Source of the DNA: a virus
Strand: one strand, 5' to 3'
Virus record (IMG/VR): IMGVR_UViG_3300047318_000076
Location: 1-39,197 of that record
DNA: 39,197 bases
This document shows, piece after piece, positions 1 through 39,197 of this stretch. The notes below the pieces were generated by a model. That model searched no databases and was not told where the DNA came from. It saw only the letters and a list, made by a program, of their open reading frames with translations. Each line of letters opens with the position of its first letter. Position 1 is the stretch's first letter. Both the position numbers and the translations under genes were made by a program.

Positions 1-1
1 T

Positions 2-145
2 CTAATGAAAATGGTACAGGATAGAATGGCTGTTCCAATCCAATGTCTAGGCTATGATGGAATAGTCAGGAAATTCGCAGTACCAGCAGATGTTAAAGCT
101 GGCAAGGACAACATGGGAGCGCTAAGATGGTCAGAGACGGAATAG
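2..145 (+). CDS. Hypothetical protein, possibly 5'-truncated by the window edge
   Basis: An open frame runs from the window edge to TAG at 143-145. The first in-frame ATG is at 5, and the codon before it (CTA) is also open, so the true start may lie outside. The last 47 codons read as a plausible small basic protein (MKMVQDRMAVPIQCLGY at the start). The end overlaps the next gene by 19 bases, the same tight packing seen through this operon. I recognise no family. Confidence 0.5.
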   Translation, partial: LMKMVQDRMAVPIQCLGYDGIVRKFAVPADVKAGKDNMGALRWSETE

Positions 146-339
146 CCAATAGAAGTGAAGTGCATGTGACTTTTGTTGAGGGTGGTAAGTGGTGGCCATT
201 AACTGATATTGATGTTAACCAGTATCATGAAATCTATGGACATCCATTTACAGCTATTCGCCGAAACTGTATCTGCTATGACTTTGTACTAGCTAAGCTA
301 GGTATCTGCCCTTGGCGCTACGTACCACCACTGATTTAG
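127..339 (+). CDS. Hypothetical 70-aa phage protein
   Basis: A small protein of unknown function. The start is supported by GGGAG at 115-119, seven bases before ATG 127. It has clustered aromatic residues (GGKWWPL near residues 19-25) and two cysteines in NCICYDF, too few for a clear zinc site. It begins inside the end of the preceding gene and is followed after 12 bases by another small gene, so it is probably co-transcribed with the ATPase and exonuclease genes downstream. Confidence 0.6.
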   Translation: MVRDGIANRSEVHVTFVEGGKWWPLTDIDVNQYHEIYGHPFTAIRRNCICYDFVLAKLGICPWRYVPPLI

Positions 340-351
340 GGACATAATAAT

Positions 352-564
352 ATGAAACACATTTCAATTACAGAAACAACTTGGATTGATATTTCAGTCC
401 CCCCAGAATTAAAAGAAGAGTTCAAGCACATGGTAGTAAGAGCTATGAATACTTGGCAGAATCCTTCAGACGCAATGGTGAGATTTACTGATCGGCTCTT
501 AGGGCAGGAAAGAATTATGGCTGCTACTTATAAGCCTGAGCCTCCAATTGTAGAAATCCTATAA
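352..564 (+). CDS. Hypothetical 70-aa phage protein
   Basis: A small protein with no recognised family. GGGA lies just before ATG 352 at normal spacing. The sequence has a predicted central helix (PPELKEEFKHMVVRAMNTW) and a proline-rich C-terminus. Its stop is only three bases before the ATG of the P-loop ATPase gene, so translation of the two is likely coupled. Function cannot be inferred beyond membership of the replication operon. Confidence 0.6.
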   Translation: MKHISITETTWIDISVPPELKEEFKHMVVRAMNTWQNPSDAMVRFTDRLLGQERIMAATYKPEPPIVEIL

Positions 565-567
565 GGT

Positions 568-1851
568 ATGGAATACCTTGTGAGAGATAGTTTCATAACA
601 CAATATCTCTCCTATGTAGGTGAAACTGAAGCACCTATCTTCTACCATAGATGGTCAGCAATTTCTATGGTAGGAGCCTACTTAGGGAGACAGTATTCGT
701 TCTCTCTCGGGCACTTTGAGTTATATACCAATCTGTATACAATGCTAATTGGGGAACCCGGAACCCGAAAGAGTACGGCGATTAAAATCGCAAAGAAGAT
801 TATAGCACAAGCCGGGTATGATAAGATCTCTGGAGATAAGACCTCCAAAGAGAAGTTCATGATGGACTTAGCTGGAATCGAAGATGGTGGATTAGATACT
901 GGGAAGTTCGCAAAGAGTCAGACAATGGAACAACTCTTGGATGAACAGTTAGGTTTCAATACGGATGAGATCGGGGAAGACTGTGAAATGTTCATCGCTT
1001 GTGATGAGTTCAATGACTTCATTGGATTAGGTAACTTGGAGTTTATTTCTCTTCTGGGTAACCTTTGGGATTACAATGGGGTGTTTAAGAATCGAATCAA
1101 AACCGGGAAGTCTGTCTCCATTCTTAATCCGACTATTAGTATCCTTGGTGGTAACACTAGTACTAGTTTTGCTAACGCTTTTCCGCCTGATAGTCTTGGC
1201 CAAGGGTTCTTCTCTAGGCTGCTTCTGATTCATGGAGAAGAAACTGGGAAGAAGTTCACATTCCCTGCATTACCAAGTCAAGAATCAACAGTAACAATCA
1301 TCAGCGCACTACAGAGAATTAAAATGGTAGTCAAAGGAAAGGCGGAACTAGATGAAGACGCTAAGCTCCTATTGGACAAGATTTACAAGAACAGTAAGAA
1401 GATGGAGGACATCAGATTCGCTTCTTACTCTAATCGCCGCTTTACTCATTTGCTTAAGCTTTGTCTTATTATTAGTGCTTCCTATTATTCTACGGTTATA
1501 TCTGCCGCTCACGTAATAGAAGCTAATACTCTTCTCACTCACACAGAAAGTCTGATGCCTAAAGCATTAGGACAATTCGGTAGGGCGAGGAACTCAGAAG
1601 TAACTCATAAGATCATGAGCATATTAAATAATGCTACTGCTCCAATGAGTATTAGGGAAATCTGGGCATACTGTGTAAGTGATATGGAAAAGGTAGATGA
1701 TCTTATGAACCAGATCAGAAGCCTCTTAACTGCGGATATGATCTTTGCAGTAGATGGGAAGTACCTGAGTAAGCCAAAGATTGTACAAGAGGTTGATTCA
1801 GATACTGTAGACTATAACTATCTCTCTGCCGAAGAGCGGGGAATGAAATGA
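568..1851 (+). CDS. DUF3987-like P-loop ATPase, probable replicative helicase-type protein
   Basis: This 427-aa protein probably hydrolyses ATP during DNA replication. A Walker A motif, GEPGTRKST, is at residues 62-70. A Walker B motif (MFIACDE) is at about 141-147, and the region 156-215 fits the sensor part of a RecA/AAA core. This resembles the DUF3987 family common in phages and plasmids, often annotated as helicase-like. The C-terminal region (about 345-405) looks like a winged helix and may bind DNA. The exonuclease gene follows with an ATGA overlap, which supports a role in replication or repair. The start is uncertain: ATG 568 has AAGG only one base upstream and sits inside a small hairpin (563-579), while GTG 580 lies just after it. 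DnaB-type function is an inference. Confidence 0.72.
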   Translation: MEYLVRDSFITQYLSYVGETEAPIFYHRWSAISMVGAYLGRQYSFSLGHFELYTNLYTMLIGEPGTRKSTAIKIAKKIIAQAGYDKISGDKTSKEKFMMDLAGIEDGGLDTGKFAKSQTMEQLLDEQLGFNTDEIGEDCEMFIACDEFNDFIGLGNLEFISLLGNLWDYNGVFKNRIKTGKSVSILNPTISILGGNTSTSFANAFPPDSLGQGFFSRLLLIHGEETGKKFTFPALPSQESTVTIISALQRIKMVVKGKAELDEDAKLLLDKIYKNSKKMEDIRFASYSNRRFTHLLKLCLIISASYYSTVISAAHVIEANTLLTHTESLMPKALGQFGRARNSEVTHKIMSILNNATAPMSIREIWAYCVSDMEKVDDLMNQIRSLLTADMIFAVDGKYLSKPKIVQEVDSDTVDYNYLSAEERGMK

Positions 1852-2555
1852 CCCAAAAACTATTGTTTGAGCAATGCCTAGAAACTCTGTATAATACTTA
1901 CCCAGAAGGAGCAACAAGCTATGGAACACCCGCCACATTGCAGAGTAAAAGAGATCCCTTTCTGGGTAAATGTAATATGTCAAAACTGGAAGGAACTGAC
2001 ACAATGAATACCAAAGAAGTTAATGTAATGCTTGACTTGGAGACTCTGGGTAAGAAACCCGGATGTAAGATTCTAACCATTAGTGCTTGTACCTTTATGG
2101 AGTTAGAGTCTCGCAGAAGGTTCCATCAAGCGGTAAGGATTGATACTCAAGACTTGTTGCGAATTGATCCAGATACTATAGATTGGTGGAGTAAGCAAAG
2201 TGATGTGGCGCGCAAAGCAGCATTTGATAATCCAAATGCAATTGTACTTACCAGAGCACTTGGATTATTTAGTGATTGGTTGGCAGAGTTGGGGGCTACT
2301 CCAGTAATTTGGGGGAAAGGTGCAAGCTTTGATGCTCCGGTACTAACTGCTGCTTATGCTGCGTATGGAATTGATATCCCTTGGGACTTCAGAAAAGAGC
2401 GGTGCTTCAGGACTCTGCAAGAGTTATTTAAATACTTGGAATGCAAACCTCCATTTGTAGGAACACCTCATACTAGCCAAGCAGATGCAGAGTTCCAAGC
2501 AAATCACGCTGAGAATATTCTTTCGCACTTAGGATTTAGCAGGACGGAGCTATGA
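1848..2555 (+). CDS. DEDDh-type 3'-5' exonuclease (DexA/DnaQ-like)
   Basis: A probable 3'-5' exonuclease of the DnaQ/RNase T superfamily, similar in layout to T4 DexA. Counting from the internal ATG at 2004, ExoI is MLDLETLG (D11, E13), ExoII is WGKGASFDAP (D110), and ExoIII is HTSQAD (H156, D161). All catalytic residues are present and the motif-III histidine makes it DEDDh. It may trim 3' ends or supply nucleotides during replication. Two starts are possible. ATG 1848 (235 aa) has GGGGA upstream and an ATGA overlap with the ATPase gene. ATG 2004 (183 aa) has AAGGAA upstream and begins right at the conserved domain. The extra 52 residues do not resemble the exonuclease family and may be remains of a separate small gene. 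The enzyme call is firm; the start is not. Confidence 0.85.
   Translation: MTQKLLFEQCLETLYNTYPEGATSYGTPATLQSKRDPFLGKCNMSKLEGTDTMNTKEVNVMLDLETLGKKPGCKILTISACTFMELESRRRFHQAVRIDTQDLLRIDPDTIDWWSKQSDVARKAAFDNPNAIVLTRALGLFSDWLAELGATPVIWGKGASFDAPVLTAAYAAYGIDIPWDFRKERCFRTLQELFKYLECKPPFVGTPHTSQADAEFQANHAENILSHLGFSRTEL
1921..2007 (+). other. Small overlapping frame (28 codons) before the exonuclease, possibly the 3' part of a frame-disrupted gene
   Basis: In the +1 frame relative to ATG 1848, ATG 1921 is preceded by AAGGAG at 1906-1911 and encodes a 28-residue peptide rich in tryptophan and cysteine (IPFWVNVICQNWKEL). Its TGA (2005-2007) overlaps the ATG at 2004. If one base were removed from the GG at 1909-1910, ATG 1848 would read straight into this frame. 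That would give a roughly 52-codon gene with ATGA overlaps at both ends. This could be a genuine mini-gene, a frameshifted gene or a sequencing error. Confidence 0.35.
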
Positions 2556-2851
2556 GTAACCCACTCCAAAACTGGGGGAATGGTAAGGTAACATTTGAAC
2601 TGTTCCCACAAGAGATTCTGGAATTAGACAGAGAACTCCAGACTGAATATCATCCCAAGCTGGCCTTTCTAAATAAGTTTGGGTCAGATGATATTGATAT
2701 GAAGCTGGCACAGATTGCAGCTTACTGTGAAGTGATGCTGGATGGAGTGTATACTCTAGAGAATAGGATGCAGTTGTGTAAGATCCTGACAGAGAAGTTG
2801 ATTCTGTTGAGGGAGTATCCACAAGCACAGAAGATTATTCTTTTAAACTGA
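2552..2851 (+). CDS. Hypothetical 99-aa phage protein
   Basis: An unknown, probably mostly helical protein. ATG 2552 overlaps the exonuclease stop (ATGA), with GGAG just upstream. The sequence is acidic in the first half and has a leucine-rich helical C-terminus (about residues 55-95). Its place directly behind the exonuclease suggests an accessory role in DNA metabolism, but no motif supports a specific function. Confidence 0.6.
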   Translation: MSNPLQNWGNGKVTFELFPQEILELDRELQTEYHPKLAFLNKFGSDDIDMKLAQIAAYCEVMLDGVYTLENRMQLCKILTEKLILLREYPQAQKIILLN

Positions 2852-2868
2852 TTCTAAAGGAGATAGAA

Positions 2869-3165
2869 ATGTTATTTACACCCTTCCAAGGTAAGCCAGT
2901 AACTCGTATGGCGTTTCAAATCACTGCGGCCCATAAGATTGAGAAGGTAGCAGAAGCTACTTACCACGCCACTCAATCAAATGAGCGCACTATCATAAGT
3001 ATCGTTAGCTTCAAGGCTTATGAAGAGCCTAAAGTTGGTGACTGGGTTGTGCGACTTACTGAAGATGATACCTATCACTGCACTGATGCGGTTTTCAGGG
3101 AACGTAATATTGTATCAGATACATATGGCTTAGGAAGTTCTGAAAGCTGCACGCAAACTTCGTAA
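2869..3165 (+). CDS. Hypothetical 98-aa phage protein
   Basis: A protein of unknown function with AAGGAG a few bases before ATG 2869. The centre (about residues 40-75) looks like a small beta fold, with a typical GDWVV turn. It is the last gene of the left plus-strand operon and ends six bases before the bidirectional terminator, so it fixes the end of the early/replication transcript. Confidence 0.6.
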   Translation: MLFTPFQGKPVTRMAFQITAAHKIEKVAEATYHATQSNERTIISIVSFKAYEEPKVGDWVVRLTEDDTYHCTDAVFRERNIVSDTYGLGSSESCTQTS

Positions 3166-3170
3166 GAATA

Positions 3171-3210
3171 AAAAAAGCCCCGACACCTTAATTGGTAATC
3201 GGGGCTTTTT
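3171..3210. terminator. Bidirectional rho-independent terminator between convergent operons
   Basis: AAAAAAGCCCCGA (3171-3183) pairs with TCGGGGCTTTTT (3199-3210). The GC-rich stem is flanked by A on one side and T on the other, so it can stop transcripts from both directions. It sits between the last plus-strand gene (ends 3165) and the last minus-strand gene (ends 3216). Confidence 0.93.
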
Positions 3211-3215
3211 ATTGT

Positions 3216-3503
3216 CTAGAACTTTCTGAGTACAATCAGGTTATTTACAAGCACTCCAACATACAAGATACATAGAATCCACAGGCCCCAGATTGGTACA
3301 CTATCCAGCACAAACCAGATAAGGGCAATCACCAGAAGTTTAGGGATTGTAAGTCCCCAGATAATTCCAAATTGCAGAATGCACCAAGCCATGATCTTAT
3401 TTGCCTCTCTTCCTTTTCCAGAAACAACAATCCTGACTGTACTCCATACATCTAAAGCTTGCAAGAGGATGAAGATTAGGAATAGCATTTTATGGAGTTC
3501 CAT
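3216..3503 (-). CDS. Small membrane protein, DUF5658-like, three predicted helices
   Basis: A 95-aa integral membrane protein with hydrophobic segments at about residues 5-22, 39-65 and 70-91. The pattern LLQALDVWSTV followed by a short loop and REANKIMAW resembles the DUF5658 family of small membrane proteins; that match is from memory. It is the last gene of the late operon and overlaps the fibre gene by 14 bases. AAAGG precedes its start. It could assist lysis, act at the inner membrane in superinfection control, or be a virion protein. Function is open. Confidence 0.6.
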   Translation of the reverse strand: MELHKMLFLIFILLQALDVWSTVRIVVSGKGREANKIMAWCILQFGIIWGLTIPKLLVIALIWFVLDSVPIWGLWILCILYVGVLVNNLIVLRKF

Positions 3504-5217
3504 AATAACCTTTCTGGTTAGCTTCTAATGATTGACGATTTGATTGAGAAAGAGCGGAAGGGAAGATGAGGATATCCCCGTACATAATATTAGCTGGCCC
3601 ATCAGCACCAATACCTACGCTAAGTCCATCAGCACCATTCGCGCCGGGGTTTCCAGCAGTTACACTCCTGTTGTAAGAAATAGAAGAAGCCGCACCTGAA
3701 TATGTCTCAACAACTGTAGCAGCTTCTCCATTAATAACTCCTGCTTTTCCTACAACACTACTGCCAGACCAAAGATACATATTAGTGTTAGAGTGCAGAG
3801 CAAGGAAAGGCATTGTGTTATCTCTATTAGCAAAGATATCACGAGCACCTGCGCCCGGAAGAGCTACTACTTGTAAAGCACTAGCCCTAGTAAATGGTTG
3901 AGGAACTGCAAAGCTTCCAGTTACAAGGGTTTGAGCTACACCATCAGTCCTAATCATGGGTTTCAGATTCCCACTACTCATCCTATCAATCACTCCAGCA
4001 TTTACAAGCCTAGGTTGATTAGCTGCTGTTGCTTGGACTAGATCTCGGACTTCTTTGACACTGAAGTTATCCAGAGTTACGTTGCTGTTAGCTCCACCTC
4101 CTTTTAGATATAGTGTCGTAGTTGGACCTATAGCAGTAAAATAACCAGAGCGGGATCCTGTAGTGCTACTAAACGGTATGCTTGTGGCACCATCTACTAC
4201 AACACCAAACTGTTGAGGAGCTGATAACACATCTGCACTAATGATGTATGATTTTCCTGCTACAGTTGGAATTATTTGATTTATTAACTCATTGCTGACA
4301 CCCGTACTTACCACTACAGCACTACCCGCAACTACTGAAAATGCTGCACCAGCAGTAACAGCCCAACTAGCAGTGCCTGCATCAAAGCCTCCATTGGTAA
4401 TAAGATTCTGTTGTCCTGATTGATCATAGAACTTGGAGATAAATCCAGATCCATTTACAGTAGCAGCCCCAAGAGTTCTGCAATACTCCCTGTCAGCTGA
4501 TCCGGTAACAAGACTAGCTCCCCAGAGATAATAATATTCTCCAGCAGGAACACTACCAGTAGCTCCTAAATATAAGCCTAACTGGTCACCGATTGTAATA
4601 CCACCAGCAATAGGAACTGTGATTTTCCACCAGCCGTTACCTACGTATTTATGGTAAGCATCCTCAGTCTGAGTAGCCCAGTTAATTGCAACAGAGGCAA
4701 GAGCTACTGCTGTTGTGTTATTCCGCAATAGAAAATTACCTGCAGATACACGATTACCAGCTTTGGTGTAGATGATAAATGTGTGTGCAGTTGCTGTTGC
4801 ATTCACAACCCTAGACAGTGCTGAGCCGCCAGTAACTGACAACATCTTAGTAGCAGTCTGTGTTCCATCAGGAGCTGCCCCAGAATTAGGAACCGGCGAG
4901 AAGTTACCAGCTGCCACAATACCCCATGCTGCATTATCAAACTGCTCACTGAAAGTAAGTAGATTCTCAGCTCCTACATGATTCATGAGACTAAAGGTAT
5001 CTAACTCCCCATTCCCTAGAAATCCTACATCAATCTCTGCATTATCACTGGATCTCCGAACTCTCAGTGCAGGTCCAGTATAAGCAGTCCGCAGTTTCCT
5101 AGTACTAGCAGCAAATGCTGTCAGTGGCAGGGAGTCTAGAATACCTCCCCCCACAGATCCAGCAGTAGTAATACTCTCTGCTAAATTATTACCTCCACCT
5201 CCAATTTGGAGTCCCAT
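3490..5217 (-). CDS. Tail fibre with arabinofuranosidase-B-like fold and two carbohydrate-binding inserts
   Basis: A probable receptor-binding fibre of 575 aa. The start at 5217 has GGAGGGG upstream; a longer frame to 5277 adds 20 residues without support. Residues 29-82 (RKLRTAYTGPALRVRRSSDN, then GFLGNGELDT) match the arabinofuranosidase-B-like module often seen in phage fibres. Its expected next motif, FYDQSG, comes only at residues 263-268, and the QATAANQPRLVNAG continuation only at 395-408. The gaps hold an ENLLTFSEQFDNAAW domain (about 84-250) and a CBM4/9-like NLITNGGFDAGTASW domain (about 271-391). Residues 430-575 look like a LamG/concanavalin-type sandwich. Enzyme activity is not implied. 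The role in sugar binding is inferred from domain type. Confidence 0.75.
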   Translation of the reverse strand: MGLQIGGGGNNLAESITTAGSVGGGILDSLPLTAFAASTRKLRTAYTGPALRVRRSSDNAEIDVGFLGNGELDTFSLMNHVGAENLLTFSEQFDNAAWGIVAAGNFSPVPNSGAAPDGTQTATKMLSVTGGSALSRVVNATATAHTFIIYTKAGNRVSAGNFLLRNNTTAVALASVAINWATQTEDAYHKYVGNGWWKITVPIAGGITIGDQLGLYLGATGSVPAGEYYYLWGASLVTGSADREYCRTLGAATVNGSGFISKFYDQSGQQNLITNGGFDAGTASWAVTAGAAFSVVAGSAVVVSTGVSNELINQIIPTVAGKSYIISADVLSAPQQFGVVVDGATSIPFSSTTGSRSGYFTAIGPTTTLYLKGGGANSNVTLDNFSVKEVRDLVQATAANQPRLVNAGVIDRMSSGNLKPMIRTDGVAQTLVTGSFAVPQPFTRASALQVVALPGAGARDIFANRDNTMPFLALHSNTNMYLWSGSSVVGKAGVINGEAATVVETYSGAASSISYNRSVTAGNPGANGADGLSVGIGADGPANIMYGDILIFPSALSQSNRQSLEANQKGYYGTP

Positions 5218-5221
5218 AGTA

Positions 5222-5509
5222 TTACCCCTCCTGATTGATATAAGCATTGCCAGCAGAACCAGCAGTAATGAATGCAAGTTTCTGCCCTGCTGCTACTGAA
5301 AGGCGATAAGTATTCCTAGCCAACAGAAGCTGATCCACATCTACCAGTGCTACTGGATTTGCGCCAAGTCGTACAAAGCAGTCAGTATCTGGAGTAACTA
5401 CTACTGTGTTACCAACACAAGCAACTGACTGGGCACTGACACCAGAAATTGCCAGTTTAGTAGAAGTACCGCCAGCACCGACAGTCATGGACATAGAGAG
5501 AGAATGCAT
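5222..5509 (-). CDS. Small probable virion protein (95 aa)
   Basis: A short beta-rich protein with a glycine- and threonine-rich N-terminus. ATG 5509 has AAGGA at correct spacing; the open frame continues upstream to 5581 but overlaps the end of the large internal protein gene. The pattern (DTDCFVRLGANPVALVD, then GQKLAFITAG) resembles small beta-barrel virion or fibre-associated proteins, but I cannot name a family. It lies between the 1648-aa virion protein and the second fibre, so a structural or assembly role is likely. Confidence 0.6.
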   Translation of the reverse strand: MHSLSMSMTVGAGGTSTKLAISGVSAQSVACVGNTVVVTPDTDCFVRLGANPVALVDVDQLLLARNTYRLSVAAGQKLAFITAGSAGNAYINQEG

Positions 5510-5540
5510 GATATTTCCTTTATAAATTAAAATAATTAGA

Positions 5541-8500
5541 TTAATAGTCTTCCATACTACCAGCGCCACCAGCCATACCACCAGCTACTCCATAACCATC
5601 CAATCCAGCAGTACCTCCCATAATCTGCTGCATCTTCTGGCTCATCGGATTCTTCAGATTGGTCATAATCAGATTAGCTTTATTAGTATTAGCTGACTTA
5701 ATTTCTTTCAGCATGTACTTATTAAAGTTCTCTTGCTTACCTCCAGCCGCTGCATACCTTGCTGCAAACTGATTGATCTGATCATTAGAGATTTCACCTC
5801 CTCCAATTCCACTGGTTTTAATGGCCTGTGCAAGTACATCCATCTTACCGCGATCAGCCGCCTGATAAGCTGTAACTCTGAAGGTTGCATCATTAGCTAC
5901 TGCATCATCAAATGGCTTACCTCCAGCAATACGTGCAGCAGTAGCCCAACTCATTAAATCATTACCACCACTGATACTACCCTTACCAGTAGTACTAAAC
6001 ACCTTACCTTCATGAGTAGCAGCTTGTGCTACCTGAGCCAAACCAGCTAGGGGTCTGGAGATTCCATTGTGCTCAATCCCCTGAAGTAGTGTCTGCCAGA
6101 CAGATGCACCATTGGCGATTTTACCCAAGCTATTAGCCACATTATCATAACTCTTCATAGTGGCATTAACGAATGGAATATCTAAAGGATTCACCGGAAC
6201 AATGGTAACTTGCCTTGGATTGATATCACCCCGAGTATACAGGTTAGCCCTGAGCATATTACTAGGCAAACCATACAGCAAGAGATCACCAACTGATTTA
6301 CCTGCCATTCCATAAGTACTGCTATAGGCATCAGTATGGTGTACATTCCCGCTCATGGTTCCTACAATATGCGTGTTAAGGAAGTTAAACCCCGGCAGTC
6401 CATTCATACCATACATAGTACCCTGCAAGCCAAGCAGCATAGCAGCATCCTTCGGCGCACCTTCTGCTACATGCCTGAACAGCTGTTGAATCATATTAAA
6501 CTGGTAGGTCTGAAATAACCCTACCGCTTGACCCACTGCACCTTGGAACATCAATGGCCGCTGAGTAGCCATAATATTACCTTGGGTACGATTCACAAAA
6601 GTATTGATGTATCCAACAGCTTCTTGATCTGTGATCTTACCAGCTTGAACTCCAAGATCAGTCAGTTGACGCATGCTATCTGCGGATACAAAACGATTGA
6701 ATTCCTCAGCATACTTATTACCTGTAATCTTCTCGCCCTTATTCGCAAGCTCTTTAAATGCAGTGAAGGCAGATTGTAACTTAGATGTCATAACACTTGG
6801 AGTCTCTGACCCCTGAAGAGTCAAATCCTCCATCATCTGCCGTGCCTGATCTGTAAGCCTAGTACTCCAACCATTCTTGGAATAGTATTCTTTCAGTGGA
6901 GTTCCACTCAAAGTCTTAGCTTCTGTATCAAACCAATTCTTAACCGCTTGCTGCATGATCTTACCAGCAGTTGTAACTTGATCTGTAGGAGCACCTGTGA
7001 GATTAGCCATACTTGGCCTATCCATCTTGAGCATACCAGTAAGCTTACCTGCAAGCTCACCATCTGCTGATCCCATTGCATTGATAAATGATTTAAGTTC
7101 CGTACCATACAGAACCGTGGAACCTACAGCATTATTGATTGCATTCAAAGGGTCTAATCTCAGAGTCAAAGTACTCAACATCGCATTGGCCTTACTTACA
7201 AAATTCACCAACACTCCTTTAGGAGCAGAGTGATTTGCAAGCAGATCAGTAGCTGCATCATAGTACGCTGATTTAACCCCAAACTCCTTGAGGCTCTTAT
7301 TGATCTTATCCAGATCCTCCAAGCTCTTGGTATCCCGTACTGCCTGACCAATTACTTCCCAAGTCTTACTCACCGCAGAATCAAGCTTCTGATTCAACCC
7401 CATGATATACGGGTGTTCTGAAATCTGGGATACATTAAGAGCGGTTTTTACATAATTCAGATACGGGTTCTTAACTGAATTTTCAATGTCCCGGTATGAA
7501 CCTTTGTACTGAGAGGTTGCCGTATTGGTATACTGTTCCCCTTGCTGCCGAAGGAAACTAAACTCTTTTTCATACTTAGCATTTACAAGCTCCCGTGTGA
7601 AAATATCATCTGACTTCAAATGATCCCTGAGCATATCTTGTGCAATCTTCTGCGGATCAGTCTTAATAAAGAATGGATTGTTAACACCAGATTTCTTCAG
7701 ATCAGCATCAATATAGTTCTCATGCAGAGTCATTTCATAATCAAACTCTCCGTGAGCCTTATGATATTCCTTAAGCTGATCCCCTTTGTAAGTCTTGTAA
7801 TTATCAGGCACCTTAGCAATCATCTCTTCCAGTTCTTTAGGAGAGGCTGCATGAATCATACTCTTGTGCCCAACTCCTGTAACACTTTCATCCACTACAA
7901 TTGCATAGTATGGATAGTCTTTAGGGTCAGGCCTGATTGGCCTCAGTGCCCGTGGATCTTTTAAATCTGTAAGTCCCTGCGCATTTCTAATTTCACCAAA
8001 TGCTTCAGTCCTTGCACCAGTAAGTCCTGTGCGAACATTCCAAGCTTCTAATGCTTCAGGGGTTTTAATTGCAATCTGCGCAGGTGCACCTTCTTGGAGA
8101 GCAGGACGTGCTACATTTTTACCCGCGCGTACAGCTGCTTCCCAATCTAGAATTTTGAGCGGCACTAATGCATTGCCAGCTTCATTGATACCATACTGCT
8201 CCGAAGTACTCATCAGAGTTTTATTAATACTTTCAAACTCAATAGCAGCATGTTGATTCGAGGCCAGCTTGTACAAAGAAGATTGCAGCGTATCAGTAGT
8301 AGCATCTTTAAAATGCTTCTGAATTGCAGCAGTCGCAGATCCAATAGTTTCAGCCCAGCTTTCAGGGGTATGATATCCACCATTAGCAAAACTGAAAAGT
8401 CCCGGACCACTGCCGAAGCGATTAGTCTTAAGCATCATTTCATCGCCCGGATGCCAAAGTCTATTCATCAGATCATCTGGCAGATGCTTAGCAAGTACAT

Positions 8501-10487
8501 TATCAATTCCTTGCTGATACAGCTTCTGCTGAGTTTTCAGATACGCCATACCTGAAACCTGCATGGCATCCATATCTTTAAGAATACTGGTGTCATATGC
8601 AGCTTTAGCATATGAAGGTTGGTAGGGGAAGTTATCCAGCTTCTCATGGCTGAACAACCCCTTAGCTTCCAAATCTTTTACATACTGCGCTTTAGCAGCT
8701 TGGCGTGCAAATAGATCATTAGCAAGTGCAGAGCTAGGACCTTGTTCCAAGAACTCTTGAGATACATTAGTGATTTTTGCAATGGCTTCAGTACTAACTC
8801 CTGTACCAGCTTTGTGGCCTTGAATTAAAGAAGCAGCTACTTCTTCCTTAGATACTTGCAAGTGCTTGACCAAATCCTGCACTGTATTAATCTCATAATT
8901 ACCCGCCTGTGAAACTACAGTAATCTTTTCCAACTTGGCCTGCATAGCTCTTTCAAGCAGTGGAATATCATGCTCTCCAATCTGCATACCTTCTGTTACT
9001 TTCGCATTCCGATCAGCCCAGATATACCTTGCCTCAGCTTCAGTATGATCTGCCGATTTAGCGTCCCAGATACGGCTCTCTTTAAACTTGTATTTACTAA
9101 CAGTTTGTAGAACTTCCGCCGCACTTTCATGAGTATCTCCAAGACTAAGAATCTTCGGCTCATCAAATGTTACTTTGCCCATATCAGCACCGCTGATCTT
9201 AACATATCCTACTTTTTTAGGAAGTACTCCAGCGCCTGATTCTCCTGTAAGAATATCATCAATGTTCTTAGCTTGCTTAGCTGTAAACTTCTCAATCTCT
9301 TTTTCAGCCTTGAGAGTCTTACCAATTCTACCAAGCTCTACCAGACCCTCCATATTTGCAATGGTCTGATTCCCTGAGAGCCCTACGCTCATATCAGTAA
9401 GATGATTAGCAAGAGTCTTGTCTCCAGCAGAGAGCTCTTGAAAGTCCATGCGATTCTTATTCGCCATGGAAGTAAGAGTCTCAGTACGAAGCCTATCCAA
9501 TCTACCACTTAGCTTACCTGCTACATCAGCTTGTTGACCTGCATTCAGATCTTTAAGCAATGGAGCTGCAAAGGTATAGGAACCGTCAGCAATCTCACTA
9601 GCAGTTGGAGCTACCGGCATATCACTAATATGACTATTTCTACTAATAATACGTTGGGCAGGACTGAGCGCCGTAACATCAGCAAGGTCAGCGAATTGCT
9701 TCTCCGCTGGATTAAATGCTTTAACTGCGCCTTTGATGTTACCCAGAGTAATCGCATGGTTAATAGCTCCGCCAATAACACCGCCCACAGCAGTACCCAC
9801 CAGCATATTTTTAGCAATATCCCAACCGTCAAGATCATTCAGTACTGGGGACTTAAAGGAAGTAGCAGTTACCGCAATTTCAAATGCAGCAGACTCCAAT
9901 GCGGCTTGGCCATATCCAGCTCCAATGGCTTTGAGTGCATTACCAGTTACGGCACTGAAGGTAGCACTAGATTGTGCAATATCCACAGCAGCAAGAGTTG
10001 TATACGCCTTAGCACTAGGAGTTAAAAGTCCTGTAGCACGAGAGAGATTAGCGCCAAGCATCCCAGTTTCCTGTGCTGTGCGCAGTACTTTCTGTCCCAT
10101 GTTCAGGAGCTTGATTCCTCCTAGGCCCGGAATGATACTGGTAGCAATGAAACCTGCCATATCTACGGCATTCTGATTATTCTGATAATACTTACCCAGA
10201 TCATCATCCAAAGCTGCAATCATGGCATGCGTGTCATTCTCTTTAAGATCAGCCCCTAACCAGTTACCAACAGTGACTCCGGTATTATAGAAACTATTCA
10301 GGCCCGAGAGCCCTGCGGTAGCAATGAATTTACCTGCATTATCTAGACCATCTCCCCAAGTGGAAGAATCAGTAAATGCAAAGTTACCATTACCATAGTT
10401 ATGCGCATCAGCCGCAGCCAGATAGGAAGGTTGTTCACCTTTATCAGAGGCTGCATTAAGCGCTGTGTAATCTACTTTCTCATGCAT
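5541..10487 (-). CDS. Large internal virion protein (1648 aa), probable DNA-ejection protein
   Basis: The largest gene in the window. It encodes an alanine-rich, largely helical protein like the giant internal or ejection proteins carried in the heads of podoviruses. AAGGGG precedes ATG 10487. Two hydrophobic stretches, about residues 111-130 and 227-248, are glycine-rich; the second (GTAVGGVIGGAINH) has the small-residue spacing of membrane-inserting helices. No lysozyme, transglycosylase, protease or polymerase motif was seen. The C-terminus has a Gly/Ala-rich tail. It follows two other internal-type proteins in the same operon, and together they may form the ejection apparatus crossing the cell envelope. 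Role inferred from size, composition and position. Confidence 0.75.
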   Translation of the reverse strand: MHEKVDYTALNAASDKGEQPSYLAAADAHNYGNGNFAFTDSSTWGDGLDNAGKFIATAGLSGLNSFYNTGVTVGNWLGADLKENDTHAMIAALDDDLGKYYQNNQNAVDMAGFIATSIIPGLGGIKLLNMGQKVLRTAQETGMLGANLSRATGLLTPSAKAYTTLAAVDIAQSSATFSAVTGNALKAIGAGYGQAALESAAFEIAVTATSFKSPVLNDLDGWDIAKNMLVGTAVGGVIGGAINHAITLGNIKGAVKAFNPAEKQFADLADVTALSPAQRIISRNSHISDMPVAPTASEIADGSYTFAAPLLKDLNAGQQADVAGKLSGRLDRLRTETLTSMANKNRMDFQELSAGDKTLANHLTDMSVGLSGNQTIANMEGLVELGRIGKTLKAEKEIEKFTAKQAKNIDDILTGESGAGVLPKKVGYVKISGADMGKVTFDEPKILSLGDTHESAAEVLQTVSKYKFKESRIWDAKSADHTEAEARYIWADRNAKVTEGMQIGEHDIPLLERAMQAKLEKITVVSQAGNYEINTVQDLVKHLQVSKEEVAASLIQGHKAGTGVSTEAIAKITNVSQEFLEQGPSSALANDLFARQAAKAQYVKDLEAKGLFSHEKLDNFPYQPSYAKAAYDTSILKDMDAMQVSGMAYLKTQQKLYQQGIDNVLAKHLPDDLMNRLWHPGDEMMLKTNRFGSGPGLFSFANGGYHTPESWAETIGSATAAIQKHFKDATTDTLQSSLYKLASNQHAAIEFESINKTLMSTSEQYGINEAGNALVPLKILDWEAAVRAGKNVARPALQEGAPAQIAIKTPEALEAWNVRTGLTGARTEAFGEIRNAQGLTDLKDPRALRPIRPDPKDYPYYAIVVDESVTGVGHKSMIHAASPKELEEMIAKVPDNYKTYKGDQLKEYHKAHGEFDYEMTLHENYIDADLKKSGVNNPFFIKTDPQKIAQDMLRDHLKSDDIFTRELVNAKYEKEFSFLRQQGEQYTNTATSQYKGSYRDIENSVKNPYLNYVKTALNVSQISEHPYIMGLNQKLDSAVSKTWEVIGQAVRDTKSLEDLDKINKSLKEFGVKSAYYDAATDLLANHSAPKGVLVNFVSKANAMLSTLTLRLDPLNAINNAVGSTVLYGTELKSFINAMGSADGELAGKLTGMLKMDRPSMANLTGAPTDQVTTAGKIMQQAVKNWFDTEAKTLSGTPLKEYYSKNGWSTRLTDQARQMMEDLTLQGSETPSVMTSKLQSAFTAFKELANKGEKITGNKYAEEFNRFVSADSMRQLTDLGVQAGKITDQEAVGYINTFVNRTQGNIMATQRPLMFQGAVGQAVGLFQTYQFNMIQQLFRHVAEGAPKDAAMLLGLQGTMYGMNGLPGFNFLNTHIVGTMSGNVHHTDAYSSTYGMAGKSVGDLLLYGLPSNMLRANLYTRGDINPRQVTIVPVNPLDIPFVNATMKSYDNVANSLGKIANGASVWQTLLQGIEHNGISRPLAGLAQVAQAATHEGKVFSTTGKGSISGGNDLMSWATAARIAGGKPFDDAVANDATFRVTAYQAADRGKMDVLAQAIKTSGIGGGEISNDQINQFAARYAAAGGKQENFNKYMLKEIKSANTNKANLIMTNLKNPMSQKMQQIMGGTAGLDGYGVAGGMAGGAGSMEDY

Positions 10488-10499
10488 GAAATACCCCTT

Positions 10500-12209
10500 T
10501 TAGTTGAATGTACCAAATCCAGTAGCCCCTGCAGTGGCTTCCTGCATAGTGACTCCGCGCAGCTTCAGAGCTACAGCTCTAGTAACATCTTGTGGAGTTA
10601 AGAGATTATAATTCCTTGGAACTCCCATGGCATCTGGCAACTTAGTATTGAAACTTGTCTGCATAGGGAGACCTACAGAGTCATAATTCTTGGTACTGTT
10701 ATTAACTGCTGCTGCCGCTGTAAATGCGAGTGTGAGTCCCTTGATACCCTCAGCATGAGATACCTTACCAGCTTTAATTGCAGCAGCTGTGAGGGAGATA
10801 AGTTGATCAGGATTAGTTTCTTTCAAGGCTCCAGTAACCATCTGCGGAGCCATTACTGAGGTATACCAAGCAGTCTTATTAACACCATTTACACTCAGTA
10901 CAGATTCCAGAGGTGGAGGTGCATAGATATTGTTAGCGTTTCCAATATCAATATTACCTTGCTGTGCCTTGGCCTTAGCAATTGCTGAAGTCCTTGCTGC
11001 CCCTGCTACCAGTTCGGGCTTAGTCCGATCATACCCGCCAACAGTAGCTGCTTGTGTACTTCCAGCTTCAAGGAAGTTATCGCGCAAGAAGGTTTTAACA
11101 GTACCTTGTGCTGCTGTCATTGGAGCATTGTGCTGCACAATCATGCGACCAACTTGTCCCGGATCTTCTGATACCATTGGCTTGCCAGCACTCTGAGTAT
11201 TAATACCAGTGTGATAGAAATCTACAATATCAGCACGCTTAGAGTTCAGCATTGTAATAATCTTAGCATCGGGCCAAGCACTGATATCTTTGAACCCCAT
11301 AGTAGCAGCCCCAAGGCGTACAGTATCAGCAGCATCTTTCATCTGCACTCGATCTTCTTTCTTTTCATTCAAACGCTCCAGCCTATCTTCTGCTGCAAGC
11401 TTATTTGCTTTTTGAGTCTCTACAAATTGTTTCTCTGCGAGTGCCATATGTTGCTGACTAAGAGCAAGACTCTCAGCACTGTTCTTAGTTTGCATTGCTA
11501 CACCAAGATTCTGTAACTGCTGGGAGTCCATGGTATTCAATGCATTGATTCGATTAACATTGATTCCAGCATTGGCAATCTTCTGTGCATCCATCTTAGT
11601 TGCGATCTCCGCAGCAGCGCCTTCTAGGGTAGCTTGTACAGTAGCAGCAGTTTTAGTCTGCTTAAGTGCTGCCATTTGACCCGGGATATTCTGAGTAAGA
11701 GTCTGAAGGTCAGCAAAGTCTTTAGTAGCCGCGTTACTCCTAGCAGCTGCAATCTCTGCATTACGTACAGTACTTTCCAATCCCATTTGAGCTTTTACAT
11801 AATCAACTGGATGGTCAAGGAATTTAATATCCAAATCATGTGCAAGCTTCTGACGCTTGTCAATTGCATCCAGTTTAGAGGCTTTCCATTCCTCACTAAT
11901 CTTATCTAACACATCCGAAGATACGCCCGGATTAATTCCCAGATTAGTAGCTAACTGCTGTCCCTTATTCTGAGCATCCAGATCAGCCAGCTGCTGTGCT
12001 TTAAGTACAATCTGAGAGCTATTACCTGCAACTCCCATATTAGATACCATATCAGCGGCGTCCTTATCTTGCTGTGCAAAGATATCCTGTACCAAAGCAG
12101 AACGCTTGATAAGATTCTCATTATTAATACCAACAGCATCCATGATATCTCCCACATTACCGGGCTTAAACATGGAGATTGATTCTGTATTACTTAATCT
12201 CGTTGGCAT
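10500..12209 (-). CDS. Internal virion protein (569 aa), helical/coiled-coil
   Basis: An alanine- and glutamine-rich protein with long helical stretches. Residues about 235-300 (ALSQQHMALAEKQFVETQKA onward, rich in K, E and A) look like a coiled coil. The C-terminal third has mixed structure. It overlaps the preceding gene by 20 bases and has GGAGGG before ATG 12209. Located between the 342-aa and 1648-aa proteins, it fits the second of the two large ejection/internal proteins that podoviruses usually have. No enzymatic motif is visible. Confidence 0.7.
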   Translation of the reverse strand: MPTRLSNTESISMFKPGNVGDIMDAVGINNENLIKRSALVQDIFAQQDKDAADMVSNMGVAGNSSQIVLKAQQLADLDAQNKGQQLATNLGINPGVSSDVLDKISEEWKASKLDAIDKRQKLAHDLDIKFLDHPVDYVKAQMGLESTVRNAEIAAARSNAATKDFADLQTLTQNIPGQMAALKQTKTAATVQATLEGAAAEIATKMDAQKIANAGINVNRINALNTMDSQQLQNLGVAMQTKNSAESLALSQQHMALAEKQFVETQKANKLAAEDRLERLNEKKEDRVQMKDAADTVRLGAATMGFKDISAWPDAKIITMLNSKRADIVDFYHTGINTQSAGKPMVSEDPGQVGRMIVQHNAPMTAAQGTVKTFLRDNFLEAGSTQAATVGGYDRTKPELVAGAARTSAIAKAKAQQGNIDIGNANNIYAPPPLESVLSVNGVNKTAWYTSVMAPQMVTGALKETNPDQLISLTAAAIKAGKVSHAEGIKGLTLAFTAAAAVNNSTKNYDSVGLPMQTSFNTKLPDAMGVPRNYNLLTPQDVTRAVALKLRGVTMQEATAGATGFGTFN

Positions 12210-13218
12210 AGTACCCTCCGGAGATATTTACATTTCCATAGTTACGAGCTACTGTGCGAGACAGAAGCCAGCAACCCCAGTACATCTGTTTGGTGCCCCA
12301 GCCAAGAATAGTCTTTCTAGCTCCTTTGCAGCCACCTTCTGCCGCAATATACTCAGCACGTGCATTTAATAGGGCACATACAATTCGTGAAGTATTAGAA
12401 TACGGATGCTTCTTCAGATGCGCCAACATTGGCACAGCCCAGAAGTAATAACCTTTCTTGCTCTGCTCATCATAACTTGCAAATTCACGGGAACCATAGC
12501 GATAGTATTTAAGAGGCATGCGGTTTTGTCGAACTAATTCAGTGCACAGAATCCATTTAGACTCAGTCTCTGCCTTAGTTTCTACTGTATCCTTAGAGCC
12601 AGAAGTCTCTTTAAGATCATGCTGATCGGTTTGAGTATCACTACTTGTAATGGCCTTAGTACTACTAGGTCCCATGATCTGAGTCATATCAGTATCTTGC
12701 AGGCTAAAAGTATCAGAGGCTCCAATAACCTGAGTAGTAGTGCTGCCTGAATTAGTAGTAGAGCTAGAAGAGGCACCAATCGTATTTACTGTCTGTGCGC
12801 CACGCGCTGCTACTTCTCCAGAAATGCGACTAATCAGATCACTAGCGAGAAGGCCTTTAGTAGTAGAGTTATAGCCGCCACTAATATTGTCCCCTTTAAC
12901 CGTGGCAGCAAGTCCCTGATTACTTTCCAGCATACCATTAGCAATATGCTGAACAGCAGCTTCTGTGAGCATTAGTTGGGAAGTGTCAATACGCCCGCTG
13001 TTATGGGTAGTACTGGTACTTGGACCTTGTGTAGTGGTATTGGTTGAGCCTGTATTATGTGCGCTATTAGAAACAGTACCTTTATTTGTGTTGGTACTAC
13101 CACTGTTCTGGGTATCTGTTACTCCATCAGTGTGACCTAAAAAGATTTTAGTTAACGACTCTGATTCATCGTAGTCTTCGTTTTTAGATCCGACTGAGCC
13201 TTTAATGCCAAGTCCCAT
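12190..13218 (-). CDS. Probable virion/ejection protein with Ser/Thr/Asn-rich repeats (342 aa)
   Basis: The N-terminal two thirds (about 1-215) is of low complexity, with spaced copies of an N-S/T-G-S-T-N-T type unit (for example NSGSTNTNKG, NTGSTNTTTQG, NSGSTTTQVIG). The C-terminal part (about 220-342) is compact and rich in W, C, Y and K (WILCTELVRQNRMPLKYYRY). I associate such C-terminal domains with podovirus structural proteins that precede internal proteins, but have no firm family name. GGGGGG lies before ATG 13218. It starts the internal-protein block behind the lysis genes, so it is probably a minor virion protein. Confidence 0.6.
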   Translation of the reverse strand: MGLGIKGSVGSKNEDYDESESLTKIFLGHTDGVTDTQNSGSTNTNKGTVSNSAHNTGSTNTTTQGPSTSTTHNSGRIDTSQLMLTEAAVQHIANGMLESNQGLAATVKGDNISGGYNSTTKGLLASDLISRISGEVAARGAQTVNTIGASSSSTTNSGSTTTQVIGASDTFSLQDTDMTQIMGPSSTKAITSSDTQTDQHDLKETSGSKDTVETKAETESKWILCTELVRQNRMPLKYYRYGSREFASYDEQSKKGYYFWAVPMLAHLKKHPYSNTSRIVCALLNARAEYIAAEGGCKGARKTILGWGTKQMYWGCWLLSRTVARNYGNVNISGGYYANEIK

Positions 13219-13237
13219 AATAACCCCCCTTTAAAAT

Positions 13238-13801
13238 TTAATTAGCCCGAAAGGCTGGAATTTGAATAGCTGCTGGAATGTTAGGATCAGCTTGACCCTT
13301 ACCTCGAAAGTAACTTGCAATACCAAGTATCGGCATGGCTACTGCATTCAGCCCAGCTTGAGCTGTAAGCATTGCTGGAATCTGAGGAACTAATTCAGGC
13401 TTAAACAGATAAGCAATAAATACCATGAGTGATGCAGATACTAAATTGAACGCTACAGCGAAACCAATTGCAGGTCTCCAGCTATAGGTTGGCCAATGCT
13501 CAGCAGCCGCTTCTGCTTGCATAGTTTTATTCACTGATTCAATAGCACGGACTTCCAGTTCAGCTAGTTTATAGACATTATCAAAGCCAATTTCCTGCAG
13601 CTTTGCTTGGGTTTCCATCTCTGCTACTTTGAGTTTGAGCAGATCTTCTGAGGACATACCACTTAATAAAGTTTTAACTGAGTCCACAGTAGCATTGTCC
13701 AGACCCAGTACCTTACTTATAGCACTTACAGCAATACCAACTAGCGGGGTACCAAGAGCGGTACCAATCCAAGGTAATGCACCTTTAATTAAATCATTCA
13801 T
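13238..13801 (-). CDS. Holin, GTA_holin_3TM-like
   Basis: A 187-aa membrane protein that probably forms inner-membrane holes to release the endolysin. It has a hydrophobic N-terminal stretch (about 8-33), an amphipathic middle, then YSWRPAIGF at 106-114 leading into a second segment (111-133) and a third (about 144-165). The SWRP motif before a membrane helix is typical of the three-TM holin family first described from gene transfer agents (established family knowledge, matched by eye). Its neighbours are an XhlA-like membrane protein and an M15 endolysin, which makes a lysis cassette. AAAGGA precedes ATG 13801. Confidence 0.78.
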   Translation of the reverse strand: MNDLIKGALPWIGTALGTPLVGIAVSAISKVLGLDNATVDSVKTLLSGMSSEDLLKLKVAEMETQAKLQEIGFDNVYKLAELEVRAIESVNKTMQAEAAAEHWPTYSWRPAIGFAVAFNLVSASLMVFIAYLFKPELVPQIPAMLTAQAGLNAVAMPILGIASYFRGKGQADPNIPAAIQIPAFRAN

Positions 13802-13802
13802 G

Positions 13803-14006
13803 TCAATTTCCTTTAATTAGAAACTTCCAAATAATTCCACCTGCAATGATAAGGCCAGACAACCATTTAACAAAAGAGGTCATTCCTTTAGCAGTATTCC
13901 AAGCTTCGATTAAACCTTTAATGTCAGCACTAAGCTTATTAACATCTGATTTTAACTCTTTGATTTCATGCTTTAACTCTGCTATTTCAAGATCTCTTTC
14001 ATTCAT
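13803..14006 (-). CDS. XhlA-like small membrane protein (possible holin partner)
   Basis: A 67-aa protein with a charged heptad-like coiled coil at residues 3-36 (ELKHEIKELKSDVNKLSADI) and one C-terminal membrane segment at about 44-63, ending in a short basic tail. This is the layout of XhlA/haemolysin-type phage lysis proteins, which work with a holin. It lies one base upstream of the holin gene in reading direction and directly after the endolysin. It could also act as an antiholin or an i-spanin-like protein, but there is no overlapping o-spanin. AAGGGA precedes ATG 14006. Confidence 0.68.
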   Translation of the reverse strand: MNERDLEIAELKHEIKELKSDVNKLSADIKGLIEAWNTAKGMTSFVKWLSGLIIAGGIIWKFLIKGN

Positions 14007-14026
14007 ATAGCTATCCCTTAGTTTAG

Positions 14027-14503
14027 TTATTTATAAGGAGTGCCTTTAGGATCTGTAAGTCCTGTGGCATAACCTCCAGTGTTAAGTAAGGATAACACCT
14101 GACCTCGTGGCTTCCCACTTAGGATCGAGAAGGACACATGCACCCAACTATGCTCAAGAATCAATTGGTCAAATTTAATTTGGTCTTTATTTTTAATAAT
14201 AGCACGACAAATATCCAAAGGAGTTCCATAGGTTGGACAGATAAAATCAACAGCTTCACCTACACGATGCTGAGAAGTATCCTTGGAACCTACTGCCTGA
14301 TTAAGAGCAGCACATCGAAACCATGAATCAATACTGATTGGGCGCTTAAGTATATCTCTCACAATCTCCAGTTTAGCTGCGGTCTCTCGCATGGTAGCAA
14401 TTACCGATAATGGAGCAATGTTAAGAATATTAAGTGTTTCAGCCTTGGCAGAACGAGTAGCTTCTGCAAGAGAAAAATGAGCAGACAGATTCATTGGGGT
14501 CAT
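14027..14503 (-). CDS. Endolysin, peptidase M15 family
   Basis: A zinc peptidase that probably cuts the peptide cross-links of peptidoglycan at lysis. The M15 zinc motif is SQHRVGEAVDF, with H79 and D86. The third ligand is H122 in SWVHVSF, with E117 just before it as a candidate catalytic residue. Length (158 aa) is normal for a single-domain M15 phage endolysin. No signal peptide is present, so export relies on the holin. AGGAA precedes ATG 14503; an internal ATG three codons in is also possible. Confidence 0.88.
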   Translation of the reverse strand: MTPMNLSAHFSLAEATRSAKAETLNILNIAPLSVIATMRETAAKLEIVRDILKRPISIDSWFRCAALNQAVGSKDTSQHRVGEAVDFICPTYGTPLDICRAIIKNKDQIKFDQLILEHSWVHVSFSILSGKPRGQVLSLLNTGGYATGLTDPKGTPYK

Positions 14504-14511
14504 GATAATTC

Positions 14512-14703
14512 CTATGGGTGCGCAATGTTATATGCTTCTAGGGCGGCGATTCTAGCCTTAGCAGCAGTGAGTTCTTGCTGTACAATTCTGAAGGCATTTA
14601 GCACATCTTGCAGATGATTGTTGAGTGCTATGTTTCCAGAATCTACAGGTGTAACATGGGGAAGTCCTAGATTGACATCTGAACTTAATACTCCGGTGGC
14701 CAT
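14512..14703 (-). CDS. Small 63-aa protein with C-terminal coiled coil
   Basis: The start ATG shares one base with the stop of the upstream 511-aa tail gene (TAATG), with GGGGAGG upstream, so the two are translationally coupled. Residues 28-58 form a probable coiled coil (QDVLNAFRIVQQELTAAKAR). It is probably a minor tail or assembly protein given its coupling to the tail gene, though it also abuts the lysis genes. Confidence 0.62.
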   Translation of the reverse strand: MATGVLSSDVNLGLPHVTPVDSGNIALNNHLQDVLNAFRIVQQELTAAKARIAALEAYNIAHP

Positions 14704-16238
14704 TAGCGTACCTCCCCTTCATCACAGAATTTAAGAATTAGAGAGTTCAAATGAAATGCTCCAGTAAGAGCTACGCTGTGATTAACTCCAGTGGCACGGC
14801 AACCATACCTACGAACTGTTCCATTGCTCTTAGGATCAAGTACTGGTAGTGTGATGAATGTGTTAGTACCGTCAATTGAGGACATAAGCTTAACATTCAG
14901 GGTATTGCCATACTTCACACTCTCCAGATGAATCTCCTGCATACCAATGTAGTGGTTCCGATCTAATTGATACTTACCAAAAATAGCAGTTCCATTAGAG
15001 CCAGTGGTATCATAAGCAATGATTGCAATAATAATCGAACCATCAGCTTGAAGAAAGCCAATACTTCTACGAGGAGTTTCCACCACTTCACTGGAAGGGT
15101 AGGAGTACTCAAAACAATCAACGTGGTTAAGTTTAATCTTGCCCCAACGAGAGAGAGCAAAGTCATATACAAGTGCATGGGTAAGCTGATTCACTCCATA
15201 AGAGAAAATAAGATATCTATTAGATATCATTGTAAGCTTCTTCTTCATCGGAACTACAAGATCTACCACAGTAAAAATACCTGATAGCTCATTGTAATCT
15301 TCAAATTTGGAGCCTGCGATGAAGTCGGTAAGCTGCGGAAACATTACAGTACTATTAGCTGGAGATACTTCCTGCAAACCATTAGAAGTGTACGCGTAGT
15401 GATTTGTACTATTACCATCATAAGATACAAGATTAAAAGCTGCTAAGCCACCTGCACCAATAATCTCTTTATAATTGAATGGGAATTGGGAGTTACCTGA
15501 ATAGACAGCTGCCACTGCATTCTTTTTAGTATACACAATGAAACCATTGTTCATTGGAAGACATACAGTAATTGCAGCTTTAAGGGATTGGATACCTCCG
15601 CCGCCAGCTCCTGTAATTAAGGAGGGGGTAAAATCAATAGGACTTACAATGGATGACCAGAGAGCAGTAGTACTTGTCCACGCAATCATATAACCACTAG
15701 ATGCACAGATCCCTTGGATATTCGCAGGTGTGAGAGAAGTAAGTACTACAGCATCCAGCGCATTAGTAGCAAAGTTATATGTAAAGCAGCCAACTCCACC
15801 GAAGTAGATATAAGTCTGGCCATTCACATACGCGATGGTTACAACCTGCCCAGCAGCTGGAGCCTTATCAGTAGTACGAATCCAGCCTGAAGCTACTGTG
15901 AGCCGGACATAACATCTACCAGAAGTAGTGTTACAGAAGTCAGCTACATTCTCTGCAGGATCACGAAGATTAAAAATCTCATTAAAGGTGCTATCAATAT
16001 CTGAGGCAGGAGCAGTGATTTGCTGGAATGAGAGACTGGTAACTCCAGCATCCGTAGGCATTACATTGTGGCAGTAATACATCTGCGGAATACCAATGTC
16101 CCGATCCTTATTTTTAGGACTAGAAGCCTGCCGTGAATAGTTCTGATCAAATCCGGGGATGATAACAGTACGACCTTGAAGCTCCGAGAGGAAAGGAAAT
16201 TCAGCAGCCGTAAGATTAGCGCGGTATGTTTGTTGCAT
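14703..16238 (-). CDS. Probable tail protein (nozzle/stabilisation type), beta-propeller-like, 511 aa
   Basis: A mostly beta protein with repeated short blades containing FGGVGCFTYNF, VYSGNSQFPF, YAYTSNGL and ALVYDFALSRWG. The last resembles the repeats of tail nozzle proteins (T7 gp12-like) and P22 gp10-like stabilisation proteins. In podoviruses such a protein closes the head-tail tube below the adaptor, and an adaptor gene is present at 19986-20582. AAGGAG precedes ATG 16238. The general tail assignment is fairly safe. The exact component is an inference needing structure prediction. Confidence 0.55.
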   Translation of the reverse strand: MQQTYRANLTAAEFPFLSELQGRTVIIPGFDQNYSRQASSPKNKDRDIGIPQMYYCHNVMPTDAGVTSLSFQQITAPASDIDSTFNEIFNLRDPAENVADFCNTTSGRCYVRLTVASGWIRTTDKAPAAGQVVTIAYVNGQTYIYFGGVGCFTYNFATNALDAVVLTSLTPANIQGICASSGYMIAWTSTTALWSSIVSPIDFTPSLITGAGGGGIQSLKAAITVCLPMNNGFIVYTKKNAVAAVYSGNSQFPFNYKEIIGAGGLAAFNLVSYDGNSTNHYAYTSNGLQEVSPANSTVMFPQLTDFIAGSKFEDYNELSGIFTVVDLVVPMKKKLTMISNRYLIFSYGVNQLTHALVYDFALSRWGKIKLNHVDCFEYSYPSSEVVETPRRSIGFLQADGSIIIAIIAYDTTGSNGTAIFGKYQLDRNHYIGMQEIHLESVKYGNTLNVKLMSSIDGTNTFITLPVLDPKSNGTVRRYGCRATGVNHSVALTGAFHLNSLILKFCDEGEVR

Positions 16239-16256
16239 TCTCGAAGCTCCTTGGTT

Positions 16257-17240
16257 TTATAATACAACTGAACTAGCGCCAACCTTAGTAATAGCATTTG
16301 TGCCATTACCCGAAGTTATGCCATAGATGAAGGTATTAAGATTGGGAGTGCTACCAGCTACAACTTCTCGCTGACCAAACTGAGTATTATTTCGAGCATT
16401 GACTTGCGCAATTCTGCAGTTCTGCACATCACCTTCAATCCTGACACCATCAATACCATTGTTATTACTCATGCCACCAATCACGGCACACCCATCAGCA
16501 TTGACCAAATGAATACCACTGTTAACGCAGTTTGCTACCCTAGGATTAGTCACAGCTACAGAAGTTACATTCTTGGAGCCATTACCAATTAAGGCAATTC
16601 CGCGTCCTGTCTGATTACGTACAATTGGAGCTTGAATAGTCACATTGGAAATTGCCAGTCCATTAGAAGCGATACTGATTCCGTCACCAGTAGCAATCGC
16701 ATCAGAAGTAAGAATCCTAGAATTGACCAGAGAAATATTAGCGCCAGAGTCTACAAGAATTCCGGATTCAGTGTGTCCAGTGGAGCTACAATCCAAGAGG
16801 TGCACTTCACTCGTAGCTGCACCAGTAATACGGAAAGATGAACCCTTAACACTCTGCGCATAGAGTTGTACTCCTTGCGAATCTACTGAGTTGTTAAATG
16901 TAAACCCATGGAAGTTCAGACCTACCTGATTGACCTTATTACCATCTAGCATAAAATCATACAGCAGGCAATTGGAACCTACAGAAATAGCAGGTGCGTT
17001 AGTAAGATCTTTTTGCTTTAATACTGACTTCTCGCCAGCCCCAATAATAATACTTCCATCAGGTACTGCCAGAGTAGTAAACAGCCAAGTACCAACACCA
17101 ACAGATACAGGAGATCCTGCTGTTAATGCTGCTAACAAGGCTGCTGTGATATCAGTATTCTGCGGCCCCATATCAAAAGTAGATACATATCCTACGTTAT
17201 CTGCAGTGCTTAGAACACTTCCTTTAACTCGCGTAATCAT
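16257..17240 (-). CDS. Tailspike with right-handed beta-helix
   Basis: A 327-aa protein with the repeated short strands and Asn/Gly/Ser turns of a right-handed parallel beta-helix. Examples are LLDCSSTGHTESGILVDSGA, NVTIQAPIVRNQTGRGIALI and GIHLVNADGCAVIGGMSNNN. The N-terminal segment with GPQNTDITAALLAAL matches the opening of many phage tailspikes. Such proteins bind and often cleave surface polysaccharide; no catalytic triad can be assigned by eye. It is short for a depolymerase and may act with the two other fibre genes. AAGGA precedes ATG 17240. Confidence 0.72.
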   Translation of the reverse strand: MITRVKGSVLSTADNVGYVSTFDMGPQNTDITAALLAALTAGSPVSVGVGTWLFTTLAVPDGSIIIGAGEKSVLKQKDLTNAPAISVGSNCLLYDFMLDGNKVNQVGLNFHGFTFNNSVDSQGVQLYAQSVKGSSFRITGAATSEVHLLDCSSTGHTESGILVDSGANISLVNSRILTSDAIATGDGISIASNGLAISNVTIQAPIVRNQTGRGIALIGNGSKNVTSVAVTNPRVANCVNSGIHLVNADGCAVIGGMSNNNGIDGVRIEGDVQNCRIAQVNARNNTQFGQREVVAGSTPNLNTFIYGITSGNGTNAITKVGASSVVL

Positions 17241-17250
17241 ATTAGTTTCC

Positions 17251-17739
17251 TTAGCGTGGAGTTACAGGGCAAGGAGGAAGCATAGCTTTAAACTCCTCCA
17301 AAGTAGGTTGCGGAATTTGACCACTAGATACTTGTGCAAGACAATCATATCCAATTGCCCATACAGTATCCATCCAAGTAGCATACTGCAAGCCCTCTTC
17401 ATGGAATGGTCCCGGATAGCCAGCTCGCAGAGATGCATTGATAATATTGTCGTAGGTCCGAATCTCTGCACCAGCTTGTAGAACTTCATCAATCATTACA
17501 ACATAATCAGCTTCGGTAGGAAGAACTGGAGTGTGTATGATTTTGACTAACTCAGTGCCGTTCCAAGTGAAGTCACTAATTTTCTCTTCATCTTGCAAGG
17601 CTACTTCATGAATCTCATACCCGGGAATAACTGCTTTTGGGTAAATAAGCCCGCTAAATTCAAATTCATCTTCACTCTCACTGAAAGGCCCAGATGCCAT
17701 GATAGCACCTGCAACCACCAGAATAGTAATCGTTTTCAT
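17251..17739 (-). CDS. Tail-fibre-associated protein (162 aa)
   Basis: The start overlaps the stop of the long fibre gene (ATGA), with GGAGG upstream, so it is coupled to the fibre. The C-terminal half (RAGYPGPFHEEGLQYATWMD, then a PTLEEFKAMLP end) matches small proteins often found beside tail fibre genes. They are usually labelled hypothetical or fibre assembly; this is recalled, not searched. The first 13 residues are hydrophobic and look like a weak signal, but a second ATG at 17700 would give a cleaner N-terminus (MASGPFSESEDEF) with AGG upstream. A chaperone or fibre-attachment role is an inference. Confidence 0.58.
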   Translation of the reverse strand: MKTITILVVAGAIMASGPFSESEDEFEFSGLIYPKAVIPGYEIHEVALQDEEKISDFTWNGTELVKIIHTPVLPTEADYVVMIDEVLQAGAEIRTYDNIINASLRAGYPGPFHEEGLQYATWMDTVWAIGYDCLAQVSSGQIPQPTLEEFKAMLPPCPVTPR

Positions 17740-19982
17740 GCTGCTGCCTCCATGCGTTGAAGAGTTACTTGGCCTTGAGTACTAAGCCACCAAGATTCAT
17801 TGGTATCTCCTGCAATTACTGGGTTAGCAGGGATAGTAGGAATAGCTTTCAGCGAGGTAATTCCAGTTACCCCACAAACTGTAATTGGCGCAGTTTGACT
17901 CACCAAATAAGTATTATTGCCCGCACTTAGTATTGCTCCGATACGCGACTGAATGAAATAATAAGAGGACGGCGAGGCTATTGGAAAATTTACAGGCACA
18001 GCTACATTGAGGCTTTTGGCATAAAGCAGTACTGGAGTAGTGCCACTTACATCAAAAGAAAATAACCTAGCAATAGTGCCGTCAGCAACCAGTATTTTTG
18101 CAACTGCTGCGGTAACTGAAATAAAAGAAGCCGCTCCTGTTCCTACTAATGAGACTGTTAGATTTGAGCCGGCTGTCAGCGTACCTGCGGTATCAGTAAA
18201 AATTTGAATGTGAAAAACATTAGAAAGATATGACATAGCTACAATTTTTGTAGCTCCACACGCAATCATATCAAAACTAGTAGCTGCGACAGCGCCAGAT
18301 CCGAGAACTACTGAAGAGATAGAAGCTACTGTACCTGTAACTTTAATCAGCCCCATATAATACGAGGTATTCAAATAACCTACCAAAAATCGCCCAGAAG
18401 GTAATTGTTTAATGTACCTAGGTGAATTGGAAGTCATTGCTGCTGTGGCTGTCGTGCCCAATGTAAGCACATTACCAGCTACAGCATATGGAGTCGCATA
18501 CAATGTAGTTGGGTTGCCAGATACTACCAGTACCTGTGCATTCGTCACAGAGAACACCGCAGTACCATTAACTACACCTACACCCCCATAACTATTTGGG
18601 AGCAAAAGTGCTGCACCAATAGCAATAGTGACTCCACCAACACCAGTACTGACTGCACGAATCTCTGGAAAATAACTTGCTCCGTCTCGTACATAGGTCA
18701 CAACAAAATTACCGGAAGTACCTACCTGCAATACACCAATTGACGTACTTCCTACAGTAGATGCAAGTGCAGCAGTTTGCGCTGTTACAGCAATTGTAGT
18801 TCCAGTGGCAGTAATTACATTAAAATTTAGTGTGGAAGAGGCTGCCTCAATAGCTGCAATAACTGCTTGACCGGCAAGATATCCGTTACAGAAGGCAAAT
18901 ACTCCAGATGCTGTAAGAGTCACCAGAACTGTGACAGCCCCAAAAGTATTAGTGGCAGAATCATACACAACACCATTTACTGTGGTACTTCCCTGATGCC
19001 AAGCAAGCAGTGAGCGAGTAGCATCTAGTGGGACTCTAAACAAACCACCTGCACCAGTAGAAGTAGAGATCAGCTGCGCAGTAACTCCAACCTTCTCAAG
19101 ATTTACACAGTCCCACACACCAGCAGCAGCAGCATTATCTGCCAGTCCAATGATACAACCAGTGAATGGACGAATCCAACCAAGTTGTACTCCAGCTGAA
19201 TCTTTAACCCCATAGTCATACTCAGAGTTATTCTGCAAGGCAAATACAGTGCTACCTTTAAGCATAGTGGTAGCATCTGGCAGAGTTGCGTAGAATCCCG
19301 GACCAGTAGGAGTTACAGTCTGTGCTCCAGCACTAGTAGCTGTAAGAGTCACACTACCTACAATGGTGTTAGCTCCTCCAACTCCTAGACCAGAAGTACC
19401 CCATCTAACTCCATTTGGTTGAGTGCTATCTGCAAGTAGTGCCTGCCCATTCGTACCTACAGGGAACCGAACATTATCAGCCCCATTAGAGATAATCAAA
19501 TCTCCTTTGGTAGTAGTAGGTGCTAGAGCATCAAAGGATCCAGTCTTAGTTCCTTGTCCACTACCGCCATTAGCAATAGATAGTGGTAATGCTGGAAGTG
19601 AAAGACCTAGAATAGCAGCATAAGCAGCTGCCGCATCCTCAGCTGATTGAGCACTTGCACTTGCTGCTGCGGAGGCTCCTGTTAGTGCAGCTGATGCACC
19701 AGTAGTACCTACCATACCTTCAGCGGATACGATATCCCCAGCCTCTACACCAATCAGAGTAAATCTGTCTAATGCGGTTTCGACAAAATCTGTACCTACT
19801 CGCTGACGTACGCCATTCACAAATACGCGCAAAGAGTTAGTTCCCGGAGCATAGCTAAAAGCAGTAAGTACGAAAAGAGTTTGTCCCTGAATAGTTATAA
19901 ACTCTTGGGTTAAAACTGTGTTATCTGCATTGGCGGTACTTACAACGGTAGTACCTCCAGCAAAAATAGAAGCGCCACTCAT
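17736..19982 (-). CDS. Long tail fibre (748 aa)
   Basis: Residues 30-95 (FVLTAFSYAPGTNSLRVFVN, then GVRQRVGTDFVE) are a common fibre N-terminal domain that may attach to the tail. An alanine-rich linker at about 95-125 looks helical. Next come the phage-fibre motifs NGGSGQGTKTGSFDALAPTT and KGDLIISNGADNVRFPVG (about 135-175). The C-terminal 450 residues form repeated Gly/Thr/Val beta strands, perhaps a propeller. GGAGAA precedes ATG 19982. It follows the adaptor gene by three bases and is coupled to a fibre-associated protein. It is the main adhesin candidate, with two further receptor-binding proteins encoded downstream. Confidence 0.75.
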   Translation of the reverse strand: MSGASIFAGGTTVVSTANADNTVLTQEFITIQGQTLFVLTAFSYAPGTNSLRVFVNGVRQRVGTDFVETALDRFTLIGVEAGDIVSAEGMVGTTGASAALTGASAAASASAQSAEDAAAAYAAILGLSLPALPLSIANGGSGQGTKTGSFDALAPTTTKGDLIISNGADNVRFPVGTNGQALLADSTQPNGVRWGTSGLGVGGANTIVGSVTLTATSAGAQTVTPTGPGFYATLPDATTMLKGSTVFALQNNSEYDYGVKDSAGVQLGWIRPFTGCIIGLADNAAAAGVWDCVNLEKVGVTAQLISTSTGAGGLFRVPLDATRSLLAWHQGSTTVNGVVYDSATNTFGAVTVLVTLTASGVFAFCNGYLAGQAVIAAIEAASSTLNFNVITATGTTIAVTAQTAALASTVGSTSIGVLQVGTSGNFVVTYVRDGASYFPEIRAVSTGVGGVTIAIGAALLLPNSYGGVGVVNGTAVFSVTNAQVLVVSGNPTTLYATPYAVAGNVLTLGTTATAAMTSNSPRYIKQLPSGRFLVGYLNTSYYMGLIKVTGTVASISSVVLGSGAVAATSFDMIACGATKIVAMSYLSNVFHIQIFTDTAGTLTAGSNLTVSLVGTGAASFISVTAAVAKILVADGTIARLFSFDVSGTTPVLLYAKSLNVAVPVNFPIASPSSYYFIQSRIGAILSAGNNTYLVSQTAPITVCGVTGITSLKAIPTIPANPVIAGDTNESWWLSTQGQVTLQRMEAAA

Positions 19983-19985
19983 ATA

Positions 19986-20582
19986 TTATTCTCCTGTTGC
20001 TAAAATGTTAGAGTTCGAAACTTCCAAGAATTCCCGAAATGCTTCTTCTGAATTGTACTTCTGCTTAGCTGGGTTGTTGAGGATACCTCCAAACATCTTA
20101 GCTGCAGCAGAATACACAATTGCGAAATACGCTTCATCAGAAACCCAAGAATTATAAGTTTCTGGAGTTGCTACAATTGGGTTTTCATAGATACCGATAA
20201 TTGCAAATGACATAGCAGTAGCTGATTTAATCTGAATCACAGCTCCAGCTGCGTAGCAGATATCAGACAAAGCGGCCCCATATCCATCTAATACTTGTTC
20301 TGGTGTGATGACTTTAAGAAAACTACCAACACCCTGATTTGGATCATACTTACGAAGATACTTCAGTGCCCGATACCGTGGAAACAGAGTCCTGTAATCA
20401 ATGGTCTGAAGATAGTCAGTAGTATTAAATTGCAATACTTCTTCCCTAATATCTTTGTAAAAGAAATCCGAACGATGCAATTGCAAAGTGGCGGATTTCA
20501 CAGCCATCTGAGTCTCTACAAGCAAATCAGGGCGACTAGTAATTTTAATTACATCATCTACCAATGCGTTGAAATCCGCCAT
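19986..20582 (-). CDS. Head-tail adaptor, SU10 adaptor-like
   Basis: A 198-aa protein that probably docks below the portal ring. The N-terminal helical part (FNALVDDVIKITSRPDLLVE, then AVKSATLQLHRSDFF) matches the phage adaptor family typified by SU10. The middle (residues 50-130) is a beta insertion with YRALKYLRKY, and the C-terminus is helical. Its place just after the capsid genes and before the fibre fits. A weak GCGAGA precedes ATG 20582. Confidence 0.75.
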   Translation of the reverse strand: MADFNALVDDVIKITSRPDLLVETQMAVKSATLQLHRSDFFYKDIREEVLQFNTTDYLQTIDYRTLFPRYRALKYLRKYDPNQGVGSFLKVITPEQVLDGYGAALSDICYAAGAVIQIKSATAMSFAIIGIYENPIVATPETYNSWVSDEAYFAIVYSAAAKMFGGILNNPAKQKYNSEEAFREFLEVSNSNILATGE

Positions 20583-20605
20583 TTTAATCTCGCTATGAAA
20601 AGTTA

Positions 20606-21079
20606 TTAAGAAGCTTTGAGTGCGATCTTAGCACTGCCAGCAGGAGCAGCTGCACCAGTTACTGAAGCAGTACCAGCACCGGAGTTACTACCACTCATAG
20701 CAGCAGCTACACTAGTAGTAGTACCTACAGTAAGTTTGCCAGCTTCAGAAGTACCAAAGTCAGTCTCACCTGAATCAATCAAACGACCTTGTGCGTGAAG
20801 CTCTGCAATGATCTTAGCACGAATAGATTCTAGTGGGTCTACAAATTTAGTGTCCACTACGAATTCAGCCTGATCCACATAGATGTGAGGATTACCAGCT
20901 TGTACTTCAGCCATAAGTTCTTGAATCTCACCTTCCGAATTAGTCAAATAGCGACCTTGTTGGAAGATAGCTGGCTTACCATTTTTAAAGATATAAACAC
21001 AGTTACCCATCGTGTTCTTAAACAGCGCCATGACGGTAGGAGTGTCGCCAATTTTGAGATCGGTAGGTTTGGTTTCCAT
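20606..21079 (-). CDS. Unknown head-region protein (157 aa)
   Basis: The first 80 residues are a mixed fold (ALFKNTMGNCVYIFKNGKPA, then FQQGRYLTNSEGE). The last 60 are low-complexity Ala/Gly/Ser/Thr. It sits between the capsid gene terminator and the adaptor gene, as do small head-completion or capsid-associated proteins in SU10-like gene orders. AGGGAA precedes ATG 21079. Because the capsid terminator lies upstream, its expression depends on read-through or an unseen promoter. Confidence 0.58.
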   Translation of the reverse strand: METKPTDLKIGDTPTVMALFKNTMGNCVYIFKNGKPAIFQQGRYLTNSEGEIQELMAEVQAGNPHIYVDQAEFVVDTKFVDPLESIRAKIIAELHAQGRLIDSGETDFGTSEAGKLTVGTTTSVAAAMSGSNSGAGTASVTGAAAPAGSAKIALKAS

Positions 21080-21109
21080 GATTTTAATTCCCTGTAAAAT
21101 GAATTCTGT

Positions 21110-21151
21110 AAAAAAGCAGCGAGGCTATAGGATCACTATAACACTCGCTGC
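21110..21151 (-). terminator. Rho-independent terminator after the major capsid gene
   Basis: On the minus strand GCAGCGAG (21151-21144) pairs with CTCGCTGC (21123-21116), with an inner TATAG/CTATA helix, and is followed at once by six T residues (21115-21110). It lies 22 bases past the capsid stop, so it should make the capsid transcript end here with partial read-through into the adaptor and tail genes. Confidence 0.88.
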
Positions 21152-21172
21152 GAGGAGGACACTATTTACTGA

Positions 21173-22396
21173 TTAACCAGCAGCGCCAGCAGTCAGGTTG
21201 TAAATGACCGAGTTAGCTGGTGGATTCTTAACCACACAAGTAAGCTCAGTTGTCAGAGTACCACCGATAGCGTCGATGCCGTTATCCTGCGCTTCTTTGC
21301 CAGCAGTGTTAAACTCCTTAGTCTGAGTCTTACGATCACCCAGATAAGCCAACTTGAAGGTGCTAAGATCAACACCAACAGCCATTTTCTGCCAAGTTGC
21401 ATTGCTGTTAAACAGTGGGTGTTCAATCATGCGGAACTGGCCACGGCTGGTTTTGAAAGTACTGAATTGCAAACCATACGAAGTCTGACCATCACTGATA
21501 AAGTACGTACCGTTAAGTTGGCCGATCTTATTCAGTACTCGACGCGCTTGACCACCTACAAACAACACACGCTCATTGGCTACTTTCGGATCCGTAGCTT
21601 GGTTAAACATTGGATCCAAGAAGCCTTCCAACTGAGTGTAGTTAGTAGTTGCACCGGCAGTATTAGTGTTTGGTGCAGCGTAGCTCGAAGGGTAATAAGA
21701 CAGGTTACCAATAATATTAATCAGACCATCCATGGTACGGAAAGGCTGAGTATTACGAGTACCCTGCGACTTCTGACCGAAGAACAGAGCTTTCTCAATA
21801 TCCGCAGCGTGGAAACCTGCACAATCTTGACGGCTCTCAGCTTCGTTAGTTTCACCAGCGATCATGATCGTAGCACGCAGAGTATCAGAGATAGCCCAAG
21901 TATTACGGAAGATCTGAGTCAGGTTAGTGACACGAACTGGGTTAATCAGCAGCGAGTTTGGACGCAGCGAAGCTTCTTCGTATGCATTACCAATCTGATT
22001 AAGAATAATCGCACCAGCGATAGCAGTACCAACAACAGTACCAACACCACGAGTTACAGTGACGTTAGTAGCATCTACTACCGTATTGATGATGATGTTC
22101 TCAGAAGTAGAAGCGACTTGCATAATCATGCCGGGCACGATGTTAGCAGTAGAAACTACAGTCAGAGTAGTAGCCACGTTAGTAGCACCACCACCGCCCA
22201 TAGTAAGACTTGGGAACAGCATGGTTTTAGTGAAGAAACCGTGTTCAACAGCTACAGCAGTTTCAGAATCCAACAGTGCGGTCATACCGAACAGTGGAGC
22301 GGAGCCATTAGGCATCAGACGCGTAATCATACCAGCAAAGCTTTTAGCTGCAATGTCGGTAGTGAGTTGCGCGGTACTCAAGAGACCAGCGGACAT
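21173..22396 (-). CDS. Major capsid protein, SU10/DUF5309-like
   Basis: A 407-aa capsid protein of HK97 fold as judged by family resemblance. The sequence around residues 130-180 (GNAYEEASLRPNSLL then VTNLTQIFRNTWAISDTLRA) and the glycine-rich RVLFVGGQARRVLNKIG match the SU10-type (DUF5309) capsid family. Residues about 78-128 (TLTVVSTANIVPGMIMQVAS) look like an inserted Ig-like surface domain. It follows the scaffold gene and precedes a strong terminator. AAAGGA lies upstream of ATG 22396. Codons are more GC-ending (CTG, AAC, CGC) than in flanking genes, as expected for the most abundant virion protein. Confidence 0.9.
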   Translation of the reverse strand: MSAGLLSTAQLTTDIAAKSFAGMITRLMPNGSAPLFGMTALLDSETAVAVEHGFFTKTMLFPSLTMGGGGATNVATTLTVVSTANIVPGMIMQVASTSENIIINTVVDATNVTVTRGVGTVVGTAIAGAIILNQIGNAYEEASLRPNSLLINPVRVTNLTQIFRNTWAISDTLRATIMIAGETNEAESRQDCAGFHAADIEKALFFGQKSQGTRNTQPFRTMDGLINIIGNLSYYPSSYAAPNTNTAGATTNYTQLEGFLDPMFNQATDPKVANERVLFVGGQARRVLNKIGQLNGTYFISDGQTSYGLQFSTFKTSRGQFRMIEHPLFNSNATWQKMAVGVDLSTFKLAYLGDRKTQTKEFNTAGKEAQDNGIDAIGGTLTTELTCVVKNPPANSVIYNLTAGAAG

Positions 22397-22489
22397 AATA
22401 TTTCCTTTTAAAGTTATAGAAAGAGTGAAGCAAATGAATTTACTTCTGGGTACAACAATACTACTTACACTGCAGAGTGTTCTTGGAGA

Positions 22490-23242
22490 TTACCACTTAG
22501 ACCAGTCAGTTTCCTTAGGCCCAGTTTGGGTATTAGCTGCGGCGGCAGTATTAGCTGGGCCGTTAGCTGCTGTGGCGAATTCGGTGAGATAGCTTTTAGC
22601 CATACCAGCGAGTTCTTGTGCGGTTGCATTTGGAAACTTAACCAGCAAAGTTTGCTGAATAGAGTTCAAAATAGGCTGTGCTGCGGGATGGGAAAGCATT
22701 GGGTTATCTTGCTGGAGAGTACTATTAAGAGCTGTGCTGCGAATGCGGTTATCAATATCTGCAGATTTAGCAAACTGGGACTTTTCCAGCGCACCTTCAA
22801 TAAGACGAGTACCAGCAAACGCTGATTGTGCGTATGCGTTTTGTGCAACAGTATTCATCATTTCCATCATAGCTGCTACAGCTTCTGTGCCGCCAGCTGC
22901 AATTTTAGCTGCGAGGTCTGGATTAATACCAGCTGTGAAGTTCTGTTTACGAGCTGCTTCCATCATCTTATCATGCGAGACATTAAATAGTGGCTGACCG
23001 GGGTCGCCTTTATTAGCTTCAGTATTCCAGATATCACTAAAGCCATCGAGACCGGATTTGACAACACCTTCTGTGGTAGCAGGAGTTGCAGGAACTACGC
23101 CATTAGTGCCAGTACCAGCACTGGTAGTACTAGCAACAGCCGCAGCTGCATTAGCAGGCAGTTGTCCCGGTTGTGATGGAATTTGTGCAGCTTGTGCAGG
23201 AGCAGCAGGAGCAGGGCCAAACAGTTTTGCAAAGACGGACAT
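22490..23242 (-). CDS. Scaffold protein
   Basis: A 250-aa protein in the usual scaffold place, just before the capsid gene. The N-terminus is Ala/Pro-rich and disordered (residues 8-60). The rest is helical and charged, and the end TDWSKW is an aromatic-basic tail like that many scaffold proteins use to contact the capsid shell. No protease motif is present. GGAG precedes ATG 23242. Confidence 0.75.
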   Translation of the reverse strand: MSVFAKLFGPAPAAPAQAAQIPSQPGQLPANAAAAVASTTSAGTGTNGVVPATPATTEGVVKSGLDGFSDIWNTEANKGDPGQPLFNVSHDKMMEAARKQNFTAGINPDLAAKIAAGGTEAVAAMMEMMNTVAQNAYAQSAFAGTRLIEGALEKSQFAKSADIDNRIRSTALNSTLQQDNPMLSHPAAQPILNSIQQTLLVKFPNATAQELAGMAKSYLTEFATAANGPANTAAAANTQTGPKETDWSKW

Positions 23243-23305
23243 AGTAGTTCTCCATTATTAAGGTGGGGGAGTTACATTGAAATTACAGGGTGGGTGCTAC
23301 GGGTG

Positions 23306-23587
23306 TTAATTCTGTTCTTGAGTACGCTGAAGAATTGTTTCAGTGGCAGCTGTACTAGCATCTAGGATAGCTTTAAGAATTCCAATCTGACCAGTAAGTT
23401 CAGCTTCTGCTTGTACATAAGCCATGTGATCATTAGGAGTATAAGGAAGATTGAGTTTTTGGATACAGTATTCTGAGAGCATATTTTGAATTACTTGAGT
23501 CTGCGCGATACTGAGATGCTGACCTGCGAGCTGTTCATTCTCAGTAAGTTCAAACTGAGTAAATTGATTTGGAATTTGGGTTGCCAT
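23306..23587 (-). CDS. Small conserved head-module protein (93 aa)
   Basis: A glutamine-rich helical protein (MATQIPNQFTQFELTENEQL at the start) of a type commonly found between portal and scaffold genes in phages with SU10-like capsids. Its function is not known to me. AGGA lies just before ATG 23587. It is separated from its upstream neighbour by a 256-base structured gap. Confidence 0.65.
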   Translation of the reverse strand: MATQIPNQFTQFELTENEQLAGQHLSIAQTQVIQNMLSEYCIQKLNLPYTPNDHMAYVQAEAELTGQIGILKAILDASTAATETILQRTQEQN

Positions 23588-23843
23588 GAAATGTCCTATA
23601 AATTATAAATATTATGGTATCGCTGCATTACTCTTATACGGTGGCTGATCTCAGGTATCGTACTTCGACATAGTAATCTTACAAGGGGACTGCACTCGGT
23701 CTCTCGCCTTAAGGCGATAGCTGCGACTTTGTCTAGTACTCCCTTGTAAGAGTTCCTATTTACGAAATATCGCCACCTGCGCCACCTATGCGATTCACTC
23801 CGCTACAGGATAGTAGACAGATACTCCTAGGCCGCGAAACAGG
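23588..23843. other. 256-base gap in the late operon, holding a structured element
   Basis: No convincing gene fits here. An outer GGTGGC (23640-23645) can pair with GCCACC (23772-23777), enclosing the 11-bp stem described separately. An AT-rich stretch (about 23597-23618) just before the 93-aa gene could hold a weak promoter (TATAAT on the minus strand at 23607-23602) without a good -35 box. Confidence 0.55.
23677..23751. ncRNA. Cloverleaf-like inverted repeat, possible structured RNA
   Basis: TCTTACAAGGG (23677-23687) pairs perfectly with CCCTTGTAAGA (23741-23751). The enclosed 53 bases can form three small arms: GAC/GTC (23688-23690 with 23699-23701), TCGCC-TTAA-GGCGA (23704-23717), and GAC-TTT-GTC (23725-23733). 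The outline is like a tRNA, but there is no T-loop consensus on either strand, so it is not a normal tRNA. It lies between two head genes in the late transcript. It could be an RNA processing or stability element, a packaging signal or a small RNA. Confidence 0.5.
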
Positions 23844-24350
23844 TTAGCTACCGGGAAGTACCTCAACAGTGTAACCTTCCAGCGTAATAGTATCTCCAGC
23901 ATTAGCAAGTGTGCCGCGAATAGTTAGCAGCTGATCCACCGAAGTATCAATAGTTGAAGCTGCTGTAAATACTGGACCGTAGTTTCCGCCATTCGTAGAG
24001 ATTTGAGATGCTTGTGATCCCCGATTCCTTACAGAGGCGTGTAGATTGTGTGCTGCATTGGCAGTTGCGGTCAAATTAAATACAGATGAAGCCCCTAATT
24101 TAATTGTGCACGTTTTGTTATTAGCATTATTCGTGGTAGAGATCAGCGGAGTAATACGCAATGCACCATTAGGCCCCATCATCCCACCGGGAATATTAAT
24201 AGTAGCTAGTACAGTCTCTGCAACTGTGCCGGTAAGAGCCACAGGAGTAGCATTCTGGGATAGAATAATTGGACTTGCAAAAGCTGCACGATCTATGATT
24301 GGGAGTGCGCCCGATTCGGCAGGGTATTTAGCAGTTGTAAGAGAGCTCAT
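23844..24350 (-). CDS. Beta-sandwich virion protein, possible head decoration/fibre (168 aa)
   Basis: The open frame extends upstream to 24593 inside the portal gene, but the real start is ATG 24350, which has GGAG upstream. The protein is beta-rich, with VLATINIPGGMMGPNGALRI then TNNANNKTCTIKLGASSVF and a region of N-R-x-S-Q-x-S-Q type. This pattern recurs in phage structural proteins; I recall it but cannot name the family. It follows the portal gene, so a head surface or head-fibre protein is likely. A fibre role is possible. Confidence 0.62.
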   Translation of the reverse strand: MSSLTTAKYPAESGALPIIDRAAFASPIILSQNATPVALTGTVAETVLATINIPGGMMGPNGALRITPLISTTNNANNKTCTIKLGASSVFNLTATANAAHNLHASVRNRGSQASQISTNGGNYGPVFTAASTIDTSVDQLLTIRGTLANAGDTITLEGYTVEVLPGS

Positions 24351-24378
24351 TTTAAATCTCCAAATAGAAGTTGATAAT

Positions 24379-26385
24379 TTATTGCGGTACGGCTTGCTGA
24401 TTAGCCGGTTTTGGCGGCCCACTACCTTGTGGCTGATATCCGTAATCAGCAGGTTTGGGTGCAGGCGGGAACTGTTCTGGCTTAATCTCCTTATTAGCTT
24501 TAGCCATTTGCAGGCACATCTCTTGGTACTGTCCCATAGCTTGCTCATAAGCTTGCTGTTCTGGGCCCTTCTCAAAGGCTTTAAGATCTGCACCTTGAGT
24601 TTTCATCAAATAACTGAACAAAGGTGCAATATTATAACCTGCACCAATCTGTGGACTAGAGCCAATCTGCTGCATTGCTACCATCATCACATCACTATTT
24701 ACTAGCTTATCAGTAGGTGTGAGACCATCAGAGATTTTAAACTCCAATACTGCTTTGCGCAGTGCTACAGGATCTACTTGTACCGATTGCTGTTTTTCCG
24801 GATTATATACAGATCCAGCGCCTTGATACTGAAGGATATTAATCTTCAGCATTTCCTTCATGGGGGTAAACAACTGTGCTTCTAGCAGCAGAGAAGTCAT
24901 TTGATCACGACCATTTGAGCTATTCATCACGGAATCAAACTCATGCTGAGTCTTATTACCCTTGACAAATTGACCTTGTCTAGCTGGATTAGATCCACTA
25001 ATCTTATCAGCGAACTGGCCCATAGCTCCAATTTGCTGCATGATTAGCGGACTCTGGTCATCCCGGAATGGAATAGAATAATAAGCCTCACTCAATGGCT
25101 TACCATAAGCAGAAGGCCGCACTGGAATCTTAGCACTTGGATTCATGCTATTAATATTAGCTTCAGTCACTCGTGAGGGATCATACAGTCCACGATCACT
25201 AAGGGCGCGACGACGGGCTGCTAATACTGAGTTCATCAACGAACTGGAGATATCCTGAATTGGCTCAACATTCTTAGCAAGACTCTTAGTCTGATAAGTT
25301 AGCCCATCTTCATACGGCTGTGCAAACAGAATAGGAATGAAGCCATGAGCATTTGTTTGACGCTCAGCATAGAGTACTACTGAGTCATTCACAACAATAA
25401 ACTTCCAGACTTGTGGAGTATTAGCAGCAGGTACTTTAATATCAAAGTCAGCGGGCATAATACGGGCGTATAAAGTAGTAACCTTATACATATTCTTGTA
25501 CTTAATTTTGCTCTCCGTACCACCAAGTCCTGCCCAAGACATCCAATTCATTCCATGATTAGCGCCATTAGTAAGACCACCACCAAGGTTAATATCTGGA
25601 ATGTAGTAATTAGCAATACCACTGGCGCTGGAAACTCCAGTACTTGTACCTCCTACACCAGACTCAAATGCTTTGGTCACATTACCAATGATCTTATCAG
25701 GGAGCTCTGAGATGAATTTTTTAAGCTTCACTCGGCTCATTAACTCATTGTATCCAGCAAACTCACCATCTTCATGAATACGGGTCGGAGATACACGAGT
25801 GTCAAAGAAGGTGTTATACAGATCTAACCTTTTCAGGCTATTCCCCTCCCAATTTACATTCTTGGGCTTACCTTGCTTACCATCTCCAAAGTTAATATCA
25901 GTTTCTAGGGCAGCAGTAACTTTACGTTCCCACTTAACTTCGGTTGCAAACAGGTTGTATTTAAACCCATCCCGGAAACCCATCATAAGTTCCCGTACCC
26001 AGCCACCTCGTGTAGCATTCTCCGCCATTACAGCTTCCATAGCCATTGCATCATCAGCATTGGTAGGAGTTGGAGCTACTCCAAAGATCGGCACACCTTG
26101 CAAAAATACTGAAGTTTGATATACAACTGCTGCTTCAACCTGTGGCATAACTGTAGGAATAGTGAAATCCTGCAGAGCACTTTGAGATCCATATCTATTA
26201 CTCTGTTTAGCTCTCTTTTGCTCTGCTTCTTGATTCTTTTCCCTTGCATAAGTGAGATCAATTTCCCTCATACGTTCCCGGATATTAATATTCGAATTGT
26301 ACATATTAAAGCATTGCTTTAGAAACTCTAGCACAGCAAGTTGTGACTTGGGGTGCAGATTCATTACTGTATTTGGCATTGTCAT
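24379..26385 (-). CDS. Portal protein
   Basis: A 668-aa protein forming the portal ring through which DNA enters and leaves the head. It has an N-terminal helical region with YAREKNQEAEQKRAKQ, a middle wing region with repeated tryptophans (VKWERK, GMNWMSW, QVWKFIVV), and a long clip/stem region followed by a Pro/Gln-rich tail (about 620-668). Length and order directly after terL agree with podovirus portals. AAGGAA precedes ATG 26385; a second ATG two codons later is possible. Confidence 0.87.
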   Translation of the reverse strand: MTMPNTVMNLHPKSQLAVLEFLKQCFNMYNSNINIRERMREIDLTYAREKNQEAEQKRAKQSNRYGSQSALQDFTIPTVMPQVEAAVVYQTSVFLQGVPIFGVAPTPTNADDAMAMEAVMAENATRGGWVRELMMGFRDGFKYNLFATEVKWERKVTAALETDINFGDGKQGKPKNVNWEGNSLKRLDLYNTFFDTRVSPTRIHEDGEFAGYNELMSRVKLKKFISELPDKIIGNVTKAFESGVGGTSTGVSSASGIANYYIPDINLGGGLTNGANHGMNWMSWAGLGGTESKIKYKNMYKVTTLYARIMPADFDIKVPAANTPQVWKFIVVNDSVVLYAERQTNAHGFIPILFAQPYEDGLTYQTKSLAKNVEPIQDISSSLMNSVLAARRRALSDRGLYDPSRVTEANINSMNPSAKIPVRPSAYGKPLSEAYYSIPFRDDQSPLIMQQIGAMGQFADKISGSNPARQGQFVKGNKTQHEFDSVMNSSNGRDQMTSLLLEAQLFTPMKEMLKINILQYQGAGSVYNPEKQQSVQVDPVALRKAVLEFKISDGLTPTDKLVNSDVMMVAMQQIGSSPQIGAGYNIAPLFSYLMKTQGADLKAFEKGPEQQAYEQAMGQYQEMCLQMAKANKEIKPEQFPPAPKPADYGYQPQGSGPPKPANQQAVPQ

Positions 26386-26419
26386 TTGTAATTCCTTTTA
26401 ATTTTGGGGCTTAGTAGTC

Positions 26420-28000
26420 TCAATAAACACAATTATCATCTATCACACCAATTGATTCACTCTCCAAATCTCTGATTTCTCCAATATTAACCACATATTC
26501 CCCGAACTCAGCAAGAACTCTAGGGGCATAGGTTAATAGGTCTAGAATATCATCAGAGTTATTCTCTTTAATTGGATTGAAAGTAACCATCTGTGCATGG
26601 ACTTCTGCTCTCAGGTCCCTGTGAACTATTACATTACCTACTTGATACTCTTTAAACATACCCAAAATTCGTGCATTCTTGGAAGTTCCGCCCGGATAGA
26701 TCTCCACAGCTTCAATACCAATGATACCCATTTGGATACAGATGAAATTAAACCAGTAAGCAAGAGTGGCTTGATAAGCTACAGACTCAATGGCCACAAC
26801 TCTACAGTTATTTTGCAGACAGAACTTAATTGCAGTAGTAATGGTCTCACTTGGACTCAGCCTATCACTTCTCAATTGCCTTAGTACTGGTTTTTGCTCA
26901 TGCACTTCAAAATAACCTACTGCTACTTCATCTGACTTCTTCTTCCATCCAGATGGATCAATAATTACAAAGTTCCCTTCAGGAATTTGATCATTAGGCC
27001 ATACATACTCTGGAACTTTAGAGAAATCAATCAGGTTATTAGAGGCTGCATTTTCATCATTAAGTACCTCAGAATAGAATACTTCTGGCCTACCCATTGC
27101 AAGGTCATTCTCAAATTCACGTTTCAATTGTTCTATTGGCTGCAAGTCTTCCCAAAGACTAGTACCATCAGCAAGGATACCGCCTGCTATAAACTTCGTC
27201 CAATTCGGATTGGCTTTGAGTCTTCTAAGTATGGACCATTTGGTTGGGTACATATTAGCTACAAACAGGAACATACAGCCACTAGGAGATTTAGCTTTCA
27301 TGGCAGTACCAACCATCCACTGCTCTAGGGCATTAGATAGAATCTCTGAATCTGCTTCTTCCCGGGACTGAATATCCTCAAATATCATTAGATCAGGACG
27401 TTCATTGTTAATATTAAGCCCTCGCAGAGATGTTCCTGCCCCTATTCCTGTCAGTACAATGTTCCTACCTCTGAATCCAAACTTCTTCATTTCCAAGGTA
27501 TCCTGCACCATACCTTGTCTCCAGTCCCCAAATACCTTCTTAATATTGGGCTCATCCAGAAAAGCCGCCACATCGAATATAATGTTCTGGGCTAGTTTGG
27601 CTGTATTACTTATCACCAGTATAAATTTCCTATTTGTAAACAGTATGCAATAGAGTATAAACAGCTTCACTACTGTGGTCTTACCAAATCCCCTTGGTAA
27701 TCCTAATGCTAACTGTGGGAATGTTCTGGGCTTCTTAATATAACTCACAAGCCATAGCCACACAGAGATAAACACAGGTGGAAATAGAAACTGGAATACT
27801 GTAGGTGCTGCTAAGGCCCCTAGAAAATCTAGGGAATCTCTTGCGAGCGTATGTACTTCTTCTGCATTGAATGTAGAGTTCTGGGTAGTTTCCGGCGCCT
27901 GTGCTGAGTCATAGGATGAAATCTCCTTATCAGCAGCCTCTGATTTGGCCCTTACTATCTCCTCACTTGTGGCCCCTAATCCTTCTAATAGACTCTTCAT
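26420..28000 (-). CDS. terL: Terminase large subunit
   Basis: The packaging motor and nuclease, 526 aa. Walker A is GLPRGFGKTT (100-109). The Walker B region is DLMIFEDIQ (203-211), where the acidic pair reads E208-D209, the reverse of the usual D-E order. The coupling motif region is about FVANMYPT (246-253). The RuvC-like nuclease has D348 in FVIIDPSG, E405 in VVAIES and D484/D487 in SDDILDLLTY, so all acidic metal ligands are in place. AGGAT precedes ATG 28000, one base after the stop of the small 63-aa frame. The portal gene follows. Confidence 0.95.
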   Translation of the reverse strand: MKSLLEGLGATSEEIVRAKSEAADKEISSYDSAQAPETTQNSTFNAEEVHTLARDSLDFLGALAAPTVFQFLFPPVFISVWLWLVSYIKKPRTFPQLALGLPRGFGKTTVVKLFILYCILFTNRKFILVISNTAKLAQNIIFDVAAFLDEPNIKKVFGDWRQGMVQDTLEMKKFGFRGRNIVLTGIGAGTSLRGLNINNERPDLMIFEDIQSREEADSEILSNALEQWMVGTAMKAKSPSGCMFLFVANMYPTKWSILRRLKANPNWTKFIAGGILADGTSLWEDLQPIEQLKREFENDLAMGRPEVFYSEVLNDENAASNNLIDFSKVPEYVWPNDQIPEGNFVIIDPSGWKKKSDEVAVGYFEVHEQKPVLRQLRSDRLSPSETITTAIKFCLQNNCRVVAIESVAYQATLAYWFNFICIQMGIIGIEAVEIYPGGTSKNARILGMFKEYQVGNVIVHRDLRAEVHAQMVTFNPIKENNSDDILDLLTYAPRVLAEFGEYVVNIGEIRDLESESIGVIDDNCVY

Positions 28001-28001
28001 A

Positions 28002-28193
28002 TTAGCATCCTACCTTTGCTCTTTGGGTAGCACCTACACAGTAATTAGCTTCTAACTGGCTCTGCATTCTTAACAACATATTATAGGCAGCAGCCTTACT
28101 CTGTTCCTGTAATCGCATTCTCAATTTGCTGGATTCCTCCACCACCTGATCCACTTGTAACTTCTGTGTTTGCTGTATAGTTCTTGAGTTCAT
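28002..28193 (-). CDS. Small 63-aa frame between terS and terL
   Basis: This frame overlaps the end of terS by 98 bases and ends (TAA) one base before terL. It is glutamine-rich and helical (QLQ, EESSKLRMRLQEQSKAAA), possibly a coiled coil. GGATT before ATG 28193 is a fair ribosome site. If the overlap is not real, an internal ATG at 28079 would give a 25-aa peptide after the terS stop. The exact abutment to terL favours a translated frame. Confidence 0.5.
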   Translation of the reverse strand: MNSRTIQQTQKLQVDQVVEESSKLRMRLQEQSKAAAYNMLLRMQSQLEANYCVGATQRAKVGC

Positions 28194-28761
28194 TGTGTAA
28201 TCCTAATCCTAGTTTTGACATTTCGGCTTGTTTGGCTTTAGCTGCATTCAGAAGCACAGAACCTTGTATGGTCTCTAGTGTCTGTCCACCTGCATGGATT
28301 ACTTGGTTATTGACATTGGTTGTGAATTGCTGTACAATCACTTTAGGCATCAGGAGATTAACTACAGTACTCTGTGCAGTTACATGTTCTGGAGCACTCT
28401 GGCCCCGTCGCTTCATGTTATTTACAGTCTGTAATACTTTCGCTATTTCCATTGGCCTCATCAATAGCGGTATTACTTCTTCTAATTGCGTCGCAAGTTT
28501 CTTCTCCATCCCATCATACTTATCATCCATCTCATTGAACTTCTGGAGATTATGGAATTTAAGTTCCGTAACTTCCGCAGCAAATGAGGCATCTGACATC
28601 CATTGTGATACCATACTCTCAGTAACACCTACTGCTTGGGCTACAACTACTGCTGGTTGCCCGCCACCTAGCAACTGTATTGCCCTCTGTTCCTTCTGAC
28701 TCCGTGCTGATTGTAATTGGCTCATGTAGTGCTCCTGCAAATTTTTGTATATAATTTTCAT
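28096..28761 (-). CDS. terS: Probable terminase small subunit
   Basis: A 221-aa protein that probably recognises phage DNA for packaging. The N-terminal region has a helix-turn-helix at about 35-57 (PAVVVAQAVGVTESMVSQWM). A helical middle follows, including a charged segment (MDDKYDGMEKKLATQLEEV) that may oligomerise, then a glycine-rich tail. It is the first gene of the late operon and directly upstream of terL, the usual place. The start at 28761 is supported by AAGGAGGGG; an internal ATG at residue 13 is less well placed. Confidence 0.75.
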   Translation of the reverse strand: MKIIYKNLQEHYMSQLQSARSQKEQRAIQLLGGGQPAVVVAQAVGVTESMVSQWMSDASFAAEVTELKFHNLQKFNEMDDKYDGMEKKLATQLEEVIPLLMRPMEIAKVLQTVNNMKRRGQSAPEHVTAQSTVVNLLMPKVIVQQFTTNVNNQVIHAGGQTLETIQGSVLLNAAKAKQAEMSKLGLGLHNELKNYTANTEVTSGSGGGGIQQIENAITGTE

Positions 28762-28960
28762 CTTACTGCCCCTCCTTATTACTGTAACCTAGGGATTCAA
28801 TGCACCCAGTACTAATAGCTACTACTGAGTACTTGGAAAGTTTAGAAAATCAAGGATATCTACTTAGGACTACAGCGCGCCATGAAGGTAAAAAGGCTCC
28901 ATCCCCCACGGGTACGATACAATCTAGTACGATTCAATCGCATGCGAGATAGTAGTGATG

Positions 28961-28984
28961 TAGTACAGTAGTACAGTAGTACAG
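28961..28984. repeat. Tandem repeat, 8-bp unit x3
   Basis: Three perfect copies of TAGTACAG in a row, with a partial fourth (TAG). On the minus strand each unit offers TGTACT, a weak -10-like hexamer. It may be a protein-binding array or only slippage-prone DNA. Confidence 0.85.
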
Positions 28985-29028
28985 TAGAGATCAGACATCA
29001 TACAAGCTGGTATTGAATGCGAATCATT

Positions 29029-29103
29029 GCTATTATCATTGCTATTACCATTAGCACTAGCATTCAGATCTGAATGAGAATGATTCGTATTACCATTCGC
29101 ACT
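29029..29103. repeat. Iteron-like direct repeats around a perfect palindrome
   Basis: GCTATTATCATT (29029-29040) is followed directly by GCTATTACCATT (29041-29052), 11 of 12 bases identical. TATTACCATTAGCACT (29043-29058) recurs as TATTACCATTCGCACT (29088-29103), 15 of 16. Between them lies the 16-bp perfect palindrome CATTCAGATCTGAATG (29061-29076). GAATCATT (29021-29028) is inverted as AATGATTC (29079-29086). Possible roles are binding sites for a regulator or a replication initiator. Confidence 0.75.
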
Positions 29104-29153
29104 CAGGGTAATAACCTTACAATCCTTAGGGGTATTCAAATAAATCTCTGATT

Positions 29154-29195
29154 TGTGATCTGCATCACATACTTCTCTAGTAGTTCCTGTATAAT
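29154..29195 (+). promoter_or_regulatory. Class II CRP-type promoter for the rightward early operon
   Basis: TGTGA (29154-29158), six bases, then TCACA (29165-29169) is a perfect pair of CRP half-sites; the 22-bp region matches the E. coli consensus at 16 positions. A perfect -10 box TATAAT lies at 29190-29195, with no good -35 box at the expected place. With a start at A 29203 the CRP site is centred at -41.5, the exact class II position where CRP replaces the -35 contact. The first downstream gene begins at 29327. The sites are seen; dependence on host CRP-cAMP is inferred. Confidence 0.75.
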
Positions 29196-29326
29196 TCTTT
29201 ATATGGACTCAGCACTAACAGGTCTGAAGTTTCAAAGCAGGTAAGTTAGGAGTAACAAGGAATAGGTTAGCAGGAAAAAGTAAGAGTTGCAGCAATCATC
29301 CATCAATCACTAATTAGGAGTTACAA

Positions 29327-29497
29327 ATGGTAGTCACTACAATCACTGGTAAGAACCCGGAAAATAGCCAAGGTAATACTCAGATTGAGCAAGCCCGGAA
29401 GATTGGGAAAAGCTTGGGATATTATACTGCTGGTAGGTATCTTGCAATCAGGGGATGGAGTATTGAAGCTGCATTGTTTGAATTGCTGGGTAAGTAA
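29327..29497 (+). CDS. Small early protein (56 aa)
   Basis: The first gene after the CRP-type promoter. TTAGGAG lies six bases before ATG 29327. The protein ends in a conserved-looking helical stretch (LGYYTAGRYLAIRGWSIEAA) that I recall from other short phage proteins without a known role. First-transcribed small genes are often host-takeover proteins, but nothing here proves it. Confidence 0.68.
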   Translation: MVVTTITGKNPENSQGNTQIEQARKIGKSLGYYTAGRYLAIRGWSIEAALFELLGK

Positions 29498-29517
29498 CAG
29501 GATAGTACTGTGCAAGG

Positions 29518-29540
29518 TATAGATTCTTTGGGAGTCTATA
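29518..29540 (+). other. Hairpin in the leader of the 225-aa gene
   Basis: TATAGA (29518-29523) pairs with TCTATA (29535-29540). The arms extend inward with TC/GA and the hairpin shares AGATTCT and TTGGGAGTCT with the hairpin at 30302-30334. There is no T tract, so it is not a simple terminator. Confidence 0.5.
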
Positions 29541-29605
29541 TCTGGCGCTACTGCCAAGTGAGTAAGACCAAGTTTTATAACCTAGACCAAATTGGAGAAT
29601 ATATT

Positions 29606-30283
29606 ATGTCCGTCATTGATACCCTGAACCATTCCGTAGTTACCTATGACCCTAAGAGCACCAAAGCTTTCACAGGGCAAAGGCTTTCCAAGGTTACATA
29701 CAAGACTGTAACTGATAAGGAATCGCCGCTTTGTGGGATCAAGCGGGAAAGCAAGTGTGTATCTCTGCCATTGGTGGAAGTTGCAGAGGTAGTTGCTAAT
29801 GTGGTGGCATTGGCTCCTGTGATGGTGGAGTACTTGCAGACTGTGCAAGATAAGATTGTGCGTGAATTGGTTGATGCTGGAAATGCCTCAATCAGTATGG
29901 AATCAATCTCAATCGCTGCATGTGTTGAATGGTTGGAATCCAACAATGAATCTGGGCGATTGACTAAGGAATCCATTGGTCAGTGGTTTGACTCAGAGAT
30001 TGCAGAGTCACTGGCAATGGTATTGGCTGATAAGTTGGGAGTATCGGCGACTCCTACTGATGCGGAATCTGCACAGGTATTGAAAGTACTAGGAAGTTTC
30101 AAAGATAAGGTAAGTGGACTTGCAGGAGGTAAGACAAGTTATGAGCCGAAATTGTGTACGAGTCTTCTCAAATGCTTGGAACTCGCTCCAGCTGGGGATG
30201 TGTTGGCAGCACGGTTTAGTGCGCGGCTGAATAAGATGATTGAACAGAATTCAAGTGCAATTGAGATGCTTGATCTGCTGTAA
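29606..30283 (+). CDS. Hypothetical early protein (225 aa)
   Basis: The frame is open from 29510, but ATG 29606 has GGAG at correct spacing and gives a sensible N-terminus (MSVIDTLNHSVVTYDPKSTK). The protein is acidic and largely helical after residue 55. It opens with a short region rich in K, T and Y that could be beta. I have an impression of similar early proteins in other phages but no name or function. Two hairpins of related sequence flank it, one upstream and one downstream. Confidence 0.68.
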   Translation: MSVIDTLNHSVVTYDPKSTKAFTGQRLSKVTYKTVTDKESPLCGIKRESKCVSLPLVEVAEVVANVVALAPVMVEYLQTVQDKIVRELVDAGNASISMESISIAACVEWLESNNESGRLTKESIGQWFDSEIAESLAMVLADKLGVSATPTDAESAQVLKVLGSFKDKVSGLAGGKTSYEPKLCTSLLKCLELAPAGDVLAARFSARLNKMIEQNSSAIEMLDLL

Positions 30284-30301
30284 GAATCAAAGTAATCAGC
30301 T

Positions 30302-30334
30302 AAGTAAGATTCTCAGAGATTGGGAGTCTTACTT
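30302..30334 (+). other. Hairpin in the leader of the 75-aa gene
   Basis: AAGTAAGA (30302-30309) pairs perfectly with TCTTACTT (30327-30334), with TCTC/GGGA inside. It is followed by GTCGG rather than a T tract, so an RNA processing, stability or attenuation role is more likely than termination. Its sequence resembles the hairpin at 29518-29540. Confidence 0.55.
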
Positions 30335-30374
30335 GTCGGATACTTTGGAGTATCTATTAGAGGAGAGTAATACT

Positions 30375-30602
30375 ATGCGCAAGATTACATACACACATGG
30401 AACTGAGACTAAAGTTGTATTGGTGGATAGCTTCGAAACAATGCGGGATACAGATACAGCTATACTGGCAACTCTTGTGCATCCGGGTAGTAAATTGCCA
30501 ATAGAAGTTATTAGCGCTGTTCGCATCCGAGAAGGATTCTATTCATTACCAGTTACTCAGCCAATGGGTAATATGAATGGTATTGGTAATCCTAAGCCCT
30601 AA
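30375..30602 (+). CDS. Hypothetical early protein (75 aa)
   Basis: ATG 30375 has AGAGGAGAG upstream; the longer frame back to 30240 overlaps the previous gene and is not supported. The protein begins with a beta-like stretch (MRKITYTHGTETKVVLVDSF) and ends in a flexible Met/Asn/Gly/Pro tail. It is unrecognised. Confidence 0.6.
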   Translation: MRKITYTHGTETKVVLVDSFETMRDTDTAILATLVHPGSKLPIEVISAVRIREGFYSLPVTQPMGNMNGIGNPKP

Positions 30603-30658
30603 CAGAGTGATTTGTAATCCTATCAGTCTCCAATGATTGGTAGGATTGCGAGTGTGCT

Positions 30659-30687
30659 TTGATTGTAATTTCCGCAGTTTTTATTAA
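30659..30687 (+). promoter_or_regulatory. Possible sigma70 promoter before gene 30712
   Basis: TTGATT (30659-30664) and TATTAA (30682-30687) are separated by 17 bases. The -10 box is only a partial match. The start would be near 30694. A hairpin AATCCTA/TAGGATT (30616-30622 with 30641-30647) lies just upstream. Confidence 0.45.
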
Positions 30688-30711
30688 CCTGTATTATAGG
30701 AGATATTTGCT

Positions 30712-30951
30712 ATGACTATCCACGTGGAAAAACTGAGTGAACATAACTTTCCTGAACCTGATGTTCCGTATAATGTGGTTCATGAGAGTGAATATAAGAT
30801 TGAACTCACTGCAATTGAGTTGGATTATATTCGGCACTGTCTTAAATATGCTGCTGAGAATATGAATAAATGGACTCATGCAGATCACGTAACATTTGCA
30901 GATAAATGTGCAACTATCATTAACAATGTACTTGTGGCTAACGGAGACTAA
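30712..30951 (+). CDS. Hypothetical early protein (79 aa)
   Basis: AGGAGATA lies before ATG 30712. It is an acidic protein with a probable helical core (IELDYIRHCLKYAAENMNKW) and histidines in WTHADHVTF. No family was recognised. It leads a short run of overlapping genes (30712 to 31536) that probably share the promoter at 30659. Confidence 0.62.
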   Translation: MTIHVEKLSEHNFPEPDVPYNVVHESEYKIELTAIELDYIRHCLKYAAENMNKWTHADHVTFADKCATIINNVLVANGD

Positions 30952-30955
30952 TATA

Positions 30956-31189
30956 ATGGCACATAATGTAATTATGTCTGTAGTCTCAGACCTGACTCTT
31001 AAAGAAGTTGCCAGCGCACAGGTCTTAGTAGCTATCTCTTGTGAGCAGGCTGAGAATGTGATTGAGTTGCTTTCACAGGATAGATACCATATGAGCCATT
31101 CATTGCTTGCATTGAAAGAAGCATTCTATGAGTTCTATGGGCATGGTAATATCACAATAATTTATATGAAGGAGTTAATCTCACTATGA
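30956..31189 (+). CDS. Hypothetical early protein (77 aa)
   Basis: ATG 30956 is four bases after the previous stop, with GGAG upstream; a longer frame from 30896 overlaps the preceding gene and is rejected. The protein is mostly helical and neutral (LLALKEAFYEFYGHGNITII near the end). The next gene overlaps by four bases (ATGA). Confidence 0.6.
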   Translation: MAHNVIMSVVSDLTLKEVASAQVLVAISCEQAENVIELLSQDRYHMSHSLLALKEAFYEFYGHGNITIIYMKELISL

Positions 31190-31536
31190 CTACTCACAGA
31201 ATTGATTTTATCAGCGCAGATATGGATAAGCCTGATAAGCAGGTGACTGAAAAGAGAGCTACAAATTACTTCCATTCCTTGAAACTTGCAAAGGATTTCC
31301 TATCAAGGAACCTATATTCCCAGATTCTAACCCATTCCTGTTATCAGTATGTGTTCGCTGGTAAGATCTATAATGATCTGTACCCTAAACTGTATGCATT
31401 AGTCTCACCTGATGGTATGAAGAAGGGTTTGCTACTCTCACAGGTTGCACATATCCGGCATGATACTGCATTCAGGGTATTGGATATATTAGATAACATT
31501 TCTCATAAGTTGGAAGTTACAGAAGAGATTGGATGA
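31186..31536 (+). CDS. Hypothetical early protein (116 aa)
   Basis: It starts by ATGA overlap with the previous gene. It is a basic, mixed helical/beta protein with YFHSLKLAKDFLSRNLYSQI and a helical end. It has no recognised domain. A 394-base structured gap follows, so this is the end of an operon. Confidence 0.6.
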   Translation: MTTHRIDFISADMDKPDKQVTEKRATNYFHSLKLAKDFLSRNLYSQILTHSCYQYVFAGKIYNDLYPKLYALVSPDGMKKGLLLSQVAHIRHDTAFRVLDILDNISHKLEVTEEIG

Positions 31537-31542
31537 TTTGCC

Positions 31543-31618
31543 AAAGGGTCAGAGTGACAGAACACCATCTTGCCAATTAGGTAAACGGCATGTGGTCTCC
31601 CTCCCTCCTGACCCCTTT
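31543..31618. repeat. Long imperfect hairpin directly after gene 31186-31536
   Basis: AAAGGGTCAG (31543-31552) pairs with CTGACCCcTTT (31608-31618) with one bulged C. Inside, ACCA/TGGT (31564-31567 with 31593-31596) and TGCC/GGCA (31571-31574 with 31587-31590) can pair. TTTTC follows, so weak termination is possible, but the 55-base interior is long for a terminator. Confidence 0.55.
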
Positions 31619-31639
31619 TCTGTCCCTATATTATAACCT

Positions 31640-31689
31640 TAGAGATTGATATAGATCCTGTTACTTACAGCTAGCTATGTCAATCTCTA
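31640..31689. repeat. Perfect 10-bp inverted repeat
   Basis: TAGAGATTGA (31640-31649) pairs with TCAATCTCTA (31680-31689). TATAG/CTATG just inside lengthens the stem to about 15 pairs with one G-T pair. A GAGGGGTTTTAAATT stretch starts about ten bases later and begins the AT-rich core. No T tract follows at once. Confidence 0.6.
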
Positions 31690-31836
31690 GAGCTATTGAG
31701 GGGTTTTAAATTAATTAAATAAGATTTCAATTTTGATATACCCTAAAATATACCCGTTATGTATACACACTAATAGTAACTCTTGTATAGAACTAGATAC
31801 TAACTACTTAGAGAGATTGAGGGAGGTCGGATCTGG

Positions 31837-31906
31837 GAGGGGTTGACAGGCATTTGCCAATCTGGCATGATGGTATTTCGGCAGGAATGCCGATTTGTCA
31901 CCCCTC
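31837..31906. repeat. Branched inverted repeat overlapping a promoter, operator-like
   Basis: GAGGGG(T)TGACA (31837-31848) pairs with TGTCACCCCTC (31896-31906). Inside are two perfect dyads: TGCCA-ATC-TGGCA (31855-31867) and TCGGCA-GGAA-TGCCGA (31878-31893). The first lies between the -35 and -10 boxes and the second at the expected start point, the usual places for repressor operators. As RNA it would form a three-way junction, but most of it lies upstream of the expected start. Confidence 0.65.
31843..31871 (+). promoter_or_regulatory. Strong sigma70 promoter with extended -10 for gene 31931
   Basis: A perfect -35 box TTGACA (31843-31848), a 17-base spacer, and CATGAT (31866-31871) preceded by TGG, an extended -10 element. 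Transcription should start near 31878, giving a leader of about 50 bases. Operator-like dyads overlap it. Confidence 0.75.
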
Positions 31907-31930
31907 AATTCTAATTAGTGAGAGTTTAAA

Positions 31931-32401
31931 ATGTCAGTATCTACCAGAGTGTATCGCCCATCACTAAGTGAGCATGAGATCACAGGAGTAATAGAAGTAT
32001 TGCAATATCAGAATCGTACCCATGGCTTAGATCTAGCAGCTAAAGCAGCTATGGTTAAGTTCCAGAAACTAGCAGTAGATTTTGAGCATGGTACTAAGAC
32101 TCCGGCCTATGTAGCTACTGGAGTTAAAAAGCAATCATCAGTAAATCTCACATCCTTGGGCGCAACTCCTGAGGAAATGGCATTAGCGCAGCTCTCACAG
32201 GCTGAGTTAGATAATATCAAATTTGAGGCATTTGATTATGAATCTATGTATGGAGTAGTATTACCATTGCACAGGTTTATAGGTAAGACAGTCTCACAGG
32301 TAAGAGCCGAAGTAGAGAATGCAGAACTAGTAACTCATGCATTAAATGATGCAGATTCAAATGATTCCGCATTAGCAGCACAGTTGTTCAGTAGTTTGTA
32401 A
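31931..32401 (+). CDS. Hypothetical early protein (156 aa)
   Basis: The first gene behind the TTGACA promoter, with GAGAG before ATG 31931. It is a helical, slightly acidic protein (ITGVIEVLQYQNRTHGLDLA; TPEEMALAQLSQAELDNIKF). No family was recognised. Given its strong promoter with possible operators, it may be a dose-sensitive early product, perhaps the regulator itself, but no DNA-binding motif is evident. Confidence 0.62.
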   Translation: MSVSTRVYRPSLSEHEITGVIEVLQYQNRTHGLDLAAKAAMVKFQKLAVDFEHGTKTPAYVATGVKKQSSVNLTSLGATPEEMALAQLSQAELDNIKFEAFDYESMYGVVLPLHRFIGKTVSQVRAEVENAELVTHALNDADSNDSALAAQLFSSL

Positions 32402-32468
32402 TACGCCCAAAAGCAGTACCATGACCAAGTAGTATTAATAATAGCCCTTATAGGGAAGGAGAATTACC

Positions 32469-32648
32469 ATGATTCTAGTAGTCACTCATCAGCCAGATAC
32501 TCAGCCAAATTCTCCAATTAAAATTCACATGGATAAGGAAGCTGCATTATTCCTTGCATGTGAATTAGTAGAACTCAAACGAGCATTTAAATATGCTACT
32601 CCAGCAGTATCAGAACTCCATAAAAAACTGATGGAGGTATTAGCATGA
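32469..32648 (+). CDS. Hypothetical small protein (59 aa)
   Basis: A short gene with strong AAGGAG before ATG 32469. Its TGA overlaps the ATG of the next gene (32645). The protein begins MILVVTHQPDTQPNSPIKIH and continues as one helix (CELVELKRAFKYATPAVSEL). Both the ribosome site and the coupling argue that it is real. Confidence 0.62.
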   Translation: MILVVTHQPDTQPNSPIKIHMDKEAALFLACELVELKRAFKYATPAVSELHKKLMEVLA

Positions 32649-33751
32649 GTAAAATTCTATGCGCAATTTCAGGTATAGAATTCAGTGTCCAACATATGCC
32701 ACTAACTCTTACTTCTCGCGAACACTCACATCCAATCTTTTCTGTACCTGCTCCTAGACTTCTGAAACTTACGGAACGCTGGCTTGAGCAGGAACTTACA
32801 GATACTGAGGATTACCTGCTATATTTGGCTCTATTCAATTCCACTGGTCTGATGGAATTCAGGAGTCCTGCATCTATTTGTGCGGATACTCCCAGTATCA
32901 TTGCCCATCACATGCACCATCTTACTGATATAGTGGAGATCATATTAAATCATGGGGAAGAGAGAAGTCAGCAACTATTCCACCTTCCAACATTTGTAAT
33001 TACTCCAGACACAAAGTGCCTTGAGGATTCTGGAGAGTGGATTAAAATCTGGAGACAATGCTACGCTGATTATGCAAATAAATATAGAACTTCCACCGCA
33101 TTGGAGAAACTATCAAGAAAAGAAACAATACTTGAGCGTCTGATTAAAGACAAAACCAAAGATATATCCCAGTACGCTCACCAGCTTGCTAATTGGGCGG
33201 CTCAAGCAGGTAAGTTCCCGGAATTTGCAGCCGGATTAGATACTTCCATTCTTGGGGGTAGACAGATGACTCTTTCTCAGTATTGGCAACATATCATCAA
33301 ATGCTGTGCTAAGACTGAGGCTATCTGGGAGATTCCTGATGAAGATCTTAATGAGCTCATTGAACATTGTGAGGAGAACATAGAGCATGGAAGTATTTAC
33401 TCTCATACTCTTATGGCACTCCTGCGCGCAGGGGCTGAAAGAAAGAAGAATTTCTTGGACCTTGGTGATATTGATCTTGGTGCTGGCGGTATTACTTTCC
33501 GAATTCTAGATGCTGATACTAGCATTGAGGACGCAAATAAATTAGCGCTAATTGATTCAGCACCAATAGCTCAACCCATTGAATCTCAGTATCCTAACAA
33601 ATTGGCGTATATCAAAGCCAAGATGAATTGGAAACTGAAACAAGACTATGAGCGTGGTCAGGCAGTAGCAGCTAAGATTGCAGAAATCAATGCAGCAGAA
33701 TCTGTTCTCCATCCAAATAAAAAGATTGTGATTAATAAGGGAGATTTGTGA
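32645..33751 (+). CDS. Hypothetical phage protein of 368 aa
   Basis: The first part (KILCAISGIEFSVQHMPLTL, then SREHSHPIFSVPAP) looks like a conserved opening that I associate with early proteins of several podoviruses; no function is known to me. Residues 140-270 are helical and include WRQCYADYANKYRTS. The C-terminal 60 residues are a charged helix. It overlaps its neighbours on both sides (ATGA, TGATG) and lies upstream of the SF1 helicase, so an accessory replication role such as helicase loading is conceivable but unsupported by motif. Confidence 0.65.
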   Translation: MSKILCAISGIEFSVQHMPLTLTSREHSHPIFSVPAPRLLKLTERWLEQELTDTEDYLLYLALFNSTGLMEFRSPASICADTPSIIAHHMHHLTDIVEIILNHGEERSQQLFHLPTFVITPDTKCLEDSGEWIKIWRQCYADYANKYRTSTALEKLSRKETILERLIKDKTKDISQYAHQLANWAAQAGKFPEFAAGLDTSILGGRQMTLSQYWQHIIKCCAKTEAIWEIPDEDLNELIEHCEENIEHGSIYSHTLMALLRAGAERKKNFLDLGDIDLGAGGITFRILDADTSIEDANKLALIDSAPIAQPIESQYPNKLAYIKAKMNWKLKQDYERGQAVAAKIAEINAAESVLHPNKKIVINKGDL

Positions 33752-34167
33752 TGAATACTCATACTCAAGTTCAAGTCCAAGCAGATATGTTCCCAAAAGA
33801 GAAACGAGCAGCAACTAAACCAATTAGTCAGAAATTCCTAGTCTCCACGTATGGTTGTAATAAATACCAGCTTGGAGATGTGATGAGAAACAATCTTCAT
33901 GTGCCTACCGATAAGCTTAAGGCGTTAGAAATCTATCATATGCTCCACATGCCGGGACATATACTTAGAAATCTTCTGGTAGATGGAACCATCACTCATT
34001 CAATTAAAGATAGCATTGCAGTACGGTATGCTGTAATCTATCAGGGCTGTTTCCCTCATGCTGCTAAGAAGGCACATGAGTTAAGACTTAGCTTTCGGGC
34101 GGCCAAACCTGAATTTGGGATTGAGCCAATTGTATTAGTACGGATTGTATCGGAGAATCTATTATGA
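33751..34167 (+). CDS. Hypothetical phage protein (138 aa)
   Basis: ATG 33751 overlaps the previous stop (TGATG) with AAGGGAG upstream; GTG 33748 is in frame but less likely. The protein is basic (SQKFLVSTYGCNKYQLGDVM; AKKAHELRLSFRAAKPEFGI), with histidines around MLHMPGHILR. It could bind nucleic acid. The family is not recognised. Confidence 0.62.
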   Translation: MNTHTQVQVQADMFPKEKRAATKPISQKFLVSTYGCNKYQLGDVMRNNLHVPTDKLKALEIYHMLHMPGHILRNLLVDGTITHSIKDSIAVRYAVIYQGCFPHAAKKAHELRLSFRAAKPEFGIEPIVLVRIVSENLL

Positions 34168-34328
34168 AACGTGCCCTGATGTACAATTTTAACCTCAGGC
34201 ACAAGGTATTTAATCCAGACTTCTACTGGGCTATGATAGAGGCGCCAATTCAGATTATACCGATTACTGTGCCTACCGCTGTCTTGTTTGATTTTGATTG
34301 CATGTATCTAATGGGAGGTGAATTATGA
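34164..34328 (+). CDS. Hypothetical small protein (54 aa)
   Basis: ATGA overlaps occur at both ends (34164-34167 and 34325-34328), with GGAGAA upstream. It is a short hydrophobic and aromatic protein (NPDFYWAMIEAPIQIIPITV) that could associate with the membrane. The double coupling makes it a real gene despite its size. Confidence 0.6.
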   Translation: MKRALMYNFNLRHKVFNPDFYWAMIEAPIQIIPITVPTAVLFDFDCMYLMGGEL

Positions 34329-34582
34329 CCCACATCATATGCAGTTCAGATGGACTTACCCTGAACTTTAAAACTGATGAAGAATACCAGCATTATCAAC
34401 GCCAACGGTTATTACTTGATTTAGCCACATATGCTAAGTTACGCAAGAAGTATGGTATCTGGGCGTCTAACCAAAATAAGTATGTATCCTCCACTGTTGA
34501 GTTAAATGAGTGGGATAGTACTTACATGGAAACTCAGTTAGCTGTTAACTATAACGCATTACTAGCAGCGGGGATGGTGTGA
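34325..34582 (+). CDS. Hypothetical small protein (85 aa)
   Basis: Coupled to the preceding gene by ATGA, with GGGAGG upstream. The helical middle is basic and aromatic (YQHYQRQRLLLDLATYAKLR). No family was recognised. It is a member of the tightly packed small-gene block before the helicase. Confidence 0.58.
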   Translation: MTHIICSSDGLTLNFKTDEEYQHYQRQRLLLDLATYAKLRKKYGIWASNQNKYVSSTVELNEWDSTYMETQLAVNYNALLAAGMV

Positions 34583-34583
34583 T

Positions 34584-34841
34584 ATGAACACTCAAGACAA
34601 GAATCAGAAATCTGCTTCCGAACTCCAGCAGTTTGCACAAGTAATCCAAGCTATCCATGAGTTTGTTGATTTCCTTCGCAATTCTAAGGATGTACACATA
34701 GTAAATGAGACCTGTGGAGAGCTTAATGATTTTGAGCTTAACACTCTCCAATCTGAGTTCATTAAAAGCTTAACACTTAAGAAGCTGGAACTTCCACCTG
34801 AGCCTGATGATGCAGATAAGTATGAGCATAGGGATGATTAA
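34584..34841 (+). CDS. Hypothetical small acidic protein (85 aa)
   Basis: It starts one base after the previous stop. The protein is helical and acidic, with an EPDDADKYEHRDD tail. A GGGG run lies about ten bases before ATG 34584. Small acidic early phage proteins sometimes mimic DNA or block host enzymes, which is speculation here. Confidence 0.58.
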   Translation: MNTQDKNQKSASELQQFAQVIQAIHEFVDFLRNSKDVHIVNETCGELNDFELNTLQSEFIKSLTLKKLELPPEPDDADKYEHRDD

Positions 34842-34842
34842 C

Positions 34843-35028
34843 ATGAGACTCCTAATCTCCAGAAATAAGCGAGAAGGTATCTACGCAGGTTGGTGTAAAG
34901 AATCTGGTTATGGACATATCAGAGCACCTAAGTCCAGCTTAATCCTTTTCCTTCATCCCCAACAAGGTACAGCCAAGTGTGTAGTTCGTGGCTATCTATA
35001 TTTTAAGCAAAGGAATAATAAATCATGA
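34843..35028 (+). CDS. Hypothetical small basic protein (61 aa)
   Basis: ATG 34843 follows the previous stop by one base, with AGGGAT upstream; the longer frame from 34807 is a shadow. It is basic and beta-rich (MRLLISRNKREGIYAGWCKE; KCVVRGYLYFKQRNNKS). It could be a small nucleic-acid-binding fold. Its stop overlaps the helicase start (ATGA). Confidence 0.58.
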   Translation: MRLLISRNKREGIYAGWCKESGYGHIRAPKSSLILFLHPQQGTAKCVVRGYLYFKQRNNKS

Positions 35029-36974
35029 GTCCCAAAGGTATATCACAGGAGAGATTAACAGAACTCCTTGCAAAAGCACGTGCTAATAATCCAACTCTGG
35101 ACAGGAGAGTACTAGAAGTAGAAGCTGCTGGATATAAGCGAGCTACTGATCCCCATGAGCAAATGGTTAATGATTCAGTAGCATCTCCCGAGGAACGAGG
35201 GCTAGGAGTATCCCCAGAAGTATCTCCAGTATCTCCAGCTAATGATACAGGTACCCAATTCCATGTTCTCAGTATTGAGGAAATCTCGCAACTCAGCGCA
35301 CTTGAGCGAGTTAAATACCGCATGGCTGAGAAGAAGTACTTTGCGGAGAAATCCAAGATTCCAACTACCACTACTGAGATCACCAATGCAATCAATACTC
35401 TTACAAGTAACTCCGAATCTGGTGGAGTTGACAGATCAACAGGGCGCAGTATCTCTTACAATGAGAAACAACTTCAGTTCGTTCAAACTGCAAGTAGCGG
35501 TAAATCCGCAGTACTCATTGGCTCTGCTGGTTCAGGAAAGACAACTTGTATGCGTGGAGTTATGGAAGAGCTCATTGTTTCTGGGCGTGCGGGAATTCTT
35601 GAAGCTGACGGACACAAATATCTTCGAGATAAAACTCCCGGCATTGTTATTGTATCCTTTACCAGACGTGCAGTTAGTAACATTCGAAAAGCTGTAGCAG
35701 AAGATATGAAGGGTAACTGTATTACTATTCATGCACTCCTTGAATATGAGCCAGTCTATCATGATGTATGGGACCCGGAAACTGGGCAGAATCGCAAGAC
35801 CATGAACTTTGAACCTACAAGGCACTTTGAGCGACCATTACCAGCTTCAATCAGAGTATGTGTAATTGAAGAGGCTTCAATGGTATCTGTGGATCTATAT
35901 GAGGAGTTAAAGAGTGCGCTACCTTCAAATGTACAGTTCATCTTTCTGGGTGATATTCAGCAGTTACCTCCTGTATTTGGTGCTGCAATACTTGGATACA
36001 AAATGCTGGAATTACCAGTTGTTGAACTTACCGAAATCTATCGGCAGGCACTTGAGTCTCCTATTATTAGGCTTGCGCATCGTATTCTTAGTGGTGTTCC
36101 TATTCCTACTTCTGAGTACTCTGAATGGAAATTCCCCAATCAACTAACCATCCATCCATGGAAAAAGAAGATTGGCGCTGATCTGGCACTTAATACTATT
36201 GCTGCATTCCTTAAACAAGCAGCAGATCATGGACATTACAATCCGGATGATGACATGGTTCTTATCCCATTCAATAAATCTTGTGGAACTCTGGAACTTA
36301 ACAAACATCTTGCTCAACACTTTGCACGGAAGCGTGGAGTTCCTGTATGGGAGGTAATTGCAGGATTCGTTAAAGGATACTATTCCGTAGGTGATAAAGT
36401 CCTATATGATAAGGAAGATGCAGTAATTACTAAGATTGAAAAGAATCCACAGTATGATGGTGCGCAGCCACAGCCCGAAGGTTTACTCCTAGATTACTGG
36501 GGATACAATGAAGGTACTGGTGGAGATAGTAAGCACCATGTAGATACTACTGCTGTAGATTCTGATGCTGATATTGATTTCCTATTAGCTCAATCTGCTG
36601 CTAGCGGGGAAGATCGGGTAAGACAAGCAAGCCATGCAATTACACTTAAACTACTGGAGACTGGGCGTGAAATTACATTGGACTCAGCAGGTGCGCTTAA
36701 CGCGTTACTCCTTAGTTTCGTTCTCACGGTGCATAAGTCCCAAGGTTCCGAATTCCGTAAAGTCTTTCTTATGCTGCACCAAAGTCACGCTACAATGCTG
36801 TCACGAGAACTGCTTTATACTGCTGTTACTCGTGCAAAAGAAGAGCTCTATATCATCTGTGAACCAGAGAGCATGACTAAAGGAATCAACTCACAGCGGA
36901 TTCAAGGGAATACTCTTGCTGAGAAAGCTGAGTACTTTAAAGGTAAAGTAAGTAAAGATGGAAAGAGAGGGTAA
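35025..36974 (+). CDS. SF1B DNA helicase (RecD/Dda-like)
   Basis: A 649-aa 5'-3' type helicase probably used in replication or recombination. Motif I is GSAGSGKTT (166-174) and motif Ia is near VSFTRRAVSNI. Motif II is VIEEASMV (E282-E283, where most relatives have D-E). Motif III is LGDIQQLPPV (about 308-317). UvrD_C_2-type motifs follow: LTVHKSQGSEF (from about 567) and LYTAVTRAKEEL with R603 as the probable arginine finger. The first 140 residues are a low-complexity leader, with a short helical region at 5-40, not part of the core. An acidic insert (about 480-530) precedes motif V. It is coupled to the upstream gene by ATGA. Confidence 0.9.
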   Translation: MSPKGISQERLTELLAKARANNPTLDRRVLEVEAAGYKRATDPHEQMVNDSVASPEERGLGVSPEVSPVSPANDTGTQFHVLSIEEISQLSALERVKYRMAEKKYFAEKSKIPTTTTEITNAINTLTSNSESGGVDRSTGRSISYNEKQLQFVQTASSGKSAVLIGSAGSGKTTCMRGVMEELIVSGRAGILEADGHKYLRDKTPGIVIVSFTRRAVSNIRKAVAEDMKGNCITIHALLEYEPVYHDVWDPETGQNRKTMNFEPTRHFERPLPASIRVCVIEEASMVSVDLYEELKSALPSNVQFIFLGDIQQLPPVFGAAILGYKMLELPVVELTEIYRQALESPIIRLAHRILSGVPIPTSEYSEWKFPNQLTIHPWKKKIGADLALNTIAAFLKQAADHGHYNPDDDMVLIPFNKSCGTLELNKHLAQHFARKRGVPVWEVIAGFVKGYYSVGDKVLYDKEDAVITKIEKNPQYDGAQPQPEGLLLDYWGYNEGTGGDSKHHVDTTAVDSDADIDFLLAQSAASGEDRVRQASHAITLKLLETGREITLDSAGALNALLLSFVLTVHKSQGSEFRKVFLMLHQSHATMLSRELLYTAVTRAKEELYIICEPESMTKGINSQRIQGNTLAEKAEYFKGKVSKDGKRG

Positions 36975-36978
36975 GGAA

Positions 36979-37164
36979 ATGAAATTACTACCAATGCAAG
37001 CAACCACACTTATTACTACTCTTGCGACTTTAGGATTTTCAGCCAGAGCAGTCATTAATTTACTCAACATTTCTCAGGAATACTATATTTACGAGAAAGA
37101 GGGGAAACTAATTAATATTCGGCAAGATGGTATTGTAATCTGGAGCGGGAAGATGCCAGAATGA
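36979..37164 (+). CDS. Hypothetical small protein (61 aa)
   Basis: ATG 36979 is four bases after the helicase stop, with GAGAGGGTAAGGA upstream. It has a helical first half (MQATTLITTLATLGFSARAV) and a short beta end (INIRQDGIVIWSGKMPE). The first half reads like part of a helix-turn-helix (ATLGFSARAVINLLNIS), but the evidence is thin. Coupled to the next gene (ATGA). Confidence 0.55.
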   Translation: MKLLPMQATTLITTLATLGFSARAVINLLNISQEYYIYEKEGKLINIRQDGIVIWSGKMPE

Positions 37165-37415
37165 GTGCTATTACTCCTGAACTCAAAGCTCAGTACTTTC
37201 CGCTCCTAGATGATATGGGAAGTATGGAGGAGATTTATACTCTAGAGGAGCTTAAAAATCGCGTAAAGATAATGTTCACTAATACAGTTGGCCCTAACTG
37301 GAGACAGAAATGGCTTAAAGGGTTAAGCACTTGGAGATCCCACATAGATCCAAAGAGTGACCGTACTACTGTTAGGTTAATTTACTATAACCAAGTCTGT
37401 GATATATTAATCTGA
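37161..37415 (+). CDS. Hypothetical small protein (84 aa)
   Basis: ATGA overlap with the gene before it. The N-terminus is acidic (LLDDMGSMEEIYTLEELKNR) and the C-terminus basic with tryptophans (GPNWRQKWLKGLSTWRSHID). It is unrecognised and ends the helicase operon, just before a new promoter. Confidence 0.58.
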   Translation: MSAITPELKAQYFPLLDDMGSMEEIYTLEELKNRVKIMFTNTVGPNWRQKWLKGLSTWRSHIDPKSDRTTVRLIYYNQVCDILI

Positions 37416-37448
37416 TTGGAATCTCCTAACTAGCATTAAAAAAACCCC

Positions 37449-37477
37449 TTGACTCCCTCCTACGGGTATGCGATACT
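37449..37477 (+). promoter_or_regulatory. Strong sigma70 promoter with extended -10 for gene 37580
   Basis: TTGACT (37449-37454), a 17-base spacer, and GATACT (37472-37477) preceded by TGC, an extended -10 element. Transcription should start near 37484, leaving a leader of about 95 bases. CTAGC/GCTAG arms in the leader (about 37535-37558) could form a weak hairpin before the ribosome site. Confidence 0.78.
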
Positions 37478-37579
37478 GTCATTTCTGTAGCGGGGAAGTC
37501 TATTCCGTAGTCCTGTTAAGTAGTTCAGGTTATCTAGCCACCCATAATAAAGAGCTAGAATTTACTGAGGAAACTAATC

Positions 37580-38392
37580 ATGCGTCAAATCTCGAAAGTG
37601 TATATGCTGGCAGTAGCAATGAGCGCAATGGCTTACCGTCAAGAAGCTGTAGTAGAAGGCCAAACTGGTCAAGCTGCTGCACCTGCTGCTACTCCAGTAG
37701 CTACTTCTACTGTGAAGTCCCCAGAAGAACTGGCAGCTGAAGCACAAGCTAACGCAGAACTGCATACCAAGATCAAAGCTAATTTCAATAACAAGGTAGA
37801 TGTACTGGATACCAGTTTCCATTTCCGCAAAGTGAAAGATCCTGATACCAAGATCGAAACTAAGCGTGCTACTGTTACGCTGCCAATTCCTTCGCTCTCA
37901 CTGGAAGGTATCGTGGACATTCTGGAGAATGGTTCGCCTAAAGCACAAGAACTTCTGCTTGAAGCTTGCCGTGCTGTTATTCTGGATGCAGCTCGCGAGA
38001 AGATCAACGAAGATGAAAATATCTCCGCTGCTAACTTCCCGTATGAGATTCTGGGTTGGGACTTCATTGCTAACCTGCCTAAAGCAGAGCGTCGCGGTGG
38101 TGGTATTGCTAAAGAACTGTGGGATGACTTCGCTGCTGATTACATTGCGATCATGCCCGGTATTACTGGCAAGACTAAAGAGAGCGTGGAGCTGGCTGCG
38201 AAAGTATTCACTACCAAGTTCGCTAATGCCAAGACCAATAAGCCTGTTCTGAAACTGCTTGAACAGCAACTTGGGATTTATATCAACAACACTACTCAAG
38301 GTGAGCAGTTCGCACCAGTAGTTGAGTGGCTGAGCAACAAGCTGGAGACTCTGCAATCGACGGATGAAACCAGCCTGCTGCTGAATCTGTAA
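37580..38392 (+). CDS. Abundant early protein of unknown function (270 aa)
   Basis: GAGGAA lies before ATG 37580 and a strong promoter lies upstream. Codon choice (CTG, CGT/CGC, AAC, ATC) differs from the surrounding AT-ending genes and resembles the capsid gene, which points to high expression. The N-terminus (VYMLAVAMSAMAYR) is mildly hydrophobic, then comes an Ala/Pro/Thr linker (about 28-55). The body is helical and acidic with RKVKDPDTKIETKRATVTLP near the start. The end (ETSLLLNL) is acidic then hydrophobic. An abundant DNA-binding or DNA-protecting replication protein is possible, but no OB-fold or other motif proves it. Confidence 0.68.
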   Translation: MRQISKVYMLAVAMSAMAYRQEAVVEGQTGQAAAPAATPVATSTVKSPEELAAEAQANAELHTKIKANFNNKVDVLDTSFHFRKVKDPDTKIETKRATVTLPIPSLSLEGIVDILENGSPKAQELLLEACRAVILDAAREKINEDENISAANFPYEILGWDFIANLPKAERRGGGIAKELWDDFAADYIAIMPGITGKTKESVELAAKVFTTKFANAKTNKPVLKLLEQQLGIYINNTTQGEQFAPVVEWLSNKLETLQSTDETSLLLNL

Positions 38393-38449
38393 TTTGGTGG
38401 CCTGCCAAAGATAGTTAGCTAGGTTCTATCGCAACCAATACCTAGCATT

Positions 38450-38506
38450 GGACTCTTGATGTGAATCCTATACCTGACCGCAGGTTTAAATGGTATTCAA
38501 GAGTCC
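38450..38506. repeat. Inverted repeat A, 10-bp stem
   Basis: GGACTCTTGA (38450-38459) pairs perfectly with TCAAGAGTCC (38497-38506). Inside, ACCTG-ACCG-CAGGT (38472-38485) makes a second hairpin. Its flanks (ATT before, TCTTA after) match repeat B. Confidence 0.7.
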
Positions 38507-38718
38507 TCTTATATGACCTAACAACTTGCTATATGCAGTTTGCCTGTTTACAGGCGGGTCTTATAAGATTTGTAGTAGTGAAGAGTATAGTTTGCTGGTT
38601 ACTGTATAAAAATGAAACCAGTATTGGACTCACGTTAGAAATGCTGAATCGCTCAGGCTATCCTGAGGTACTAGCAAAGTATCCTGTGAGTCCTCTTACA
38701 AAGTCACTCTCAGCATGA
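38461..38718 (+). CDS. Doubtful 85-codon reading frame
   Basis: The frame begins with GTG 38461, has no good ribosome site and lies across several inverted repeats. The translation has fair phage-like codon use and a plausible end (LEMLNRSGYPEVLAKYPVSP), so a gene cannot be excluded. The start could be wrong. I give it low weight because the dyads explain the sequence equally well. Confidence 0.3.
   Translation: MNPIPDRRFKWYSRVLLYDLTTCYMQFACLQAGLIRFVVVKSIVCWLLYKNETSIGLTLEMLNRSGYPEVLAKYPVSPLTKSLSA
38626..38693. ncRNA. Inverted repeat B, tRNA-like outline
   Basis: GGACTCAC (38626-38633) pairs with GTGAGTCC (38686-38693). Inside are a perfect CTCAGG-CTAT-CCTGAG hairpin (38652-38667) and an AGG-TAC/GTA-CCT stem with a seven-base loop, where a T arm would sit. 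The 68-base length fits a cloverleaf, but a D arm and T-loop consensus are missing. It may be a decayed or mimic tRNA, or another structured RNA. Confidence 0.45.
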
Positions 38719-38783
38719 GCTAAACTCCTCAGCCAAGTTAATCCATGTAGTATTACTGAATCATTGAGAGTGACCCTGTAAGA
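38694..38783. repeat. Inverted repeat C, long interrupted stem
   Basis: TCTTACA (38694-38700) with TGTAAGA (38777-38783), and GTCACTCTCA (38703-38712) with TGAGAGTGAC (38765-38774), separated by a two-by-two internal loop. That is 17 pairs in all. The outer TCTTACA/TGTAAGA pair is the same as in the element at 23677-23751, on the other side of the genome. Confidence 0.65.
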
Positions 38784-38875
38784 AGCAGAATCAAATAATA
38801 CAGGCAACATAGCCCACGTAAATAAAAACAATAGCTATGTCCAATCTAAAATACTAAAAAGAATTGGAACTATTT

Positions 38876-39127
38876 ATGGGCAAGTATGACCCAATCTGGA
38901 GAACTCTCAAAGAGAAAGGTTCTGTATCTCTGGCGATTGCTAAGCCTTTGCAGGCTAGGGTAATTAAAGGCACCATTCACGCTAAAGATCACGACCTGCT
39001 GTATAAGATTGAACTTGATGAGAAGAAGCGTTGGGCTAAGATTGAATATGTTCAAGAGCAATCAAGAGTTACAATCTCTCTCAAAGTTTATATCCAGACC
39101 AAAGAATTAACAACTGAAGATTTTTAA
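38876..39127 (+). CDS. Hypothetical protein (83 aa)
   Basis: ATG 38876 has GGAA upstream at normal spacing; the open frame begins at TTG 38864. It is a basic, beta-rich protein with alternating strands (RVIKGTIHAKDHDLLYKIEL; RVTISLKVYIQTKELTTEDF). A small barrel is likely. No family was recognised. Confidence 0.6.
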   Translation: MGKYDPIWRTLKEKGSVSLAIAKPLQARVIKGTIHAKDHDLLYKIELDEKKRWAKIEYVQEQSRVTISLKVYIQTKELTTEDF

Positions 39128-39142
39128 CAGGAATCTCAAATC

Positions 39143-39197
39143 ATGGCAAGAGCAGGCACAGTATATAGATCACTGCAAGGACAAATAAAGAGAAAGA
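39143..39197 (+). CDS. Partial gene running off the right edge
   Basis: ATG 39143 opens a frame that stays open to the window end (MARAGTVYRSLQGQIKRK visible, basic). AGGA is about ten bases upstream. Too little is present to identify. It continues the plus-strand operon beyond the window. Confidence 0.45.
   Translation, partial: MARAGTVYRSLQGQIKRK

Follow-up and report, generated by a model that had tools for sequence, protein, structure and literature searches.

What fires the early genes of this phage, and does the host have a say in it? The locus belongs to IMG/VR record IMGVR_UViG_3300047318_000076, which we analyzed complete, at 39,197 bp; we refer to this whole stretch as the window. 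The leftward genes, from 28761 down to about 3216, include those for packaging and structure (small and large terminase subunits, portal, major capsid), and the genes pointing rightward extend from 29327 to the record end, and on through 3165 if the record is circularly permuted. The rightward block encodes a Dda/RecD-like helicase, a primase/helicase, an exonuclease and many small proteins without known function. A divergent control region of 565 bp (28761-29327) separates the terminase from the rightward early operon, and it holds a palindrome resembling a CRP site just upstream of a TATAAT hexamer.

Because neither an integrase nor a repressor was recognized among the window proteins scanned, the life style of the phage is likely to be lytic, although this is not proven. 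A search of genome contigs for relatives returned two MAG contigs only, one of them binned with an Anaerolineae MAG; both are probably phage contigs that were binned with MAGs. At the DNA level, the control region found no match in phage and E. coli collections. The conserved early protein of 225 aa that is encoded near the start of the operon gave a predicted structure with a pTM of 0.45.

A CRP-like palindrome and its -10 element

The initial annotation had described perfect half-sites six bases apart, followed by a perfect -10 element that lacks a good -35 box, at the head of the rightward operon, and all of this held. TGTGA (29154-29158) and TCACA (29165-29169) flank the spacer TCTGCA, and the exact pattern TGTGAN6TCACA occurs only once in the whole window. 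Using an approximate CRP matrix, which applies our own weights to the E. coli consensus, the 22-mer scored as a near-consensus site, at 18.7 bits compared with a maximum of 15.3 in 1120 shuffled control regions. The TATAAT was read directly, and the best hexamer at spacers of 15-19 bases matches only two of the six positions of TTGACA; the window therefore shows a good -10 without a functional -35 (at most 2/6), as class II promoters do. A TG immediately abuts the -10 element, which is not the TGn spacing of an extended -10. The gene layout places this promoter ahead of the entire rightward early block.

A shuffled window would contain about 0.05 exact TGTGAN6TCACA sites, and the 565-bp intergenic region 0.0006; for the site together with TATAAT at the exact distance, the expectation is about 5e-7, on base composition only and before correction for motif choice. 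The pattern in the DNA is genuine and well exceeds chance expectation. A generic sigma-70 scan of 28600-29700 gave a single 9/12 match, at 29096-29123, a count below the shuffle mean.

The claim that the site lies exactly 41.5 bases before a likely start was not confirmed. The palindrome centre is 28.5 bases from the first base of the -10 element, as against 29.5 at E. coli galP1, a spacing that we took from a 61-mer present in 5341 E. coli genomes. A standard 6-base discriminator would centre the site at -40.5, and it reaches -41.5 only if transcription starts at A29203, so the exact spacing is uncertain by one base. The difference matters because CRP at -40.5 behaves erratically in E. coli, where it causes activation, repression or no effect, depending on the -10 element (PMC6301791).

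Table 1. Positions of promoter elements, neighbouring genes and other control-region features in the window
Feature	Position	Strand	Remarks
Small terminase subunit, divergent neighbour	28096..28761	-	PHROG terminase small subunit, E 4.6e-4
Conserved block GAAAGTTTAG...AAAAAGGCTCCATCCCCC, probably cos (genome ends)	28836..28907	+	Kept in most close relatives
Fur-box-like core GAATGCGAATCATT	29015..29028	+	Family motif match
Fur-box-like GAATGAGAATGATTCGTATT	29072..29091	+	Family motif; core GAGAATGATTCGTATT identical in L084, L087
CRP-like site ATTTGTGATCTGCATCACATAC	29151..29172	+	Core TGTGATCTGCATCACA at 29154-29169, centre 29161.5; 18.7 bits
-10 element TATAAT	29190..29195	+	Read directly; 20 bases past the palindrome
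Likely transcription start	29201..29203 (A29201 to A29203)	+	Inferred from -10 distance and purine preference only
First small early-operon ORF, 56 aa	29327..29497	+	Homologue within the same operon of L003, L004, L072
Conserved 225-aa early protein, no function assigned	29606..30283	+	In dozens of relatives, a homologue lies divergent to the terminase gene

These features suggest a model in which a sigma-70 promoter at 29151-29203 would fire the rightward early operon, with a dimeric activator sitting where the -35 box would be. Since there is no -35 box, the promoter would depend on that bound dimer. In the window phage, the activator would most likely be host cAMP-bound CRP or Vfr, the Pseudomonas-type homologue of CRP, acting as it does at class II promoters. 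We regard such an activator-dependent early promoter, driven by host CRP/Vfr in class II style, as an even bet, and host CRP as the most likely single explanation of the site. The analysis shows sequence features together with their statistics and distribution; the start site, CRP binding, activation and any dependence of infection on carbon status are what we infer from them. Searches of the window and of six relatives, with controls that matched, gave no DNA-binding domain of CRP or Mor type (the Mor/C family, PF08765, included), and the lack of such a regulator in the phage favours a host factor. Moreover, the activator that best suits a promoter obliged to act first is a host protein.

The promoter in relatives and in other viral DNA

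We collected relatives through the large terminase (47 viral loci), the 225-aa early protein (9 loci) and an alignment of that early protein (56 loci); removal of near-duplicates left 56 control regions, with the window counted in. The initial annotation had proposed looking for the half-sites in close relatives and had counted their absence there as a refutation; this check failed: a significant CRP site was present in none of the 55 relatives' control regions, including those of the nearest, whose early protein is 67-72% identical. Among the compared relatives, the CRP-like site is lineage-specific and confined to the window phage. The class II CRP reading thus survives in part, with its site, its -10 element, the absent -35, the placement over the -35 region and the position at the head of the operon all upheld, whereas the half-sites recur in 0 of 55 relatives and the spacing is ambiguous; conservation of the site would lend support to a class II promoter but does not define one.

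Two relatives whose early protein is 63-65% identical to that of the window, L067 (which shares its contig with L056) and L072, show a palindrome of another sequence. In L067, GTTGTATAAATACAAC lies 20 bases before TATAAT and, in L072, GTTGTATAAAAACAAC lies 20 bases before TAGAAT; both are of the form GTTGT-N6-ACAAC, which is not a CRP sequence, and their distance to the -10 element is identical to that in the window. Because a palindrome of the same size precedes the -10 by 20 bases in both, the dimer site appears to be a kept design, and our reading is that this branch may retain a promoter in which a dimer site stands in for the -35, while the sequence recognized changes. In the 56 regions together we counted five perfect 5-N6-5 palindromes 20 bases from a good -10, two of them probably background, whereas 100 shuffles averaged 0.56 and never exceeded 4. 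Separately, just upstream of the 225-aa early gene, L072 and L066 share a conserved palindrome, TAGAGTAAGTACTCTA, 21 bases before TAGAATATAGT. This element adjoins a hairpin-forming stretch and may represent either an RNA element or a second promoter.

We also searched IMG/VR for TGTGAN6TCACA-Nd-TATAAT, which yielded 42 stretches at d = 20, 41 at d = 21 and 18 at d = 26. Once copies were collapsed and the matches confined to intergenic positions with an ORF within 200 bases, 7, 12 and 0 remained, respectively; viral DNA is thus enriched for class II spacing. Six marker proteins showed no relationship between the window and any d = 20 locus. Some TGTGA-type palindromes are longer and specific to a lineage, such as TGTGAACTGGTTCACA in the unrelated phages L150, L166 and L195, and for that reason such sites should not all be taken as CRP sites. 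Eight unrelated contigs (L145, L124, L122, L155, L195, L171, L197 and L146) have at least two TGTGAN6TCACA sites each, several of them at class II distance to TATAAT; CRP-like or phage-specific regulons are possible there.

The family control region

A frequent order in the family is a cos-like block beside the terminase gene, then one or more Fur-like boxes, then the early promoter. The family version of the block reads GAAAAAGTTTAG ... AAAAAGGYCCATCCCCC. The record of Polaromonas phage Tiera both starts and ends inside the corresponding block, implying that this conserved block, which separates TerS from the Fur-like boxes, is probably the cos site.

The Fur-like core AATGMGAATSATT was found, on either strand, in 22 of the 56 regions and in no shuffles, a null that is optimistic because the core was read off these same sequences. 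Only two core matches occur in the whole window record, both in the control region, and all eight matches to GNATGMGAATSATT in 16 full records likewise fall inside the control region; L091 and L104 are also among the regions with Fur-like sequences. Against the 19-bp E. coli Fur consensus, the best regions (L065, L066, L072 and L106) reach 16-17 of 19. Used alone, this consensus was rejected: it is weak for most relatives, giving 14/19 in the window (P about 0.07), and AATGMGAATSATT is far stronger. Because the Fur-like repeats lie beside the cos-like block, they could instead be sites for a packaging protein or for replication. Positions 29016-29091 of the window contain, besides the Fur-like cores, an array with a 12-base period (ATCATTGCTATT repeats); its minus strand can be read as a low-complexity ORF (NGNSNDNSND), and a replication or packaging iteron array is another possibility.

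A sigma-54-like element, TGGCAYN6TGCW (GG-N10-GC spacing), is oriented toward the early operon in 22 of the 56 regions and the other way in 4, compared with 0.25 in shuffles; seven regions combine it with the Fur-like core. Its carriers include L068 (some 100 bp ahead of the early gene), L073, L080, L088, L091, L104, L105, L108 and L041, and the whole window contains no match. None of the 16 records examined encodes a sigma-54 activator, so a host activator would be needed. In L068, L069 and L073, repeated TGACA-N5-TGTCA palindromes lie upstream of the sigma-54-like element, and they could be sites of a host sigma-54 activator. As for promoters of a phage RNA polymerase, PF00940 gave no match, though neither did its control, and the TGGCAY element of the early region does not recur along the genomes as phage RNA polymerase promoters do. 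Both the Fur-like boxes and the sigma-54-like promoters are candidate elements, named for their likeness in sequence.

We can imagine that the control region of this family is wired to the nutritional regulators of the host (Fur-like iron control, sigma-54 in many lineages, and CRP for carbon here), with the regulator exchanged and the layout kept. Infection could then follow the nutrient state, or phage copies could titrate Fur. We offer this tentatively and hold it more probably wrong than right. Searches of an open-access library turned up no relevant work in which Fur, sigma-54 or CRP acts at an early promoter of a phage. To our knowledge, the early promoters of well-studied virulent phages are strong and require no host activator. 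If the first promoter of a phage of lytic type needs CRP, its infection is conditional on the carbon status of the host and, if the wider Fur-like and sigma-54-like pattern is true, nutrient sensing is a family trait rather than a curiosity.

Alternative readings and known systems

The main rival to the CRP reading is that a different dimeric activator, from phage or host, binds the palindrome; its recognition sequence would drift by lineage, and the CRP match would be coincidental. The GTTGT-N6-ACAAC palindromes at the identical spot in two relatives make this a real alternative, and the longer palindromes of the three unrelated phages point the same way. There is also a precedent: in the Mu middle promoter Pm, a 16-bp element built from two 5-bp inverted repeats replaces the -35 and is bound by Mor (PMC4390567). 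On the other hand, the domain searches described above recovered no Mor-type or CRP-type candidate, and no Pfam family was recognized in 20 small rightward proteins of the window phage. An activator made by the phage would come too late for a promoter that acts first, unless this is a middle promoter, and the window site fits CRP far beyond chance. On balance, we consider another activator unlikely.

It seems more improbable that bound CRP would act as a repressor, or could modulate either way, at a site effectively at -40.5 whose -10 is already perfect. The distance from centre to -10, one base shorter than at galP1, and the mixed effects of CRP at -40.5 would allow this, but the missing -35 suggests low activity without help, and the TG that abuts the -10 does not supply an extended -10. 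The least probable reading is that the match has no function, being a chance or relic palindrome beside a weak or constitutive promoter. Although its absence from all 55 relatives speaks for this reading, the chance expectations for the site and for its exact placement are very low, and the sparse return of the generic sigma-70 scan also argues against it. Host CRP thus stays our preferred explanation.

Among known systems, the nearest named relatives by terminase (31-37% aa) are Aeromonas phage P5, Pseudomonas phages PaMx41 (Jamesmcgillvirus), PaP2 and 119X, and Polaromonas phage Tiera. The divergent layout and cos-like block of PaMx41 and P5 resemble those of the window; no CRP-like site was seen by eye in their corresponding regions, and PaMx41, P5 and Tiera are too distant to share the window promoter. 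Closer at hand, the early regions of L068, L073, L091, L104 and L108 occupy the same place as that of the window, with a cos-like block on one side and the early operon on the other, and Fur-like boxes are frequent in them, but they have TGGCAYN6TGCW in place of the TATAAT and palindrome. Mu Pm resembles the window, L067 and L072 in its 16-bp element with two 5-bp repeats standing in for the -35, which in these three lies 20 bases from the -10. It differs in that its element is centred at -43.5 and is not CRP-like in sequence, and in that Mor is encoded by the phage. From galP1-type class II promoters the window differs in serving a phage early operon, in its shorter spacing and in a CRP dependence that is putative. 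Even so, it shares with host class II CRP promoters (galP1, CC(-41.5)) the TGTGA-N6-TCACA over the -35 region, a good -10 and no -35.
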